From contig NZ_BCSS01000011.1 in assembly GCF_001570985.1 (NCBI RefSeq), positions 1 through 64,000 of the forward strand: 64,000 nucleotides of DNA, read 5' to 3'. The position numbers were made by a program, and so were the translations under genes. This DNA comes from Janibacter limosus NBRC 16128. Its GTDB lineage: Bacteria > Actinomycetota > Actinomycetes > Actinomycetales > Dermatophilaceae. Of this stretch, positions 1 through 64,000 are shown piece after piece. Under the pieces are notes generated by a model, which worked only from the letters and a program-made list of their open reading frames with translations, had not been told where the DNA came from and made no database searches. How positions within the stretch are numbered: the stretch's first letter is position 1; every line of letters starts with the position of its first letter.

Positions 1-1355
1 AGGAGGGTCGGTGTGGCCAGCGCAGCAGGGCCGCTGAGCGCGCCGGTCGCCAGGCCGGCCACTCCGAGCACGGCGAGGACGACGACCACGACCTCGGCGA
101 CGGGTGCGCCGGCCGCGGCGCTCGGCCGCACCGAGCGCAGGAGGTCGTTGACCGGCTCACGCAGCACCGGGCGGGCAGCGAGGTGCACGGTGAGCACGGA
201 GACGACGAGCGCCCCGACGAGCCAAGGCAGCACCGCCAGCGGAACCTCGAAGGGGATGCCGTCCGGCAGCATCGCCCGTCGCACGAGGACTGCGAGACCG
301 AGTGCGGCCGCGCAGCCGATGGGGAGCCCGAGCAGGACCGGGATGACCAGCTCCGCGAGGAGCAGCCGCCGCGCGCCGGAGCGGGAACGCCCACGCAGCC
401 GGGCCAGCGCGACATCGTGCCGGCGTTGGTCGACGGCAGCCTGGGCGACGAGGAAGAGGACGAGGACCGACAGCAGGGCGAGCTGCACCATGACGAAGGG
501 GACGATGACCGCGGTCTGGCTGCGACCGGTGGCGATGCCGCCCACGAGCTCGCCGGCGGAGTCGTCGATCGTCACCTCCGGGTGCTCCTGCGCCAGCCGG
601 TCGACCGAGTCCGCGGCCAGGGGAAGGGAGTCCAGCGTCGCCGTGCCGGGGTCCAGCGGTAGGTCGACCGTGGTCCCCGCGGTCGGGATCGCGTCCTCGA
701 AGGTGTCCTCGGCGGTGAAGAGGTCGTCGATGCCGGGCAGGTTGTCCAGATCGAGGTGCGGCACGCCCGATTTGCCGTCGGGCCGGTCGCTCAACCAGTA
801 GGCCGGGTCCTCGTCGGGGACGGTGTAGGTACCCACCACGGTGAGCTGGACCGGCGGAAGGTCGGGGTCGAAGCGCGAGTACTTCTCCTGCGGGATGTCC
901 AGCGTGGTGCCCTCGCGCCACCCCCACGCCGTGGCGTCCGCCGCGGAGACGACGACCTCGTCCGCCTGCGTCGGGCAGCGCCCGTCGACCTCGATGTGCT
1001 CGCACAACTGCGAGCGCGTGCGCAGCACGACGGGCGAGGGTCGCTTGCCCTGCTGCGGCACGACGTCCGCGGCATAACGCATGCCGGTGATCGGGGTGCG
1101 GGAGATGGCCGCGAGGTCCGCGGGGACGAGGGCCACGAGGGACCCCGGCACGAGGTCACGCTCAGACGAGGACCGCGCTCGGGCCAGGGTCGTGGCGGAG
1201 GTCGCGGGGTCGGCCTCGGTGACGTGCACGCGCAGCAGACCCTGGTCGATGCTGCGGGCGAAGACGGGGGCGAAGACCGCGCACGTGGCGACCAGTGCCG
1301 AGACGAGGGCCAGCGCGATGACCTGCCCTCGGCGGTGGCGCAACGCTGCCCACAT
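1..1355 (-). CDS. FtsX-family ABC transporter permease, 3' end beyond window
   Basis: This is an integral membrane permease of the MacB/FtsX type; the substrate is unknown. Translating the minus strand from ATG at 1355 gives an uninterrupted frame of about 450 residues to the window edge, so the C-terminus is missing. Residues about 10-35 form a transmembrane segment. A long extracytoplasmic domain with two close Cys (about residues 128 and 135) follows. After about residue 300 come the hydrophobic segments of a FtsX core, including a loop with QAAVDQRRHDVALARLRG, typical of FtsX permeases. It diverges from a PadR-ATPase-permease operon, and the 105-bp gap holds a perfect inverted repeat, so co-regulation by PadR is inferred. 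Its own ATPase may lie outside the window, or it may use the one at 2060. Confidence 0.85.
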   Translation of the reverse strand, partial: MWAALRHRRGQVIALALVSALVATCAVFAPVFARSIDQGLLRVHVTEADPATSATTLARARSSSERDLVPGSLVALVPADLAAISRTPITGMRYAADVVPQQGKRPSPVVLRTRSQLCEHIEVDGRCPTQADEVVVSAADATAWGWREGTTLDIPQEKYSRFDPDLPPVQLTVVGTYTVPDEDPAYWLSDRPDGKSGVPHLDLDNLPGIDDLFTAEDTFEDAIPTAGTTVDLPLDPGTATLDSLPLAADSVDRLAQEHPEVTIDDSAGELVGGIATGRSQTAVIVPFVMVQLALLSVLVLFLVAQAAVDQRRHDVALARLRGRSRSGARRLLLAELVIPVLLGLPIGCAAALGLAVLVRRAMLPDGIPFEVPLAVLPWLVGALVVSVLTVHLAARPVLREPVNDLLRSVRPSAAAGAPVAEVVVVVLAVLGVAGLATGALSGPAALATPTL

Positions 1356-1413
1356 GTGGTTTCCCCCTTCGCAACCGGGCACACGGTACGCCTGATGCAG
1401 GGTTGCGCGGGGT

Positions 1414-1450
1414 GAATACTCGGTATACCTTCTGCGCATACCGAGTATTC
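1414..1450. promoter_or_regulatory. Perfect 13-bp inverted repeat, likely PadR operator
   Basis: GAATACTCGGTAT (1414-1426) is repeated in perfect inverted form as ATACCGAGTATTC (1438-1450) with an 11-bp spacer. It ends one base before the AGGAGGGG ribosome binding site of the PadR gene and lies between two divergent transport genes. PadR proteins commonly autoregulate through such dyads next to their own gene. Binding is inferred from position and symmetry. Confidence 0.75.
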
Positions 1451-1460
1451 AGGAGGGGAC

Positions 1461-2063
1461 ATGTCCGTTCGACTGGGGATTCTTGCGCTGCTGGCGGAGC
1501 AAGACATGTACGGCGCGCAGCTGCGCGCGGAGTTCGAGGCACGCACGGGTGGCACCTGGCCGCTCAACATCGGGCAGGTCTACACGACCCTGACCCGGCT
1601 CGAGCGGGACGGCCTCGTCAGCCAGTCCGACGGACCGGACGGTGAGGGTCGCATCAGCTACTCGCTCACCGACGCCGGTCGGGCGGAGGTCGACGGCTGG
1701 TGGCTCACCCCGGTGGACCGCAGCAACACCCCACGCGACGAGCTGGTCATCAAGCTGGCCCTGTCCGTCACTGCCGTCGGCGTCGACGTCACCCGCGTCG
1801 TCCAGGCCCAGCGGACCGCCACGCTGCGCCACCTGCGGGACCTGACGACGCTGAAGCGATCGGCCGCGACCGAGAGCGCCACCGACCTCGCGTGGCTGCT
1901 CGTCCTGGACAACCTCATCTTCTCGGCAGAGGCCGAGGTCCGGTGGCTCGACCACGTGGAGTCCACGCTCGCGCGCTACTCCGCACTCCCCCGCCGGGCT
2001 GCTGTGGCGGAGGTGCCCGATCGGGTGGCCGACCGCCGGGCCGGGACGCAGGTGTCGCGATGA
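1461..2063 (+). CDS. PadR-family transcriptional regulator
   Basis: This is a DNA-binding repressor of the PadR family. The N-terminal winged helix shows the family pattern: GILALLAEQDMYGAQLRAEF, then LNIGQVYTTLTRLERDGLV as the recognition region, and ISYSLTDAGR as the wing. The 200-residue length and helical C-terminal dimerisation region (about 110-190) fit PadR subfamily 1. The ATG at 1461 follows AGGAGGGG at 1451. The stop overlaps the ATP-binding gene's start (ATGA), so the two are translationally coupled. Family knowledge suggests it represses the downstream ABC exporter and itself through the inverted repeat at 1414-1450, and releases on binding a toxic small molecule; the ligand is unknown. 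Confidence 0.93.
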   Translation: MSVRLGILALLAEQDMYGAQLRAEFEARTGGTWPLNIGQVYTTLTRLERDGLVSQSDGPDGEGRISYSLTDAGRAEVDGWWLTPVDRSNTPRDELVIKLALSVTAVGVDVTRVVQAQRTATLRHLRDLTTLKRSAATESATDLAWLLVLDNLIFSAEAEVRWLDHVESTLARYSALPRRAAVAEVPDRVADRRAGTQVSR

Positions 2064-2788
2064 GCACCCCTTGCCTCCTCCTCGACGACGTCAGCCGGAT
2101 CCACGGCGAGGGCCAGACATCCGTCGCCGCCCTCGACGGGGTCAGCCTGAGCGTGCACCCCGGCGAGCTCGTCGCCGTCATGGGCCCGAGCGGCTCCGGC
2201 AAGTCGACGCTGCTCAACCTCGCGGGCGGCCTCGACCGCGCCACCTCGGGACGCGTCGTCATCGAGGGCCAGGAGATCAACTCCCTCACGCCACGTGGGC
2301 TCGCGGCCCTGCGGCGTCGCCACGTCGGTTTCGTCTTCCAGGACTACAACCTCATCCCGGCGCTCACCGCCGCCGAAAATGTCGCACTGCCGCTCGAGCT
2401 CGACGGCCAGCGGGTGCGCGCCGCACGTGGGTCAGCGATCGAGTCCCTCGAGCGCATGGGTCTGGCCGAGCTCGTCGACCGCTACCCCGACCAGATGTCC
2501 GGCGGGCAGCAGCAGCGCGTCGCCTTCGCCCGCGCGCTCGTCGGCGGCCGCCGGCTCGTGCTCGCCGACGAGCCCACCGGCGCGCTCGACACCCACACCG
2601 GGGAAGAGGTGCTGCGGGTGCTGCGCGAGCGCTGCGACGCCGGGACCGGTGGCCTGCTCGTCACCCACGAGGCCCGGCACGCAGCGTGGGCCGACAGGGT
2701 CGTCTTCCTCCGTGACGGCGTCGTCGTCGACACCACGGGCGATCCCTCGGACGTCGAGGACCTGCTCGAGAGCGAGCCCGCCCGATGA
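2060..2788 (+). CDS. ABC transporter ATP-binding protein (MacB/LolD type)
   Basis: Cytoplasmic ATPase of an FtsX-type ABC system, 242 residues. Walker A is GPSGSGKST (residues 42-50), the Q-loop Gln is in FVFQDYN (Q94), the signature is MSGGQQQR from 146, Walker B is LVLADEP from 166, and the switch His is in VTHEA (H203). The LADEPTGALD stretch is typical of the MacB/LolD/FtsE class that works with FtsX permeases. The ATG at 2060 overlaps the PadR stop, and the end overlaps the permease start (ATGA at 2785), so the three genes form one coupled operon. Export of a drug, peptide or lipid is inferred; the substrate is unknown. Confidence 0.95.
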   Translation: MSTPCLLLDDVSRIHGEGQTSVAALDGVSLSVHPGELVAVMGPSGSGKSTLLNLAGGLDRATSGRVVIEGQEINSLTPRGLAALRRRHVGFVFQDYNLIPALTAAENVALPLELDGQRVRAARGSAIESLERMGLAELVDRYPDQMSGGQQQRVAFARALVGGRRLVLADEPTGALDTHTGEEVLRVLRERCDAGTGGLLVTHEARHAAWADRVVFLRDGVVVDTTGDPSDVEDLLESEPAR

Positions 2789-5640
2789 CCACCACCCAGA
2801 CCACGCCGGCGGTGTCCGCAGGGGGGACACCGCCGGCGCTCCCCCCTTCGTCCTCGCGGAGCTCGTCGTGGACGGCCTCCTGGCGGGTGGCCCTACGGTT
2901 GGCCCGACGCGACGTGCGCCGCCACCGCGGGCGTTCGCTCGCCGTGCTCCTCATGGTGGGCGTGCCCACGATGCTCATCTGCCTCGGGCTCGTGCTCGGC
3001 GCGACGAGTCAGGTCTCGACGGAGGAGTCGGTCCCGCTGGCCATGGGCCCTGCGCAGGCTTCGATCTCGATGACCGAGGGCCGACGGATCGCCCAGGCAG
3101 TGGACCCGAACCGGGGGTACGCCGACAAGGACGCGCCGGCCCGCGCCATCCCGGGTGCCCGTCCGGGTGGCACGGCCGAGATGAATGCCTCGGCGATCGG
3201 CGACCTCACCGGCGGCCAGGCGCTGGCGTGGAGCGAGGGCCAGTCGCGTGCCCGCATCGGTGACCGCGACCTCGGGCTCGCCACCTTCGCCTACGCCGAC
3301 CCCGCCCACCTCACGGGCAAGATCACGCTGCGGTCGGGACGCTGGCCCACCCGGGCCGACGAGGTGCTCGTCTCACCCCGGGCCGTCGGTCGGGGGGTCC
3401 CCGACAGCGGTCCCCTGCAGCTCGTGGTCGACGGCGAGGAGCGCACGGTCCAGGTCGTGGGGACGGCGCTGTCCGCCCAGACATGGGGCGGCAGCCACGA
3501 GCTCGTCACCACGACCCCGACCTTCATGGACGAGCAGTCGACCACCAGCGGGTGGTTCGTCACGCGCACCCAGCCGATCACCTGGGACGACGTCACCCGG
3601 CTCAACGAGTACGGCCTCGCGGTCCACAGCGCCCACGTCGTGGCCCACCCGCCCACGCAGGACCAGATCGAGCCCGACCTGCGCGACATGGGCGGCGGCA
3701 GTGACACCGCCCAGCTCGTCGTCCTGGGGGCCACCCTCCTGCTCATCACCATCACGCTGCTCGTCGGGCCGGCCTTCGCCGTCGGCGCGACGCGCCAGCG
3801 TCGGACGCTCGCGCTCGCTGCGAGCAACGGCGCCACTGCCGGGCAGCTGCGCCGGACCGTCCTTGCCCAGGCGATCGTCCTCGGTGGCCTGAGTGCACTG
3901 GTCGGGGCCGCCGTGGCCGTACCGGTCGGATGGGTCGTCGTCCGCGCCATCACCGATCGCGGCTCGCCCCTGGGGCCCTTCGAGGTGCCGTGGTGGCAGC
4001 TCGGTGCGATCTGCGCCATCGCGCTGCTCGCCGCCATCCTCGCCGCGCTGATCCCCGCGCAGCGGCTCACCCGCCTCGACATCGTCGGCGCCATGCGTGG
4101 ACGGGTCGTCACCCCGCCACCGTCGCGCTGGCTCTTCGTCCTGGGACTGGTCGCCACCGTGGTCGGGGGCGCAGGGGTCATCATCGGGCTCGACCGTGGG
4201 CCGACGATCATCGCGCTCGCCGCGATCGTCCTCGTGCTCGGCGCGCTGCTCCTCGTGCCCCGGATCCTGCACACGCTCGGCCGCATGGTCGGACCGCTGC
4301 CCCTCCCCCTTCGCCTCGCCGTGCGCGACCTGGCGCGGCACCGCACCCGCAGCGCACCCACCGTCGCCGCGGTGCTCGCCGGCTCGGCCGCGCTGACGAT
4401 GGGTCTCATCGGGGCCAGCAGCGACGACACCCAGGAGCGGCAGGACTACGTCCCCCAGACGATCCTCGGCGAGGGTTACATCTACGCAGACGGCCCCTCC
4501 GACCGCGACCCGATGACAGCTGTCGCACGTGAGCTGCCCGGGCTCGCCCTGACGCCGGTGCACGCCTACGGGCTGCCCCTCGAGGACGAACCTGCGCAGA
4601 GCGGGGACACGGTCGAGGAGCCCTTCCTCATCACGCTCCCTCATGACTGCACGGTGACCGAGGTCGTCGACCCCGGCGCGGGCCAGGAGCCCCAGGGCGA
4701 TGTCGAGATGGCGCCCGGCGAGGGGCCCGGCGCCCGCTGCCCCGACGGCAGCAGCGGCTCGGGGTCGGCACCGGTCATGTCGCCGCTCGCCTTCATGCCC
4801 GGTGCGGAGATCATCAGGCGCTTCGAGCTCACGGGAGACGAGGCCCGCACGGTCTCGGGCGGAGGCGGCGTGCTCGTGGCCACCGACCCCGGCGACATCG
4901 CGTCGGACGGCCAGGTCGAGCTGGCACGCGGCACGATGACGGTCGACAACGACACCGGGGAGTACCAGCTCACGGGAAAGGCCACGACCAGTCGGGTCCC
5001 GGTCGTCGAGCGCACCCGCTCCAAGGACACCCTCGCGCGGTCCTGGCAGGCAGGCTTCGTCCTCCCGACCGAAGCAGCAGAGCAGGCCGGCTGGCCGCTG
5101 ACGATCAGCGGTCACCTGGTGCGCGATCCCGATGGTGCGATCGACAGCACGACGGAGGAGCGCGTGCAGCAGCTGCTGGGCGACGAGAGCTACGTGAGTA
5201 TCGAGCGTGGCTGGCAGAACCCACTCGCCATCGTCATCGCCGTGCTCATCGGGATCTTCACCCTCGTGCTGCTCGTCGTCACCCTCACTGCAACGGCGCT
5301 GAGCATGGCCGAGCAGGAGCGCGACCAGGCGACGATCGCTGCCGTCGGTGGCAGCCGAAGGACCCGACGACTCATGGTGGCCTCCCAGACCTGGTTGCTC
5401 GCCACGATCGGGATCGTCCTGGGTCTGGTCGTCGGGACCTTCCCCGGCATCACGATCGCGCGGGCCCTCACCTCGGACGGCTACAACCCGGTGACGGGGA
5501 TCTACGCGGCCAGGGACGCGGTCGTCGATATCCCATGGCTACCGCTGGCCATCGTCCTGCTGGCCGTGCCGGCCCTCGCGGCCCTGCTCGCCGGGCTCGG
5601 GATCCGACGGACCCCGGACCTCACCCGCCGGACGGAGTGA
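2785..5640 (+). CDS. FtsX-family ABC transporter permease, two-module
   Basis: Membrane partner of the ATPase at 2060, 951 residues. A short Ser/Pro-rich cytoplasmic lead precedes the first membrane helix (about residues 50-70). A large extracytoplasmic domain follows, then FtsX helices at about 310-440, a second helix group at about 445-530, another extracytoplasmic domain (about 550-800, with two Cys), and a final FtsX helix trio (about 810-940). This duplicated FtsX layout is common in Gram-positive antimicrobial or lipid exporters. It starts within the ATPase gene through an ATGA overlap and is the last gene of the PadR operon. The neighbouring convergent FAD dehydrogenase ends 21 bp away and no clear terminator hairpin is seen. 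Confidence 0.93.
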   Translation: MTTTQTTPAVSAGGTPPALPPSSSRSSSWTASWRVALRLARRDVRRHRGRSLAVLLMVGVPTMLICLGLVLGATSQVSTEESVPLAMGPAQASISMTEGRRIAQAVDPNRGYADKDAPARAIPGARPGGTAEMNASAIGDLTGGQALAWSEGQSRARIGDRDLGLATFAYADPAHLTGKITLRSGRWPTRADEVLVSPRAVGRGVPDSGPLQLVVDGEERTVQVVGTALSAQTWGGSHELVTTTPTFMDEQSTTSGWFVTRTQPITWDDVTRLNEYGLAVHSAHVVAHPPTQDQIEPDLRDMGGGSDTAQLVVLGATLLLITITLLVGPAFAVGATRQRRTLALAASNGATAGQLRRTVLAQAIVLGGLSALVGAAVAVPVGWVVVRAITDRGSPLGPFEVPWWQLGAICAIALLAAILAALIPAQRLTRLDIVGAMRGRVVTPPPSRWLFVLGLVATVVGGAGVIIGLDRGPTIIALAAIVLVLGALLLVPRILHTLGRMVGPLPLPLRLAVRDLARHRTRSAPTVAAVLAGSAALTMGLIGASSDDTQERQDYVPQTILGEGYIYADGPSDRDPMTAVARELPGLALTPVHAYGLPLEDEPAQSGDTVEEPFLITLPHDCTVTEVVDPGAGQEPQGDVEMAPGEGPGARCPDGSSGSGSAPVMSPLAFMPGAEIIRRFELTGDEARTVSGGGGVLVATDPGDIASDGQVELARGTMTVDNDTGEYQLTGKATTSRVPVVERTRSKDTLARSWQAGFVLPTEAAEQAGWPLTISGHLVRDPDGAIDSTTEERVQQLLGDESYVSIERGWQNPLAIVIAVLIGIFTLVLLVVTLTATALSMAEQERDQATIAAVGGSRRTRRLMVASQTWLLATIGIVLGLVVGTFPGITIARALTSDGYNPVTGIYAARDAVVDIPWLPLAIVLLAVPALAALLAGLGIRRTPDLTRRTE

Positions 5641-5661
5641 GCGAGTCGCCGGGGTCGGGGG

Positions 5662-7326
5662 TCAGTCCCCGATCTCGGCGCCCATCGCGCGACCGGCGGT
5701 CCGGCCGCTGAAGATGCAGCCGCCGAGGAAGGTCCCCTCGAGCGCCCGATAGCCGTGCAGACCGCCGCCGCCGAAGCCAGCCGCCTCGCCTGCGGCGTAG
5801 AGCCCACGGATCGGCTCGCCGTCGTGCCCGAGGACCCGTGCCGACAGGTCGGTCTCGAAGCCACCAAGGGTCTTGCGGGAGAGGATGTGCAGCTTGACGC
5901 CGACGAGCGGCCCCTTCTTGGGGTCGGTCAGCTTGTGCGGCGGGTAGGCCCGCTTGGAGATCTTGTCGCCGATGTAGGAGCGCGCCACCCGCATCGCGGC
6001 GATCTGCGCGTCCTTGGAGTAGCCGTTGTCCAGCTGCATGTCGCGCTCGTCGACCTGCTTCTTGACGTGCGCGGCGTCGAGCTGCGGCTCGCCGTCCTCG
6101 ACGAGGCCGTTCATCTTCGCCACGAGCTGCTCGACCGTGTCGGCCTGGACGAAGTCGGCCCCCTTGTCGAGGAAGGCCTGCATCGACGGCGTGACATCGG
6201 CCAGGGACCGCTTGCGGACGACGCCCGCGATCTCCTTGCCGGTGAGGTCCTGGTTCTGCTCCGAGCCGGACAGCGCGAACTCCTTGCCCGCGATCGACCG
6301 ATTGGTGATGAACCACGAGTGGTCGTGCCCGGTCGCGCGCAGGTGGGCGAGCGTCCCGAGGGTGTCGTAGCCGGGCAGCAGCGGCGCGGGCAGGCGGTTG
6401 CCCTCGGCGTCGAGCCACATCGAGCTCGGGCCGGGCAGGATCCGGATGCCGTGCTGGTCCCAGATCGGTGAGTGGTTCTTGATGCCCTCGACGTAGTGCC
6501 ACATGCGGTCGCGGTTGATCAGGTTGCCGCCAGCGGCCTCGGTGATCGCGATCATCCGGCCGTCGACGTGGGCGGGGACGCCGGTGATCATGTGCTTGGG
6601 CGGGGTCCCGAGGCGCTCCGGCCAGTTCTGGCGGACCAGGTCGTGGTTGCCACCGATGCCACCCGAGGCGACGAGGACGACGGGCGCGCGCAGCTCGAAG
6701 CCGCCCACCGTGTCGCGGTTGGTCGCCACTCCCCGCTCAGCGGGGTCCTCCGCGAGCCGGGCGCCACGGACACCGGTGACGGCGCCCCCTTCGACGATGA
6801 GCTCGTCCACCCGGTGGCGGTGGGCATAGGTGATCAGGCCGCGCTCCTTGGCCTCCTCGACCCGCCGGACGAAGGGGGCGGCCACCCCGGGACCGGTGCC
6901 CCACGTGATGTGGAACCGGGGCACCGAGTTGCCGTGGCCGTGCGCCGACCCGTCGCCGCGCTCGGCCCACCCGACGATCGGGAACCAGCGCATGCCCTGC
7001 TGGTGCAACCACGAGCGCTTCTCGCCGCCGGCGAAGTCGAGGTAGGCCTGCGCCCACTGCCGCGGCCAGTTGTCCTCGTCGCGGTCGAAGCCGGCGGTGT
7101 TCATCCAGTCGGCGTACGCGAGCTCGGCCGAGTCCTTGATGCCCAGACGTCGCTGCTCAGGGCTGTCGACGAAGAAGAGCCCACCGAAGGACCAGTGAGC
7201 CTGGCCCCCGAGGTTGGCCTCGCTCTCCTGGTCGACGACGAGCACCTTGCGGCCCGCATCAGCGAGCTCCGCTGCGGCGACGAGCCCGGCAAGGCCGTGG
7301 CCCACGACAATGGCGTCTGCATCCAT
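5662..7326 (-). CDS. FAD-binding dehydrogenase (KstD-like/fumarate-reductase-type flavoprotein)
   Basis: Predicted cytoplasmic FAD-dependent oxidoreductase, 554 residues. The N-terminus has the dinucleotide fold GHGLAGLVAAAELADAGRKV with an acidic VVDQE at the end of strand 2. A GGQAHWSFGGLFFVD segment matches the FAD-binding dehydrogenase family related to 3-ketosteroid dehydrogenase and flavocytochrome c. The C-terminal GGGLHGYRALEGTFLGG closes the FAD site. The electron acceptor and substrate cannot be read. The ATG at 7326 is preceded by TAGAGT (minus strand, 7338-7333) and a 6-base gap, a leaderless promoter layout. It diverges from the metallophosphoesterase gene, which has the same arrangement 70 bp away. 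Confidence 0.85.
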   Translation of the reverse strand: MDADAIVVGHGLAGLVAAAELADAGRKVLVVDQESEANLGGQAHWSFGGLFFVDSPEQRRLGIKDSAELAYADWMNTAGFDRDEDNWPRQWAQAYLDFAGGEKRSWLHQQGMRWFPIVGWAERGDGSAHGHGNSVPRFHITWGTGPGVAAPFVRRVEEAKERGLITYAHRHRVDELIVEGGAVTGVRGARLAEDPAERGVATNRDTVGGFELRAPVVLVASGGIGGNHDLVRQNWPERLGTPPKHMITGVPAHVDGRMIAITEAAGGNLINRDRMWHYVEGIKNHSPIWDQHGIRILPGPSSMWLDAEGNRLPAPLLPGYDTLGTLAHLRATGHDHSWFITNRSIAGKEFALSGSEQNQDLTGKEIAGVVRKRSLADVTPSMQAFLDKGADFVQADTVEQLVAKMNGLVEDGEPQLDAAHVKKQVDERDMQLDNGYSKDAQIAAMRVARSYIGDKISKRAYPPHKLTDPKKGPLVGVKLHILSRKTLGGFETDLSARVLGHDGEPIRGLYAAGEAAGFGGGGLHGYRALEGTFLGGCIFSGRTAGRAMGAEIGD

Positions 7327-7396
7327 GGGGCGACTCTAGACCTCATTACTCACGGGTAGCAATTGGGGTTCAGGTCCGCCTCCTTAGAGTGGGCAC

Positions 7397-8911
7397 ATGG
7401 GACGGATCGCTCGCTTGCGCCCGGTCGCCTTGGCTCTGCTCGTGGCCGCGGCCGTGCTCGCCGGCGGCCTCGTGACCGCCTCGCTGTGGCCGGTCACCGT
7501 CGAGACGGACTACTACGCCGCCGATGTACGACTCACGCCGAGCTGGGAGGAGCGCTCCCGGATCGGGACCGACACCGTCGTGGGCAGCGTGTCCGCGCAG
7601 TTCTCCGGCCTCGCGCCGGGCATCTCCGTCTCGCCACGCGTCAAGCCCGAGATCACCGAGCTCGTCGCCTCCGGCAACCTCGACGCGGCCTCCCTCGACG
7701 TGAGCCCCCAGGAGCGCTCCCGGGTGATCGGCGAGGCGGCGAAGGGGGTGGCCCTGCGTTTCGGCCTCGGCGCACTGGGTGGGGTGGGGCTCGTCCTGCT
7801 CGTCATCGGGCTGCGCAGCCGGTCCCTGCCCACAGCGCGCACGACGGTCGGCGCCCTCACGGTCGCGGCGCTCACCTGTGCCGGCCTCGGCCTGTCCACC
7901 CAGCGCACCTACGATCCCGACCGACTCGTCGAGCTGAACTCCACCGGCCTGCTCCAGCTGGCCATCGCCAACCGTGGCCTGCTCGACGACGTCGAGCAGA
8001 GGGCGGACCAGGCGACGCCCTATCTACGCAACCTGCTGGCGCTGTCGACCGCGGTCCAGGACGAGTACGCACCCGAGGCCTCCCGCGATGCCGAAGCACT
8101 GAAGGTCCTGCTCGTCTCCGACCTCCACTCCTCCAACCAGTACGCCCTGATGCGCACGATCGTGCAGGAGCAGGGCATCGACGTCGTCATCGACTCCGGT
8201 GACCTGATCAACTTCGGACATGTCGAGGAGGCCCGGCTGAGCCGGCTCTACCCCTCGATCAGCTCACTCGGGGTGCCGTACATCTTCGTCTCGGGCAACC
8301 ACGACCGCGCCTCGGCCGGCGACACCTCGCTGCTCGACGCGCTCGGTCGCACGGACGGTGTCGAGCTGCTCCAGCCCGGTCCCGGCGAGTACCGCGAGGT
8401 CACCGTCGGCGGGCTGCGGATCGCGGGCTTCAACGATCCGCGCTACTACGGCGATGCCGACGACGGCAGCACCGACCAGCAGACGGCTGCGCGAGACCTG
8501 TGGCTCGCGGCGCTCGGCGACGGGGCCCAGCCCGACATCACCGTCTCCCACGAGGCACCCGCCCTGGAGGACGCGCCCGGGCGGATGCGGCTCAACGGCC
8601 ACGGTCACGTCCCTCTGCTCGACGGCAACCGGGTCCAGGCGGGGAGCTTCACCGGGGGTGGGACCCTCTCGCACTTCGTCAGCGACGTCGATGCCGAGCT
8701 GGTGGGCCAGCCGAGCTCCTTCGACGTGCTGACCTTCGACGACGAGTGCCGCGCCCAGCGCCTCGTGCGCTACCAGTACCGCGCGATCATCGAGGGTCGC
8801 CCGTCCTTCGACTCGCTCTCGGTCCTGAACGCCTCCCGCATCGTCGACGAGCCCGAGGAGGGTCGCACCTGCGGCGGAGACGAGCTGACGGTGCGCCCGC
8901 TCGGAAGCTGA
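7397..8911 (+). CDS. Membrane-anchored metallophosphoesterase
   Basis: Calcineurin-like phosphoesterase fold with an N-terminal membrane region, 504 residues. A signal-anchor lies at about residues 8-30 and further hydrophobic segments at about 118-138 and 150-170. The catalytic domain from about 235 shows the family metal motifs in order: LLVSDLHS, DSGDLINFG, VSGNHDR, SHEAP and GHGHVP. The active site probably lies outside or at the membrane face; the substrate is unknown. TAGAGT at 7385-7390 lies exactly six bases before the ATG, indicating a leaderless transcript. It is convergent with the GAPDH gene; a palindromic repeat element and a terminator hairpin fill the gap. Confidence 0.88.
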   Translation: MGRIARLRPVALALLVAAAVLAGGLVTASLWPVTVETDYYAADVRLTPSWEERSRIGTDTVVGSVSAQFSGLAPGISVSPRVKPEITELVASGNLDAASLDVSPQERSRVIGEAAKGVALRFGLGALGGVGLVLLVIGLRSRSLPTARTTVGALTVAALTCAGLGLSTQRTYDPDRLVELNSTGLLQLAIANRGLLDDVEQRADQATPYLRNLLALSTAVQDEYAPEASRDAEALKVLLVSDLHSSNQYALMRTIVQEQGIDVVIDSGDLINFGHVEEARLSRLYPSISSLGVPYIFVSGNHDRASAGDTSLLDALGRTDGVELLQPGPGEYREVTVGGLRIAGFNDPRYYGDADDGSTDQQTAARDLWLAALGDGAQPDITVSHEAPALEDAPGRMRLNGHGHVPLLDGNRVQAGSFTGGGTLSHFVSDVDAELVGQPSSFDVLTFDDECRAQRLVRYQYRAIIEGRPSFDSLSVLNASRIVDEPEEGRTCGGDELTVRPLGS

Positions 8912-8963
8912 CGGGCGCCCCCTCGCCCGTCCCTCCCCCCTTCGCGCCCCTCCCCCCTCGCGC

Positions 8964-9012
8964 GGTTGGAGGTATACACGCAGACGATTCACCCGCGCGT
9001 TTACCTCGACCC
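8964..9012. repeat. Palindromic intergenic element, copy 1
   Basis: Imperfect palindrome of about 49 bp. The left arm GGTTGGAGGTATACACGC pairs with the right arm GCGCGTTTACCTCGACC around a centre GACGATTCACC. Three related copies occur at 25691, 27069 and 37903, all between genes or at a gene's 3' end. It sits between the convergent phosphoesterase and GAPDH genes, just before a terminator hairpin. Confidence 0.7.
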
Positions 9013-9020
9013 GCGCCCAA

Positions 9021-9051
9021 GAGCCCCCGGCCGTTGACCGACCGGGGGCTC
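9021..9051. terminator. Hairpin terminator between convergent genes
   Basis: GAGCCCCCGG (9021-9030) pairs with CCGGGGGCTC (9042-9051) around an 11-base loop. It lies 12 bp past the GAPDH stop and serves both convergent genes; it has no T-run, as is usual in high-GC actinobacteria. Confidence 0.7.
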
Positions 9052-9062
9052 GCTGCGTGGAC

Positions 9063-10520
9063 TCAGGCCTTGGGGAAGACCGGCGGGTGGACCTTGGCCA
9101 TCTCCTCGAGGACGCGCACGACCTGGCAGGAGTAGCCGAACTCGTTGTCGTACCAGACGTAGAGGACCAGACGGTCACCAGCGGTGATCGTCGCGCGGCC
9201 GTCGACGATGCCCGCGTGGCGGTTGCCGACGAAGTCGGTGGAGACCACCTCGGGGCTGTCGATGTAGTCGAGCTGCTTGTGCAGGCCGCCGTAGAGCGAG
9301 GCCTCGCGCAGGAAGTCGTTGAGCGTGTCGCGCTCGACCGGCTTCTCGAGAGTGAGGTTGAGGATCGCCATCGAGACATTGGGCGTGGGGACGCGCACCG
9401 AGTTGCCGGTGAGCTTGCCCTCGAGCTCGGGCAGCGCCTTGGCCACGGCCTTGGCCGCGCCGGTCTCGGTGAGCACCATGTTGAGCGCCGCCGAGCGGCC
9501 GCGACGCTCGCCCTTGTGGAAGTTGTCGATGAGGTTCTGGTCGTTGGTGAAGGAGTGCACCGTCTCGATGTGCCCACCGACGACGCCGTACTCGTCGTTG
9601 ATGACCTTGAGCGCGGGGACGATCGCGTTGGTCGTGCAGGAGGCAGCGGTGACGATCTTGTCGTCGGTGCCGATCATCGCGTCGTTGATGCCGCTGACGA
9701 TGTTGGGCAGGCCGCCCTTGCCGGGGGCCGTGAGCAGGACACGGGAGACGCCCGGGCACTGGAGGTGCTGGGAGAGCCCCTCGTCGTCGCGCCACCGGCC
9801 GGTGTTGTCGACGACGACGGCGTCACTGATGCCGTACTGGGTGTAGTCGACGCTCGACGGGCTGTCGGAGTAGATGACCTGGATGAGCGTGCCGTTGGCG
9901 AGGATGGTGTTGGCCTCCTCGTCGACAGTGATCGTGCCGGCGAAAGAGCCGTGGACGGAGTCGCGGCGCAGCAGGCTCGCGCGCTTGGACAGGTCGTTGT
10001 CAGCGCCCTTGCGCACGACGATGGCGCGCAGGCGCAGGCCCTGACCGGTGCCGGCGTGCTCGACGAGAATGCGGGCGAGCAGGCGGCCGATGCGACCGAA
10101 GCCGTAGAGGACCACGTCGGTGCTCGGGAGGGCATTGCTGCCGTGCTTGCCGACGACGTCATCGAGCTCGGCGCGCAGGAAGTCCTCGAGCGCGACGCCC
10201 TCGCCGGCCTCGAGGTGACGGCGGTGCAGCCGGGCGATGTCGACCGACGCAGGACCAGGCTGGAGGGCGGTGAGCGCCTCGAGCAGGGGCAGGGTGTCGT
10301 CGACGTTGAGCTCGATGTCGACGCGACGCGCAAAGCGGTGCGCCTTGAGCACATCGGTGGGCGACTGGCCGAGGAGGGTGCGGCCGTGGATCGCCGTCAC
10401 GACGCCGTACTCACGGTAGAGACGGCCCACGAGAGGGATGATCGCCTCGGCCTTCGCCTGTCGGTCGGCCCACTCGGCCAAGTGGTCGTCTGCTGCGGTG
10501 CTCTGCGGCGTCGTCGTCAT
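9063..10520 (-). CDS. Glyceraldehyde-3-phosphate dehydrogenase, long form
   Basis: Oxidises (or in the gluconeogenic direction forms) glyceraldehyde 3-phosphate with NAD(P). The 485-residue protein carries an extra helical N-terminal region of about 130 residues before a standard GAPDH: Rossmann motif YGFGRIGR (139-146), catalytic Cys in AASCTTN (C295), and phosphate-site TGAAKAVAKALPEL. The length and extension resemble the second, long GAPDH of corynebacteria (GapB type), proposed to act in gluconeogenesis. That fits a neighbouring pyruvate phosphate dikinase gene but is inference. The ATG at 10520 was chosen because it follows TAATCT closely; an upstream in-frame start at 10580 would add 20 unconserved residues. 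Confidence 0.9.
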   Translation of the reverse strand: MTTTPQSTAADDHLAEWADRQAKAEAIIPLVGRLYREYGVVTAIHGRTLLGQSPTDVLKAHRFARRVDIELNVDDTLPLLEALTALQPGPASVDIARLHRRHLEAGEGVALEDFLRAELDDVVGKHGSNALPSTDVVLYGFGRIGRLLARILVEHAGTGQGLRLRAIVVRKGADNDLSKRASLLRRDSVHGSFAGTITVDEEANTILANGTLIQVIYSDSPSSVDYTQYGISDAVVVDNTGRWRDDEGLSQHLQCPGVSRVLLTAPGKGGLPNIVSGINDAMIGTDDKIVTAASCTTNAIVPALKVINDEYGVVGGHIETVHSFTNDQNLIDNFHKGERRGRSAALNMVLTETGAAKAVAKALPELEGKLTGNSVRVPTPNVSMAILNLTLEKPVERDTLNDFLREASLYGGLHKQLDYIDSPEVVSTDFVGNRHAGIVDGRATITAGDRLVLYVWYDNEFGYSCQVVRVLEEMAKVHPPVFPKA

Positions 10521-10596
10521 GGACCCCAAGATTAGTCGGTCGCCGGGATGACCTGTCCTCCGGTCCACGGTGATGTCCACCGCTCGCCCACCCCGG

Positions 10597-11499
10597 TCAG
10601 CCCGGGGTGACCGAGTACAGCGCCTGCACCTTGGACCCTCCCGAGCAGGTGAGCTGGTGCGGGGCGCTCATCGTGCGCACGACCTGGCGAAGGGAGGTCC
10701 GCTCACCGGCATCGACGTGCACCACCCAGGAGTCCTCCCCGGTCGTCTCGACGCGGGGCGGGGCGATGTCCGGGAGGCGCACATCCGGCTCGCTGCCGAG
10801 GACGTCGTGGACCGCCACCTGGGCGGCCGGGTGCCAGGAGCAGCGTCCACGCCAGCGGTTGAGGTCCACGCGCCCGTCGAGGTGATCGAGGATGACCTGC
10901 GGTGCGACATCGCCGTTGAGCCGCCCGTACTGGGAGCCCTCGGGCAGGAGGGCGACATTGCCGGCAAAGCGGTCCCCACCGAGATGCGTGGTCTCCCACA
11001 CCGCCCCGGGCAGTGCGTCGTCGAGAACGGCCGCGACGACCCGGCCGTCGATGGCGCAGCAGACGTCCTTGCGGCCGTGGGTGCACACGAGCAGCAGCGG
11101 CTCAGGGCTCGGATCGGGCAGGTCCTCGAAGCGGGCGGCGAGCGCGACGAGGTCCTCGGGACGACGCCAGGTGGCCCGCCCGACGAGCCCGCGGCGCACA
11201 TCGACGAGGAAGACCGGGCTGTCGCCGTCGGCGCCGACATCAGCCTCGACCAGCTCGCCCTCCTGGCGGCCGTGCCGGCGGATCAGCTGCAGCCGAGCCC
11301 CGAAGCGGCCCATGGCCGCAGACAGCTCCGTGGCGACCTCGCTGAGGAAGTCCGCCTCGATCGGCTTGGCCGGCCACGGGCCGGGGTGGGCCACGAGCAG
11401 CCAGTAGCGCGCGGGCACGGCCGTGCCCACCGGTACGTCGCCGCGCTCGAGGGCGGCGAGCGAGCACCGGAACCGCTGGGCTGACGGGGACGCGCTCAC
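10597..11499 (-). CDS. Sucrase/ferredoxin-like family protein
   Basis: Thioredoxin-fold ferredoxin-like protein of the sucraseferredoxin family, 300 residues; probably binds an iron-sulfur cluster and acts in an unknown redox process. The diagnostic segment is LLVCTHGRKDVCCAIDGR, giving Cys spacing like that of thioredoxin-like [2Fe-2S] ferredoxins, followed by WETTHLGGDRFAGNVALLP, which is strongly characteristic. The C-terminal half holds GRCSWHPAAQVA and CSGG. The start is GTG at 11499: TAGGGT at 11512-11507 (minus strand) lies seven bases upstream, a leaderless layout. That hexamer overlaps the stop of the oxygenase gene upstream. Confidence 0.88.
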   Translation of the reverse strand: MSASPSAQRFRCSLAALERGDVPVGTAVPARYWLLVAHPGPWPAKPIEADFLSEVATELSAAMGRFGARLQLIRRHGRQEGELVEADVGADGDSPVFLVDVRRGLVGRATWRRPEDLVALAARFEDLPDPSPEPLLLVCTHGRKDVCCAIDGRVVAAVLDDALPGAVWETTHLGGDRFAGNVALLPEGSQYGRLNGDVAPQVILDHLDGRVDLNRWRGRCSWHPAAQVAVHDVLGSEPDVRLPDIAPPRVETTGEDSWVVHVDAGERTSLRQVVRTMSAPHQLTCSGGSKVQALYSVTPG

Positions 11500-11509
11500 A
11501 CCGGCGACC

Positions 11510-12745
11510 CTACGCGGGCGGGGGCTGCGCGGGGACTGCGACCCCGGCGACGACGAGTCGGCGGGTCAGGTCCGGGGCGAGCACCGTGGCGTCGCCGACC
11601 GCGAGCCACGCCGTGACGTCGTCGACCTCCGTCGCGGTGAGGGGCAGCCGCCCGGCCCTGCTGACGAGGACGGCCCCGTCGGCGGACGGTTCCAGCGACG
11701 CCTGCAGGTGCTTGCGGGGCGCGATGGGCAGTCCGTCCGCTCCGTCGGCCAGCGCCTGCGTGGTGCTGAGCGGTGAGATCGGTGCGGGCCGGCCGGCAGA
11801 TCGCGACCGGGCGGCCAGCTGGGCCGCGACGGCGGACTCGTCGACGGCGGCGATCGCGTCGAGGAGGGCCGCGCGCACTGCAGCCAGGTCGTGGGCGAGG
11901 TCCGCGGGATCGGTGACGTCCACACCCGGACGCAGGGAGGTCCGATGCTCCGGGAGGTCGGCAAGCGCCCTGCGCGCCGTGTCGAGGACGGCTTCGGCGA
12001 CGTGCCCTCGGTGCCACACGTGGACGCCGACGGTCAGGTGCGTGCTGACCCCGCCGAGCGCGGTCGCCGAATGCAGCCAACCGCGAGGGATGTACAGCGC
12101 GTCGCCGGGGCGCAGGGTCACGTCGAGGTGCGCCTCCCCCTTCGCCGCCTCGTCGACCGCCTGGCGGTGGTCCTGCCAGGGCTGATCACGAAGGGGGTGG
12201 GGCTGGACGGGTGGGTGCAGGCGCCAGTGCTTGTCCCCGCCGACCTGCAGCACGAAGACGTCGTGCACGTCGTAGTGGGCGGCGAAGCCGCGGCTCTGCG
12301 GGGGCGTGACATAGGCGTTGACCTGCACGGGATGCCCGAGGTCTGCCGACAGGTCCTGGGCGAAATCGAGCACCGGGGGGTGGGTCCGGTGCAGGCCCTG
12401 CAGGACGAGGGTGTGGCCTTCGGCGAAGAGTCGCAGCAGCGCCGTGTCGTCCAGCTGGTCGCTCACCCCGGCTCCGACACCGCCGCCACGGGTGAAGTCA
12501 CCGTCGGCGAGGGTGCGCCCTTCGCGGGCCACGCGCAGGAAGGGGGTGCGCAGGCCGTGCACCGAGAGCAGCCGGTCGACGGCACGGTTGTCGAGCAGGT
12601 CGTCGAAGGGCGCCGGCAGCGCCTGCGCCGGGACGTGCCTGGGCTCGTGACCCCAGGATGCGGCGAGCTCCTGCGGCTGGAGGTCGGTGACGCGGGCGAG
12701 GCCGGCGCACCGCTCAGGTGCACCGGCCTCGTCAGGGTGGGTCAC
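11510..12745 (-). CDS. JmjC/cupin-4 family 2-oxoglutarate oxygenase
   Basis: Predicted Fe(II)/2-oxoglutarate-dependent protein or peptide hydroxylase of the cupin-4 (RoxA/NO66-like) family, 411 residues. The JmjC core shows the metal pair HYDVHDVFVLQV (HxD), then KHWRLHPP, and the distal His in PRGWLHSA. The C-terminal third (about 270-411) looks like the helical and winged-helix tail of bacterial ribosomal oxygenases. The GTG start directly abuts the TGA of the small Gly/Asp/Ala-repeat gene at 12746, so the pair is coupled. In known family members the substrates are ribosomal proteins. Here the upstream repeat protein is a candidate substrate, which is inference. Confidence 0.85.
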   Translation of the reverse strand: MTHPDEAGAPERCAGLARVTDLQPQELAASWGHEPRHVPAQALPAPFDDLLDNRAVDRLLSVHGLRTPFLRVAREGRTLADGDFTRGGGVGAGVSDQLDDTALLRLFAEGHTLVLQGLHRTHPPVLDFAQDLSADLGHPVQVNAYVTPPQSRGFAAHYDVHDVFVLQVGGDKHWRLHPPVQPHPLRDQPWQDHRQAVDEAAKGEAHLDVTLRPGDALYIPRGWLHSATALGGVSTHLTVGVHVWHRGHVAEAVLDTARRALADLPEHRTSLRPGVDVTDPADLAHDLAAVRAALLDAIAAVDESAVAAQLAARSRSAGRPAPISPLSTTQALADGADGLPIAPRKHLQASLEPSADGAVLVSRAGRLPLTATEVDDVTAWLAVGDATVLAPDLTRRLVVAGVAVPAQPPPA

Positions 12746-13006
12746 TCAGAGGCCCCGCTCCGTGGGAGCAGCACCGCCGTCGGCACCGCCGTCGCCGGCA
12801 GCACCATCAGCGCCACCGTCACCAGCAGCGCCGTCGCCAGCAGCACCATCGGCACCGCCATCGCCACCGTCACCAGCAGCGCCATCGCCGGCAGCACCAT
12901 CGGCGCCACCGTCGCCAGCAGAACCATCGGACTGCGGGGCCTGGGTCGGCACGCCGCCGATGGCCTCCTCGGGCAGGTCGGGGGTCTCGTTCGGAGGCTG
13001 CGTCAT
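12746..13006 (-). CDS. Small Gly/Asp/Ala-repeat protein, possible precursor peptide
   Basis: 86-residue protein with an ordinary N-terminal part (MTQPPNETPDLPEEAIGG) and a low-complexity tail built from AGDGGADGA and AGDGA units, ending APTERGL. No Cys, Lys or aromatic residue is present. ATG at 13006 is preceded by AAGGAG eight bases upstream; longer in-frame starts lack a site. It ends one base before the start of the JmjC/cupin oxygenase. A leader-like N-terminus, an Asp-rich repetitive core and an adjacent hydroxylase suggest a modified peptide or hydroxylase substrate, but nothing in the sequence proves it. Alternatively it is a disordered regulatory protein. Function is not recognised. 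Confidence 0.7.
   Translation of the reverse strand: MTQPPNETPDLPEEAIGGVPTQAPQSDGSAGDGGADGAAGDGAAGDGGDGGADGAAGDGAAGDGGADGAAGDGGADGGAAPTERGL
12782..12930. repeat. Tandem repeats coding for the GDG/ADG tail
   Basis: Degenerate tandem units such as GCACCATCGGCGCCACCGTC and GCCGTCGCCGGCA recur through the 3' part of the 86-residue gene. Unit number is likely to vary between strains by slippage. Confidence 0.65.
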
Positions 13007-13152
13007 GGTGCTTCTCCTTCGTCTGGGGTGTGGACAGGCATCGTGCCCATACCCCCTGTCCATCGGACCATGCGCTCTCGAGGCGGACCACGCGGCGCGC
13101 CTCGTCAGCCCACGATGGATCCGCTTGTGGCACAACGCGTTACTGTCATTTC

Positions 13153-14448
13153 ATGAGTGACACCGAGGCCCGTGACTTCGACATCGTCCTCGTCGGAGCC
13201 ACTGGCTTCGTCGGACGGCTGACCGCAGGGCACCTGCGCGACCATGCCCCTGAGGGGACGCGGATCGCGATCGCCGGGCGTTCCCGCGACCGCCTGGAGG
13301 CGCTCTCTGCCGAGCTCGGCGGGGTCGCTGCGGCCTGGCCCCGGCTCGTCATCGACGTCGCCGACCCTGCCGCCTGCGCCGATCTCGCCGCACGCACGCG
13401 GGTCCTCGTGACCACAGTCGGCCCATACGCCATCCACGGAGGCGAGCTCGTCAAGGCCTGCGCGCTCGCCGGCACCCACTACGCCGACCTGACCGGCGAG
13501 GTCCTCTTCGTGCGGGACAGCGCAGAGGCCTTCCACGAGGTCGCCGCGCGCTCCGGAGCGCGCATCGTGCACTCCTGCGGCTTCGACTCCATCCCCTCCG
13601 ACCTGGGGGTCTGGGAGACCGCTCGGACGGCTGCCGACGAGGGCGCCGGACAGCTCACCGACACGGTCCTCTTCGTCCGTCGCCTCAAGGGCGGTCTCTC
13701 CGGCGGGACCATCGACTCGATGCGCAAGCAGGCCATCGCTGCACGGGAGTCGCTCGAGGACCGTCGCGCGATGACCGACCCCTACGGGCTCTCCCCCGAC
13801 CGGGCTGCGGAGCCGACCAAGGCCGACCGGTCCGACTCCGACGCCGAGTCCGTGCGCACCGGTCGGGTGCGCTCCTTCGCCAAGGGACTGGGCTCACGCC
13901 TTCCGGTGCGCCGGACCGAGGACGGGCACTGGACCGGCCCCTTCGTCATGGCCTCCTTCAACACCCGCATCGTGCGCCGCAGCAACGCGCTCTTGGGGTG
14001 GCAGTACGGCCGAGCCTTCCGCTACCACGAGGTGACCGACTTCGGGTCGCGCGCCACGGCCCCCCTTCGCGCCACCGGCACCACCGCCGGGCTGGTCGGC
14101 CTCGTCGCGGGACTGTCCTTCTCCCCGACCCGCAGGGTCGTCGACCGCTTCCTGCCGGCACCGGGCGAGGGGCCCGACGAGGAGTCCCGCGCCAACGGAT
14201 GCTTCGCGCTCGAGGTCGTCGCGGGGACGACGAGCGGAGCCAAGTACGCGACGCAGGTCGCCGCCGACGCCGACCCCGGCTACAGCGGCACCGCGATCAT
14301 GCTCGGTCAGTCCGCACTGTGCCTGGCCGAGGACGACCTCGACAGCGCGGGCGGCGTCATCACCCCGGCCGTCGCGATGGCCGCCCCGCTCATCGAGCGC
14401 CTGCGCACGCAGGGCTTCACGATCTCGACCCGCCGCTGCCCCGACTGA
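13153..14448 (+). CDS. Saccharopine dehydrogenase-like / trans-acting enoyl reductase family protein
   Basis: NAD(P)-binding oxidoreductase of 431 residues, related to the mycobacterial trans-acting enoyl reductase and saccharopine-dehydrogenase-like proteins. The N-terminal Rossmann motif is VGATGFVGRLTAGHL, followed by IAGRSRDRL, then TTVGPYAIHGGELVKACA and THYADLTGE, which are characteristic of the family, and HSCGFDSIPSDLG. Mycobacterial relatives reduce polyketide-derived lipid precursors; no polyketide synthase is nearby, so the substrate is open. TACTGT at 13141-13146 lies six bases before the ATG, so the transcript is probably leaderless. It is divergent from the Gly/Asp repeat gene. 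Confidence 0.85.
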   Translation: MSDTEARDFDIVLVGATGFVGRLTAGHLRDHAPEGTRIAIAGRSRDRLEALSAELGGVAAAWPRLVIDVADPAACADLAARTRVLVTTVGPYAIHGGELVKACALAGTHYADLTGEVLFVRDSAEAFHEVAARSGARIVHSCGFDSIPSDLGVWETARTAADEGAGQLTDTVLFVRRLKGGLSGGTIDSMRKQAIAARESLEDRRAMTDPYGLSPDRAAEPTKADRSDSDAESVRTGRVRSFAKGLGSRLPVRRTEDGHWTGPFVMASFNTRIVRRSNALLGWQYGRAFRYHEVTDFGSRATAPLRATGTTAGLVGLVAGLSFSPTRRVVDRFLPAPGEGPDEESRANGCFALEVVAGTTSGAKYATQVAADADPGYSGTAIMLGQSALCLAEDDLDSAGGVITPAVAMAAPLIERLRTQGFTISTRRCPD

Positions 14449-14451
14449 CCG

Positions 14452-15549
14452 CTACTCGTCCAGGCGGGCCAGCGGCACGGGGTCGTCGGTCCCCTCGACC
14501 CGCACGTCGCGGTGCCAGGACTCGGTGCGGTGGCGGGTGGTCCACCCCATGGACGCATAGATCCCGTCGGCCCCTGTCGGGCTGTCGGCGTCGACCTCGA
14601 GCGCGACCCGGTTGCGCCCCCGCGCGGCCGTGTCGGACATGACGGCGTGGAGCAGCGACTTGGCGACACCTCGACCACGCGCCAGGCGGTGGACACCGAT
14701 GTAGTCGATGTACGTGCCACGGACCCCTGACGCGTCCTCCGGGAGTACGGCCGCGGCCACGGCCCCGCCGGGGACCCAGTGGCCCTCGACCTCGATCTCG
14801 GCGATCCACCAGTGGTCCCACCGGTGGCCCGGCGCCTCGCGGAGCCGGGCGAGGAACTCGGGGAAGGACTCGCGGTAGGAGTTGAAGTGGTCTGCGAAGG
14901 ACTCCTCGATCATCCGGTAGACCGCCTGCAGGTCCGCGGCGAAGGGGGTGCCGTCCTCGCGTCGATCCACCTGACGGACCACCACGCCCTCCCTGGCATG
15001 GGTCGTGACGAGGTCCTCGTCACCGGGCTCCACCGGTCGACGCATCTGCAGCCACGTGCGGGCGAGGGTGAAGCCGTTGTCCTGCAACAGCCGTCGCAGG
15101 CGCTCGTCGTCCTCGTGCACGGACATGTCGAGCCGGGTGCCACCGAGCCCCCGCCCACGCGAGATGCGCAGGGCGACCGACTCCGCCCAGGCGAGGACCG
15201 AGGGGGCCACCTGCTCCTCGACCTCGGCGCCGAGAGCAGGGTCGGTCGTCAGCTCGACATTGCTCCGCCCGGCCGCCCGGTCGTGCACGCGGGCCCAGAC
15301 CCGGATGACGCCTTTGGGGTCGATGACGACGACCTGCCGGCGCGTCCACGACGCCTCTCCGACGGCCTCGTTGGCGACGAGCTCCTCCTCGATGGAGCCG
15401 GAGCCGTCGACGGCCTTCTTCGCCGTCGAGACCAGAGCGATGAGCTCATCGACATCCCCCTCGTCGGGGGCGCGGGTGGACCACCCCTCGGGCAGGTCCA
15501 CGGGGACGATCGGCAGGAATCCGGCTTGCGCGCGCGGGCTGCCGCTCAC
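14452..15549 (-). CDS. GNAT-family acetyltransferase, two-domain
   Basis: Acetyl-CoA-dependent N-acetyltransferase of 365 residues with tandem GNAT folds. The C-terminal fold holds the cofactor loop GVHRLARGRGVAKSLLHAVM and VALEVDADSPTGADGIYASMGW. The N-terminal fold (about 1-170) is degenerate and is typical of mycothiol-synthase-like double GNATs, but the substrate is unknown. The GTG start at 15549 overlaps the stop of the upstream crotonase gene (GTGA), so the two are co-transcribed and coupled. It is convergent with the reductase gene, with only 3 bp between stops. Confidence 0.83.
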   Translation of the reverse strand: MSGSPRAQAGFLPIVPVDLPEGWSTRAPDEGDVDELIALVSTAKKAVDGSGSIEEELVANEAVGEASWTRRQVVVIDPKGVIRVWARVHDRAAGRSNVELTTDPALGAEVEEQVAPSVLAWAESVALRISRGRGLGGTRLDMSVHEDDERLRRLLQDNGFTLARTWLQMRRPVEPGDEDLVTTHAREGVVVRQVDRREDGTPFAADLQAVYRMIEESFADHFNSYRESFPEFLARLREAPGHRWDHWWIAEIEVEGHWVPGGAVAAAVLPEDASGVRGTYIDYIGVHRLARGRGVAKSLLHAVMSDTAARGRNRVALEVDADSPTGADGIYASMGWTTRHRTESWHRDVRVEGTDDPVPLARLDE

Positions 15550-16355
15550 GGGACGAGGCGGCGCTGTCGGGGAAGGAACTCGGGCTGCTGCTTGCGGGCG
15601 TTGGCCGCCCGGGCGCGGGCGGCGTTGGGTCCGAAGAGCAGCGGCAGCTGCTCCCACCGCTCACGAGCGAAGGTGTGCCGGGCGCTGCGGTGCCAGGTGC
15701 TGTCGAAGAGCCGCTTCGTCGCGGCCAGGGCGTCGGGCGAGCGGGTGGCCAGCTGGTCAGCGAGCTCGAAGGCGGCCGCCACCGGGTCGTCAGAGAGCTC
15801 GGTGACCAGCCCGATCTGCTGGGCCCGGTCGCCGGAGATCTTGTCCGCGGTCATCGTCAGCCGCTTGGCCACGTCGATGCCGACGAGCTCGGAGAGCGCC
15901 TGCACCCCCGACATGTCCGGGATGATCCCCCAGCGACCCTCGAGGACCGACCAGGTCGACTCGGGGTGGGCGATGCGGAAGTCCGCGGCGAGCGCAATCT
16001 GCAGCCCGCCGCCCAGGCAGTGACCCGACACGGCCGCGATGACCGGGACGGGCAGGCGACGAAAGCCCCACGCGGCCTCCTGGAAGGTGTTGGTGCCGCG
16101 CCAGGGTCGTGGCACGAACCGGCGCACGATGTCCGACGGTTTCTTCATCGCGGACCCGAAGTCGAGGCCGGCGCAGAAGGACTCCCCCTCGCCGGAGATG
16201 ACCACGGCACGCAGCCGACGGTCGGCAGCGAGCCCGTGGGCCGCAGCCGCGAGGTCATCGAGCATGTCGAGCGTGAGCGCGTTGAGCTTGTCCGGGCGGG
16301 CGAGGCGCACGTGGGCGATGCCGTCCTGGATGGTCGTGGTGATGTACCGAGGCAT
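15546..16355 (-). CDS. Enoyl-CoA hydratase/isomerase (crotonase) family protein
   Basis: Crotonase-fold acyl-CoA enzyme, 269 residues, likely acting on an enoyl-CoA or related thioester in lipid catabolism. The acyl-CoA binding segment is GEGESFCAGLDFG, the oxyanion segment SGHCLGGGLQIALAADFRIA, and GIIPDMSG follows; the DMSG replaces the usual acidic GxxPG residues seen in true hydratases, so exact chemistry is uncertain. TAGGGT (minus strand, 16367-16362) lies six bases upstream of the ATG, a leaderless layout. It is the first gene of a pair with the acetyltransferase downstream. Confidence 0.87.
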   Translation of the reverse strand: MPRYITTTIQDGIAHVRLARPDKLNALTLDMLDDLAAAAHGLAADRRLRAVVISGEGESFCAGLDFGSAMKKPSDIVRRFVPRPWRGTNTFQEAAWGFRRLPVPVIAAVSGHCLGGGLQIALAADFRIAHPESTWSVLEGRWGIIPDMSGVQALSELVGIDVAKRLTMTADKISGDRAQQIGLVTELSDDPVAAAFELADQLATRSPDALAATKRLFDSTWHRSARHTFARERWEQLPLLFGPNAARARAANARKQQPEFLPRQRRLVP

Positions 16356-16372
16356 GCACCCACCCTAATTCC

Positions 16373-16419
16373 GGACGGGGACGACGGAAGGGCCCCGTCC
16401 GAGGACGAGACCCTTCCGT
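16373..16419. terminator. Overlapping alternative hairpins after the Ser/Thr-rich protein gene
   Basis: GGACGGGG (16373-16380) pairs with CCCCGTCC (16393-16400). Alternatively ACGGAAGGG (16384-16392) pairs with CCCTTCCGT (16411-16419). The two stems are mutually exclusive. They lie just past the stop at 16438 and before the crotonase promoter, so termination of the upstream gene is the likely role. Confidence 0.6.
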
Positions 16420-16437
16420 GTCAGGAGTGGTGGTGGA

Positions 16438-17196
16438 TCAGACGGCGTCGAGGTACTTGCCGAGGATCTCCGAGACGTCCTTGCTGGTCTTCTTGGTGAC
16501 GGAGGTGATCAGGTAGGTGGTCCCGCCCTTTTCGCCAGCGCACTGCATCGTCGAGGACATCGAGCCGCAGTGGTAGTCACCGACCTTTTCGTCCTTGTCC
16601 CAGACGGCCTCGAAGTCGCTCGGCTTGATGGCGTCGCTGGAGACGACGCTGATGGTGTCGGAGCCCTTGGTGTAGACCGCGGTCACCTGGCCGGCAGCGT
16701 CACTCGTCTTGCCCTTCTTCCACCCGTCGAACTCGTCGGGGAAGTCACCGCCACCGGCGGCGGAGGAGGACTCGCTCGAGGTCTCGCTGGTGGGCTCGGA
16801 CGTGGTCTCGCTCGTCGGCTCCGTGGTGGAGGACTCGCTCGTCGGCTCCGACGTCGAGCTCTCGCTCGTCGACTGGGAGGTCGACGACGATGACGAGGAC
16901 TCCTCGTCATCGCCACGGAGGACGAAGAATCCGCCGATGCAGCACAGGAGGAGGATCAGTGCGACACCGCCGGCGATACCGGCGATGAGGCCCTTGCCCG
17001 GGCCCTTCTTCGGCGGCTGACCGCCGGGGCCACCCGTGGGACCACCGAAGTTGCCGGGGGGCGGACCCCCCTGGCCACCGTGGCCGGGCTGGCCGTACGG
17101 ACCGGGCTGACCCGGCGTCTGGGGCGTCTGCCCGTAAGGACTGCCCGGAGGCGGAGGTGTGTTCGGGCCGCTCGGCCCCCCTGGTGGTGTGGTCAT
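16438..17196 (-). CDS. Single-pass membrane protein with Pro/Gly-rich N-terminus and Ser/Thr-rich stalk
   Basis: 252-residue bitopic protein of unknown function. Residues 1-65 are a cytoplasmic Pro/Gly-rich tract, residues about 72-92 one transmembrane helix, residues about 95-150 a Ser/Thr/Glu repeat stalk (units such as TSESSTSEPTSE), and the last 100 residues a globular extracellular domain with two Cys (HCGSMSSTMQC), probably a disulfide. This design is common in actinobacterial surface proteins. ATG at 17196 was preferred to the GTG 10 codons upstream because the Pro/Gly tract begins there. Its 5' region diverges from the 6C-like RNA. Confidence 0.8.
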   Translation of the reverse strand: MTTPPGGPSGPNTPPPPGSPYGQTPQTPGQPGPYGQPGHGGQGGPPPGNFGGPTGGPGGQPPKKGPGKGLIAGIAGGVALILLLCCIGGFFVLRGDDEESSSSSSTSQSTSESSTSEPTSESSTTEPTSETTSEPTSETSSESSSAAGGGDFPDEFDGWKKGKTSDAAGQVTAVYTKGSDTISVVSSDAIKPSDFEAVWDKDEKVGDYHCGSMSSTMQCAGEKGGTTYLITSVTKKTSKDVSEILGKYLDAV

Positions 17197-17254
17197 GGAC
17201 CCAATCGTCACACAAGCCCGCCCCATACGACAGATCCACGAGGAGGTGCGGGCA

Positions 17255-17365
17255 CGACGAAGGGCGGGACTCCCCCTGCGGAATCCCGCCCTGCGTCGGG
17301 CTGCGGAACCCCCCTGCAGGTTCCGAGCCAGTGTCAGTCGGCGTCCCCCTGCCTGCTGACACCGA
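17255..17365 (+). ncRNA. 6C-type small RNA (three C-loop hairpins)
   Basis: Three consecutive stem-loops each expose CCCCCTGC. Stem 1 pairs AGGGCGGGA (17261-17269) with TCCCGCCCT (17284-17292). Stem 2 pairs GGAACC (17305-17310) with GGTTCC (17319-17324) and contains a run of six C. Stem 3 pairs GTGTCAG (17331-17337) with CTGACAC (17356-17362). The 6C RNA class of actinomycetes is defined by at least two hairpins with runs of about six C in the loops. C-rich loops set the strand as plus. Ends are approximate; TACGAC at 17226 may be the -10 element. No coding frame fits here. In corynebacteria and mycobacteria 6C RNAs pair with G-rich target mRNAs. Confidence 0.78.
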
Positions 17366-17467
17366 TGAATTTACGGAGCGGGCACGGTGGGGTCGATGGG
17401 GAGAAGTACCCATGTTTGTGTGGGGCCCCCCGCCGGGGCGCCCGGGGGCCAGCTCCCGGGCGGGTGC

Positions 17468-17944
17468 TCAGCCGCGCTCGAGGAGCGCCTTGAGCCGCTG
17501 CAGGGTTGTGGCCATGCCGGCCTCCATCTCCCGGTCGAAGTCCGCCACGCCACCGAGGACCTTGTCCTGCAGGACCATCGAGACCTTGGTCATCCCGTTG
17601 GGGGCCTCACGCCGGTGGGTCACGGTCGTGCCTCCGGTGGCTGAGGGCTCGAGCTCGAAGGACCAGGTGCTGGCGTTGTCCTTGATCCGGAAGGCGTAGT
17701 CACGGTGCGGCTCGAAGCGCACCACCTTGGCCCGGGTGGGCCACACAAGCGGGCCCCGACGGTTGATGTTGATCGTCCTGGTGCCGAGCCCGACGGGCGC
17801 CGTCCCCACGACGTGCGTGCGCAGGACCTGGTCGGACAGGCCACCGAGAGCGCGCGGGTCGGTGATCACCGCCCACACCTCCTGCGGGGTCGCGGCGATC
17901 TCGGTCGTGGTCTGCAGGAGCGGTGCGCTCTGGGTCGTCGTCAT
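17468..17944 (-). CDS. SRPBCC-family protein (polyketide cyclase/dehydrase-like)
   Basis: 158-residue START/Bet v1-like fold protein, probably a small hydrophobic-ligand binding or lipid-transport domain; the ligand is unknown. The opening strand TTEIAATPQEVWAVITDPRA is the usual SRPBCC start, and the middle holds RAKVVRFEPHRDYAFRIKD and WSFELEPSATGGTTVTHRRE. The ATG at 17944 lies 12 bp after the stop of the MMPL transporter gene upstream on the same strand, so the two are probably co-transcribed. TAAGGT also occurs eight bases upstream, which could give an internal leaderless start. Confidence 0.82.
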   Translation of the reverse strand: MTTTQSAPLLQTTTEIAATPQEVWAVITDPRALGGLSDQVLRTHVVGTAPVGLGTRTININRRGPLVWPTRAKVVRFEPHRDYAFRIKDNASTWSFELEPSATGGTTVTHRREAPNGMTKVSMVLQDKVLGGVADFDREMEAGMATTLQRLKALLERG

Positions 17945-17955
17945 GGGAGCCGACC

Positions 17956-20508
17956 TTACGAGGCGGTGACCGCCGTGGCTGTGGCCGAGGTCTCCCCCTT
18001 CGCCTCCATCCGCTCCAGAGCCGTGCCCTCGACGTCGAGGTCCGGCAGGATCCGGTCGAGCCAGCGCGGCATCCACCAGGCTGCCTCTCCGAGCAGGTGC
18101 ATGACGGCTGGGGTCAGCGTCATCCGTACGAGGAGCGCATCCACGAGGACGCCGACGGCGAGGGCGAAGCCGATCGGTCGGATCATCGTCAGGTGGGCGA
18201 AGACGAATCCCGCGAAGACGGCCGCCATGATCAGCGCCGCCGCGAGCACGACCTTGGACCCGTGGGTGAACCCGTGGCGCACGGCCGAGCGGGCGTCGGT
18301 GCCGTGGGCGTGCGCTTCCTTCATCCCCGAGACGAGGAACATCTGGTAGTCCATCGCCAGGCCGAAGAGGACGCCGATGAGCATGATCGGCATGAAGCTG
18401 AGCATCGGTCCCGGGGTGTCGACCCCGAGGAGCGAGCCGAGCCAGCCCCACTGGTAGACCGCGACAGCGGCACCGAAGGAGGCCCCGACGGACAGCAGGA
18501 ACCCGGCGGTCGCGACGAGCGGCACGAGGATGCTGCGGAAGACGACGGTCAGCAGGATGAGCGAGAGCCCGATGACGATGCCGAGGTAGGGCGGCAGCGC
18601 CTGGCCGAGTTGCTCGGAGATCTCGATGTTGGCGACGGTCTGACCGGTCAGGCCGATCTCGGAGTGGGTGGCCTCACCGATCGGTCCGGCGCTCGCATTC
18701 AGCAACCGCACCGTCTCGCTCGTCTCCTCGTCTGCCGGCCCCGCCTCGGTGACCACCTGGAAGGCAAGCGTCCTGCGGTCATCGCTCACGCCGAAGGGGA
18801 TGACGGCGTGGACTCCGCCCACGGTGCCCAGCTGTCGGACGATCGTGCTCTGCTCGACGAGGACGGCGTCCTCGTCCTGCGCCGCCTCGTCGAGCGTGGC
18901 GACGGCGATGACCGGGCCGTTGGCCCCGGCACCGAAGTGCTCGTCCACCTGCGCGTAAGCCTGGTGGGCCGTCGAGTCCGCGGGCTCGCTGGAGCCGTCC
19001 GGCAGACCCAGGCGAAGGGAGAGGGCCGGCACCGCGAGGATCCCGCAGAGGGCGACGACGGCCAGCACGACGAGCGCCGGGCGGCGGGTCACGCCCTTGA
19101 CGAAGCCGGCACCGAAGACATCGTCGGCATCCGGCCCGGCGGCGCCCTCCGGCGCCACGCCGGGCTGCGCGTATCCGTGCTTGCGCCACGTGCGCCGCGA
19201 GATGACCCGGGTCCCGACGAGACGGAGCAGTGCTGGGGTGAGGGTGAGCGCGACGCAGACCGCGACGGCGACCGTGGCTGCGGCGACGAGACCCATCTGG
19301 CCGAGCAGCGGCACAGGGGTGACGACGAGCGCCGTCAGGGCGATGGCGACGGTCGTGCCGGCCACGACGACGGCGCTGCCGGCCGTGCCCACCGCGTGCG
19401 CGATGGAGTCGGTCAGCTCGCGGCCGTCGAGGATCTGGGTGCGGTGCCGGTTGACGATGAAGAGGGCGTAGTCGATGCCGACGGCCAGACCGAGCATGAG
19501 TGCGAGCGCCGGGGTCATCGCGTGCATGTCGAAGAAGTGGGTCGCGGCGAGCGCCCCGGCCAGACCGACCCCGACGCCCAGCAGGGCCCCGGCGATGGGC
19601 AGCCCGGCGGCGACGAGCGAGCCGAGGGCGAGCATGAGGACGATCGCGGCGATGGCCAGGCCGACCGCCTCGCCGGGGCCGACGAGCTTGTTCTCCTGGG
19701 TGATCTCGACGCTGTACTCCGCGTCGATGCCGGCGTCCTGCAGCTGCTGGCCGATCTCGACGATCGACTCCTTGACCTCGGGGTCGACCGAGTTGGTGTT
19801 GGTGTCGAACTGGATCTGCGTCAGGGCGTAACCGTCATCGGTGACGAAGCGGGTGTCGGCCGCCGCGTCCGTGATGCTCGTGCCGGCCGCGTACTGGGTC
19901 TTGCCCGTGGCGAGCTTGCGCTGGCCCGTGGCGTACTTCGCCTTGGCGTCCTTGAGGTCCTTCTGCCCGTCCTGCACCTGCTGGCGGATGTCGGCGAGCA
20001 TCGGACTGTCGGGGTCGTTGGCCTCGAACCACCGGATCCAGGCCTTGCCGTAGTCGATCTGTCCCTGGCCCGTGGAGATCTTGGTCCAGGCCGTCTCGAG
20101 GTCCTTGGTCCCCGTGGCGATCTCGTCCTTGCCGGCGGCCAGGTCGGCCCGGGAGTCGTCGAGGGTGCGTTGGTTGGCGAAGGGGTCGATGACCGACTTC
20201 ACGTGGGGCTGCTTGGCCCAGTCGGCGTAGACGTCGTCGATCACGCGGCGCTGCTCGGGGGTGAACTCGCCCTCGTCCGTGTGCAGCACGATGGTGCCGA
20301 AGCCACCTGCTGCGTCGGGGATCTCGGTCTGCAGGTCCTCGAGGACGGCCTCGAAGTCGCTGCCGGGCACGGAGACCTCGTTGGTCATCGGGTGGCCGAA
20401 GGACAGCGCGGCGGCACCGGCGGCCACGAGCACGACCAGCCAGATGACGAGCACCCGCTTGGCGTGCATGGCGCACCAGCGACCGAGGCGATAGAGGCGA
20501 AGGGCCAT
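17956..20508 (-). CDS. MMPL-family RND exporter
   Basis: Membrane exporter of the MMPL/RND superfamily, 850 residues, probably 12 transmembrane helices. There is one helix at about 16-36, then an extracytoplasmic domain (about 40-225) with coiled-coil-like repeats, five helices (about 240-400), a second extracytoplasmic domain (about 440-590), and five more helices to about 790. MLGLAVGIDYALFIVNRHRT and IGVLFGLAMDYQMFLVSG are the paired proton-relay segments typical of the family. Lipid, siderophore or drug export is family knowledge; the substrate is unknown. The ATG at 20508 has AGGAG upstream. Two palindromes at 20554-20590 overlap the promoter and probably control it. Confidence 0.92.
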   Translation of the reverse strand: MALRLYRLGRWCAMHAKRVLVIWLVVLVAAGAAALSFGHPMTNEVSVPGSDFEAVLEDLQTEIPDAAGGFGTIVLHTDEGEFTPEQRRVIDDVYADWAKQPHVKSVIDPFANQRTLDDSRADLAAGKDEIATGTKDLETAWTKISTGQGQIDYGKAWIRWFEANDPDSPMLADIRQQVQDGQKDLKDAKAKYATGQRKLATGKTQYAAGTSITDAAADTRFVTDDGYALTQIQFDTNTNSVDPEVKESIVEIGQQLQDAGIDAEYSVEITQENKLVGPGEAVGLAIAAIVLMLALGSLVAAGLPIAGALLGVGVGLAGALAATHFFDMHAMTPALALMLGLAVGIDYALFIVNRHRTQILDGRELTDSIAHAVGTAGSAVVVAGTTVAIALTALVVTPVPLLGQMGLVAAATVAVAVCVALTLTPALLRLVGTRVISRRTWRKHGYAQPGVAPEGAAGPDADDVFGAGFVKGVTRRPALVVLAVVALCGILAVPALSLRLGLPDGSSEPADSTAHQAYAQVDEHFGAGANGPVIAVATLDEAAQDEDAVLVEQSTIVRQLGTVGGVHAVIPFGVSDDRRTLAFQVVTEAGPADEETSETVRLLNASAGPIGEATHSEIGLTGQTVANIEISEQLGQALPPYLGIVIGLSLILLTVVFRSILVPLVATAGFLLSVGASFGAAVAVYQWGWLGSLLGVDTPGPMLSFMPIMLIGVLFGLAMDYQMFLVSGMKEAHAHGTDARSAVRHGFTHGSKVVLAAALIMAAVFAGFVFAHLTMIRPIGFALAVGVLVDALLVRMTLTPAVMHLLGEAAWWMPRWLDRILPDLDVEGTALERMEAKGETSATATAVTAS

Positions 20509-20553
20509 GGGATCCAGCTCCTGACGACGGGGCAGTGCCCTGCCGGACACTTT

Positions 20554-20590
20554 TTCTACTTCCGTAGAATGAACTATCTACAAATGTAGA
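20554..20590. promoter_or_regulatory. Two palindromic operators 22 bp apart
   Basis: TTCTACTTCCGTAGAA (20554-20569) and TCTACAAATGTAGA (20577-20590) share the dyad TCTACnnnnGTAGA. Their centres are 22 bp apart, two helical turns, so two repressor dimers could bind one face. They sit between divergent MMPL and MFS exporter genes in an otherwise GC-rich area. The second also fits TACAnnTGTA. The repressor gene is not adjacent; a TetR- or BlaI/CopY-type factor elsewhere is inferred. Confidence 0.7.
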
Positions 20591-20631
20591 GCGATGCCGT
20601 CGAGGGGTCAAGTCTGAGGGAAGATGGTGCG

Positions 20632-21837
20632 GTGATTCCCCCTTCGCCATCCGTCTCGTCCCCAGACGCCGGCGGGCGGGTCGGGATCGCCCTGACGGCC
20701 CTCGTGCTCGGCGGGGTCGGGATCGGGGTGACGGAGTTCGTCACCATGGGGCTCCTGCCCGAGATCGCCCACGGCATCGGCACGAGCATCCCGCAGGCCG
20801 GGCACACGATCTCCGCGTACGCGCTGGGGGTCGTCATCGGCGCCCCGACGATCGCGATCTTCGGCAACCGACTGCCCCGTCGCGAGCTGCTGGTCGCGCT
20901 CATGGTCCTCTTCGCCATCGGCAATGCGCTGAGCGCGATGGCCAGCGGTTACGAGCTGCTCATGCTCGCGCGCCTCGTCGCCGGCATCCCCCACGGTGCC
21001 TTCTTCGGCATCGCCTCGATCGTCGCCTTCGACATCGTCGCCGTCGGGCGCGGCGGCTGGGCGGTCAGCCGGATCATGCTCGGCATCCCGATCGCCAATG
21101 TCGCGGGCGTGCCGCTCGCGACCTGGCTCGGGCAGCAGGCGGGCTGGCGCTCCGCGTACTGGCTGGTCGCCGGCATCGGCATCCTCACCGCAGTGCTCGT
21201 GAGCACCGTCGTCCCCCACCAGGCGGCCGACACCGAGGCCGACGTGCGCAGCGAGCTGGCCGCCTTCAAGGACTCGCAGGTGTGGCTGACCCTGCTCATC
21301 GGCTCGATCGGCTTCGGCGGCGTCTTCGCCATGTACTCCTACATCTCCCCGATCCTGCGCAACCAGACCGGCCTGCCCGCGGACGCCGTGCCGATCTACC
21401 TCTTCATCTACGGGGTCGGCGGGCTCGTCGGCACCGTCATCGCCGGCCGCCTGGTCGACCGCTCCGTCCTCGGGACCCTCGTCGGGTCGACGATCGCGAC
21501 CGGGACCTCGCTGGCTGCCTTCGCCTGGGCCGCCAACTGGGCGATCCCGGCAGGGATCGTCCTGCTCCTCGTGTGCATCTCGGTCTCAGCCTTCGTCCTG
21601 GCGCTCCAGCTGCGCCTGATGGAGGTCGCCGGCAAGGCGCGCACCCTCGGCGCCGCCGGCAACCACGCCGCACTCAATGTCGCCAACGCGCTCGGCGCGT
21701 GGCTCGGTGGGCTCGTCCTGGCCGCCGGCTGGGGCTGGCAGGCCCCCTCGCTCGTCGGTGCCGGCCTGTCCGTGGCCGGGCTGATCGTCCTCTTCCTCTC
21801 CCTTCGCATCCATCGCGGTCGCACGACGCTGGACTAA
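20632..21837 (+). CDS. MFS transporter (AraJ/sugar-efflux-like, 12 TM)
   Basis: Major facilitator efflux protein, 401 residues with twelve predicted helices. Hallmarks are GVTEFVTMGLLPEIA in helix 1, the loop FGNRLPRRELL between helices 2 and 3, ARLVAGIPHGAFFGIA in helix 4, and GIPIANVAGVPLATWLGQQAGWR in helix 5. These match the DHA1 arabinose-efflux/chloramphenicol-efflux group. GTG at 20632 is the chosen start; no Shine-Dalgarno is obvious. It diverges from the MMPL exporter and shares its double operator, suggesting a common stress response. Confidence 0.9.
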   Translation: MIPPSPSVSSPDAGGRVGIALTALVLGGVGIGVTEFVTMGLLPEIAHGIGTSIPQAGHTISAYALGVVIGAPTIAIFGNRLPRRELLVALMVLFAIGNALSAMASGYELLMLARLVAGIPHGAFFGIASIVAFDIVAVGRGGWAVSRIMLGIPIANVAGVPLATWLGQQAGWRSAYWLVAGIGILTAVLVSTVVPHQAADTEADVRSELAAFKDSQVWLTLLIGSIGFGGVFAMYSYISPILRNQTGLPADAVPIYLFIYGVGGLVGTVIAGRLVDRSVLGTLVGSTIATGTSLAAFAWAANWAIPAGIVLLLVCISVSAFVLALQLRLMEVAGKARTLGAAGNHAALNVANALGAWLGGLVLAAGWGWQAPSLVGAGLSVAGLIVLFLSLRIHRGRTTLD

Positions 21838-21853
21838 GGGCACAATCTTCCCC

Positions 21854-22342
21854 ATGAGCCACCCCGACATTCGCCCGGCCACCACCGCGGACATCCCCGA
21901 CATCCTGCGTCTCGTCCAGGACCTCGCGGCCTACGAGAAGGAGCCGGACGCCGTCGAGGCGACCGAGGAAGACTTCACGGCCGCGCTCTTCCCGTCGAAG
22001 GGAGAGCCCACCGCCTACTGCCACGTCGCCGAGGCCGGCGACGGCAAGGAGCGGCACGTCGCGGGGATCGCCCTGTGGTTCCTCACCTTTTCGACGTGGA
22101 CCGGCAAGAACGGCATGCACCTCGAGGACCTCTTCGTCGAGCCGCGCCACCGCGGGTCCGGCCTGGGCAAGGCCCTGATCACCGAGCTCGCCCGGGAGTG
22201 CCGCGAGCGCGGGTTCCGCCGGCTCGAGTGGACCGTGCTGCGGTGGAACGCGCCCTCCATCGCCTTCTACGAGTCGATCGGTGCCACGCCCCAGACCGAG
22301 TGGGAGACCTACCGGCTCGACGGCAGCGGCCTCGACCTGTGA
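21854..22342 (+). CDS. GNAT-family acetyltransferase (diamine acetyltransferase-like)
   Basis: 162-residue N-acetyltransferase. Family features are IRPATTADIPDILRLVQDLA at the start, LWFLTFSTWTGKNGMHLEDLFVEP, the acetyl-CoA loop RHRGSGLGKALITELA, and VLRWNAPSIAFYESIGA. The FSTW...LEDLFV arrangement is that of spermidine/spermine-type acetyltransferases, so a polyamine or small amine substrate is possible. ATG at 21854 is 16 bp after the MFS stop, with CACAAT seven bases upstream. It may be transcribed with the MFS gene. Confidence 0.87.
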   Translation: MSHPDIRPATTADIPDILRLVQDLAAYEKEPDAVEATEEDFTAALFPSKGEPTAYCHVAEAGDGKERHVAGIALWFLTFSTWTGKNGMHLEDLFVEPRHRGSGLGKALITELARECRERGFRRLEWTVLRWNAPSIAFYESIGATPQTEWETYRLDGSGLDL

Positions 22343-22354
22343 CACGGTGACGGC

Positions 22355-22861
22355 ATGAGCCGAACCCGCACCGTCTCCGACTCCGTCACCATCGCCGTCA
22401 GCCCGCTGACCGCGTGGGAGGCGGTCAGCGACATCACCCAGATGGGTCGGTGGAGCCCGGAGAACACGGGTGGCCGGACCACCGGCACCGCGCCGATCGC
22501 GGTCGGCACCTCCTTCGTGGGCACCAACAAGCGCGGCGGCGCCCGCTGGTCGACGCAGTGCACGGTCACCGCGGCAGACCCGGGAGAGCGCTTCGCCTTC
22601 CGCGTGCACCGCATCGGTGGCAAGAAGCCGGTTCTCCCCGCCCGGATCGCCACCTGGGAGTACCGCTTCGAGGAGGCCGAAGGGGGGACCCTCGTCACCG
22701 AGACGTGGACCGACGACCGGCGCTGGCCCGACGCCGTGGCGCGGGTCTTCGACAAGGCCGCGACCGGCGGACGCACCTTCGCGCAGTTCCAGCCGAAGAA
22801 CATCCGACGCACCCTGGACCGGCTCAAGAGCGAGCTGGAGAGCGAGCCCGGCCGGGCCTGA
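22355..22861 (+). CDS. SRPBCC-family protein
   Basis: 168-residue START/SRPBCC-like protein. It opens with RTRTVSDSVTIAVSPLTAWE and VSDITQMGRWSPENTG, the typical helix-grip start, and ends with WTDDRRWPDAVARVFDKAAT. It probably binds a small hydrophobic ligand; no catalytic residues can be assigned. It follows the acetyltransferase by 12 bp and is likely in the same transcription unit. The ATG at 22355 has CACGGT six bases before it. Confidence 0.82.
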   Translation: MSRTRTVSDSVTIAVSPLTAWEAVSDITQMGRWSPENTGGRTTGTAPIAVGTSFVGTNKRGGARWSTQCTVTAADPGERFAFRVHRIGGKKPVLPARIATWEYRFEEAEGGTLVTETWTDDRRWPDAVARVFDKAATGGRTFAQFQPKNIRRTLDRLKSELESEPGRA

Positions 22862-22949
22862 TCGGCCCCCCAGCGGAACCGACCACGACGATGGGCATGC
22901 CGCCTGTCATAGTGGGCGGGTTCCGCGCACGCGTATGGGAGGCCCCCCG

Positions 22950-25667
<2,718 letters not shown>

Positions 25668-25690
25668 GCCCTGCCGCCGCCCCCTTCGCC

Positions 25691-25739
25691 GGGTGGAGGT
25701 GGACGCGCCGACGAGTGGTCAGCGCGTCCCCCTCCAACC
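25691..25739. repeat. Palindromic intergenic element, copy 2
   Basis: GGGTGGAGGTGGACGCGC (left arm) pairs with AGCGCGTCCCCCTCCAACC (right arm) around GACGAGTGGTC. It follows CCCCCTTCG and lies 24 bp past the ppdK stop, before a long terminator hairpin. Confidence 0.72.
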
Positions 25740-25746
25740 AGCACAT

Positions 25747-25785
25747 GACGAAGGCCCCGCACCAAGTCGGTGCGGGGCCTTCGTC
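25747..25785. terminator. 17-bp perfect hairpin terminator
   Basis: GACGAAGGCCCCGCACC (25747-25763) pairs perfectly with GGTGCGGGGCCTTCGTC (25769-25785) around a 5-base loop. It lies between the convergent ppdK and the small gene at 25820 and probably works in both directions. Confidence 0.85.
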
Positions 25786-25819
25786 GTGCCCGGGCTGGAT
25801 CACCCCCGGCAGGTCGCGC

Positions 25820-26056
25820 TCAGCGCGTGGAGAGGACGGGGTGGAAGCGGTCGCTCATCTGGTTGTTGTAGGGCGCGTGGTACTGCGGCGCCGACGTCGC
25901 GGAGTCGATGGGGTCCTGCTTTCGGCGGGTGTCGTCCTGGGACATGACGGCGAGCTCCGCGGCCATGCGGGTGTGGTCTGAGTCCGGGCCGGCACCCCAG
26001 TGGCGGTTGGCGGCGGGACGAAGGGCGTTGATGTAGGTCATCCAGAGCTTCTCCAT
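25820..26056 (-). CDS. Small hypothetical protein divergent from LysR regulator
   Basis: Frame of 78 residues (or 73 if the second ATG at 26041 is used, which has GGAG nine bases upstream). It begins MEKLWMTYINALRPAANRHW and continues with a polar, Met- and Asp-rich sequence ending SDRFHPVLSTR. No membrane helix, signal or known domain is visible. It diverges from the LysR-type gene over an AT-rich 93-bp gap, the usual position for a LysR target gene. I do not recognise the family. Coding is supported by the terminator 34 bp past its stop and the promoter-like gap. Confidence 0.55.
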   Translation of the reverse strand: MEKLWMTYINALRPAANRHWGAGPDSDHTRMAAELAVMSQDDTRRKQDPIDSATSAPQYHAPYNNQMSDRFHPVLSTR

Positions 26057-26149
26057 GTCCTCAATGGTGGCCGCATCAACTATTTTTATCCAATTTACTT
26101 TTCCTGATGTTCGTGCAGGTTTGCTTAACTGTGGGCTAGGGTGGATCGC
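26057..26149. promoter_or_regulatory. AT-rich divergent promoter region of LysR gene
   Basis: The gap, especially 26080-26130, is far richer in A and T than the surroundings (for example ACTATTTTTATCCAATTTAC). TAGGGT at 26137-26142 lies seven bases before ATG 26150 and is the likely -10 element of a leaderless LysR transcript. The remaining AT-rich part probably holds the LysR binding site and the promoter for the small divergent gene. Confidence 0.6.
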
Positions 26150-27052
26150 ATGGTCGATGCCCACCGCTTGCGGATCTTCTTGTCTGTCATGGCTTCTGGC
26201 TCGGTCAATGCAGCGGCCGGACACCTGGGGATCTCCCCCTCGGCCGTGAGCCAGCAGGTCTCCTCACTGCAAAAGGAGACCGGCCTCACACTCTTCACCC
26301 GTCACGGCCGCGGGATCGAGCCGACGCCGGCCGCCCACACGCTCGCCGCGGAGAGCGAGCAGCTCATGGCCGAGCTCAAGCGGGTCGACGCGGTGGTCGA
26401 GGACCTGCGCGACGGCGGGACCGGAGAGCTGTCGATCGGCTACTTCGCCTCGGCCGGCTACCGGTGGATGCCGCAGCTGGCCAAGCGCCTGCAGACCAAG
26501 CTGCCGGAGCTGACCCTGCAGATGGTGCTGACCGAGGGCTATCCACCCGGCCAGGCCCCTCCGGTCGACATCGACGTCGTGCCCGACGACCCGACGACAT
26601 CGGTGCGTCCGGGCTACGACGTCACGCCGCTGATGACCGACCACTTCGTCGCGCTCGTGCCGGCCGACCACCGACTTGCCGGTCGGCGGCGCATCGAGAT
26701 GGCCGAGCTCGCCGACGACAAGTGGATCAGCAACGACATCTCCGCCGGCATCACCCAGGAGATGGTCGACCGGGCTTGTCGCGCAGCAGGGTTCAGGCCC
26801 CGGTACACGGTGGAGGCCCAGGACCACTACACGGCCACGGCCTTCGTCGCGGCGGGCGTGGGTATCACCGTCATCCCCGACCTCGCGGCCCGCACGATCC
26901 CCAAGACCGTGCGCCGACTGCGCCTGACCAACCCCAACCCGGTGCGCGACATCGTGGCGCTCACCGCCCCGGTCGCGAAGACCAACGAGGCCGCCCGGCT
27001 CGCGGTGGGCCTGCTGCAGCAGATCGCGGCGGCGAGCGCCCGTCGGCAGTAG
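26150..27052 (+). CDS. LysR-family transcriptional regulator
   Basis: DNA-binding regulator of 300 residues. The N-terminal winged helix-turn-helix reads DAHRLRIFLSVMASGSVNAA, HLGISPSAVSQQVSSLQKET and LTLFTRHGRGIEPTPAA. The rest is a periplasmic-binding-like ligand domain (from about residue 88, ELSIGYFASAGYRWMP). ATG at 26150 is preferred over the in-frame GTG at 26141, because the GTG overlaps the TAGGGT -10 hexamer and translation of a leaderless transcript would start at the ATG. The likely target is the divergent small gene and itself; the co-inducer is unknown. Confidence 0.9.
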   Translation: MVDAHRLRIFLSVMASGSVNAAAGHLGISPSAVSQQVSSLQKETGLTLFTRHGRGIEPTPAAHTLAAESEQLMAELKRVDAVVEDLRDGGTGELSIGYFASAGYRWMPQLAKRLQTKLPELTLQMVLTEGYPPGQAPPVDIDVVPDDPTTSVRPGYDVTPLMTDHFVALVPADHRLAGRRRIEMAELADDKWISNDISAGITQEMVDRACRAAGFRPRYTVEAQDHYTATAFVAAGVGITVIPDLAARTIPKTVRRLRLTNPNPVRDIVALTAPVAKTNEAARLAVGLLQQIAAASARRQ

Positions 27053-27068
27053 GGACGCCCCCTTCGTC

Positions 27069-27118
27069 GGGTGGAGGTATACACGCGGACGAATCATCCG
27101 CGGGCCGGCGGCCACCCC
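27069..27118. repeat. Palindromic intergenic element, copy 3 (decayed right arm)
   Basis: GGGTGGAGGTATACACGC and centre GGACGAATCATCC match copy 1 closely, but the right arm is diverged (GCGGGCCGGCGGCCACCCC). It is flanked on both sides by CCCCCTTCG and follows the LysR stop. Confidence 0.65.
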
Positions 27119-27193
27119 CTTCGTCCACAGGCCGTCTGCGCACGGTCGGTGGGACGTGGCACCGTTGCCCCAACACCAGACGCAGGGGATGAC

Positions 27194-28012
27194 GTGACGG
27201 CATTCGGGATCGAGCGGGACCGCGACGCAGACATCGGGAGGTTTGCCGACCAGGTCATGGAGGCAGCCAGCGCGTGGTCCGACCGGCACCGCGCCCGCGC
27301 CCGAGCGCTGACCCGTCATCTGGTCGCCGACACCCAGACCGGCTACGACCGGGACTGTGCCGGGTGGGCGATCCTGAGCATCCTCACCGACCGGGTCGGC
27401 CAGGCCTTGACCGCGACTGGCAGCCGATCGACCTGCACCGACTGGTCACTCGGCTGACCAAGCCTCCCGCGGACGCGCTCCTGGGCGACGCGATGGCCCA
27501 TGTGCTCGAGCGCTACGCGAGGGCCACGGTCGACCCCGAGTGGTGCCATGCGCAGGCTGGGGGACGACAACCCCTATGAGTCACCCAAGGTCTCGCTCCT
27601 CAGCGGGATCGCGCCAACTACTCCCGGGTGGTCCACCATGGCCCAGCACGGCACCCGCACCGATGCTCGCGGCCGCTCCCATACCGCGGCCTTCCGGCGC
27701 TCCTTCCTCGCCGCCTTCGCCCACCGCATCAGCGAGCGGCTGAGCGAGGTCGCCGATGCCGAGGTCGCGACGGTGGTTGGTGAGCGGCGCGTCTCCGATT
27801 CCGGCTCCGAGTCCCTGTCCGGCTCCGGCGTGGAGCTCGTGCCACTGCTCGAGGAGCGACGCGAGGCCGTCGACGACGCGGTGGACCAGCACTTCCCGTA
27901 CCTGCGGATGAAGCGCGCCTCCGCCGTCACCGATGGCGAAGGGTGGATCTCCGGTCGGGCCGCGGTCGACCGGGCCTCCCTGGGTGGAGGACAACCGGTC
28001 GAAGGACGCTGA
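27194..28012 (+). pseudogene. DUF2786-family protein, frameshifted and internally deleted
   Basis: Three pieces in order resemble one DUF2786 protein. Piece 1 runs from GTG 27194 (VTAFGIERDRDADIGRFADQ) to about 27400. Piece 2 continues in the next frame (LDRDWQPIDLHRLVTRL to PEWCHAQAGG, ending 27579), so one base has been lost near 27400. Piece 3 is in the first frame again (about 27600-28012) and has the family's C-terminal features RRSFLAAFAHRISERL and RREAVDDAVDQHFP and GWISGRAAVDRASLG. The central DUF2786 core itself is missing between pieces 2 and 3. A non-functional remnant is the best reading, unless the sequence has errors. Confidence 0.75.
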
Positions 28013-28053
28013 TCGGGTCGGCATCGATCGGGGGTCACGGCCTCCGGGAACGG

Positions 28054-28644
28054 TTACTCGTCGGCTCGCACCTCGGCCCCTGACACCTCGGCCCACTCCT
28101 CGCAGAGGATCCCGTAGGTGTACCCGTCGAGCCAGCCGAGCTCGGCGTGCCACGAGTCCTTGATCCCGTGCTGCTCGCGTCGCATGCCGATGCGCTCCAT
28201 GGCCCGCCACGAAGGGGTGTTGTCGGCGAAGCAGCCAGCCGTCACCCGGTGCAGCCCGAGGTCGTCGAAGGCGATCGACAGCAGCGCCCGGGCCAGGTGC
28301 GTCGCGTACCCGCGACCGGCGTGCGCGGGGTCGATGGTGTAGCCGATGCCGGCCTGGGCCCGGCGCCAGATCGACTCGCCGGCGTGCACCTGCCCCATGG
28401 CGTCGACGATGTCGAGCGAGCCGGTCCCCACGAGCTCCCCGTCCACGTGCGCGGCGACGCCGATGCTGTCCGGGTCCTCCTCGAGCCAGCTGCGCGTATA
28501 GGTCCCGGGGTCGACGGTGGTGCGCAGCAGCCAGCACGTCACCTCGGGGCTGTTGCGCCAGGTGAGTGCCTGCTCGATGTCCGGCACCGTCGGAGGGCGC
28601 AGGGTCAGGGGGCCGGCCGTCCGCGGCCAGATGATGTCAGGCAT
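28054..28644 (-). CDS. GNAT-family acetyltransferase (RimJ/RimL-like)
   Basis: 196-residue N-acetyltransferase of the RimJ/RimL type, which acetylates protein N-termini or small amines. Hallmarks are LTLRPPTVPDIEQALTWRNS, GIGYTIDPAHAGRGYATHLA (acetyl-CoA loop), and LGLHRVTAGCFADNTPSWRA followed by MERIGMRRE. The ATG at 28644 lies inside the end of the upstream DUF1801 gene (8-bp overlap), so the two are one coupled unit. Confidence 0.88.
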   Translation of the reverse strand: MPDIIWPRTAGPLTLRPPTVPDIEQALTWRNSPEVTCWLLRTTVDPGTYTRSWLEEDPDSIGVAAHVDGELVGTGSLDIVDAMGQVHAGESIWRRAQAGIGYTIDPAHAGRGYATHLARALLSIAFDDLGLHRVTAGCFADNTPSWRAMERIGMRREQHGIKDSWHAELGWLDGYTYGILCEEWAEVSGAEVRADE

Positions 28645-29056
28645 CCGCAGCGCCCTCGGCCCAGGCCCGCTCGATGAGGTCGGTGAGGACCCCTTCGTCG
28701 ACGTCGGACAGCCGCTTGACGTAGAGGCACCCCTTGCCGATGGTGTGCTTGCCCAGCCGCTCGAGCAGGTCCGCGTTGGAGCCGTAGAAGGTCAGGCCGT
28801 AGAGCGTGAGGGCCGCCGTGCGCGGGGCGAGACCGATGCGGAACCACTCGCGCGCCTTGCCGTCCGCCGTCGTGTACGGCTGGGTGCCGAAGCCGATCAT
28901 CGACGGGCCCCAGACCACCGGCTCCACCCCGGTGATCCGACGCATGAGGCCCAGCACGGTCTCGGCATCCACCCGACGCCGTTCGTCGGCGACGGCGGCA
29001 AGGAGCTCGACGACGGACGTGTCGGTGGGCTTGGTCTTGCGGTCGTCGGTCGGCAT
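28637..29056 (-). CDS. DUF1801 domain protein
   Basis: 139-residue protein with an almost complete DUF1801 fold: LLAAVADERRRVDAETVLGL, GVEPVVWGPSMIGFGTQPY, WFRIGLAPRTAALTLYG and LGKHTIGKGCLYVKRLSDV. The function of this widespread small cytoplasmic family is not known. TACGTT (minus strand, 29068-29063) sits six bases before the ATG, a leaderless layout. It precedes and overlaps the acetyltransferase gene. Confidence 0.87.
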   Translation of the reverse strand: MPTDDRKTKPTDTSVVELLAAVADERRRVDAETVLGLMRRITGVEPVVWGPSMIGFGTQPYTTADGKAREWFRIGLAPRTAALTLYGLTFYGSNADLLERLGKHTIGKGCLYVKRLSDVDEGVLTDLIERAWAEGAADA

Positions 29057-29087
29057 TGGCCCAACGTAGCGGGAGGCCGCGGCCCGC

Positions 29088-30761
29088 TCAGAAACGCGGC
29101 TCCTCGAAGTCGGCCTTCGCCCCCTGCGTGGGGGGCAAGATCGACGCGGCGACAGGGGAGAGGTTGGCAGCGTGGAAGGCGGCGAGCTGCTCGTCGTCGC
29201 CAGCTCCCCAGGCCTCATCCCGCATGTTCGCCCCCTCCTCGGGGGGCGAACACTCGTCCCCGACGTGCACCCACAGCGCCGGGAAGGTCTCGACGACCGT
29301 CCCGGCGGGACTGGTCCACTCGGTGCGGCCGTCCTCATGGAGGGTGTGCGTCCACCCCGGTGAGTGCTTCAGCCGGTGGTGGTGGCGGCACAGCCCCGAC
29401 AGGTTGTCCGGGCAGGAGGGTCCTTGCGGCCACTCGATCGCGTGGTCGAGGTCGGCGTTGTCCTCGGTGCAGCCGGTCATCAGTCGACGGTTGCAGCCCC
29501 ACATGCGGCAGGTCTCGTCGCGCGCCGCGACGAACTCGCGCATCGAGTCGGTGACGACGTACCGCGGGTTGCTCGTCTCCACGAGCGTCCCCGTGCGAGC
29601 GTCGATGAGCGCCCGCGAGACCTTGGTCTCGAGGTTGGCCGTGATCGCCGCGACCGCGTCGGGCGGGATGAAGCCGACCCCCGGGATGTCACAACCACCG
29701 ACCCACGCCGCCTGCCCGCCGGGACCCAGCGTCGTCGGCACCTGCGAGGCCACCGCCCCGCCGGCCCACTCCTCGGCCATGACCTCGACCTGGTCGGCAC
29801 CGTCGCCGGTCACGAAGCGGCCCTCCCGCACGGTTGGGCCGTGCAGGGCGACGGCCAGCTCGCTGCTCCCGCCGCGTTCGCCGCCTGCGAAGGGGGCGAA
29901 GGTCAACCGGGAGGCCGCCGACGTCACCACCGGGATCCCCAGCCGCACCAGAGCCCGGACCTCCACGCCCCGCAGCGCCAGGTCGAGCAGACCATGAGCC
30001 CGGGAGGCGGCAGCGGTCAGGGACGGGTCGAGCGCGCGGCGCGCGGCGGCTGCCTGCTCGATCGCTTCCTTGAGCACGAGCGCGTCCTCCGTCGGCAGCG
30101 TCGCGCGCATGTCGGCCGTGCCCACCACCCCTTCGCTGAAGCGCACGTCCACCGCCTGGCGCCGGTTGCGGGCAGCTCTCTCCTGCAACAGCTCCGGCTC
30201 GACCCGCTCGAGGACCCTGCGGACAGCCTTGCGCAGCTCCCGCTCCTCCAGGTCCTCGATGCGGGTGCTACCCGGCTTGCCACGAAGGGGCGCCAGCAGG
30301 TGCTCGAGCACCGCTGCCACCGCCTCCTCGCTGGCCTCACGGGTCTCCTTGGCCACCAGGCCCATCGCCCTGGCCCGGATCCGCCCCTCCGCCAGCAGAT
30401 CGGTCAGGCACGACAGGTCGGTCACCGCCCGCGCCGCGAGGTCACACCGCTCGCCCGCCTCGAAGATCCCTGCCTTGGTGGCGACCGCGACCGCCTCGGC
30501 GGCGAACTCCCCCACCTGCCCTGCTGGCAGCTGGACCTGGCGGTAGACCCCGTCCGCACCCCATTGGTCCTCGAACCGCACGGTCTGGCCGAGCACCGTC
30601 AGCTCGAGCGCGTCCGCCGCACGTCTCAGGCGCTCCGTCGCGCGCAACGCATCGGTCAACGCCTGCTCATCGGCTCGGCTCCCCCGCTCGCGCACCCCCG
30701 TCCGCGCCCTGCCCAGTCCCCGGAAGGACGTCTCCACCTCGGTCAGCTCTTCATCGAACAT
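29088..30761 (-). CDS. DUF222/HNH endonuclease-domain protein (13E12-like)
   Basis: 557-residue protein with a large helical DUF222 region (about 60-330) followed by a C-terminal HNH nuclease domain: CRMWGCNRRLMTGCTEDN, then NADLDHAIEWPQGPSCPDN and LSGLCRHHHRLKH, containing the Cys pairs and His residues of an HNH zinc-bound nuclease. Such 13E12-type genes are multi-copy and variable in actinobacteria; their biological role is unsettled. ATG at 30761 begins MFDEELTEVETSF; longer frames upstream have no conserved content. The last 40 residues are low complexity. Confidence 0.85.
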   Translation of the reverse strand: MFDEELTEVETSFRGLGRARTGVRERGSRADEQALTDALRATERLRRAADALELTVLGQTVRFEDQWGADGVYRQVQLPAGQVGEFAAEAVAVATKAGIFEAGERCDLAARAVTDLSCLTDLLAEGRIRARAMGLVAKETREASEEAVAAVLEHLLAPLRGKPGSTRIEDLEERELRKAVRRVLERVEPELLQERAARNRRQAVDVRFSEGVVGTADMRATLPTEDALVLKEAIEQAAAARRALDPSLTAAASRAHGLLDLALRGVEVRALVRLGIPVVTSAASRLTFAPFAGGERGGSSELAVALHGPTVREGRFVTGDGADQVEVMAEEWAGGAVASQVPTTLGPGGQAAWVGGCDIPGVGFIPPDAVAAITANLETKVSRALIDARTGTLVETSNPRYVVTDSMREFVAARDETCRMWGCNRRLMTGCTEDNADLDHAIEWPQGPSCPDNLSGLCRHHHRLKHSPGWTHTLHEDGRTEWTSPAGTVVETFPALWVHVGDECSPPEEGANMRDEAWGAGDDEQLAAFHAANLSPVAASILPPTQGAKADFEEPRF

Positions 30762-30892
30762 GCGTCCTACTCTGGCAGTGGACTCCGACAACGCTCCTGA
30801 GACCAAGCTGAGCCAGCAGGGCGGAGCATCCCCACGATGGCCGCTCCTCGGTGCCTCAGCCACGAGCTCGTCGATGGGGCGCACGGGTCGGG

Positions 30893-31633
30893 TCAGGCAC
30901 CACGTAGGTCGTGGTGCACCCAGACGTTCGGCTCGACATAGACCGCGTGGTCGTTGGCGATGTCGACGTGGACGGGGGCGAGACCCCCTTCGACGTCGAC
31001 GGGGCCGTCCGCGTCGAAGGGCAGACCGGTCCACTCACGCCACTGCACCAGCGTCCCGGGGATCGTCATCGACAGCGGCGCGACCTCGACGATCCGGCCA
31101 CCCAGCCGTGCGTGCACCCGCAGCCACGGGTCCTGCGGCAACCCGTCATCGCGCACCCGGCGCGCGTACTCGTCCGCGCCGGAGCGCGGCTCGAGCGCCT
31201 TGCGCGTCGGACGGACCGGGCCGAAGAGGTCCCGGCAGCCCAGCTCCGCATAGCGTCGTCGGGCCTCGACGAGCAGAGGACCACTGAGCCCTTCGCCGCG
31301 TCGGTCAGGCGCCACCCGCGCCTCGATGAGGCTGACGGTGGACAGGTCGGGGGGACCCCCCTTCGCCACCAGCCACTCCGCCCGCTGCAGCGCCCAGTCC
31401 CACCCGCGGGGCGGAAGGGTGTCGGTGCTCGCCGCGAACGGGACGGCATGGAGCCGGGCGACCGCCACGTCGTCGTCCATGACGACGAGGTGCAGCTGCG
31501 GGAAGCCCTCGACCGCAGCCTCGTAGGCGCGGTCCGAGGTCGGGTCCTGGAGCATGAAGGTCGGCCAGTCACCGGGGATCGACCAGAAGGCGCCGAGCAG
31601 GTCGGGGCGTTCGGCGAGGGAAAAGGTCTGCAC
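30893..31633 (-). CDS. GNAT-family acetyltransferase
   Basis: N-acetyltransferase-like protein of about 246 residues. Features are LHLVVMDDDVAVARLHAVPF, STVSLIEARVAPDRRGEGLSGP with LLVEARRRYAELGCRDLFGP, and a C-terminal region PWLRVHARLGGRIVEVAP and SMTIPGTLVQWREWTGLPF. The middle acetyl-CoA loop is recognisable; the substrate is unknown. GTG at 31633 is chosen because GGAGGA lies directly before it and homologous GNATs begin near VQTFSLAERPD; a GTG at 31669 would add 12 residues. Confidence 0.75.
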   Translation of the reverse strand: MQTFSLAERPDLLGAFWSIPGDWPTFMLQDPTSDRAYEAAVEGFPQLHLVVMDDDVAVARLHAVPFAASTDTLPPRGWDWALQRAEWLVAKGGPPDLSTVSLIEARVAPDRRGEGLSGPLLVEARRRYAELGCRDLFGPVRPTRKALEPRSGADEYARRVRDDGLPQDPWLRVHARLGGRIVEVAPLSMTIPGTLVQWREWTGLPFDADGPVDVEGGLAPVHVDIANDHAVYVEPNVWVHHDLRGA

Positions 31634-31794
31634 TCCTCCATCCAATCCGGTGCCGCGAGCAGACGCCACCGAGTTCCCACGTGGTGCGGAGGTCTCACGG
31701 CTGGCTGTGGAAACTCAAGATGCGAACCGGCCCGATCTCAATACGCTGGATGCCTGAGAGGCGCCGAGATGGGCGCCCGAGGGAGGACGACAAC

Positions 31795-32421
31795 GTGCGA
31801 CTGGTGCGACGCCCTGCGGCCCTGATGGCCGCGACCTGCTTGGCGATCAGCGGCCTGTCCGCCTGCGCCGGCGAGGGTGACGGGGAGGAGACCAGCTCGA
31901 CCACGGTCGGCCCTCTGCCCGGCGACTCGACGACGAGCAGCTCGAGCTCGGCGACGAGCTCGACGTCTTCATCAAGCTCCAGCACGAAGGGGGGCGACGC
32001 TGCGCCTGAGCTGCCGTCCGCTGCCAAGAAGCACACGAAGGAGGGTGCTGTGGCCTTCGCGAAGTTCTACTGGGAAGAGACCGGACGAGCTCAGGAATCT
32101 GGCGACACAAACGGTCTGAGCGAACTCATCTCGCCAGACTGCACCGTGTGCCACAGCCTTATAGATGACATCGATAAGGACCACGACAAAGGCATCCACG
32201 CCGATCGCATTCCGACAAAAGTCACGTTGGCATTGATTGCCACGACAACGGACGGGAAATCAGATGAGGCCGCGACCCTAAACGTCACCGATCAAGCGCA
32301 CAATTTCGTGGACGGAGCCGAAGCTGTTGGCCATGTGAAGGAGACCAAGTACAAGAGCATCGTGTACGTCGACTGGGATGAGGGATCATGGGTCGTCGTC
32401 GACACGTTCATTATCACTTGA
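31795..32421 (+). CDS. Lipoprotein with DUF6318-like domain
   Basis: 208-residue secreted lipoprotein. The lipobox is LSAC with the lipidated Cys at 24 after a short positively charged signal (VRLVRRPAALMAATCLAISG). A Ser/Thr linker (about 35-75) precedes a globular domain with AKKHTKEGAVAFAKFYWEE and SPDCTVCHSLIDDIDKDHD, which resembles DUF6318 of actinobacterial lipoproteins. GTG at 31795 has GGAGGA nine bases upstream, and TACGCT at 31742 may be the -10 element. From about 32050 codon use is less GC-rich than elsewhere (for example GACAAAGGC, ACAACGGAC), suggesting transfer. Its end overlaps the next gene by 34 bp. Confidence 0.8.
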   Translation: MRLVRRPAALMAATCLAISGLSACAGEGDGEETSSTTVGPLPGDSTTSSSSSATSSTSSSSSSTKGGDAAPELPSAAKKHTKEGAVAFAKFYWEETGRAQESGDTNGLSELISPDCTVCHSLIDDIDKDHDKGIHADRIPTKVTLALIATTTDGKSDEAATLNVTDQAHNFVDGAEAVGHVKETKYKSIVYVDWDEGSWVVVDTFIIT

Positions 32422-33332
32422 TCGCTGCCCTCGCCATTGCTTCGGTGATTCTTGGGTCAGTACCCGCTAGCGCTGCAAAGGACCCGCCCGTCCCTGAATG
32501 GACGAATCGAAACGTGAAGATCCACGTCACTGATCAACGGGTTTCCCACGGCGAGCGCCACGAACAACGGTCAGCAGGCAGAAAGAAGGGTAAGTCAGCT
32601 CTCGGTGTGAGCGCTCCCTCTGCAGTGCAGTGGGAGGCAAAGTTCACCACCTGCACCAGTGGTGGTCTCGACCCAGCCTGCAGCGCAGCGATCATTGACT
32701 GCAGGATGAACCCCAACGCTTCCGGGCCTCCCCGTCTGGTCTGGCAGCGCCAAGTCGGGACCGACCAGTGGTACGGCCCGCAACTGACCTGCCTACCCGG
32801 CACCCCGGCCCCGCCGGACGTCAATGACCCCGCGATCCCCCGGACACCTCCACCGCCCCCGGTGCCCACGATCGCGCAGATCCGCTCAGCCTTCCTCGAG
32901 CTCCCCTTCGCCAAGCCGTCGGTGTCCATGCAGCCCGTCGGCAACAAGACACTCGTCGGTCTACCCACCTACTACCAAGCGGACTGGCCAGACACCGACG
33001 ACCTCCAACCCGGCGACGTCAGCACCCCCGAAAAGTTGCTGTCCTGGACCATCCAGTTCAAGATCACCGCCAAGGACTACCGCTACACCTACGGCGACGG
33101 CAGCACGTCCGGCTGGACCTCGGACACCGGCGGCATCTACCCGGACGGGGGCATTCGCCACACCTACACCACCACCGGCACCCGCTCGGTCAAGGTCGAC
33201 GCCCGCCTCGTGGGCCAGTACCGCGTCAACGGCGGCGCCTGGCAGGACCTCGGTGCCACCGCCGACCTCCAGGACGAACCCGTCACCCAGCTGCAGGTCG
33301 CCGGCACCCGCACCCGCCTCGTCAACAACTGA
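32388..33332 (+). CDS. Secreted protein with Pro-rich linker and PKD-like region
   Basis: 314-residue exported protein of unknown role. A basic N-terminus and hydrophobic segment end in PASAAK, a signal-peptidase I site near residue 30. A Cys-containing region follows (KFTTCTSGGLDPACSAAIID, then CRMNP and LTCLPG), a Pro-rich linker (about 145-160), and a domain with YRYTYGDGSTSGWTSDTGG and GGIRHTYTTTGTRSVKVDAR, a PKD-like beta-sandwich pattern. The start lies within the lipoprotein gene, so the two are coupled and may act together at the cell surface. The first 150 codons share the lower GC of the lipoprotein gene; the rest is GC-rich. Confidence 0.78.
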   Translation: MGRRRHVHYHLIAALAIASVILGSVPASAAKDPPVPEWTNRNVKIHVTDQRVSHGERHEQRSAGRKKGKSALGVSAPSAVQWEAKFTTCTSGGLDPACSAAIIDCRMNPNASGPPRLVWQRQVGTDQWYGPQLTCLPGTPAPPDVNDPAIPRTPPPPPVPTIAQIRSAFLELPFAKPSVSMQPVGNKTLVGLPTYYQADWPDTDDLQPGDVSTPEKLLSWTIQFKITAKDYRYTYGDGSTSGWTSDTGGIYPDGGIRHTYTTTGTRSVKVDARLVGQYRVNGGAWQDLGATADLQDEPVTQLQVAGTRTRLVNN

Positions 33333-33350
33333 GCGAGCGCCTCCCTTCGA

Positions 33351-33422
33351 GACGGTCGCTGCGCGACCTCCTCAGGGAACGTTGCGACGATCGCTGCGCG
33401 ACCTCCTCAGGGAACGTTGCGA
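33351..33422. repeat. 35-bp tandem direct repeat with internal dyad
   Basis: Two copies (33351-33385 and 33386-33420) differ at one base: GACGGTCGCTGCGCGACC and GACGATCGCTGCGCGACC, each followed by TCCTCAGGGAACGTTGC. Each copy has a short dyad GGTCGC-TGC-GCGACC or GATCGC-TGC-GCGACC. It lies between the secreted protein gene and the NAD synthetase promoter and resembles the CTTCGAGACGGTCGC repeats found between genes in related actinobacteria. Confidence 0.75.
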
Positions 33423-33486
33423 TGGTTGCAGCGGTGCGTTCTCCGCAGAGAGCATGAGCGCCCGCCGGGCTGGGTAGTCTCGGGCC

Positions 33487-35598
33487 ATGACGGACCGCGA
33501 CTTCCGCAACCTGTACCGCCACGGCTTCGCCCGCGTCGCCGCGTGCACGCTGCCGGTGACCATGGCCGACCCGCGCGCCAACGCCGAGGCGATCCTCGAG
33601 CGCGTGCGCCATGTCGCGGATCAGGGCGCGGCGATCGCGCTCTTCCCCGAGCTGAGCCTGACGGGCTACGCCATCGACGACCTGCTCCTGCAGGACGTGC
33701 TCCTGCGCGATGTCGAGGCGGCCCTCATCGACCTCGCCGAGCAGAGCGCCGACCTGCTGCCGCTGATCGCGGTGGGCGCCCCCCTTCGCCACCGCAACCG
33801 CCTCTACAACTGTGCGGTCCTCATCCACCGCGGCGAGATCCTCGGCATCGCGCCCAAGGCCTACCTGCCCAACTACCGCGAGTTCTACGAAAAACGGCAC
33901 TTCGCGGCCGGCGCAGGGATCGTCGACGAGTGGTTCCGCCCGACCTTCGCCAGCGGCGAGGCGGCCGAGGTGCTCGACGGCGTCCCCTTCGGCACCGACG
34001 TGCTCGTCCACGTCGACGACGTGCCGGGACTGGTCGTCCACGCGGAGGTCTGCGAGGACCTGTGGGTCCCCGTCCCGCCGAGCCACCACGCGGCGCTGGC
34101 CGGCGCGACCGTCCTGCTCAACCTCTCCGCCTCTCCCATCACCGTGGCTCGCGCCGACGACCGGCACCTGCTGGCCCGCTCGGCCTCGATGCGCTGCAAC
34201 GCCGCCTACCTCTACGCCGCCGCGAGCGAAGGGGAGTCCACCACCGACCTCTCGTGGGACGGCCAGACGATGGTCTACGAAGGGGGTGACCTCCTCGGCG
34301 AGTCCGAGCGCTTCCCCTCCGGTCCGCGCGAGACCCTCGTCGACGTCGACGTCGACCGGCTGCGGCAGGAGCGGATGCGCCAGGGCAGCTTCGACGACAA
34401 CGGGGTCGCCCTGGGCATTGGCACGGACAGCGCGCCGTACCGCGAGGTCCACCTCGAACTCGACCCGCCGACCGGCGTCCTGGGGCTGCGGCGCCCGCTC
34501 GACCGCTTCCCCTTCGTCCCCGACGACGAGGCCCGCCTCGCCCAGGACTGCTACGAGGCCTACAACATCCAGGTCTCCGCGCTGGAGCAGCGGCTGCGCG
34601 CGATCGGCGGCCCGGACTGGCAGCCCAAGATCATCATCGGCGTGAGTGGCGGGCTCGACTCGACGCACGCCCTGCTCGTCGCGGCCAAGGCGATGGATCG
34701 GCTGGAGCGCCCGCGCACGGACATCATCGGCATCACGATGCCCGGCTTCGCCACGAGCGATCACACCAAGACCAACGCGGTCGCGCTCATGGAGTCCCTC
34801 GGCATCACGTGGGAGGAGCTCGACATCCGCCCGGCCGCGACGCAGATGCTGCGCGACATGGGCCACCCCTACGGTCTCGACCCCGACGCCGATCACCCCG
34901 ACGAGGTCTACGACGTCACCTTCGAAAACGTTCAGGCGGGGCTGCGCACCGACTATCTCTTCCGCATCGCCAACCAGCGCGGCGGGATCGTTCTGGGCAC
35001 CGGAGACCTGTCCGAGCTGGCGCTCGGCTGGTGCACCTACGGCGTCGGGGACCAGATGAGCCACTACGGAGTCAACTCGGGTGTGCCCAAGACCCTCATG
35101 CAGCACCTCGTGCACTGGGTCGCCGACTCCGGTCAGCTGCCCGAGGTCTCCGAGACGCTCCTGTCTGTGCTCGACACCGAGATCTCCCCCGAGCTCGTCC
35201 CCAGCAAGGACGCGGACCGGCCCCAGTCCACTCAGGACACGATCGGGCCATACGCCCTGCAGGACTTCACGCTCTTCCATGTGCTGCGTCGCGGGGACCG
35301 ACCGAGCAAGATCGCCTTCGTCGCGGAGCAGACCTGGTCGGACGCGACCACGGGGACCTGGCCCAGTACCGTCGCCGACGAGGACCGCGGCGCCTACGAC
35401 CTCGCCGAGATCCGCAGGTGGCTGCTCGTCTTCGTCCAGCGCTTCTTCGACAACCAGTTCAAGCGCTCGGCCCTGCCCAACGGGCCCAAGGTGCTGCCGG
35501 GTGGCGCGGTCTCACCGCGAGGCGACCTGCGCATGCCCAGCGATGTCGCCGCGACCCGCTGGCTCGCCGACATCGAGGAGCACGTCCCGACCTCCTGA
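33487..35598 (+). CDS. nadE: Glutamine-dependent NAD+ synthetase
   Basis: Converts nicotinic acid adenine dinucleotide to NAD+ with glutamine and ATP. The 703-residue two-domain form matches mycobacterial NadE. The N-terminal nitrilase-type glutaminase has its triad E55 (LFPELSLTGYAIDD), K124 (IAPKAYLPNYREFYEKRHF) and C189 (AEVCEDLWVP). The C-terminal synthetase has the ATP pyrophosphatase loop GVSGGLDSTHAL (from 385), then GTGDLSELALGWCTYG. TAGTCT at 33475-33480 lies six bases before the ATG, a leaderless promoter. It is a single-gene unit by layout. Confidence 0.96.
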   Translation: MTDRDFRNLYRHGFARVAACTLPVTMADPRANAEAILERVRHVADQGAAIALFPELSLTGYAIDDLLLQDVLLRDVEAALIDLAEQSADLLPLIAVGAPLRHRNRLYNCAVLIHRGEILGIAPKAYLPNYREFYEKRHFAAGAGIVDEWFRPTFASGEAAEVLDGVPFGTDVLVHVDDVPGLVVHAEVCEDLWVPVPPSHHAALAGATVLLNLSASPITVARADDRHLLARSASMRCNAAYLYAAASEGESTTDLSWDGQTMVYEGGDLLGESERFPSGPRETLVDVDVDRLRQERMRQGSFDDNGVALGIGTDSAPYREVHLELDPPTGVLGLRRPLDRFPFVPDDEARLAQDCYEAYNIQVSALEQRLRAIGGPDWQPKIIIGVSGGLDSTHALLVAAKAMDRLERPRTDIIGITMPGFATSDHTKTNAVALMESLGITWEELDIRPAATQMLRDMGHPYGLDPDADHPDEVYDVTFENVQAGLRTDYLFRIANQRGGIVLGTGDLSELALGWCTYGVGDQMSHYGVNSGVPKTLMQHLVHWVADSGQLPEVSETLLSVLDTEISPELVPSKDADRPQSTQDTIGPYALQDFTLFHVLRRGDRPSKIAFVAEQTWSDATTGTWPSTVADEDRGAYDLAEIRRWLLVFVQRFFDNQFKRSALPNGPKVLPGGAVSPRGDLRMPSDVAATRWLADIEEHVPTS

Positions 35599-35604
35599 CC
35601 CGGG

Positions 35605-35800
35605 CGACGAAGGGGGCGGGCCGGCGTCCGCCGTGAGCGCACCGCGAGCGCGGCGCACAGGATGACGGCGGCACCGCCGACGACGGTGCGCGGCGTGATC
35701 TCCTCGCCGAGGAGGAGCCCCGCCCACGCGATCGTCATGACCGGCTGGGTGAGCTGGATCTGACTCACCTGTGCCATCGGACCGAGGTGGGCGAAGGCCG
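35605..35800 (-). pseudogene. EamA/DMT transporter 3' remnant
   Basis: The minus strand codes for FAHLGPMAQVSQIQLTQP, then TIAWAGLLLGEEITPRTVVG and GAAVILCAALAVRSRR, the last helices of an EamA-family drug/metabolite transporter. Upstream (35800-35954) no frame continues the family, and downstream the frame reads on into the antisense of nadE without a proper stop. About 65 residues of a roughly 300-residue protein remain, so it is a decayed fragment. Confidence 0.65.
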
Positions 35801-35954
35801 CCCACCCACGTGGCGCCGGCCTGCGGCGGCGAACGGACGACAGTCGCGCTGGACATCGCGACCTGCTCGTGGACGCCGTGCGGGAGCACCTGCGGGCCCG
35901 ACACGGGGGCCGTCGACGAGAGGGCGCGCCTCATCGGCACGACCCTCGACGAGG
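35801..35954. other. Intergenic/degenerate stretch
   Basis: Open frames exist on both strands but none matches a family, has a credible start, or continues the EamA remnant. A short plus-strand frame ends at 35962 (TGA) within the next gene's 3' end. It is probably decayed DNA. Confidence 0.4.
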
Positions 35955-36251
35955 TCACTTGATGCCGAGCGACTCACTGTTGGTGGCGGTGTCACCCTCG
36001 GAGTAGGTGTAGCTCCCCATGCCCATCTTGGACATCACGACACCGACGACGATGGTCACCACCGCGAGGATCACCGCGATGATGCCCAGGAGCGGGCTGA
36101 GGACGACGACGGCCCAGGTGCCGACGGCACCGGCAACGATCCCGAGGACCATGACGGTCCACCAGGCGGCGTTCTGCGCGTGCCCGAGGTCCTCGACGGC
36201 GTGCGGCCCGGTCGGGGGGTGCGAGAGGCGCTGGTAGGTGTGCTTGCTCAT
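35955..36251 (-). CDS. HGxxPAAW-family small membrane protein
   Basis: 98-residue protein with two transmembrane helices (about residues 28-48 and 52-72). The N-terminal segment LGHAQNAAWWTVMVLGI corresponds to the HGxxPAAW signature of a small actinobacterial membrane family, here with NA in place of PA. Function unknown. ATG at 36251 is preceded by GATGAT and six bases, a possible weak leaderless promoter. Its 5' end diverges from the P450 gene. Relatives are often found beside tryptophan biosynthesis genes; none is present here. Confidence 0.8.
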   Translation of the reverse strand: MSKHTYQRLSHPPTGPHAVEDLGHAQNAAWWTVMVLGIVAGAVGTWAVVVLSPLLGIIAVILAVVTIVVGVVMSKMGMGSYTYSEGDTATNSESLGIK

Positions 36252-36365
36252 GCGCCCATCATCCCATGGGCACTCGGGGGATGGACAGGGTCTCTCCCCC
36301 GCGTCGGCAGTGTCATCGGGACTACGGTGGACCACGTCACTACACCTGACGAAAGGACGGCCCCG

Positions 36366-37889
36366 ATGGACGTGGCCACCCGGCTCCGACCCGCTGCCGC
36401 TGCCGCTCCCGCTGCGGCTCATGCACCCGGGAGCGACACCCTCGAGCAGTTCCCGCCGAACACCGGCATGGGCTGGGCCGAGCATGACCTCCCCCACCCT
36501 CCCGGACGTCGTCGGGTGCTCGGAGACGCCTTCCGCAAGGGGATGGACCCGACGCAGCCGGTGCAGAACATGCTGCGCCTCGGCGTCGGGCTCGGGCCGA
36601 TCTTCGAGATGCTCGCGCTGGGCCGCAAGTTCGTCTTCGCGTCAGGCGTGGACCTCGTCGGTGAGCTCTGCGACGACAAGCGCTTCACCAAGGCGCTGGC
36701 ACCGGGCGTGCAGGACCTGCGGATGTTCGTCGGTGACGGGCTCTTCACCGCAGAGACCGACGAGCCCAACTGGCGTCTGGCCCACGACCTGCTCATGCCC
36801 GCCTTCTCCAAGGCGGCCATGCGCGGCTACCACGACGTCATGATCGACGCGACGAACGAGCTCGTCGGGGTGTGGGACACCGCTGCCGGCGAAGGGAGGA
36901 CCGTCGACGTCTCCCCATGGCTGACCAAGCTCACCCTCGAGACGATCGCCCGAGCGGCCTTCAGCCACACCTTCGGCAGCTTCGCGACCGAGGAGGTCGA
37001 CCCCTTCGTCACAACCTTCGTCCAGGACATGTCGCACGCCGCCGCCCGGTCCAATGTCGCGGCACTGCCGCTCGTCGGCAGGCGCAGGGTTCGCCGCAAG
37101 GACCAGGTGGCGTTGTCGCGGCACGGCTACATCGACGGTCTGCTGCGGCAGATCGTCGCGGACCGGGAGATCAGCGGGGAGCGGCACGAGGACCTGCTCG
37201 GGCGGATGATGCACGAGCCCGTCGACGACTCCGGGGCGCTGCTCGACGCCCAGAACGTGCGTCACCAGATCCTCACGATGCTCGTCGCGGGTCACGAGAC
37301 CACCTCTGGGGCAGTCTCCTTCGCGCTGTACCACCTCACCCGCGAGCCCGAGATCCTCGCTCGGGTGCGTGCCGAGCTCGACGAGGTTCTCGGCAGCGAC
37401 CCTGCGGTCGACCCGACCTTCGAGCAGGTGCCCAAGCTGCGCTACCTGCGCCGGGTCGTCGACGAGACCCTCCGGCTGTGGCCGACCGCACCGGGCTTCG
37501 CTCGCTCGCCCCGGGAGACGACGACCATCGGTGCCGACGGGTCGGCCGGCGTCCCCGGAGGCCTACGGATGACTCCGGACGACAAGGTGCTCGTCTTCAT
37601 CCCCCTGCTCCACCGCGACCCTGACGTCTGGCCGGACCCAGAGCGCTTCGATCCCGACCGATTCCTTCCCGAGCACAACCGGGCGAGGCCCGCGCACGCC
37701 TACAAGCCCTTCGGCACCGGCGAGCGGGCCTGCATCGGACGCCAGTTCGCGCTGCACGAGTCGGTGATCGTCCTGGCCAAGCTGCTGCACCGCTTCGACC
37801 TCACGCCGGAGCCGGGCTACGAGCTGACGATCACCGAACGGCTGACGCTCATGCCGGTCGGCTTCCGGGTGGGACTGACGCGGCGCTGA
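36366..37889 (+). CDS. Cytochrome P450 (CYP102-like heme domain, no reductase)
   Basis: Heme monooxygenase of 507 residues. Motifs are the I-helix AGHETTS (308-314), K-helix ETLR (E367, R370), PERFDPDRFLPE (425-436), and heme loop FGTGERACIGRQFA with the axial Cys at 456. The sequence resembles the fatty-acid hydroxylase heme domain of the CYP102 group, but the gene stops before any flavodoxin-reductase part, so separate redox partners are needed. ATG at 36366 follows GAAAGGA; TACGGT at about 36323 may be the -10 element. It is convergent with the acyl-CoA synthetase, and a palindromic element fills the 33-bp gap. Fatty-acid or xenobiotic hydroxylation is inferred. Confidence 0.92.
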   Translation: MDVATRLRPAAAAAPAAAHAPGSDTLEQFPPNTGMGWAEHDLPHPPGRRRVLGDAFRKGMDPTQPVQNMLRLGVGLGPIFEMLALGRKFVFASGVDLVGELCDDKRFTKALAPGVQDLRMFVGDGLFTAETDEPNWRLAHDLLMPAFSKAAMRGYHDVMIDATNELVGVWDTAAGEGRTVDVSPWLTKLTLETIARAAFSHTFGSFATEEVDPFVTTFVQDMSHAAARSNVAALPLVGRRRVRRKDQVALSRHGYIDGLLRQIVADREISGERHEDLLGRMMHEPVDDSGALLDAQNVRHQILTMLVAGHETTSGAVSFALYHLTREPEILARVRAELDEVLGSDPAVDPTFEQVPKLRYLRRVVDETLRLWPTAPGFARSPRETTTIGADGSAGVPGGLRMTPDDKVLVFIPLLHRDPDVWPDPERFDPDRFLPEHNRARPAHAYKPFGTGERACIGRQFALHESVIVLAKLLHRFDLTPEPGYELTITERLTLMPVGFRVGLTRR

Positions 37890-37902
37890 ACTCGCGGCCG
37901 CC

Positions 37903-37950
37903 GGTGGACGTCGACGCGCCGGTCATTCGTCGGCGCGTTCGCCTCCACCC
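37903..37950. repeat. Palindromic intergenic element, copy 4, overlapping a gene end
   Basis: GGTGGACGTCGACGCGCCG pairs with CGGCGCGTTCGCCTCCACC around GTCATTCGT; the centre is the reverse complement of that of copy 3. The element begins 14 bp past the P450 stop and supplies the last eight or nine codons of the convergent synthetase gene (GGGERADE), so it probably inserted at or replaced that gene's 3' end and now separates the two genes. Confidence 0.72.
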
Positions 37951-39527
37951 GGGGAGGACTCGGGTAGGTCGCGCCGCACGACCTTGCCGTTGGCGGTCCG
38001 GGGCAGGGCGTCGACGAGACGCACCTCGCGGGGCCGCTTGTAGGGGGCCAGTCTCTCCATGGCCCGCTCGATCACCTCGTCGCGCAGCACCTCTGGATCC
38101 GCGGTGGCATCCGTCGGCACCACCCAGGCGCAGATGACGCTCGCCCCGTCACCGACGTCGAGCGACGTGACGGCGACCTCGGCGACACCGAGCGTCCCGG
38201 CCAGCGCGTCCTCGACCTCGACCGGGGAGACGCGGTAGCCCATCGCGTTCATCACGTCGTCGGAGCGGCCGTGATAGGTCAGGTAGCCGTCCTCGTCGAG
38301 CTCGGCCAGGTCGCTGGTGACGAACCACTCGCCCCGCATCACCTCGGCGCTCTCCTCCGACCGCCGCCAGTAGCCGAGCATCAGGCCGGGGTCGGAGCGG
38401 TGGACCGCCAGGCGACCGATCTCGTTGCGCGGCAAGGGAGTCGGGTCGTCGAGGAGATCCGGGTCGAGCACCGCGATCCGCCGTCCTGGCTGCGCCTTCC
38501 CGGGGCTGCCTGCCCTGACGGGCACCTCCGGCCCTGCCGAGACGAAGGTCGAGATCTCACTCATCCCGAGCGACTCGTGCAGGGGCACCCCGGTCGTCTC
38601 GGTCCACTCCTGCCACAGAGCCGAAGGGAGCGCCTCTCCCGCCACGAGCGAGGCCCGCAGCGAGGACAGGTCCCATGCACTCGGGTCACCGTGGCGGAGC
38701 AGGTGCCGGTAGACACCCGGCACGGCCGCGAAGTGGGTCGCCTGGTGCGACTGGACGATCCGCGGCCAGACCTGACCGTCACGCCGTCCGTCGTGGACGA
38801 TCGCGGTCGCGGCATTGGCCCACGGGTCGGTCAGCCCCACGCCCAGCGTGTACGTCCAGTTGAGGGCGCCGGCGTGGAGCATGACGTCACCCTCGTCGAG
38901 CCCGTACCAGCCGCGGTACATCGGGCGCCTCCCCCAGGCGCTGCGATGCGCGTGGACGACCCCCTTTGGTCTGCCGGTCGTGCCGGAGGTGTACGTGATG
39001 AAGGACGGACGGTCGGGGTCGCCGATGTCATGACCAGCCCGCTCCCGACCCGCCACCCAGCGAGTGATGTCGTCGGGCGTGACCACCGAGACCCCTTGCG
39101 AGACAGCGAGCTCGAGGTCCGGGTCGAGGGCGACCGCCCGCGCGCCGGAGTCGGCGAGCAAGCTGGCGGCTTCGGCAGGGGTCAGCTGCGAGCTCGTCGG
39201 CACGGCGACGAGGCCGGCCGCGATCGCCCCGAAGAAGACGAAGGGGAACTCCGCCCGGTTGCCCATGCGCAGCAGCACCCGGTCACCAGGGTCCAGCCCC
39301 AGCCCGAGCAGTCCGGCGGCCACGGCGCGGACGGTGTCATCCACCTGCGCGAAGGTCCAGCGCGAGTCGTCACCAGCACCGTGGACGACGACGAGCGCGT
39401 CCCGGTCGGGCGCCCGCTGCGCAGGATCGGCGACGCAGTACGCCGACATGCCAAACTCGGCAGGCACGGCCTCGCCGGGCTCCGGCCGGACCGGCCACCG
39501 CGGCGAGGGCACGTCAGCCGCGGTCAC
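37923..39527 (-). CDS. AMP-binding acyl-CoA synthetase
   Basis: Adenylates a carboxylic acid and transfers it to CoA; 534 residues. The P-loop is ITYTSGTTGRPKGVVHAHRS, the A5 motif LGMSEISTF, and the hinge and lower domain YLTYHGRSDDVMNAMGYRVS with VEVEDAL and catalytic Lys in PRTANGKVVRRDL. WTYTLGVGLTDPWANAAT resembles benzoate- and medium-chain-type ligases. The GTG start at 39527 overlaps the aminotransferase stop (GTGA). The aldo/keto reductase, aminotransferase and this gene form one operon, suggesting degradation of an amine or amino acid through aldehyde and acid to a CoA ester; the substrate is unknown. The C-terminus is encoded by a palindromic repeat. Confidence 0.9.
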   Translation of the reverse strand: MTAADVPSPRWPVRPEPGEAVPAEFGMSAYCVADPAQRAPDRDALVVVHGAGDDSRWTFAQVDDTVRAVAAGLLGLGLDPGDRVLLRMGNRAEFPFVFFGAIAAGLVAVPTSSQLTPAEAASLLADSGARAVALDPDLELAVSQGVSVVTPDDITRWVAGRERAGHDIGDPDRPSFITYTSGTTGRPKGVVHAHRSAWGRRPMYRGWYGLDEGDVMLHAGALNWTYTLGVGLTDPWANAATAIVHDGRRDGQVWPRIVQSHQATHFAAVPGVYRHLLRHGDPSAWDLSSLRASLVAGEALPSALWQEWTETTGVPLHESLGMSEISTFVSAGPEVPVRAGSPGKAQPGRRIAVLDPDLLDDPTPLPRNEIGRLAVHRSDPGLMLGYWRRSEESAEVMRGEWFVTSDLAELDEDGYLTYHGRSDDVMNAMGYRVSPVEVEDALAGTLGVAEVAVTSLDVGDGASVICAWVVPTDATADPEVLRDEVIERAMERLAPYKRPREVRLVDALPRTANGKVVRRDLPESSPGGGERADE

Positions 39528-40876
39528 CGGGTGTGTGCGTCAGCGACCGACAGTGCCTCGTCGAGGATCGCCAGGCCCTCCCGGACCTCGTCGGCGCTCG
39601 TCGTCAGGGGCGGCACGACGTGCACGCGGTTGCCGGCGACCATCGGCCACAGCCCCGACTTCTTGCAGGCGGCAGCCACCTCTCCCATGGGCGCCGCGTC
39701 GGCACCGGTCGCGTTGAAGGGCACGAGCGGCTCGCGCGTCTCACGGTCACGCACGAGCTCGACGGCCCACATGACCCCGAGGCCACGCACGTCACCGACG
39801 CTCGGATGCCGCTGCGCGATCTCCCGCAGGCCCGGCCCGATGACGTCCTCGCCCAGAGCCCGGGCCCGCCCGATGATGTCGTCGCGCTCGAAGATGCGCA
39901 TCGACGCCACCGCAGACGCGCACGCGAGCGGGTGCCCCTGGTAGGTCAGGCCGCCCGGGTAGGGGCGCTGGCCGAAGGTCTCGCGGATCGCGCCGCTGAC
40001 GATGACGCCGCCGAGTGGGACATAGCCGGAGTTGACCCCCTTGGCGAAGGTGATGAGATCAGGTGTGACCTCCCAGTGGTCCACCGCGAACCACTCGCCC
40101 GCCCGGCCGAAGCCGGCCATGACCTCGTCGGCGATCATCACGATGCCGTGCTCGTCGCAGAGCTCGCGGACACCCGCGAGGTAGCCGTCCGGCGGGACGA
40201 GCACGCCATTGGTCCCGACGACGGTCTCGAGGACGATCGCGGCGATCTGGCCCGGCCCCTCGACCTCGACGGTCTGGCGCAGGTGGGCGAGCGCCCGCTC
40301 GCACTCCTGCTCCTCGCTGTCGGAGTGGAAGGACGAGCGGTAGGGGTAGGGACCCCAGTAGTGGACGACGCCCGTGAAGGACGGCTCGCTCCCCCAGCGC
40401 CGCGGCTCTCCGGTCAGCGCCATCGCTGCGGCGGTGCCACCGTGGTAGCTGCGGTAGGCCGCGAGGACCTTGTGCCGCCCAGCGTGGATACGAGCCATGC
40501 GGATCGCGTGCTCGTTGGCGTCGGCACCACCGTTGGTGAAGAAGACCGAGTCGAGGTCACCGGGCGCCTTGTTGGCGATCATCGCGGCCGCCTGCGAACG
40601 CGTCTCGACGGCGAAACCGGGCGCCATCGTCGCCATCCGCCCGGCCGCCTCGGAGATCGCCTCGATGAGCTCGGGGTGCTGGTGGCCGAGGTTGAGGTTG
40701 ACCAGCTGGCTGGCGAAGTCGAGGTACTCCCGACCGGTGTGGTCGATGAATCGGCTGCCCCGCGCCGACACGATCGTCGGCGGGTCGATCAGGTCCTGAG
40801 CACTCCACGAGTGGAAGACGTGCGCCCGGTCCAGACGGCGCACCTCATCAGCGTCGAGGCGTGGAAGCAGCTCCAT
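39524..40876 (-). CDS. Class-III PLP-dependent aminotransferase
   Basis: Omega-amino acid or amine:2-oxo acid aminotransferase of 450 residues. Features are FIDHTGREYLDFASQLVNLN, NLGHQHPELIEAI, VFFTNGGADANEHAIRMAR, YRSYHGGTAAAMALTG, IMIADEVMAGFGRAGEWFA-type cofactor Asp (here IVMIADEVM), and the Schiff-base Lys in LITFAKGVNSGYVPLGG. It resembles taurine-, beta-alanine- or polyamine-type transaminases. ATG at 40876 has GGAG five bases upstream and overlaps the reductase stop (TGATG). It is the middle gene of the three-gene operon. Confidence 0.92.
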   Translation of the reverse strand: MELLPRLDADEVRRLDRAHVFHSWSAQDLIDPPTIVSARGSRFIDHTGREYLDFASQLVNLNLGHQHPELIEAISEAAGRMATMAPGFAVETRSQAAAMIANKAPGDLDSVFFTNGGADANEHAIRMARIHAGRHKVLAAYRSYHGGTAAAMALTGEPRRWGSEPSFTGVVHYWGPYPYRSSFHSDSEEQECERALAHLRQTVEVEGPGQIAAIVLETVVGTNGVLVPPDGYLAGVRELCDEHGIVMIADEVMAGFGRAGEWFAVDHWEVTPDLITFAKGVNSGYVPLGGVIVSGAIRETFGQRPYPGGLTYQGHPLACASAVASMRIFERDDIIGRARALGEDVIGPGLREIAQRHPSVGDVRGLGVMWAVELVRDRETREPLVPFNATGADAAPMGEVAAACKKSGLWPMVAGNRVHVVPPLTTSADEVREGLAILDEALSVADAHTR

Positions 40877-41706
40877 CACATCTCCTCGTGGGAGACGGGA
40901 TCGGCGCCGAAGAGTCGCCCGTCGGGCCGGCCGAGCGCGGTGATCGCCGCGGTCTCGGCGTCGGACAGGTCGAAGCCGAGCACCTCGAGGTTGCTGCGCT
41001 GGCGCCCGGGGTCGGCGGACTTGGGCAGGGGAAGGGAGCCGAGGTGCAGGTGCCAACGCAGGACGACCTGGGCGGGGGTGACGTCATGGGCCTCGGCAGC
41101 GGCCAGGACCGGCGCGGCGTCGAGGACCTCGCCACGACCGATCGGGCTCCACGCCTGGGTGACGATGCCGCGCTCCGCGTCGGCCGCGCGCTGCTCCACC
41201 TGCGGGAAGGCCGGGTGCATCTCGATCTGGTTGGACGCCGGGGTCACGCCGGTCGCGGCAATGATCTCGTCGAGGTACTGAGGCGTGAAGTTGCTGACGC
41301 CGATCGATCGGACGAGACCCGCCTCCCGGGCCTCGACCAGCCCCTCCCACGCCCGCACGTAGCCGCCCTGCGACGGGTTGGGCCAGTGGATGAGCACGCT
41401 GTCGAGGTACTCGAGGTCCATCACCTGCAGCGAGGTCTTGATGGAGTGCTTGGCGCTGCGGTGGTCGCGACCGGGCACCTTGGTCTGGACGAAGACATCG
41501 CCACGGTCGAGCCCGCTGGCGCGCACCGCCTCGGCGACCTCGCGCTCGTTGCGGTAGTTGACCGCCGTGTCGATGAGCCGGTAGCCGGCCTCGAGCGCGG
41601 AGACCATGGCGCGCACGCCGGCGTCACCGCGCAGCGGGTAGGTGCCGAAGCCGAGGACGGGGACGGAGACGCCGTCCCCCAGGACGCGGGTGGGAAGCTC
41701 AGTCAT
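40876..41706 (-). CDS. Aldo/keto reductase
   Basis: NADPH-dependent aldehyde/ketone reductase, 276 residues, TIM barrel. The catalytic tetrad is visible: Asp in GYRLIDTAVNYRNE with Tyr in NYRNE, Lys in VFVQTKVPG, and His in SVLIHWPNP; the cofactor segment is LPLPKSADPGRQRSNLEVL. It is close to 2,5-diketo-D-gluconate reductase-type enzymes. TAGCGT (minus strand, 41718-41713) lies six bases before the ATG, so it is the leaderless first gene of the operon with the aminotransferase and synthetase. A terminator made of two inverted CCCCCTTCG copies separates it from the gene upstream. Confidence 0.92.
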   Translation of the reverse strand: MTELPTRVLGDGVSVPVLGFGTYPLRGDAGVRAMVSALEAGYRLIDTAVNYRNEREVAEAVRASGLDRGDVFVQTKVPGRDHRSAKHSIKTSLQVMDLEYLDSVLIHWPNPSQGGYVRAWEGLVEAREAGLVRSIGVSNFTPQYLDEIIAATGVTPASNQIEMHPAFPQVEQRAADAERGIVTQAWSPIGRGEVLDAAPVLAAAEAHDVTPAQVVLRWHLHLGSLPLPKSADPGRQRSNLEVLGFDLSDAETAAITALGRPDGRLFGADPVSHEEM

Positions 41707-41719
41707 GACCCCACGCTAA

Positions 41720-41740
41720 CGAAGGGGGCAACCCCCTTCG
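41720..41740. terminator. Short perfect hairpin from inverted CCCCCTTCG pair
   Basis: CGAAGGGGG (41720-41728) and CCCCCTTCG (41732-41740) form a 9-bp stem with loop CAA. It lies 16 bp past the stop of the nitronate monooxygenase-like gene and two bases upstream of the aldo/keto reductase -10 hexamer. Confidence 0.7.
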
Positions 41741-41756
41741 CCGGGCGTTCCGCGCC

Positions 41757-42758
41757 TCACTCGCCGAGAACGGCGAGCAGCTCCCCCTTCGCCTGGGTGT
41801 ACTCGGCCTCGAGCTGGTCGACGAGCTGGGCCACCGGCAGGACCTCGTCGATGCCCGCGACCGAGTGGCCCGCGCTCCACACGTCGCGCCACGCCTTGGG
41901 CGCGACCGTCGACGAGGTGCTGCGGGGCTCCTCCTCGGTGTGCGGGTTGGTCACGTGAGAGACGTCGATGCGCTCCGGGACCGGCAGGTTGTCGGGGTCG
42001 AGCCCGGCGCCGATGATGCTGCCGCGCAGGAAGTTGGCCGGGATCGTGCTGATCGAGGGCGTGTAGACGATCTCGTCGGCGCCGGAGTCGACGAGCATCT
42101 TGCGGTACTCCTCGGAGACGATCGACTCCTCCGTCGCGAGGAAGCGCGTGCCCATGTAGGCCAGGTCCGCGCCGGCAGCCTGCGCCGCGAGGACATCGCG
42201 ACCGGAGCTGAGGGCGCCGCCGAGGATGAGCGGGCCGTCCCACACCGTGCGCACCTCGGCGATCAGGGCGAAGGGGTTGAGCCCACCGGAGTGCCCACCG
42301 GAGCCGGCAGAGACGAGGATCAGTCCGTCGACGCCGGCCTGCGCGGCCTTGGCGGCGAAGGGGGCGTTGACGACGTCGTGGAAGACGAGACCGCCGTAGG
42401 AGTGGACCGCGTCGACGACGTCCTTGGCCGCACCGAGGCTGGTGATGACGAGCGGCACCTTGTGCTCGACGATCTTTTCCAGGTCGGCCTCGATGCGCTT
42501 GTTGGTCCGGTGCACGACGAAGTTGACCCCGTACGGGGCGGGCTCACGGCCGGAGTCGGTCGGCTCGGCGAGCGCCTCGTCGATCTGGGTCAGCCAGCCG
42601 TCGAACTCCTCGGTGGTGCGCAGGTTGAGCGCGGGGAAGGTCCCGATGACACCGGCACGACAGGTGCCGATGACCAGGTCGAGGCCGGAGCCGAGGAACA
42701 TCGGCGCGGCGATGATGGGCAGGCGCAGTCGGCCCTGGAGCTGCTGAGGCATCGTCAT
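41757..42758 (-). CDS. Nitronate monooxygenase / 2-nitropropane dioxygenase family protein
   Basis: FMN-binding TIM-barrel oxygenase of 333 residues. Features are LPIIAAPMFLGSGLDLVIG, GVNFVVHRTNKRIEADLEKI, VDGLILVSAGSGGHSGGLNP with the catalytic-His region AGSGGHSG, and LGGALSSGRDVLAAQAAGAD followed by YMGTRFLATEES. It probably oxidises alkyl nitronates or a related compound. ATG at 42758 was chosen; CACGAT lies six bases upstream. It follows the SDR gene by 19 bp on the same strand, so it may be in the flavin monooxygenase-SDR operon. Confidence 0.9.
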   Translation of the reverse strand: MTMPQQLQGRLRLPIIAAPMFLGSGLDLVIGTCRAGVIGTFPALNLRTTEEFDGWLTQIDEALAEPTDSGREPAPYGVNFVVHRTNKRIEADLEKIVEHKVPLVITSLGAAKDVVDAVHSYGGLVFHDVVNAPFAAKAAQAGVDGLILVSAGSGGHSGGLNPFALIAEVRTVWDGPLILGGALSSGRDVLAAQAAGADLAYMGTRFLATEESIVSEEYRKMLVDSGADEIVYTPSISTIPANFLRGSIIGAGLDPDNLPVPERIDVSHVTNPHTEEEPRSTSSTVAPKAWRDVWSAGHSVAGIDEVLPVAQLVDQLEAEYTQAKGELLAVLGE

Positions 42759-42777
42759 GCCCCCATCGTGGCAGCCG

Positions 42778-43629
42778 CTACTTCCGCTTCGCCGCCAGGG
42801 CCATCGCACGGCTCATCAGCGACCAGTACCGCGACGGTGAGAGACGCGCGATCTTGTCGAGCGCCTTGGCGTCGTTGCCGATGAGCAGCCGCGGCCGACG
42901 GGCGATCGCGGCCTCGATGATCTCCTCGGCGGCCTTGTCCGCGGGATAGCTGAGCATCCTGGCGAAGGCCCGTCGGTTGCTCTCGGCCTCCTGCGGATCG
43001 ACCCCGCCCGCGACCCGCGCGTTGACGGCGATGTTGGTCTTGATGCCGCCGGGGTGGACGACCGTGACACCCACCGGCTGGTCCTCCTCCTCGAGCTCGC
43101 TGCGCAGCGACTCGCTGAAGCCTCGCAGGCCGAACTTGCTCGTGCAGTAGGCGCTCTGCCCGGGCGGCCCGACGAGCCCGAAGAGGCTCGAGGTGTTGAC
43201 CACCTGTCCCTCCCCGTTTTCGAGCATGACCGGCAGCAGGGCGCGGGTGAAGCGGATGGGCGCGAGCAGGTTGATCTCGAGCAGCCAGTCGAAGTCCTCG
43301 GCGTCCACCTGCGTGAAGCGCCCGCCGACAGCCACGCCGGCGTTGTTGAAGAGCATCGTCACGCCCGGGTGCGCGTCCCGGATGCGCGCGATGACCTCAT
43401 CGGCCGCTGCCCGGTCCGCAAGGTCCACGACATGGGTCGTCACCTGTGCACCCGGGGTCTCGCGGCCGATGTCGGCGACGACTCGCGCCAGCCCGTCGGC
43501 GTCACGGTCGAGGACGACGAGGTCAGCGCCTCGCCGCGCCAGGCCCTTGGCGATGTGTTCTCCCATGCCGCCTGCCGCACCGGTGACGACCGCGGTCCCG
43601 CCTGCGACGACGAGCTCGGGGCGGTTCAC
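42778..43629 (-). CDS. Short-chain dehydrogenase/reductase
   Basis: NAD(P)-dependent SDR of 283 residues. The Rossmann glycine motif is TGAAGGMGEHIAKGLA, then LFNNAGVAVGG, the catalytic Ser in NTSSLFGLVG, and YxxxK in YCTSKFGLRG. The GTG start overlaps the monooxygenase stop (GTGA). The pair with a flavin monooxygenase resembles the first part of the mycobacterial mymA locus, where a monooxygenase and an SDR act on lipids; that comparison is inference. Confidence 0.92.
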   Translation of the reverse strand: MNRPELVVAGGTAVVTGAAGGMGEHIAKGLARRGADLVVLDRDADGLARVVADIGRETPGAQVTTHVVDLADRAAADEVIARIRDAHPGVTMLFNNAGVAVGGRFTQVDAEDFDWLLEINLLAPIRFTRALLPVMLENGEGQVVNTSSLFGLVGPPGQSAYCTSKFGLRGFSESLRSELEEEDQPVGVTVVHPGGIKTNIAVNARVAGGVDPQEAESNRRAFARMLSYPADKAAEEIIEAAIARRPRLLIGNDAKALDKIARLSPSRYWSLMSRAMALAAKRK

Positions 43630-45242
43630 CGGGCCACTTCGAGGGTCTCGTCGCGGACGTCGCCGGGCGAGCCGTCGGCATTGCTCGACGTCCCCGGCAG
43701 CGGGAGCTCGGCCGGTGCCTGCGCACCCTGCGGGAGGCTCGCCCCCTTCGCCCCCACGGGCAGGAAGTGCATGTCAGTCGTGACGTCCGCCCGCGCGAAG
43801 GCGATCTTGTCCTTGACGTAGTTCTGCGGCATCGTCCACGGCGCGCGGTCCCCGACCTTGGGGAAGGCCGCGACGACGCGCTGGACGTAGCCCGCCGTGA
43901 GGTCGAGGATCGGACCGGCGGTCATGCCGTCCGGGGCGACGGGGACTGCTGCACCCAGACCGCGGTCGCGCATGTGGGCGATGAGCGAGGCCACGTACCT
44001 GCTGACGAGATCGGCGCGCAGCGTCCACGAGGCGTTGACGTATCCCACGGTCATCGACACATTGGGCACCCCCGCGAGCATGAGACCACGGTAGGCGAAG
44101 GCGCGCTCCATCTGCACGGCCTCGCCGTCGACGGTGAACTCCATGCCGCCGAGCAGCTTGAGCAGCAGGCCGGTCGCGGTGACGACGATGTCGGCCTCGA
44201 CGACCCGCCCGTCGGTCAGCCGCACGCCCTCCGGCACGAAGCGGTCGATGTGCCCGGTGACGACATCCGCACGGCCGGTGCGGATCGCGGTGTAGAGGTC
44301 GCCGTCCGGCACGGCGCACAGCCGCTGGTCCCACACGTTGTAGGGCGGGGTGAAGTGCTCGTCGACGACGTCCTTGGGCAGGTGCCGGCGCAGCTCGGTC
44401 AGGGCGATCTTGTTGGCCGCCTTGGGCCGCCACCTGGAGAGCTCGTAGAGGAAGTACTGCATGCCGAGGTTCTTCACCCGCGCCGCCTTCTGCACGGCCT
44501 GGGGGCTGAGCCGCTTGCGGAGGGCCTGGACGAAGGGGTCAACCCCGGGCTGCCCGAAGACATAGCTCGGGGTGCGCTGGAGCATCGTCACGTGCGCGGC
44601 GGCCTCGGCCATCGCGGGCACGACGGTGACGGCGGTCGCGCCGGAGCCGATGACGACGACGCGCTTGCCCGCGTGCTCGAGGTCCTCGGGCCAGAACTGC
44701 GGGTGGATGACCCTCCCGCGGAAGTCCTCGACCCCCTCGAAGCCCGCATCGTGTGCCTGCTCGTAGTTGTAGTAGCCGCTGCCCAGATGGATGAACCCGG
44801 CGCGCACCTGGCGGCGCCCGGCCGGGGAGTCGACCTCGACGGTCCACTCCTGATCGTCGCTCGACCAGCTCGCCGCGACCGCGCGGTGCCCGGTGTGGAT
44901 CAGCTCCTCGAGGCCCGACTCGCGCGCCGTCTCGCGGATGTAGTCGAGGATGTCGCCGCCGTCCGCGATCGCCTTGCGCCCCTCCCACGGACGGAAGGGG
45001 AAGGACAGCGTGAACATGTCCGAGTCCGAGCGCACGCCCGGGTAGCGGAAGAGGTCCCACGTCCCGCCGGTCACCTCACGCGCCTCGAGGATCGCCAGCG
45101 CGATGCCGGGGTTGGCCTCGCGGATGCGGTGGGCGGCCCCGATGCCCGACAAGCCGGCGCCGACGACGAGCACGTCGACGCGATCTGGCAGCTCGGCGCT
45201 GGCGGAGTGCTGGGGGGCGTGCCCCTCGGGTGCGGCAGTCAT
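43626..45242 (-). CDS. Flavin-containing monooxygenase (Baeyer-Villiger/MymA-like)
   Basis: FAD- and NADPH-dependent monooxygenase of 538 residues. FAD motif GAGLSGIGAAHRI (from about 28), family segments GGTWDLFRYPGVRSDSDMFT and FRGRVIHPQFWPEDLEHAGK, and NADPH motif VVIGSGATAVTVVPAMA. These match the monooxygenases of the MymA/ethionamide-activating EthA type, which attack ketones or sulfides. The last 40 residues are low complexity. It heads the operon with the SDR. An inverted repeat at 45268-45283 lies 26 bp upstream of the ATG and is the probable operator. Confidence 0.92.
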   Translation of the reverse strand: MTAAPEGHAPQHSASAELPDRVDVLVVGAGLSGIGAAHRIREANPGIALAILEAREVTGGTWDLFRYPGVRSDSDMFTLSFPFRPWEGRKAIADGGDILDYIRETARESGLEELIHTGHRAVAASWSSDDQEWTVEVDSPAGRRQVRAGFIHLGSGYYNYEQAHDAGFEGVEDFRGRVIHPQFWPEDLEHAGKRVVVIGSGATAVTVVPAMAEAAAHVTMLQRTPSYVFGQPGVDPFVQALRKRLSPQAVQKAARVKNLGMQYFLYELSRWRPKAANKIALTELRRHLPKDVVDEHFTPPYNVWDQRLCAVPDGDLYTAIRTGRADVVTGHIDRFVPEGVRLTDGRVVEADIVVTATGLLLKLLGGMEFTVDGEAVQMERAFAYRGLMLAGVPNVSMTVGYVNASWTLRADLVSRYVASLIAHMRDRGLGAAVPVAPDGMTAGPILDLTAGYVQRVVAAFPKVGDRAPWTMPQNYVKDKIAFARADVTTDMHFLPVGAKGASLPQGAQAPAELPLPGTSSNADGSPGDVRDETLEVAR

Positions 45243-45267
45243 CGATGACCTTCCATCACGGTGGATT

Positions 45268-45283
45268 GTTTCTCACCAGTAAC
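45268..45283. promoter_or_regulatory. Palindromic operator upstream of flavin monooxygenase gene
   Basis: GTTTCTCACCAGTAAC is a dyad of GTTACT/AGTAAC with one mismatch. It lies in the promoter region of the monooxygenase-SDR operon, in a short less GC-rich stretch. TetR-type regulators use such sites; no regulator gene of that type is adjacent. Confidence 0.5.
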
Positions 45284-45331
45284 ATACGCTTCCGCGGCCT
45301 GTGGTGCATCGGCCGGCCTGCATCCCCAGGG

Positions 45332-45991
45332 CTAGGCCGTCCGCGGCACCCGCAACAGGCACGCACCGGGCTCGGCGAAGGGGGTGAGCTCGGCCTCCGC
45401 GTCACCCTCACCCCTGTCGATGATCCCGTCGACGAGACCCAGGTGGACCTGGCAGATCACGTCGGGGTTGGCGACGGCCAGGTCGAGCAAGGGGCAGGTG
45501 GTCAGGCGGACCACGTCCGCATCGCGTTGCGGCCCGAAACCGAGGTCGGCCAGGACGCTGTCGAGATCCTGCGGGGCGGCCCCCTTCGCCGGCGGTGGGG
45601 TCAGACTCTCGCCCCAGGTCCGACCGATCCGACGGGCCCGCTCACGCACCTGCCGGCCGCTCCCCTGCGTGACCAGGTCTGCAGCGAAGGCACCTGCGAG
45701 GGAGCGGAACTCGTCGGTGCGCACACCCGGCCGGGGCTCGGCCGAGTACAGCACCGCGGGGCGCCCCCGCCCCTGCGCCGGGGCGGCCTCGGACTCGACC
45801 AGGCCGAGCTCGAGGAGGGCGGCCAGGTGCCCACGCACGGTGTTGTCGTGCGAGCCCACGGCCTGAGCGATCTCACCGACGCGCACGGGTCCCGCGGCCT
45901 CACGGATCGCGGCCAGGACCAGTCCCGCCGCACCGAGACCACCGGGATCCGCCTCGGGTGCAGGGCGGGGGCCGAGAGGATTGTTTTTCAC
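45332..45991 (-). CDS. SufR/ArsR-like transcriptional regulator with Cys-rich sensor domain
   Basis: 219-residue regulator. The N-terminal winged helix-turn-helix spans about residues 20-80 (VGEIAQAVGSHDNTVRGHLA, then LLELGLVESE and GRGRPAVLYSAEP). The C-terminal domain holds C166, C180, H183 and C211 in LTTCPLLDLA, PDVICQVHLGLVDGI and EPGACLLRV, the pattern of SufR-type iron-sulfur regulators. It diverges from a DUF2249-hemerythrin-NirK operon, so it probably senses NO or redox state through a cluster and controls that operon. GTG at 45991 was chosen because GGAG precedes it; a palindrome at 45998-46012 overlaps its promoter. Confidence 0.82.
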   Translation of the reverse strand: MKNNPLGPRPAPEADPGGLGAAGLVLAAIREAAGPVRVGEIAQAVGSHDNTVRGHLAALLELGLVESEAAPAQGRGRPAVLYSAEPRPGVRTDEFRSLAGAFAADLVTQGSGRQVRERARRIGRTWGESLTPPPAKGAAPQDLDSVLADLGFGPQRDADVVRLTTCPLLDLAVANPDVICQVHLGLVDGIIDRGEGDAEAELTPFAEPGACLLRVPRTA

Positions 45992-45997
45992 GGCTCC

Positions 45998-46012
45998 CAA
46001 TGTAGTAAATTG
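45998..46012. promoter_or_regulatory. 15-bp palindrome shared by regulator and nitrite reductase operon
   Basis: CAATGTAGTAAATTG is a dyad (CAATnTAnTAnATTG) with three non-symmetric positions. It lies between divergent genes, 50 bp from the DUF2249 start and 7 bp from the regulator start. TAGTAA inside it can serve as a -10 element. Autorepression and control of the operon by the SufR-like protein are inferred. Confidence 0.55.
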
Positions 46013-46061
46013 ATGGACGTCGGGCAACAGGACCCGCCAGCCACCTGCGAAGGGACACACC

Positions 46062-46319
46062 ATGACCGAGACCAACCTGCAGATGGCCGAGGACATCCCT
46101 GCCCTCGACGTGCGCCCCATCCCGCGGGCCATCCGGCACGCGACCGTCATCGGAGCTCTCTCGGCCATCCGCCCGGGCCGCTCGCTCGACCTCGTCGCGC
46201 CGCACGACCCTCAGCCCCTGCTGCGCCAGGTCGAGGGCCTCGAGCCGGGTGTCTGGTCGGTCGAGTACCTCGTCGAGGGCCCCGAGGCCTGGACCCTGCG
46301 CCTGACCCGCGCAGTCTGA
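46062..46319 (+). CDS. DUF2249 domain protein
   Basis: 85-residue protein covering one DUF2249 domain: IPALDVRPIPRAIRHATVIG, then RPGRSLDLVAPHDPQPLLRQ and WSVEYLVEGPEAWTLRLTRA. This TusA/SirA-like fold family is frequent next to hemerythrin, nitrite reductase and NO genes, and a role in metal or sulfur handling for those proteins has been proposed. The ATG follows GAAGGGAC. It is the first gene of the operon and ends 3 bp before the hemerythrin-like gene. Confidence 0.88.
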   Translation: MTETNLQMAEDIPALDVRPIPRAIRHATVIGALSAIRPGRSLDLVAPHDPQPLLRQVEGLEPGVWSVEYLVEGPEAWTLRLTRAV

Positions 46320-46322
46320 CCG

Positions 46323-46802
46323 ATGTGCTCCTACTGCGGCTGCCAGTCGATCGACATGATCGGCCGATTCACCGCTGAGCACGAGGAGCTGATCAACGCG
46401 ACCGGCCTGCTGCGGCGCGCGGCAGCAGCGGGCGCCACCGACGAGGTCGTCGAGCTCGTCGACGAGGTGGCCGCACTGCTCGCGCCGCACACCGTCGCGG
46501 AGGAGGCGGGTCTCTTCGCGGTCCTGCGCCGGGACGAGGACTTCACCCCCTACATCGACTCCCTGTGCGGCGAGCACGTCACCCTCGACGAGCTGCTGGC
46601 CCGGGTCGGCGCAGGTGAGAGCGACCTCGCCGACCGCTTCTACAAGCAGCTGCGCTCGCACATCGAGCGCGAGGAGGACGGCCTCTTCCCCGCCTCGCTC
46701 ACGACCCTGCGCGGCGACGACTGGGACGAGGTCGACGCCCTGACCGCCGCGGCCGTCCCGGTGGCTCCCGCACCACGATCCGCTCCACCCACCGCACCGT
46801 GA
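46323..46802 (+). CDS. Hemerythrin-like di-iron protein with N-terminal Cys motif
   Basis: 159-residue four-helix protein with hemerythrin-type iron ligands: H20 (FTAEHEEL), H56 and E60 (PHTVAEEAGLF), H84 (CGEHVTLDEL), H112 and E116 (SHIEREEDGLFP). Such proteins bind oxygen or NO, or repair iron-sulfur clusters. The N-terminus MCSYCGCQ carries three Cys at 2, 5 and 7, which is not needed for the di-iron core and may bind a metal or be redox active. The tail is Pro/Ala-rich. Its stop overlaps the nitrite reductase start (GTGA), so production of the two is coupled. Confidence 0.88.
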   Translation: MCSYCGCQSIDMIGRFTAEHEELINATGLLRRAAAAGATDEVVELVDEVAALLAPHTVAEEAGLFAVLRRDEDFTPYIDSLCGEHVTLDELLARVGAGESDLADRFYKQLRSHIEREEDGLFPASLTTLRGDDWDEVDALTAAAVPVAPAPRSAPPTAP

Positions 46803-49435
46803 CCGGCCGGCCGACCGCCCCGCCCCGCGGACCGGGCGGGGTCTGGGCTATGCGCGACCGCCCCGGCGTGCTGTGGCTGATGGCCGCCGCGCTCACAGCG
46901 CTGGTCCACCCCTTCGTCCCTGACGCGACCTGGCTGATGGTGCACATGGTCGCCCTCGGTGGCCTCACCCACTCGATCATGGTGTGGAGCGCACACTTCG
47001 CGACGACGCTGCTGAAGAACAACCCCGACATCGACGTGCGCGCGATGCAGAACCGTCGCCTGGTCCTGCTCCACGTCGGCATCCTCGCCGTCCTCGTCGG
47101 CGTCCCGACGACCTGGTGGTGGGTGACCCTCGTCGGCGCGATCGCCGTCGTCGTCGCAGTGGTCTGGCATGCCTGGCAGCTCGGGCGACGGCTGCGCGGC
47201 GCCCTGCCCGGGCGATTTCGCATCGTCGTCCACCACTACCTGGCCTCCGCCGCCTTCCTTCCCGTCGGCGCCACCCTCGGCGTCCTGCTGGCCCGCGGCC
47301 AGGGCGAGGAGATGCACGCCCGCCTGCTGCTCGCCCACTCCCTCGTCAACGTGCTCGGCTGGGTCGGCATCACCGTCACGGGCACGCTCATCACGTTGTG
47401 GCCGACGATCCTGCGCGCCCGGATGGACGACGCCGCTGAGCGCCGCGCCCGCCAGTCGCTCCCCGGCCTGGTCGGCGGGCTGGCCATCGCCTGCACCGGT
47501 GCTCTCCTCGGGTGGCGCTGGCTGCTCCTCGCCGGTGTGGCCGGCTATCTCGTCTCGCTGCTGTGGACCGCCCGCTCATTCGTCGCACCGGCCCGGCAGA
47601 AGCCGCCGCGCCACTTCGCCTCGTGGTCCGTCATGGCTGGAGCCGCGTGGTTCCTCGTCGGCATCGGCATGGTCGCCTGGCGGGTGGCGACCGCCGACGA
47701 CTTCACCGCGATGGCCACCGGCTACGGGCGGGTCGCGGCCGTGCTCGTCGTCGGCTTCGGGCTGCAGGTGCTGACCGGCGCACTGAGCCACCTCGTCCCG
47801 GCCGTCATCGGCGGCGGCCCGCGGGTGGTCCGGGTGGGCATCGAGGGCTTCGACCGTCTCGGCATGACCCGCATCGTCACCATCAACGCGCCCTTTGCCC
47901 TGGCCCTCCTGCCCGTCTCCTCCGGCACGCGCGTCGTCCTCACGGCCCTCGTGCTCGTGGGCATGGCCGCCTTCATCCCGATCCTGCTGACCACGATCAA
48001 GCGGGTCGTCGCCACCCGCAAGGAGGCCGCGCTGGCCACCCCTGAGGATCGCCGTGCAGGCTTGGAGCAGGGGCGCGCCGAGGCTGCGCGAGTGCTCGAG
48101 CCGCCCTTCCCCCGCACCCAGCTCATGGCGGGCGTGACGCTCGTGGCCCTCGCCCTCGCGGCGGGCCCGGCCCTGCAACCCGTCCTGGACGGCGGCAGCG
48201 CCAGCACCGCCGCCACCGCCGTGAGCCCGACCGGCCACACGACCACGGTCGCCGTGGAGGCGAAGGCCGACATGACCTTCAGCCCCTCCCGCGTCGAGGT
48301 CCCTGCGGGCGACCGTCTGGTCATCACCCTCACCAACAGCGACGGCAGCACCGTGCACGACCTCCACCTCGACGACGACACCCGGACCCCACGCCTGACG
48401 CAGGGAGAGTCCGCCACCCTCGACGTCGGCATCGTCGGCGCCGACCGGCAGGGGTGGTGCACCGTCACCGGCCACCGGGCGATGGGGATGACCTTCGACA
48501 TCGTTGTCACCGGGGCGCCTGTGGACGCGGCCGCGACCTCGCCCCACGCCGGCCACGACAAGGCCGCGGACGGCGCCTTCGCCCTGCAGCCGGGAGCCAC
48601 GTGGCCTGAGGGCTTCACGGCCGACGATGCCTCTCTCCCACCGCTGTCCGACAAGCGAACCCACCGCGTGACGCTCCGGGTGCAGGAGATCGAGGTCGAG
48701 GTGGCGCCGGGAGTCACCCGCACCCGCTGGACCTTCGGCGGCAGCGCCCCCGGCCCCACGCTGCACGGCCGCGTCGGCGACCGCTTCGTCATCACCCTGG
48801 TCAACGACGGCAGTATCGGGCATTCGATCGACTTCCACGCCGGCTCCCTGGCCCCTGACAAGCCCATGCGCACCATCGCTCCGGGCAAGCGACTGACGTA
48901 CACCTTCACCGCCGAGCGCGCCGGGATCTGGATGTACCACTGCTCGACGATGCCGATGTCGACGCACATCGCCCAAGGCATGTTCGGTGCCGTCGTCATC
49001 GAGCCGCTCGACCTGCCAGAGGTCGACCGCTCCTACGTCCTCACAGCGTCCGAGCTCCACGCGGGCGAGGACACCAGCGGTGAGCCGGTGGCGACGGCCT
49101 TCAACGGACGTGCCTTCCAGTACGACGCGGACCCCCTCACCGCTCGCGTCGGCGAGCGGGTGCGCTTCTGGGCGCTCGACGCCGGACCGGACGGGCCGGT
49201 CTCCTTCCACGTCGTCGGCGGACAGTTCGACACGGTCTGGCAGGAGGGCGCCTACCGCATCGGCGGGCCTGACGAGGTCGGTGGGCCGACTGCCGGGTCA
49301 CAGGCGCTCGGGCTGCTGCCCGCGCAGGGCGGGTTCGTCGAGCTGACCTTCCCGCAGGCCGGCCGCTACCCCTTCGTCAACCACGTGATGACCGACGCGG
49401 AGCGGGGCGCGCACGGCATCGTGCGGGTGCGCTGA
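46799..49435 (+). CDS. nirK: Fused membrane-cupredoxin-copper nitrite reductase (NirK)
   Basis: 878-residue fusion. Residues 22-460 hold about 12-13 transmembrane helices with conserved-looking His (for example VHMVALGGLTHSIMVW, HHYLASAAFLPVG), resembling NnrS or heme-copper membrane proteins. Residues about 484-572 are a plastocyanin-like domain with type-1 copper ligands H520, C554, H559 and M562 or M564. Residues about 620-878 are a two-domain copper nitrite reductase: type-1 ligands H675, C715, H723, M728; type-2 ligands H680, H714, H862; catalytic Asp678 and His804. All expected ligands are present, so it should reduce nitrite to NO outside the membrane, with electrons perhaps passed through the fused cupredoxin. 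GTG at 46799 overlaps the hemerythrin stop. Confidence 0.88.
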   Translation: MTGRPTAPPRGPGGVWAMRDRPGVLWLMAAALTALVHPFVPDATWLMVHMVALGGLTHSIMVWSAHFATTLLKNNPDIDVRAMQNRRLVLLHVGILAVLVGVPTTWWWVTLVGAIAVVVAVVWHAWQLGRRLRGALPGRFRIVVHHYLASAAFLPVGATLGVLLARGQGEEMHARLLLAHSLVNVLGWVGITVTGTLITLWPTILRARMDDAAERRARQSLPGLVGGLAIACTGALLGWRWLLLAGVAGYLVSLLWTARSFVAPARQKPPRHFASWSVMAGAAWFLVGIGMVAWRVATADDFTAMATGYGRVAAVLVVGFGLQVLTGALSHLVPAVIGGGPRVVRVGIEGFDRLGMTRIVTINAPFALALLPVSSGTRVVLTALVLVGMAAFIPILLTTIKRVVATRKEAALATPEDRRAGLEQGRAEAARVLEPPFPRTQLMAGVTLVALALAAGPALQPVLDGGSASTAATAVSPTGHTTTVAVEAKADMTFSPSRVEVPAGDRLVITLTNSDGSTVHDLHLDDDTRTPRLTQGESATLDVGIVGADRQGWCTVTGHRAMGMTFDIVVTGAPVDAAATSPHAGHDKAADGAFALQPGATWPEGFTADDASLPPLSDKRTHRVTLRVQEIEVEVAPGVTRTRWTFGGSAPGPTLHGRVGDRFVITLVNDGSIGHSIDFHAGSLAPDKPMRTIAPGKRLTYTFTAERAGIWMYHCSTMPMSTHIAQGMFGAVVIEPLDLPEVDRSYVLTASELHAGEDTSGEPVATAFNGRAFQYDADPLTARVGERVRFWALDAGPDGPVSFHVVGGQFDTVWQEGAYRIGGPDEVGGPTAGSQALGLLPAQGGFVELTFPQAGRYPFVNHVMTDAERGAHGIVRVR

Positions 49436-49466
49436 GCGGCGCGGACCGTGGTCGGTCCGCGCCGCT
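49435..49466. terminator. 13-bp perfect hairpin terminator
   Basis: AGCGGCGCGGACC (49435-49447) pairs with GGTCCGCGCCGCT (49454-49466) around GTGGTC. It starts at the last base of the nirK stop codon and separates nirK from the convergent secreted protein gene. Confidence 0.85.
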
Positions 49467-49482
49467 GCCGTCGCGTGTCGCC

Positions 49483-49983
49483 TCAGAGGGGCTGGATGTC
49501 GCCCACGACGCCGTAGCGATCCGGCTCGGCTCCCCCGGAGGGGAACGACATCCACAACGTGCCGCCACCGCCGAGGCCACCGGAGGAGCTACCGCCGCCG
49601 CCGCCGCTCGGCTTCGGCGGCTGAGGCTTGCGCTCCTCCCGCGTGCAGTCCGTGCGGGTCGCTCCGCGCAGCCAGTCGACGTCCCAGGTCTCCTGCTGGT
49701 AGAAGTCGTGACCGAAGGTCTCGTACTCCTGGATCGACCACATCGCGTACTTGCCGGCGGGCCCCCTCTCGTCCGAGACCTTGCGGACGCCGCGATATCC
49801 GCCAGTGCGCGAGTCGATCCAGGTGTTGGGCGACGGCGGGCTGGTGGCGGGCGGGCATTCGGTGCCGCCCTCGGCCGCGGAGGCCGGCGCGGCGGTGAGC
49901 GCCATCCCGGTCATGGCGAGCGCGGCGGTCGCGAGCACCGCGCCGATCTTCGAGCTGGTCCGTGAGGTGCGTCGAGCAGTCAT
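49483..49983 (-). CDS. Secreted hypothetical protein with Gly-rich C-terminus
   Basis: 166-residue exported protein. A signal peptide (about 1-37) ends APASAAEGG. The mature part contains two Cys (TECPPATSP and TRTDCTREER), an aromatic-rich segment (YAMWSIQEYETFGHDFYQQE) and a Pro/Ser/Gly linker before a short tail GTLWMSFPSGGAEP. The function is not recognised. ATG at 49983 has AAGGGAGAA upstream. It is convergent with nirK across a terminator; no functional link is visible. Confidence 0.78.
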   Translation of the reverse strand: MTARRTSRTSSKIGAVLATAALAMTGMALTAAPASAAEGGTECPPATSPPSPNTWIDSRTGGYRGVRKVSDERGPAGKYAMWSIQEYETFGHDFYQQETWDVDWLRGATRTDCTREERKPQPPKPSGGGGGSSSGGLGGGGTLWMSFPSGGAEPDRYGVVGDIQPL

Positions 49984-50162
49984 CGTGTTCTCCCTTGTCC
50001 CCTGGAGCCGGGGCGAGGTCCCCGGTCCCGACGATCAGTGACCGTCGAGACCGATCGTCGTCGGCGAAGGGGGCACCCGGCACCGTGCGATTGCTCAGCC
50101 TCCGGGGAACGCGATGAGTACAGCCGCCCATGCGGGGGACGTGAAGGCTCGGGCGACGTGCG

Positions 50163-50972
50163 TCAGACCGCCGTCTTGTCCTCGGAGCGCGTCATCGTCG
50201 CGGTGATGGCGTCGATGACGAGGTCCGGGTGATCGATCTGCGGGCAGTGGCCACAGTCCGGCAGGCTGACGTGGGTCGCCTCGGGCAGCCGCTCGCGCGC
50301 GATCTTGGCCTCGGAGGGCAGCAGCAGGCGGTCGGTGTCACCCCAGGCGATCGTCGTCGGCACGATGACGTGACCGGTCACGCGCAGGAAGGTCGCGCGC
50401 ACGAAGTGCGGCCAAAAGCCCTTGGCACGACGCAGGTTGAGGGTGTCAGCGACCGCATCCTCGGCCGCGACCTTGTCCGGGTGGGTGTAGAGCGAGCGGA
50501 AGGCGAGCTTGCGGAACCAGACGTGCGCGTTGAGCCTGCGGTGCAACGCCTCGGGCAGGTGGCTGCCTGCCTTCATGAAGAGCAGGTTGGCCGCCACATT
50601 GGGCAGGTGGAGCACGGGGAAGAAGCCCGCCGGGGAGAGCACGGTCGCGCTGCGCACGATGCCGCGGCGAGCCAGCTCGAGGGCCATCGCACCGCCGAGG
50701 GAGTTGCCCACGACGTGCGGCCGGTCGATGCCCAGCTGCCGGAAGAGACGCTCGAACTGCTCTGCGTGGCTGCTCATCGAGTACCCATCGGGGCGGGCGG
50801 GCACCGGGGAGGATCCGTGGCCGGGGAGGTCGACGACGTAGACATCGTGACCGCGCGCGTGGAGCAGTGCAGGCACCTCCCCCCACGCCTGGCGCCGGTG
50901 ACCGATGCCGTGGATGAGGACGACCGGCTCGCCGTCGCCCGCGAGGTGTGTGTACTCGATGGTGCTCTTCAT
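50163..50972 (-). CDS. Alpha/beta hydrolase
   Basis: 269-residue alpha/beta-fold hydrolase. Oxyanion HGIG after VVLIHGIGHRRQAWG, nucleophile Ser in VVGNSLGGAMALELA, acid in IAWGDTDRLLLP, and His in LPDCGHCPQIDHP. Substrate is unknown; family members are esterases, epoxide hydrolases or C-C hydrolases. TAACGT lies seven bases upstream of the ATG at 50972, so a leaderless transcript is likely. Confidence 0.9.
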   Translation of the reverse strand: MKSTIEYTHLAGDGEPVVLIHGIGHRRQAWGEVPALLHARGHDVYVVDLPGHGSSPVPARPDGYSMSSHAEQFERLFRQLGIDRPHVVGNSLGGAMALELARRGIVRSATVLSPAGFFPVLHLPNVAANLLFMKAGSHLPEALHRRLNAHVWFRKLAFRSLYTHPDKVAAEDAVADTLNLRRAKGFWPHFVRATFLRVTGHVIVPTTIAWGDTDRLLLPSEAKIARERLPEATHVSLPDCGHCPQIDHPDLVIDAITATMTRSEDKTAV

Positions 50973-51019
50973 GGACGCGACGTTACTCGCCGGTCACCTA
51001 CGGTGCCACTGCATGACGA

Positions 51020-51053
51020 AGGGTGGGACCCACCTCTCGGCGAGCCCCACCCT
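51020..51053. terminator. Hairpin after cupin gene
   Basis: AGGGTGGG (51020-51027) pairs with CCCACCCT (51046-51053) just past the cupin stop on the minus strand and upstream of the hydrolase promoter. The loop is 18 bases. Confidence 0.55.
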
Positions 51054-51064
51054 CTGCGTCGTGA

Positions 51065-51493
51065 TCAGTGCTCGTTGGGGTCGGCGTCCTGGTCGGCCTT
51101 GGTCGCATGGACCGTGCCGTGGACGTGCTCCGGCGGGCCGTAGAGGGAGTAGACCTTCAGCGGCTCGTCACCGATGTTGGTGACGTTGTGCCACTGACCG
51201 GCCGGCACCATGATGATGTCGTCGTCGCCGACCTCACGGTCGAAGGACAGGTCGTCCTTGGCCGGTCCCATCTGGGCGCGGCCGCGGCCCTCCTCGACGC
51301 GCAGGAACTGGTCGTGGTCCTCGTGGACCTCCAGCCCGATGTCATCGCCGGGCGCGATGGCCATGACGGTCAGCTGCATGTACTGGCCGGTCCACAGCGT
51401 GGAGCGGTAGTTGGTGTTCTGCAGCGTGGCCGACTCGATGTTGACGACATAGGGGGCCGGTCCGTGGTCGGTGAGGTCGATCTGCTCGCTCAT
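51065..51493 (-). CDS. Cupin-domain protein
   Basis: 142-residue single-domain cupin. Metal-binding motifs are GLEVHEDHDQFLRVEEGRG (motif 1, two His and a Glu) and PAGQWHNVTNIGDEPLKVYS (motif 2 His). Such small cupins resemble mannose-6-phosphate isomerase-like or general metal-binding cupins; the reaction is unknown. It lies directly downstream of ahpF (52 bp gap) on the same strand, so a role in oxidative stress is possible. The ATG at 51493 is preceded by GGAG in CCAGGAGCGAGC. Confidence 0.87.
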   Translation of the reverse strand: MSEQIDLTDHGPAPYVVNIESATLQNTNYRSTLWTGQYMQLTVMAIAPGDDIGLEVHEDHDQFLRVEEGRGRAQMGPAKDDLSFDREVGDDDIIMVPAGQWHNVTNIGDEPLKVYSLYGPPEHVHGTVHATKADQDADPNEH

Positions 51494-51544
51494 GCTCGCT
51501 CCTGGGGTCGAAGAGGTGTTGCTCAGACGCTATCGAGTGCACGC

Positions 51545-53224
51545 TCAGGCGGAGGCGCCGACCGAGTCGGGGACGTCGATTTGGTCGCCCGCCTCGAGCG
51601 GGCCGTCGGCCGCCTTGGTCGCCGCGATCGCCGACTCCTCGTCGGGGGCACTCGTGCGGATGAGGTGGTCGAAGGCGCTCAGCGAGGCCGTCGACCCGGC
51701 ACCCAACGCCGTGACGATCTGCTTGTAGGGCTCGACCGTGCAGTCACCGGCAGCGAAGACACCGGGGAGGCTGGTCCGGCCGACACCGTCGATGACGATC
51801 TCACCGCGCTCGGACAGCTCCAGGGCATCGCCGAGCCACTCGGTGTTGGGCAGCAGGCCGATCTGGACGAAGACGCCCTCGAGCTCGAGCTGCTCACCCT
51901 CGCCACCGTCACGCGGCTCGATCGCCAGGCCGGTGACCTTGCTGCCGTCACCGATGACCTCGGTCGTCTTGGTGCCCAGACGGATCTCGACATTGGGCAG
52001 CGAGCGCAGCTTGCGCTGCAGGACCTCGTCGGCGCGCATGTCGTCCATGAACTCGATGAGGGTGACATGACCGACGATGCCGGCCAGGTCGATCGCGGCC
52101 TCGACGCCGGAGTTGCCGCCGCCGATGACGGCGATGCGCTTGCCCTTGAAGAGCGGACCATCGCAGTGCGGGCAGAAGGTGACGCCCTTGTTGCGGTAGT
52201 CCTCCTCGCCGGGGACGCCCATGGTGCGCCAGCGGGCACCGGTCGCCAGGATGACCGTCTTGCCGGACAGGCTCGCGCCGTTGCCGAGGTCGACCCGCGT
52301 CAGGCCGTCGTCGCCGGCGGTGAGGCCGGCAGCGGCTTGGCTGCGGACCATCTCGACGTCGTACTCGTTGACGTGGCGCTCGAGGTCGGCAGCGAGCTTG
52401 GGGCCCTCGGTGTGCGGGACCGAGATGAGGTTCTCGATCGACATCGTGTCGAGGACCTGGCCGCCGAAGCGCTCGGCCACGAGGCCGGTGCGGATGCCCT
52501 TGCGCGCGGCGTAGATCGCGGCGGACGCGCCGGCGGGGCCACCACCGACGACGAGGACCTCGTAGGGCTCGCGGGCGGTGAGCTCCTCGGCAGCGCGGGC
52601 CGCGGAGTCACCCCCGGACAGCTCGTCGACCTTGCCGACGATCTCGGCCAGCTCCATGCGGCCGGAGCCGAAGGTCTCACCGTTGTGAAAGACGGTGGGC
52701 ACGGCGAGGACGCCCCGCTGCTCGGCCTCGGTCGGGAAGACCGCGCCGTCGATGGCGGTGTGCGTGATGCCGGGGTTGAGCACGCTCATCAGGTTGAGCG
52801 CCTGGACGACGTCCGGGCAGTTCTGGCAGCTCAGGGAGAAGAAGGTCTCGAAGTGGTGCTCACCCTGCAGCCCCTTGACCTGGTTGATCAGGTCCTGGGA
52901 GGCCTTGCTCGGGTGACCGCCGACTTGCAGCAGCGCCAGGACGAGGGAGGTGAACTCGTGGCCCATGGGGATGCCGGCGAAGCGCACGGACACGGCAGGG
53001 TCGGACACCCGGGCGATGGCGAAGGAGGGGACGCGTTCGTCCAGGTCACTCCCTTCGGCCACACGGCGGGTGATCTGCTCGCTCATGCCCTCGATCTCGA
53101 CGAGCAGGTCGTCGAGCTCAGCGGACTTGGGGCTCGCGTCGAGGGAGGCGACGAGCTCGATCGGCTCGCGGAGGTTGTCCAAGTAGGCCTTGAGCTGGGT
53201 GGCGAGGGCGGGATCGAGGGCCAT
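51545..53224 (-). CDS. ahpF: Alkyl hydroperoxide reductase subunit F
   Basis: Flavoprotein disulfide reductase that reduces AhpC with NAD(P)H; 559 residues. The N-terminal double-thioredoxin part holds CQNC (C133, C136). The FAD motif [16 protein letters not shown] starts about 225, the redox-active pair is in [13 protein letters not shown] (C351, C354), and the NAD motif [18 protein letters not shown] follows. Length and order match enterobacterial AhpF. ATG at 53224 has AGGAGT about 14 bases upstream. It follows ahpC; a strong hairpin between the two (53270-53304) could lower ahpF expression. Confidence 0.95.
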
Positions 53225-53269
53225 GGTGCGAGCGACTCCTGACGAGCGAAGGGGGAATGTTGAGGGGGT

Positions 53270-53304
53270 GGGTGGGGGGCAGCGGCCAGCGCCGCCCCCC
53301 ACCC
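53270..53304. terminator. Hairpin between ahpC and ahpF
   Basis: GGGTGGGGGGC (53270-53280) pairs with GCCCCCCACCC (53294-53304), an 11-bp GC-only stem. It lies 22 bp past the ahpC stop and about 45 bp before the ahpF start, so it may be a partial terminator or mRNA stabiliser that sets a high AhpC:AhpF ratio. Confidence 0.7.
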
Positions 53305-53326
53305 GAGATGCGTCAGTACAGGTGGA

Positions 53327-53893
53327 TCAGATCTTGCCGACGAGGTCCAGGCTGGGGGCGAGCGTCTCGGCGCCCTCTTCCCACTTGGCCGGGCAGACCT
53401 CGCCCGGGTTGTTGCGCACGTACTGCGCAGCCTTGACCTTGCGGACGAGCTCGGCGGCGTTGCGGCCGATGCCCTCGGCGGTGATCTCGAGGAACTGGAT
53501 CACGCCATCGGGGTCGACGAGGAAGGTGCCACGGTTGGCCAGACCCTCGTCCTCACGCAGGATGTCGAAGTTGCGCGAGATGGTGGCGGTCGGGTCGCCG
53601 AGCATCGGGTAGGTGACCTTGCCGACCGCGTCGGAGGTCTCGTGCCACGCCTTGTGCGTGAAGTGCGTGTCGGTCGAGACGGAGAAGACCTCGACGCCCA
53701 AGCCCTTGAGCTCGGCGTCGTACTGGCCGGCCAGGTCCTCGAGCTCGGTCGGGCAGACGAAGGTGAAGTCCGCCGGGTAGAAGAAGAAGATCGCCCACTT
53801 GCCGGCGATGTCCGCCTCGGAGTAGTCCTTGAACTCACCGTTGATGTAGCCGGTGGCCTGGAAGGGCTTGATCTGGGTGTTGATGAGGGACAT
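53327..53893 (-). CDS. ahpC: Alkyl hydroperoxide reductase subunit C (2-Cys peroxiredoxin)
   Basis: Reduces hydrogen peroxide, alkyl hydroperoxides and peroxynitrite; 188 residues. The peroxidatic Cys is C47 in [12 protein letters not shown]; the resolving Cys is C167 in [10 protein letters not shown]. It begins [11 protein letters not shown] like the enterobacterial AhpC, rather than the AhpC/AhpD form common in mycobacteria, and is paired with ahpF. ATG at 53893 has AGGAG nine bases upstream in CACAGGAGATCAACGC. A Fur-like palindrome (53966-53978) lies in the promoter region, suggesting peroxide- or iron-linked control. Confidence 0.96.
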
Positions 53894-53965
53894 GCGTTGA
53901 TCTCCTGTGCATCTCTGGGGTTCAGGTGACTCCAGCGACGCGACCTACTTGAGCGTCACGTCGAT

Positions 53966-53978
53966 TGGAATGATTCCA
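53966..53978. promoter_or_regulatory. Fur/PerR-like box upstream of ahpC
   Basis: TGGAATGATTCCA is a perfect dyad of two six-base arms around a single G, the layout of PerR/Fur-family boxes (7-1-7 with AATnATT core). It lies about 70-85 bp upstream of ahpC, in the gap shared with the divergent protease gene. A Fur-family peroxide sensor is inferred; none is encoded in the window. Confidence 0.6.
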
Positions 53979-54097
53979 GTTTAGAGGAGGTGGGTCGGGA
54001 GTGCAAACCCGCGCGTGTGAAGTTGGCGTGAACGGTGAGTGCGATCGGTGAGAATCCCCCTTCGCTCCGTCATCGGATGCCGCGATCCGGCCCGGAC

Positions 54098-54126
54098 TTG
54101 GTCAGACCAGGCCGCAAATTGGTCAG
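54098..54126 (+). promoter_or_regulatory. TTGGTCAG direct repeats upstream of protease gene
   Basis: TTGGTCAG occurs at 54098-54105 and 54119-54126, 21 bp apart (two helical turns); the first is also part of TGGTCAGACCA, an 11-bp dyad. They lie 80-108 bp before the protease start in a 312-bp gap between ahpC and the protease. They could be activator sites; no factor is known. Confidence 0.45.
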
Positions 54127-54205
54127 GAGCCGTGGCGCACCGGGCGACGGACCGCCACCTTCGACTCACGAGCCGGACACCCCGGCCAGTGACAAGGAGA
54201 AGGCA

Positions 54206-55372
54206 ATGACCCTGCGCACCACCCTGACCCTCACCGGAGCACTCCTCGGTGCCGGCATCGTGATGGCCCCCTTGGCCTCTGCGGCGGACGTACCCGACGC
54301 CCAGATCCAGAAGGCCGACCCGATGACCTCGTTCGTCATGGAGCGTGACGGCAAGACCCGGGCCGAGGCGAAGAGCTTCCTCGCGATCAAGGACGACAAG
54401 CAGTCCTCCCTGCGGTCACTGGAGGCGAAGGGGGTCGACGCCGACGGTGCGTGGTTCGACGGCACCCAGCTCGTCGTCGGGGTCACCTCGTCCGCCGACG
54501 CCGCCACGGTCCGCGCCGCCGGTCTGCGCCCGAGCACCAGCACCAGCCAGAGCGGCCTCGACAGGATCGCCGATCGCGTCCTGTCCACGGCCGGCAAGGC
54601 CTCGGACCACGTCGTCACCGTCGGACCCAACCTGACCAAGGGGGTCGTCGAGGTGCGCCTGGCCGCCGACGCCCCGAAGGGCCTGCGCACGAAGCTCTCG
54701 ACAATGGACAAGGTCACCGTCACGACGGCTGACGAGCTCACGACCCAGGCCGATGTCGTCCCCGGCCGGATCATGGACCTCTCCCCCGGCACCAACTGCA
54801 GCCTCGGCTTCCCCGGCACCACCTCCAGCGGCAACAACGTCCTGCTCACCGCGGGCCACTGCGTGGAGGGCCTGCCCGACATCCTCGACGCCAACGGCAC
54901 CCACATCGGCGCGGGCACCCACACCCGCTTCCACGAGGGCTCCAGCAGCGTCGACATGGGCCTGATGGACATCGACTCCGAGGATGTGGGCCAGCCCTAC
55001 GTCGACAGCCGCGGGCACTCCGGCTACTACGCCGTGCAGGGCGCCAGCAAGAACGCCGTCGGCTCGGAGATCTGCAAGGCCGGCAACACGACGGGGTGGA
55101 CCTGCGGGACGATCAAGGCCTACAACCGCACCGTCAACTACGGCGGCACCCAGGTCTCCGGGCTCGCCGAGGCCAGCGTGTGCACCGAGGGCGGCGACTC
55201 CGGCGGCGCCTACATCGGCGTCGGCAACCTCGCCCAGGGCATGACCTCCGGCGGCCCGGTCGGCGCCGACTGCGGGTACAACCAGGGCTACAACGCCGGG
55301 TCGTACAGCTTCTTCCAGCCGGTCGTCGACGCGGCGAACTACTACGGCGTCACGGTGACCACCGCCAGCTGA
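54206..55372 (+). CDS. Secreted chymotrypsin-family serine protease (streptogrisin-like)
   Basis: 388-residue S1-type endopeptidase made as a pre-pro-protein. The signal peptide ends near PLASAADVP (about residue 26). Residues about 27-185 form an alpha-lytic-type pro-region that aids folding. The mature domain starts near ADVVPGRIM. The catalytic triad is H218 (TAGHCVEG), D250 (SVDMGLMDID) and S332 (CTEGGDSGGAY). Disulfide pairs C198-C219, C290-C300 and C326-C356 are expected from the family. ATG at 54206 follows AAGGAGAAGGCA. A strong terminator follows. An extracellular nutrient-scavenging protease is the likely role. Confidence 0.93.
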   Translation: MTLRTTLTLTGALLGAGIVMAPLASAADVPDAQIQKADPMTSFVMERDGKTRAEAKSFLAIKDDKQSSLRSLEAKGVDADGAWFDGTQLVVGVTSSADAATVRAAGLRPSTSTSQSGLDRIADRVLSTAGKASDHVVTVGPNLTKGVVEVRLAADAPKGLRTKLSTMDKVTVTTADELTTQADVVPGRIMDLSPGTNCSLGFPGTTSSGNNVLLTAGHCVEGLPDILDANGTHIGAGTHTRFHEGSSSVDMGLMDIDSEDVGQPYVDSRGHSGYYAVQGASKNAVGSEICKAGNTTGWTCGTIKAYNRTVNYGGTQVSGLAEASVCTEGGDSGGAYIGVGNLAQGMTSGGPVGADCGYNQGYNAGSYSFFQPVVDAANYYGVTVTTAS

Positions 55373-55383
55373 TCTCGTCGCAG

Positions 55384-55417
55384 GTGAGCCCGGGCCTCCC
55401 GTGTGGCCCGGGCTCAC
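55384..55417. terminator. 13-bp perfect hairpin terminator
   Basis: GTGAGCCCGGGCC (55384-55396) pairs with GGCCCGGGCTCAC (55405-55417) around an 8-base loop, 11 bp past the protease stop and 15 bp before the convergent exonuclease gene's stop. Confidence 0.85.
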
Positions 55418-55432
55418 TCGTGCCCGCATGCC

Positions 55433-56134
55433 TCAGGTCGCCCGGATCGCCTTGAGCGTCAACGGTGTGCTCGTGCGCTGGGACATCTCGGCCACCTGGG
55501 CCAGGTAGAGCTCGGCACAGGCCAGGGCATCGGTCAGGGGTTCGTGCGCCCGGTATCGAGGCAGCCCGTACCGCTCCCGGGCCGCCCACAGGCGCAGGGC
55601 CCCGGGCAACGGATCAGGTTGTGCCCCAAGCCCTTCGGTGAGGACTCGTCGTTGGAGGTGCAGGGTGTCCACGCTGCTGGCGACGAAGGGCACCCCGTGG
55701 ACGCGCCGGCACGCGGCGTCGAGGAAGCCGACCTCGATGCTCGCGTGGTGCGCGAGCAGGACCCGCCCGGACAGCGCCCCGAGCAGCTCCGTGAGGACGT
55801 CGATCGGCAGGTCACCTGCGGCGACGGCGTCGTCGGTGAGCCCGTGCACGGTGGCCGACTGCCCCACGTCACGCCGGGTGGCCAGGACGCGTCGCCGCGC
55901 GCCCGACAGGTCGATGGACAGGCCGTCCAAAGGCACCCAGCCGACCGCGAGGACGCGGTCCTCCTCGACATCCAGCCCGGTGGTCTCGACGTCGAGCGCC
56001 AGGAGCGACAGCTCGGTGACGGGCGTCCCCGGGTCGGCGAAGGGAGCGGACAGGTAGTCCCGTAGTGGCCCGGGTGGGGCCGCGACGAGCGCACTCTCGC
56101 GGCGTCGCTGGGGAGATCGGCGGATCCCGAACAT
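55433..56134 (-). CDS. DnaQ-like 3'-5' exonuclease
   Basis: 233-residue DEDD exonuclease of the DNA polymerase III epsilon type. ExoI is SLLALDVETTGLDVEEDRV, ExoII HHASIEVGFLDAACR, and ExoIII is in HEPLTDALACAELYLAQ, giving the four acidic residues and a His. It starts at ATG 56134 inside the stop of the cNMP/CBS gene (TGATG overlap). The same gene pair, with an exonuclease after a DUF294 protein, is common in bacteria; a role in nucleotide or nucleic-acid turnover is inferred. Confidence 0.9.
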   Translation of the reverse strand: MFGIRRSPQRRRESALVAAPPGPLRDYLSAPFADPGTPVTELSLLALDVETTGLDVEEDRVLAVGWVPLDGLSIDLSGARRRVLATRRDVGQSATVHGLTDDAVAAGDLPIDVLTELLGALSGRVLLAHHASIEVGFLDAACRRVHGVPFVASSVDTLHLQRRVLTEGLGAQPDPLPGALRLWAARERYGLPRYRAHEPLTDALACAELYLAQVAEMSQRTSTPLTLKAIRAT

Positions 56135-58011
56135 CAGGTGAGGTGCTGTGCCGGGGTGCGCTGGGCCAGCGCCTGCTGCGCAGCGCGCACGACGTGGAAG
56201 GCCTCGCGCAGGGTGCGTTGCTCGAAGGGGGTCAGCTCGCTCGGTCGCAGTCGCGAGTCGGGGGTGACACCGGCGGCGGCCTGCCGGGACTGGTGCGCGA
56301 GGCGCACGTGCGAGATGAACTCCAGCGCGTCGACGAGGCTGGCGGCGATGGCCGGGTCGAGCGCGCCGGCACGGCCCGCGGCGAGCAGCCGCGAGCGGGT
56401 GTTGACCGACACGAGACCGGCTCCGAGCGCGTGGGCGCGAGCGAGGTCGACGATGGCACCGACGCCGCCGCGCTTGAGGTCGAGCGTGTCCTTGTGGTCC
56501 CCGGCCCGAGCCAGGACGAATCCGCGGAAGAAGCCGAGGGGTGGCTCGTTGGCCACGGCTGCGGCCACGAGGTGCCCGAGGAAGTTGTGCCCCTGCGGCG
56601 CCCAGGTTGCGATGTCCTGCGCGAGGCGGGCGTGCAGTGCCTCGTCCCCAGCGAGGGGGCGGGAGTCGAAGAAGATGCTGGCCGTGAGGACGGCATCGGA
56701 GGTCGGCTCGTGGATCCACTGCCGGAACTCGCGCCGCCAACCGGTCAGCCGCTGTCTCCAGCGTGGGTTGCTCGCCATGACATCGCCCTCGCAGCGCGGA
56801 TATCCGCAGGCCTCCAGGCCGGCGACGACGATCTCGGCCAGGGCCCCGATGTAGTCCTCGGCGCCCTCTGGCGCGTCGTCGGCGAGGATCACCGCGTGGT
56901 CCTGGTCGCCTCCCAGCGCCTGCTCGTGCCGAGCCCTGGAGCCCAGAGTCATCCAGCAGTAGCGCGGTGGCGGACCGTGACCCGCCGCGGTGAGCTCGTC
57001 CTCGGCGAGAGTGATGAGCCGACGCTCGATGGCGTCCCCGACCGTCGTGACCACGCGGGTGATGTCGCCGGCGGCCACGTCCTGGCCGACGAGCTGCTCG
57101 ACGAGTCGGGGCAGGCGCTGCGCCATGGCCACGACCCCGGCGACATCAGGCTGCTTCGAGACATCGCCGACGATGTGCACCATGTTGACCCGCTCCAGGC
57201 GCATGAGGTCCGTCGTCGTGACGACTCCGAGCGGCCGCCCGCCCTCGAGCACCGGCAGGTGGTGGATCGTGCGCTCGGTCATCGTCACCAGCAGCTCCAG
57301 CGCGGAGGCGTCCGCGGCCGCGACGACGGGGTCGGGCGTCATCACCGAGGTCACCGGCCCCGCAGGGTCGAGGCCCGCGGCGACGACCCGGCGGCGCAGG
57401 TCACGGTCGGTGAGGATACCGGCCAGTCCCTGCCCGTCCATGACCAGGAGGGAGGACACCCCTTCGTCGGTCATCACGCGGGCGGCCTCGGCGATCGTGA
57501 CGTCGTCGGGGACCGAGACGGGCTCCCTGAGGACCAGGTCGCGCGCGGAGGTACGCAGGATCGCCTCGCCCGCCGGGTTCGTCGCGACCGACGAGGCCGC
57601 CGTCCGCAGCCGGTCCGCCCGCTCGGCGTCGAAGTGGTCAGCGAAGTCGGGATACGCCTGCGACAGCTCGTGGAAGACCTCGCCGGGGAGGTGCAGAGCG
57701 AGGGTGTCCTCGATGGCCACGACGTCGAAGCGTGAGGGGTTGGAGCCGACGAGGGTCGTCGAGCCGGCCGTGGACCCCTCGGCGCACCGGTCGACCAGTC
57801 CCCCGTCGGCGTCACGGATCTCGATGGCCCCCGAGCGCACGATGATGAGGTCGTGGTTGTCGACACCCACGGCCATGAGCGAGCTGCCCCGGCGGTGGTA
57901 GCGGATCGTCAGCCGTGCCGGGAGAGCGCGCAGGACCCGGACGGGCAGGGCGGCGAAGGGGGCGTGCCCGGCGAGGAAGTCGGCCACCTCGGCCAGCTCG
58001 GTGTCGGCCAT
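56134..58011 (-). CDS. cNMP-binding / CBS / DUF294 nucleotidyltransferase-like protein
   Basis: 625-residue signalling protein of the cytosol. An N-terminal cyclic-nucleotide-binding domain (about 5-130, with HRRGSSLMAVGVDNHDLIIV) is followed by two CBS motifs (about 165-290: VSVPDDVTIAEAARVMTDEG, DRDLRRRVVAAGL, VVAAADASALELLVTMTE). A DUF294 nucleotidyltransferase-like core has MTLGSRARHEQALGGDQDHA (Gly-Ser and two Asp of the polymerase-beta fold), and then comes a DUF294 C-terminal substrate-binding domain (about 480-620). The layout resembles GlnD-like PII regulators without the HD part. ATG at 58011 was chosen because the cNMP domain begins there. It is coupled to the exonuclease gene. Confidence 0.9.
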   Translation of the reverse strand: MADTELAEVADFLAGHAPFAALPVRVLRALPARLTIRYHRRGSSLMAVGVDNHDLIIVRSGAIEIRDADGGLVDRCAEGSTAGSTTLVGSNPSRFDVVAIEDTLALHLPGEVFHELSQAYPDFADHFDAERADRLRTAASSVATNPAGEAILRTSARDLVLREPVSVPDDVTIAEAARVMTDEGVSSLLVMDGQGLAGILTDRDLRRRVVAAGLDPAGPVTSVMTPDPVVAAADASALELLVTMTERTIHHLPVLEGGRPLGVVTTTDLMRLERVNMVHIVGDVSKQPDVAGVVAMAQRLPRLVEQLVGQDVAAGDITRVVTTVGDAIERRLITLAEDELTAAGHGPPPRYCWMTLGSRARHEQALGGDQDHAVILADDAPEGAEDYIGALAEIVVAGLEACGYPRCEGDVMASNPRWRQRLTGWRREFRQWIHEPTSDAVLTASIFFDSRPLAGDEALHARLAQDIATWAPQGHNFLGHLVAAAVANEPPLGFFRGFVLARAGDHKDTLDLKRGGVGAIVDLARAHALGAGLVSVNTRSRLLAAGRAGALDPAIAASLVDALEFISHVRLAHQSRQAAAGVTPDSRLRPSELTPFEQRTLREAFHVVRAAQQALAQRTPAQHLT

Positions 58012-58100
58012 GCCCCCATGGTGACAGGAACGAGACGGTGCATGAGCAGCTCCTGACGCCCGTCCGTCGCCGCAACCGCGAGGGCTCCGAAGACCGGACG

Positions 58101-59603
58101 TCAGGCGGAGTGGGTCAGGCGCCCGGCGACGAAGGTCGCGAGCACCCGCGTCTCGCGCAGCCGGGCCGCCTGCTCCGCGGTACCGGACAGACCTGCGGGG
58201 CAAGGGTCCTCGTCGACCAGCACGATGTCCCCGGGCCCGCCGACAGCCAGCTCGCTCACCCCGTCCGTCGAGGCGAGCAATGCTTCGCGTGGGGTGATCG
58301 CCTGCTCGGGCGCCCACGGCTCCCGATCGTCGGCACTGCGGTGCACCGCGGCCGACATGGCCAGCCACGGGTCGAGCGGGGAGACGGGCGCATCCGACCC
58401 CAGACGCAGGGGGATCCCCGCGTCCGACATCGAGCGCAGGGCGAAGCAGCGCTCGAGCCGGTCGGGCCACAGCGCCTCCGTCGAGTCGCGGTCGTCGAGC
58501 AGGTGGGCAGGCTGCACGCTGGCGATGAGACCCAGGTCGGCGAAGCGTCCGAGCACCTCCATGCGCACCAGCTGCGCGTGCTCGATGGAGCCGTGAGCGC
58601 CACTGGCCGCGTAGGCGTCGAGGGCGTCGAGCAGCGCGGCGTCGCCGATGGCGTGGACCGCACCGTCGAGTCCCTGGGCGTGGGCCCGGCGGAGCAGCTG
58701 GGTCAGCTCCTCGGGGTCGACGCTGCGCTTGCCGTGTGGGTCGCCGAGGTCGTCGTCGGTGACGAAGGGCTCGCAGCACCAGGCCGTGCGGGTGTTGAGC
58801 GAGCCGTCGGTGATGACCTTGAGCGGGCCCATCGTCACCAGACCGGTCTCGTCGAGGACATCGCCGGTGCGCACGCCGGCAGCGATCGCGTCCTCGAGCC
58901 CCTCCGGGTAGGTGCAGGTGCGCACCCGCAGCAGGTCGAGCCCGGCAGCCGTACGGCCCGGCCACTCCAGGCGACCTGCCTCGAACTCCATGTCGCCGAT
59001 GCCGACGACGCCCTTGGCCGCGGCAGCGCGCATCGCGCCGTCGAGGCTGGCGCGGACGACGGCCTGGTCCTCGGGGAGATCGGCCATCCGTTGGTAGATC
59101 GGGAACCACTCGTCCTCGTCGAGGTGCCCCTCGTGGACCGGCAGCCCGAGTGCGCGGAAGGCGGCAGTGCTCAGCCAGCCCGCATGGCAGTCGCCGCTGA
59201 TGAGGATGACCGGGCGATCCCCCGCGACCGCGTCGAGCTCGGCGGTGCTCGGCAGCCGGTCCCAGCCGGCGACCCGCCAGCCGAAACCCTGCACGACGGT
59301 CCCCGGAGCCGGCCTCTCGACCGCCAGGTGACGTGCCACCCGGGCGGTCACCTCCTCGGGGCCGGCGGTGTCCGCGACATCGACGCGACGGGCCATCGCC
59401 GCCCACTGCCCGAAGTGCACGTGGCCGTCCCACAGACCAGGGATCGCGAGCGCTCCCCCGGCGTCATGGACAGCCGCCCCTGCGGGGGCCAGCCCGATCC
59501 CGACCTCGGCGATCCGCCCTTCGCGCAGCCTGATGTCGACCGGAGACGCACCGGGCCGCAGCCGAGCGCCGGTGAGCAGCGCGTGAGGGGCGAAGGGGGC
59601 CAT
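58101..59603 (-). CDS. YtcJ-like amidohydrolase
   Basis: Metal-dependent hydrolase of 500 residues (amidohydrolase-3 type). The metal-binding HxH is in IPGLWDGHVHFGQWA, later ligands are in VHAIGDAALLDAL and SIEHAQLVR, and the final Asp is in LRLGSDAPVSPLDPW; the C-terminal strands return to the small beta domain (GDIVLVDEDPC). Family members cleave formamides or N-substituted amides; the substrate is unknown. TAGGGT (minus strand, 59616-59611) lies seven bases before the ATG at 59603, so it is leaderless. It diverges from the nucleosidase gene with only 32 bp between starts. Confidence 0.9.
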   Translation of the reverse strand: MAPFAPHALLTGARLRPGASPVDIRLREGRIAEVGIGLAPAGAAVHDAGGALAIPGLWDGHVHFGQWAAMARRVDVADTAGPEEVTARVARHLAVERPAPGTVVQGFGWRVAGWDRLPSTAELDAVAGDRPVILISGDCHAGWLSTAAFRALGLPVHEGHLDEDEWFPIYQRMADLPEDQAVVRASLDGAMRAAAAKGVVGIGDMEFEAGRLEWPGRTAAGLDLLRVRTCTYPEGLEDAIAAGVRTGDVLDETGLVTMGPLKVITDGSLNTRTAWCCEPFVTDDDLGDPHGKRSVDPEELTQLLRRAHAQGLDGAVHAIGDAALLDALDAYAASGAHGSIEHAQLVRMEVLGRFADLGLIASVQPAHLLDDRDSTEALWPDRLERCFALRSMSDAGIPLRLGSDAPVSPLDPWLAMSAAVHRSADDREPWAPEQAITPREALLASTDGVSELAVGGPGDIVLVDEDPCPAGLSGTAEQAARLRETRVLATFVAGRLTHSA

Positions 59604-59635
59604 GCTCGGCACCCTACGACGGATACCTTGGCCCC

Positions 59636-60184
59636 ATGCAACCACTTGTCGTCGCCGCCATCGCGGCCGAGGCCGCGTACGTCCCCGAGGGCATGGAGGT
59701 GCTCATCACGGGGGTCGGCAAGACCCTCGCGGCCGTCGCCGTGACCCGCGCGATCTGCGAGCACCCGAGGCGCGACGAGCTCGTCGTCATCAACATCGGG
59801 ACGGCCGGCGCGCTGCGGGAGGGCATCAGCGGAGTCCACGAGATCGGGACGGTCCTCAACCACGACCTGTCCGCCGAAGCGATCCGCCAGCTCGGCATCG
59901 ACCCGCGCGAGCGGATCGCGATCAACCCCTCCCACGCGACAACCCTCGCGAGCGGGGACCTCTTCGTCACCGACCCGACCGTCCGGGACGAGCTGGCCCG
60001 GCAGGCCGACCTCGTCGACATGGAGGGCTACGCCATCGCACTGGCCTGCACCGAGCTCGACGTGCCCGTGCACCTGGTCAAGATGGTCAGCGACAACGCG
60101 GACGAGACCGCCCACGACTGGTCGGCTGCCGTCGACGGCTGCGCGCGTGAACTGGGGCGGTGGCTGGCGGACTTCGCCAGCTGA
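59636..60184 (+). CDS. Nucleosidase (MTA/SAH or purine nucleoside phosphorylase superfamily)
   Basis: 182-residue protein of the nucleoside phosphorylase superfamily, shorter than standard MTA/SAH nucleosidase (about 230). Features are VLITGVGKTLAAVAVTRAIC, VVINIGTAGALREGISGVHE, the active-site Met-Glu in VDMEGYAIALACTELDVPVH, and VKMVSDNADETAHDW with the catalytic Asp. It probably hydrolyses N-glycosidic bonds of 5'-methylthioadenosine-like nucleosides. TACCTT at 59624-59629 lies six bases before the ATG, a leaderless layout. It is followed by the TPR gene after a Fur-like box. Confidence 0.88.
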   Translation: MQPLVVAAIAAEAAYVPEGMEVLITGVGKTLAAVAVTRAICEHPRRDELVVINIGTAGALREGISGVHEIGTVLNHDLSAEAIRQLGIDPRERIAINPSHATTLASGDLFVTDPTVRDELARQADLVDMEGYAIALACTELDVPVHLVKMVSDNADETAHDWSAAVDGCARELGRWLADFAS

Positions 60185-60200
60185 TGGGAATGATTCTCGA
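60185..60200. promoter_or_regulatory. Second Fur-like box, upstream of TPR gene
   Basis: TGGGAATGATTCTCGA shares the core GAATGATTC with the ahpC box and is a near dyad (GGGAAT-G-ATTCTC). It starts directly after the nucleosidase stop and ends 21 bp before the TPR gene start. Control by the same factor as ahpC is inferred. Confidence 0.5.
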
Positions 60201-60221
60201 CTCGAGGAGGTTGAGACGCAC

Positions 60222-60638
60222 ATGATGACGCGCACCGACACTCTCTACGGCTTCGAGCGGTACGAGCGCGCGAAGCAGGCCTTCGACGACGCCCGGTACA
60301 CCGAGGCCGCACGCGAGCTCGAGGACTTCTTCACCGACCTGGCCACCGCCCGAGCCGGTGATGACGCCGACCCGATCGGCCACGGCACCGCCGAGATGCA
60401 TCTGCTGCTGGCTCGCGCCTACTTCCACTCCGCGCAGCTCGGGCGCGCCGAGTCCGCCTGCCGCCAGGTCCTCAAGGAGGCCCCGGACGACGCCTACGCC
60501 CACTTGCTCCTCGGCCGTTCCCTCCAGCGGGCCGGGCGGCACGACGAGGCGCGCGGCCCCCTTCGCCTCGCGGAGCTGCTCGGCGGCTACACATCGGGAT
60601 CCGACGCGACCACAGCGGTCGCCGACGAGAGCTTCTAG
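60222..60638 (+). CDS. Tetratricopeptide-repeat protein
   Basis: 138-residue cytoplasmic protein made mainly of TPR-like helix pairs: YERAKQAFDDARYTEAAREL (1), AEMHLLLARAYFHSAQLGRA (2), and PDDAYAHLLLGRSLQRAGRH (3), a fold for protein-protein contacts. The partner is unknown. ATG at 60222 (with a second ATG directly after) follows GAGGAGG at 60204-60210, an unusually strong site for this window, fitting separate expression from the Fur-like box. A long terminator follows. Confidence 0.85.
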   Translation: MMTRTDTLYGFERYERAKQAFDDARYTEAARELEDFFTDLATARAGDDADPIGHGTAEMHLLLARAYFHSAQLGRAESACRQVLKEAPDDAYAHLLLGRSLQRAGRHDEARGPLRLAELLGGYTSGSDATTAVADESF

Positions 60639-60654
60639 ACCCACCCGACCACGA

Positions 60655-60694
60655 CGAAGGGGAGGGGAGACCGGTCGGTCTCCCCTCCCCTTCG
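60655..60694. terminator. 18-bp perfect hairpin terminator
   Basis: CGAAGGGGAGGGGAGACC (60655-60672) pairs perfectly with GGTCTCCCCTCCCCTTCG (60677-60694) around GGTC. It separates the convergent TPR and fumarase genes. The stem ends are CGAAGGGG/CCCCTTCG, the over-represented octamer. Confidence 0.88.
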
Positions 60695-60709
60695 CTCTGT
60701 GCTCAGTGG

Positions 60710-62113
60710 TCAGCCAGCGCTCGGGTGCGTCATGTCCGCCGGGACCACCCAGGCGTCGAAGTCCTCGCCGGAGATGTCGCCGGAAGCGATGGCCGCCTCG
60801 CGCAGGCTCGTGCCCTCCTTGTGGGCCTTCTTGGCCATGGCGGCTGCCTTGTCGTAGCCGATGTGGCGGTTGAGCGCCGTGACGACCATGAGGTTGCGCT
60901 CGAGGTTGCCCTCGATGACCTCGGTGACCGGCTCGATGCCGACGGCGCAGTTCTCGTCGAAGGAGACGCAGGAGTCGGCGATCAGGCGGATCGACTCGAG
61001 GACCGCGTGCGCCATGACCGGCTTGTAGACATTGAGCTGGAAGTTGCCCTGGCTGCCCGCGAAGCCGACCGTCGCGTCATTGCCGAAGACCCGCGTGGCG
61101 ACCATCGTCATCGCCTCGGCCTGGGTCGGGTTGACCTTGCCCGGCATGATCGAGGAGCCCGGCTCGTTCTCCGGGATGGCCAGCTCGCCGATGCCGTTGC
61201 GCGGACCCGAGGCGTACCAGCGGACGTCGTTGGCGATCTTCATCAGGGCGCCGGCGAGGGTGCGCAGGGAGGCGCTCACCTCGACGAGGGCATCGTGCGC
61301 GGAGAGTGCGGCGAACAGATTGTCGGCCTGGGTGAAGTCCAGACCGGTCTCGGCGGTGATCTTGGCGGCGGTGAGCGCACCGAACTTCGGGTGGGCGTTC
61401 AGGCCCGTCCCGACTGCGGTGCCACCGATGGCCAGCTCGCGGGCGCGCTCGTCGGCGTACTTCACGGCCTCGAGGGCGAAGTCCATCTGCGCGACCCAGC
61501 CACCGATGACCTGACCGAGGGTGACCGGGGTGGCGTCCTGCAGGTGCGTGCGGCCGACCATGACGACGTCGGCGTACTGCTTGGCCTTGGCGTCGAAGGT
61601 GTCGCGCAGCTGCTTGACCGACGGGTAGAGGCGCTCGTTGAGGTCGAGGACGATCGCGATGTGCATCGCGGTCGGGAAGGTGTCGTTGCTCGACTGGCCG
61701 CGGTTGACGTGGTCATTGGGGTGGACCGGCGCCTTGGAGCCCATCTCGCCGCCAGCGATCTCGATGCCGCGGTTGGAGATGACCTCGTTGGAGTTCATGT
61801 TGGACTGCGTGCCCGAGCCGGTCTGGAAGACCACGAGCGGGAAGTGGGCGTCGAGGTCACCCTTGATGACCTCGTCGGCGGCCTGGGTGATCAGGTCCGC
61901 GACATCCTGCGGGAGCTCGCCGAGCTCGGCGTTGGCCTGGGCCGTCGACTTCTTCAGCGTGCCGAGCGCACGGATCATCGAGCGGCCCCACACGAAGGTG
62001 TCCCGGCCGATGTCGAAGTTGCCCAGCGAGCGCTGGGTCTGCGCTCCCCAGTACTTGTCCCCGGGCACCTCGATGGTGCCCATGCTGTCCTTCTCCGCGC
62101 GCATCTCAGTCAT
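60710..62113 (-). CDS. fumC: Fumarate hydratase class II
   Basis: Interconverts fumarate and malate in the TCA cycle; homotetrameric, iron-independent. The 467-residue length is standard. Signatures are [54 protein letters not shown] (catalytic His region) and the superfamily loop [16 protein letters not shown] with catalytic Ser. ATG at 62113 is preceded by TAGCGT and seven bases, a leaderless layout. It stands alone between a terminator and the small gene at 62238. Confidence 0.96.
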
Positions 62114-62237
62114 GGGCACAACGCTACTCGGCCGTCGCGGACGACATCGCACGGCTTCCCCCCTTCGATCCGGGCCGGCAACGTGCGTGAAACACAAGCG
62201 TCCGCACCAGGTAACGAGATCAACGCATCATCTGCTC

Positions 62238-62447
62238 ATGCGCGCCCAACCCGCCTTCGTCCCGTACCGCCGTCAGGCACCGCAGACCCCGCCCGCGAAG
62301 GGAGCCCGGATCGTGGCCTACGGGTGCACGACCGACGGGATCTTCCGCATCGTGTGGCCGGAGGTGGACGCACCCCTCGTCCACCCCTGCCCGCAGTGCG
62401 ACGGCGCCGCACTGCGACTCATCGGTACCCGGCCGGACATCGCCTGA
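62238..62447 (+). CDS. Small hypothetical protein with Cys pair
   Basis: 69-residue protein, basic at the N-terminus (MRAQPAFVPYRRQ) with VAYGCTTDGIFRIVWPEVDA and then HPCPQCDGAALRLIG. The single CPQC plus C29 might bind zinc as half a ribbon, perhaps in a dimer. No family is recognised. ATG at 62238 has CATCAT six bases upstream; no Shine-Dalgarno is seen. Its 3' end runs into a pair of short direct repeats. Confidence 0.6.
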   Translation: MRAQPAFVPYRRQAPQTPPAKGARIVAYGCTTDGIFRIVWPEVDAPLVHPCPQCDGAALRLIGTRPDIA

Positions 62448-62450
62448 TTC

Positions 62451-62504
62451 GCACGACCTCAAGGAGATGCGACCGCGGGGGTGCACGGCCTTGAGGAGAT
62501 GCGA
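62451..62504. repeat. Pair of 22-bp direct repeats between convergent genes
   Basis: GCACGACCTCAAGGAGATGC-GA (62451-62472) and GCACGGCCTTGAGGAGATGC-GA (62483-62504) match at 19 of 22 positions, spaced 32 bp. They fill the gap between the small Cys protein and the LOG-family gene. They might serve as a terminator or be remnants of a repeat family. Confidence 0.6.
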
Positions 62505-62511
62505 AGAGGCC

Positions 62512-63087
62512 TCAGGTGAGTGGACGCAGCATCCGCGTACCGACGCCTCGGGACTCCAGGCCGGCGAGAGCGGAGTCCAGGTCAGGCGCCACGACGATGT
62601 CGTCGAGGCTCGCCCGGGACATGAAGCCGGCCTGCGAGATGCCGCGAAGGGAGTCGAGCAGCGGCGTCCAGAAGCCGTCGGCATCGAGGAAGCCCACCGG
62701 CTTGTCGAGCAGGCCGATCTGCCGCCAGGTCCACGCCTCGAAGATCTCCTCGAGCGTGCCCATCCCGCCCGGCAGCGCGAGGAAGGCGCTCGTCAGGTCG
62801 GCCATGAGCGCCTTGCGCTCGTGCATGGTCTGCACCACGTGCACCTCAGTGAGGTCATCCCGGCCCCACTCCCGCTCGATCATGAACTCGGGGATGACAC
62901 CGATGACCTCTCCCCCGGCGTCGAGGGCCCCTTGGGCCAGAGCACCCATCAGGCCACCTCCGCCCGCGCCGTAGACCACCCCGATCCCGCGGTCGGCGAG
63001 GTCGGACCCGACCGCACGGGCCAGATCGACCCACTTGGGGTCGTTGCCGGGGGTGGATCCGGTGAAGCACGTCAGTCGCTCGATCAC
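62512..63087 (-). CDS. LOG-family (TIGR00730) cytokinin-nucleotide phosphoribohydrolase
   Basis: 191-residue Rossmann-fold protein. GVVYGAGGGGLMGALAQGAL is the nucleotide-binding part, and the signature PGGMGTLEEIFEAWTWRQIG with MHERKALM is diagnostic for LOG-like phosphoribohydrolases, which release a base from nucleoside 5'-monophosphates. GTG at 63087 is preceded by TAGGGT and six bases (minus strand, 63099-63094), so the transcript is leaderless. The physiological substrate in this bacterium is unknown. Confidence 0.93.
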   Translation of the reverse strand: MIERLTCFTGSTPGNDPKWVDLARAVGSDLADRGIGVVYGAGGGGLMGALAQGALDAGGEVIGVIPEFMIEREWGRDDLTEVHVVQTMHERKALMADLTSAFLALPGGMGTLEEIFEAWTWRQIGLLDKPVGFLDADGFWTPLLDSLRGISQAGFMSRASLDDIVVAPDLDSALAGLESRGVGTRMLRPLT

Positions 63088-63107
63088 CCGCCGACCCTAT
63101 GCGAGCC

Positions 63108-63386
63108 TCAGGCGGCGACGAGTCGGCGCAGGGCGAGGCGCGCGATCGGCGCATAAGGCAGTGCGAGCGGTCGGGGCGCGTCGATCTCCACCCACGCCCG
63201 GCTGCCCCTCCATGACCGGTCGACGCCGTGCCGCATCCGGACCCGGACCGGTCCCACCGTGGGGGTCCACACAGCACCTGGCACCCAACCGGCCCACAGC
63301 GCGGGGGTGGTGTACCTGCGCCAGACCTCGTCGACGCTCGCAGGCCCGGCCTCCTCGAGGCGAAGGGGGGTCCGGCGCCACCTCAT
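63108..63386 (-). CDS. Short SRPBCC-like protein, possibly truncated
   Basis: Frame of 92 residues (104 if GTG at 63422 is used). It has EEAGPASVDEVWRRYTTPAL and WAGWVPGAVWTPTVGPVRVR, the start of an SRPBCC helix-grip fold, and PLALPYAPIARLALRRLVAA at the end. At this length it lacks some strands of a full domain, so it may be degenerate or a distinct compact version. It diverges from the MpaB-like gene. Coding is likely but the start is uncertain. Confidence 0.55.
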   Translation of the reverse strand: MRWRRTPLRLEEAGPASVDEVWRRYTTPALWAGWVPGAVWTPTVGPVRVRMRHGVDRSWRGSRAWVEIDAPRPLALPYAPIARLALRRLVAA

Positions 63387-63457
63387 CGTCAGTGGCCTGC
63401 TCTCGGTGTCATGCCTCGACACTATGGCTGGACGCCAGCGCGTCCTAGGCTGGACGA

Positions 63458-64000
63458 GTGGCCAGAGCCTCCCGCGTCCTCACCTCACGGACCATCGACG
63501 CCGCCCAGCGACGTCTGGCCGAGGCACTGCGCAGCAGGGTGGCGGGACCCGACGCCCGCGAGGCCGCAGCGCGCATCTGGGACACGCCGGGCCCACGGTG
63601 GTTCAGCAGCGACGACCCGATCTGGCGGGTCCACGCCGACGCCTCGATGTTCAGCGGTGGCGTGGCAGCCCTGCTGCTGCAGTCCCTGCACCCATCGGCC
63701 ATGGCGGGCGTCGCCGGTCACAGCGGGTTCCGAGGCGACCCGTGGGGCCGGCTGCAGCGCACGAGCCACTACATCGCCACGACCACCTACGGCACGATCG
63801 AGCACGCGGAGCAGGCCGTCGACGTCGTGCGGGCGGTGCACTCGCGGGTCCGGGGCACCGACGACCTGGGCGTGCCCTACGCGGCGGACGACCCGCACCT
63901 CCTGCGCTGGGTCCACGTCGCCGAGGTCTGGTGCTTCCTGCGCGCCCATCAGCACTTCGGGGCCAAGCCGTTGACCGTCGACGAGGCAGACACCTATGTC
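63458..64000 (+). CDS. MpaB/DUF2236-family oxygenase, 5' part (cut by window)
   Basis: First 181 residues of an oxygenase-like protein of the DUF2236 family (related to fungal MpaB and to the latex-clearing protein, which use a b-type heme). Visible family segments are PIWRVHADASMFSGGVAALL, LQSLHPSAMAGVAGHSGFRG, DPWGRLQRTSHYIATTTYGT, and LLRWVHVAEVWCFLRAHQHF; the His in HPSAMAG and WVHVAE are candidate heme or metal ligands. GTG at 63458 is preceded by TAGGCT and six bases, a leaderless layout. The C-terminus lies beyond the window. Confidence 0.85.
   Translation, partial: MARASRVLTSRTIDAAQRRLAEALRSRVAGPDAREAAARIWDTPGPRWFSSDDPIWRVHADASMFSGGVAALLLQSLHPSAMAGVAGHSGFRGDPWGRLQRTSHYIATTTYGTIEHAEQAVDVVRAVHSRVRGTDDLGVPYAADDPHLLRWVHVAEVWCFLRAHQHFGAKPLTVDEADTYV

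Follow-up and report, generated by a model that had tools for sequence, protein, structure and literature searches.

An Asp-rich repeat protein encoded beside a JmjC_2 oxygenase in Actinomycetota: a candidate peptide-modification pair

The ribosomal oxygenases NO66 (RIOX1), MINA53 (RIOX2), and YcfD/RoxA share with the oxygenase analyzed here a JmjC_2 domain, an HxD...H motif, a 2-oxoglutarate (2OG) lysine, and helical and winged-helix domains. CinX and DurX are RiPP enzymes that beta-hydroxylate Asp. The same modification in RiPPs is attributed, in passages of the respective sources, to the MNIO PesHI (PMC13060819) and to SmaO (cited in PMC13097080), and BipG and PbsQ are described in parts of two papers as JmjC-type hydroxylases of Orn in biphenomycin RiPPs (PMC12707348, PMC12257519). 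FIH, also a JmjC-type hydroxylase, oxidizes Asn, Asp, and His residues, according to a passage of PMC9994133. A section of Bregman et al. (2025) reports that PF08007 domains of fish and algae carry a fused RRE-like fold, and a single sentence there places the closest bacterial relatives in 'RiPP-like genomic contexts' (PMC12710340).

Here, we describe a gene pair found in a 64,000-nucleotide stretch of the Janibacter limosus NBRC 16128 genome (positions 1 to 64,000 of contig NZ_BCSS01000011.1; hereafter the window), in which a small Asp-rich repeat protein is encoded next to a JmjC_2 oxygenase. The recurrence of this pairing across Actinomycetota suggests a little-described peptide-modification system, the product of which is probably a hydroxylated, Asp-rich peptide.

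The gene pair in the window and the fold of its oxygenase

The precursor gene (Table 1) starts with ATG and encodes the N-terminus MTQPPNETPDLPEEAIGGVPTQAPQ followed by an Asp/Gly/Ala repeat, a tandem array that is also detected by TRF. The protein lacks His and Lys; its only Asn is in the leader, and its only Arg lies close to the C-terminus, outside the repeats. By eye, its leader segment LPEEAIGGV aligns to the motif L-S/T-D-E/D-D-I-x-T-V of distant relatives. The TGA of the precursor gene abuts the GTG of the oxygenase ORF with zero gap (TGAGTG), and the oxygenase matches the JmjC_2 profile PF08007 with 93.4 bits (curated cut-off of 22; E = 1e-26), confirming the arrangement of an 86-residue repeat protein directly before a 2OG oxygenase that had been proposed in a preliminary description of the locus. 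Elsewhere in the window, a direct repeat of 35 bp (2.1 copies, 97 per cent identical) occupies positions 33351–33422, and the gene at 16438–17226 on the minus strand encodes a protein with a Pro/Gly-rich N-terminus, a hydrophobic stretch (by eye), and a long Ser/Thr/Glu low-complexity linker.

Table 1. Features of the gene pair and of the gene that follows it, with positions in the window.
Feature	Positions	Strand	Basis
Shine-Dalgarno AAGGAG of the precursor gene	13014..13019	-	Read in the sequence; 7 nt before ATG
86-aa Asp/Gly/Ala-repeat protein, proposed precursor/substrate	12746..13006	-	Comparable ORF at 78/80 homologous oxygenases
Leader-like N-terminus, residues 1-25	12932..13006	-	Inference
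Repeat core, residues 26-79, DG-containing units GDGGADGA/GDGAA	12770..12931	-	Sequence, TRF, codon differences
411-aa JmjC_2 Fe(II)/2-oxoglutarate oxygenase, proposed maturase	11510..12745	-	Profile, alignment, model
HxD iron-ligand motif (H157, D159)	12269..12277	-	Invariant in alignment; aligned to NO66
Distal iron-ligand His (H225)	12071..12073	-	Invariant in alignment; aligned to NO66
C-terminal winged-helix, RRE-like domain, residues ~337-407	11525..11737	-	Model and structural comparison
Suc_Fer-like (PF06999) protein, third gene of presumed operon	10597..11499	-	Profile match

The HxD motif and distal His of the oxygenase are intact, as the preliminary description had read them: H157, D159, and H225, together with K172, are invariant in all 15 aligned homologs, each of which matches PF08007, and they align with the residues that we take to be the iron ligands and the 2OG lysine of NO66. 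The invariant S234 aligns with the pocket Ser of NO66, presumably residue 421. This Ser hydrogen-bonds the target residue, as stated in a passage of PMC9994133. In an AlphaFold2 model (mean pLDDT of 88.9), the oxygenase has the three-domain ROX layout, with JmjC, helical dimerization, and winged-helix domains. Over its full length, the model aligns to NO66 with a Z score of 27.7 (rmsd of 5.9, 384 residues aligned), to MINA53 with 25.8, and to YcfD with 20.3; the protein thus models as a ribosomal-oxygenase fold.

When modeled alone (pLDDT of 88.1), the C-terminal domain has as its top match the corresponding domain of NO66 (4cck; Z of 8.0, rmsd of 3.6, 88 residues aligned), and next after it comes the RRE of PbtF (Z of 6.5, rmsd of 3.1, 69 aligned). 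Further matches are MccB (6.3, 4.1, 70), McbB (6.1, 2.5, 64), TbiB1 (5.9, 3.1, 66), lasso B1 (5.4, 2.9, 60), and PqqD (5.1, 2.5, 71), structures that we take to be RRE-bearing. All of the RRE-like Z scores lie below 8, and the C-terminal domain of YcfD scores alike (5.1); unrelated chains, including ribosomal proteins, score 3.8 and lower. DSSP assigns three main strands and two helices to the model; an RRE is expected to have three helices. Assignment of an RRE by sequence profile was rejected, as hhalign against 17 PqqD sequences returned a probability of 0.6 per cent, and no PqqD match was found in a Pfam scan of the 15 homologs. The C-terminal domain of the model therefore resembles an RRE weakly in fold and not by sequence profile, and it is a candidate RRE.

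Recurrence of the pairing and composition of the precursors

The oxygenase has at least 558 relatives, the best 80 of which form our set of named genomes. These best 80 come nearly all from Actinomycetota (one is labeled as an unverified Bacillus sp.), and their genera include Janibacter, Phycicoccus, Streptomyces, Arthrobacter, Geodermatophilus, Nocardioides, Kribbella, and Pseudonocardia, among others. An Asp-repeat ORF lies immediately 5' of the oxygenase in 78 of the best 80 of at least 558 relatives, and the remaining two loci (L057 and L101), which are cut by a contig end, still read DGGADGGS-stop and GDGGADGPAE-stop. To pass, an ORF needed four or more repeat words; among the 4771 scanned ORFs of the 80 loci, each 40 aa or longer, no others passed. 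With a threshold of at least three words, 78 of 80 slots and four other ORFs pass, and with six words, 77 of 80 slots and none besides. The words and thresholds were picked after inspection of the first sequences. The word test was adopted because an earlier composition-based test (69 of 80 slots passing, 11 failing) missed, for example, Streptomyces repeats with fewer Asp.

The pairing also recurs in two further samples. Among 58 relatives, the oxygenase was matched in 29 genomes, and in 26 of these the best locus carries an Asp-repeat ORF immediately 5' of the oxygenase, counting as paired L002 and L016, which are cut by a contig end or frame-broken and in which the repeat is visible. The exceptions are L017 (same genus), L026, the genome of which has a second locus with the pair (L031), and the very weak L030. 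In a phylum-wide sample, the oxygenase profile matched 36 of 246 genomes (one locus per genome was used, and a second match in G084 was left out), and 32 of the 36 loci have an Asp-rich repeat ORF 5' of the oxygenase, as judged by script score and by eye. Here, L134 is cut by a contig end, L147 has nothing upstream, L146 has a different short peptide that ends in SDGGGTGRSDGND, and L117 (G194) has an acidic 95-aa ORF without repeats, which is possibly a degenerate or alternative substrate. A recognizable repeat precursor was not found at L017, L026, L030, L147, and L148. That homologs of the oxygenase nearly always have the repeat neighbor (78/80; 32/36) is the opposite of what the preliminary description had named as evidence against its proposal, namely, homologs usually lacking such a neighbor.

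A search with the window precursor itself in the 58 relatives found it in 14 of 16 same-genus genomes, where the matching sequence adjoins the oxygenase in every case bar one contig-end fragment, and gave one weak match elsewhere (G031), not beside an oxygenase. The reach of this search is the genus, short of the precursors of other genera. NCBIfam holds no family for the precursor, the oxygenase, or the Suc_Fer-like protein. A phage origin of the pair was set aside, as there were only weak phage matches (four records), and so was a plasmid origin, because plasmid homologs (60 of 84 and 20 of 29 records listed) are 28–37 per cent identical and look like another subfamily.

The Suc_Fer-like gene starts ten bases past the oxygenase gene; Suc_Fer-like proteins are presumably thioredoxin-like 2Fe-2S ferredoxins. 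Among the best 80 of at least 558 loci, a Suc_Fer-like cluster lies directly 3' of the oxygenase in 51, representing 20 of 37 genus labels, with its PF06999 assignment taken from scans of the longest member and of the window gene. Terrabacter, Terracoccus, Humibacillus, and Intrasporangium are without it. A second cluster, with eight genus labels, is antisense to the repeat gene and an artifact. Every remaining gene cluster within 4 kb is found under at most 6 of the 37 genus labels in these best 80 loci. Annotation covered the Suc_Fer-like cluster, and no protease or exporter appears to be widely linked; genes for leader removal and export of RiPPs are not always linked, and unlinked ones may exist. 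From gene order, the system seems to comprise two or three genes. In the window, a long (505 aa) glyceraldehyde-3-phosphate dehydrogenase-type protein is encoded just 3' of the Suc_Fer-like gene (9063–10580, minus strand).

Precursor statistics refer to 122 distinct precursors of the 135 found, with the window's own left out. Six of 141 loci had no usable start (L002, L026, L057, L083, L101, and L131), two of which (L083 and L131) have a precursor visible by eye. We dropped 13 rows: L020, L023, L032, L039, and L121 as duplicates (L121 being without another copy in the set), L016 as frame-broken at a contig end, L034 and L136 for a wrong start, L017, L146, L147, and L148 for having no repeat precursor, and L117 as acidic and not repeated. 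L034 was restored after its start had been corrected, and residue contents were counted in the 121 precursors without it.

The 122 precursors are 55–188 aa long, have 9–45 Asp each and a net charge of -12 to -44, and contain 32.4 per cent Gly, 19.2 per cent Asp, and 18.3 per cent Ala. Asp is mostly followed by Gly and preceded by Ala, with a dominant spacing of 4. None of the 121 precursors contains Cys, for which reason Cys-based RiPP chemistry was rejected; 39 are without His, 3 are without Pro, and 16 are without any H, R, K, or N after residue 20. Among H, R, K, N, P, and D, D alone is shared by all precursors. The repeat units differ by branch (GDGGADGA in Janibacter, EGPADGGAAGTPGVHDGGADGG in Streptomyces, DGTDGDATDGTDGD in deep branches, and EPTEDDENLDAPGEHSQDTGD in L145) and are unrelated to one another, yet all are Asp-rich. 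When each of 1104 DGGA units was compared with the next four codons, whatever these encode, the differences per site were 0.135 at the first codon position, 0.204 at the second, and 0.557 at the third, and the repeat is therefore under selection as protein. This strong codon-position bias, together with the failure of all other scanned ORFs to pass the word test, led us to reject a chance ORF in GC-rich DNA. A motif like L-S/T-D-E/D-D-I-x-T-V opens many deep-branch precursors; a relaxed version matched 57 of 122 N-termini (mean of 2.8 and maximum of 8 in 200 shuffles) and had no match in the remaining 65, among which are precursors from Streptomyces and Arthrobacter.

JmjC_2 genes preceded by other short peptides

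In a class-level sample, PF08007 matched 49 of 148 genomes, and 50 of the 56 match rows were read, some of their loci being shared with the phylum sample. An Asp-rich upstream ORF is present in 30 of these 50 rows (29 with repeats plus L188, which is acidic without repeats), and 14 rows, picked by eye, have a short peptide that follows a Shine-Dalgarno sequence and contains Asp at its end, for example ...TAGNDSDGTDSSSDFI, ...AEHSDSDGSDG, ...SDGATGDSGENRDG, and ...GATPSDGGGTGRSDGND. No recognizable upstream peptide was found in the remaining six rows, one of which lies at the end of a contig. Short single-core peptides with ends containing DSDGSDG, DSDGTDSSSDFI, GENRDG, RSDGND, or similar precede PF08007 genes at L203–L211, L214–L216, L171, and L176. 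Loci of this kind are probably separate JmjC-RiPP subtypes.

On three Streptomyces plasmids (L221, L223, and L224), an SDGND peptide is followed by a 'cupin domain-containing protein' (JmjC_2) and then by an aldo/keto reductase; a phosphotransferase comes next in the cassette of L223. In S. clavuligerus pSCL4 (L220, 3706–5101), a 48-aa peptide, MDDKKTSLEPDEIEV...DPDPFDPVI, with the leader-like motif SLEPDEIEV, is encoded directly 5' of the cupin gene, with an S9 peptidase gene and an ABC transporter gene in the vicinity. On the Pseudanabaena plasmid pPg_03 (L222), a cyanobacterial JmjC_2 homolog and the gene of a LanM lanthipeptide synthetase are ~2.8 kb apart.

Proposed maturation and comparison with described systems

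Because the repeat neighbor is nearly always present, the predicted role of the small protein as substrate of the oxygenase has strong support on genomic grounds. We consider it fairly probable that the two form a RiPP-like pair, in which the JmjC_2 maturase oxidizes the small protein, with the Asp of D-G motifs most likely becoming beta-hydroxylated. A short, acidic N-terminal segment of the precursor would serve for recognition, and Asp-rich tandem repeats would form its core. The oxygenase would bind the precursor, plausibly via the C-terminal RRE-like domain, and oxidize the core repeatedly with Fe(II), O2, and 2-oxoglutarate. The likeliest reaction would yield a polyanionic peptide with many beta-hydroxyaspartates, and the Suc_Fer-like protein, where encoded, may keep the iron reduced. 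That the peptide binds metals or other cations is a guess. A broader reading, to which we give about even chances, is that the Actinomycetota JmjC_2 oxygenases with an RRE-like tail constitute a large 'JmjC-RiPP' maturase class with several precursor subtypes (tandem DGGA/GPADGGA, TDGD repeats, single SDGND, and DSDGSDG or DSDGTDSSSDFI ends), of which the repeat subtype would lead to poly-beta-hydroxyaspartyl peptides.

Asp is plausibly the modified residue, and its beta-hydroxylation is the leading reading because Asp alone occurs in every precursor and FIH hydroxylates aspartyl residues. The same pair could carry out another chemistry, such as oxidation of Gly, Ala, or Pro, hydroxylation of His at HDGG, desaturation, cross-linking, or oxidative backbone cleavage, an outcome that we regard as unlikely though far from negligible. 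2OG enzymes are versatile, with FIH desaturating substrates and oxidizing several residue types in the account of one passage (PMC9994133), and part of another paper describes an alpha-KG HEXXH enzyme that cuts the peptide backbone in a different RiPP (PMC12636437). Moreover, Gly exceeds Asp in the precursors, Ala comes close to it, and Pro occurs in 118 of 121. However, Asp persists across wholly changed units (TDGD, SDGND, DSDGSDG, and EDDENLD), and His and Arg, which are known targets of ribosomal oxygenases, are absent from many cores, including that of the window.

The fold and three-domain layout that the oxygenase is modeled to share with NO66, MINA, and YcfD, as well as the conserved NO66 pocket Ser, would also suit an ordinary ribosomal oxygenase adjoined by a small acidic regulator, inhibitor, or chaperone. 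We find this improbable, as the oxygenase has a patchy spread (36 of 246 phylum-sample genomes), a regulator does not need a hypervariable tandem repeat of 55–188 aa with 9–45 Asp, and other JmjC_2 subfamilies of the class sample have different short peptides, their ends containing Asp, in the same slot. The abutting TGAGTG, which suggests coupled translation, would in turn fit a translated upstream ORF or an attenuator that controls oxygenase expression and encodes a peptide without function. The chance of this is very small, given that precursors reach 188 aa, that the peptide is conserved with synonymous drift, that about half of the precursors have the N-terminal motif, and that at some loci a gap of up to ~120 nt separates the ORF from the extrapolated oxygenase start.

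If the pair does mature a peptide by Asp beta-hydroxylation, entries annotated as 'cupin domain-containing protein' would be peptide maturases with their substrates encoded adjacent to them, and their chemistry would therefore be directly testable by co-expression. The ribosomal-oxygenase fold, with its RRE-resembling winged-helix domain, would be tied to peptide recognition, raising the question of a common ancestry of NO66-type enzymes and RiPP maturases. Encoded multi-site Asp hydroxylation would supply acidic peptides, possibly ones that bind metals, and a poly-beta-hydroxyaspartyl peptide would be a polyanionic biopolymer of which our literature search found no description.

FIH is eukaryotic, acts on ankyrin-repeat substrates, and, to our knowledge, is without an RRE-like domain. 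The PesHI, SmaO, and CinX/DurX pathways, as far as the accounts drawn on here describe them, place beta-hydroxyaspartate in a ribosomal peptide, as is proposed for the window; we know of no substrate of these enzymes with Asp-rich tandem repeats, and one or a few Asp are modified in those known to us. The paper on SmaO/SmaX could overlap with the present subject, as could a report by Xia et al. from 2025, which reportedly concerns macrocyclization by a 2OG enzyme in RiPPs. With BipG and PbsQ, the window shares a JmjC-type 2OG hydroxylase and a linked precursor in a RiPP pathway; in the parts of their descriptions that we compared, these enzymes belong to multi-enzyme clusters that make cross-linked macrocycles, whereas the window has a two- or three-gene unit and a multi-repeat Asp core. 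The window oxygenase is 16–24 per cent identical to NO66, MINA53, and YcfD in structural alignments and, unlike them, has a dedicated Asp-repeat neighbor, which, rather than ribosomal His or Arg, is its predicted substrate.

In the literature searched, on JmjC and cupin enzymes, RiPPs, ribosomal oxygenases, and hydroxyaspartate, no account of the repeat family was recognized. A literature search with the repeat strings found no use of them as a peptide, the single match being on pig breeding. To this extent, the view of the preliminary description that the pair is not a described system stands; it does not extend to the wider setting, as BipG and PbsQ are known and the sentence in PMC12710340 already mentions RiPP-like contexts. 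That sentence agrees with the pairing found here, and the proteins of section 6 of the same paper have the same RRE-like/PF08007 fusion, with no precursor described in that section. RiPP-like peptide maturation is thus the known part, and the Asp-repeat pair is new as a variant of it, not as a categorically new system.
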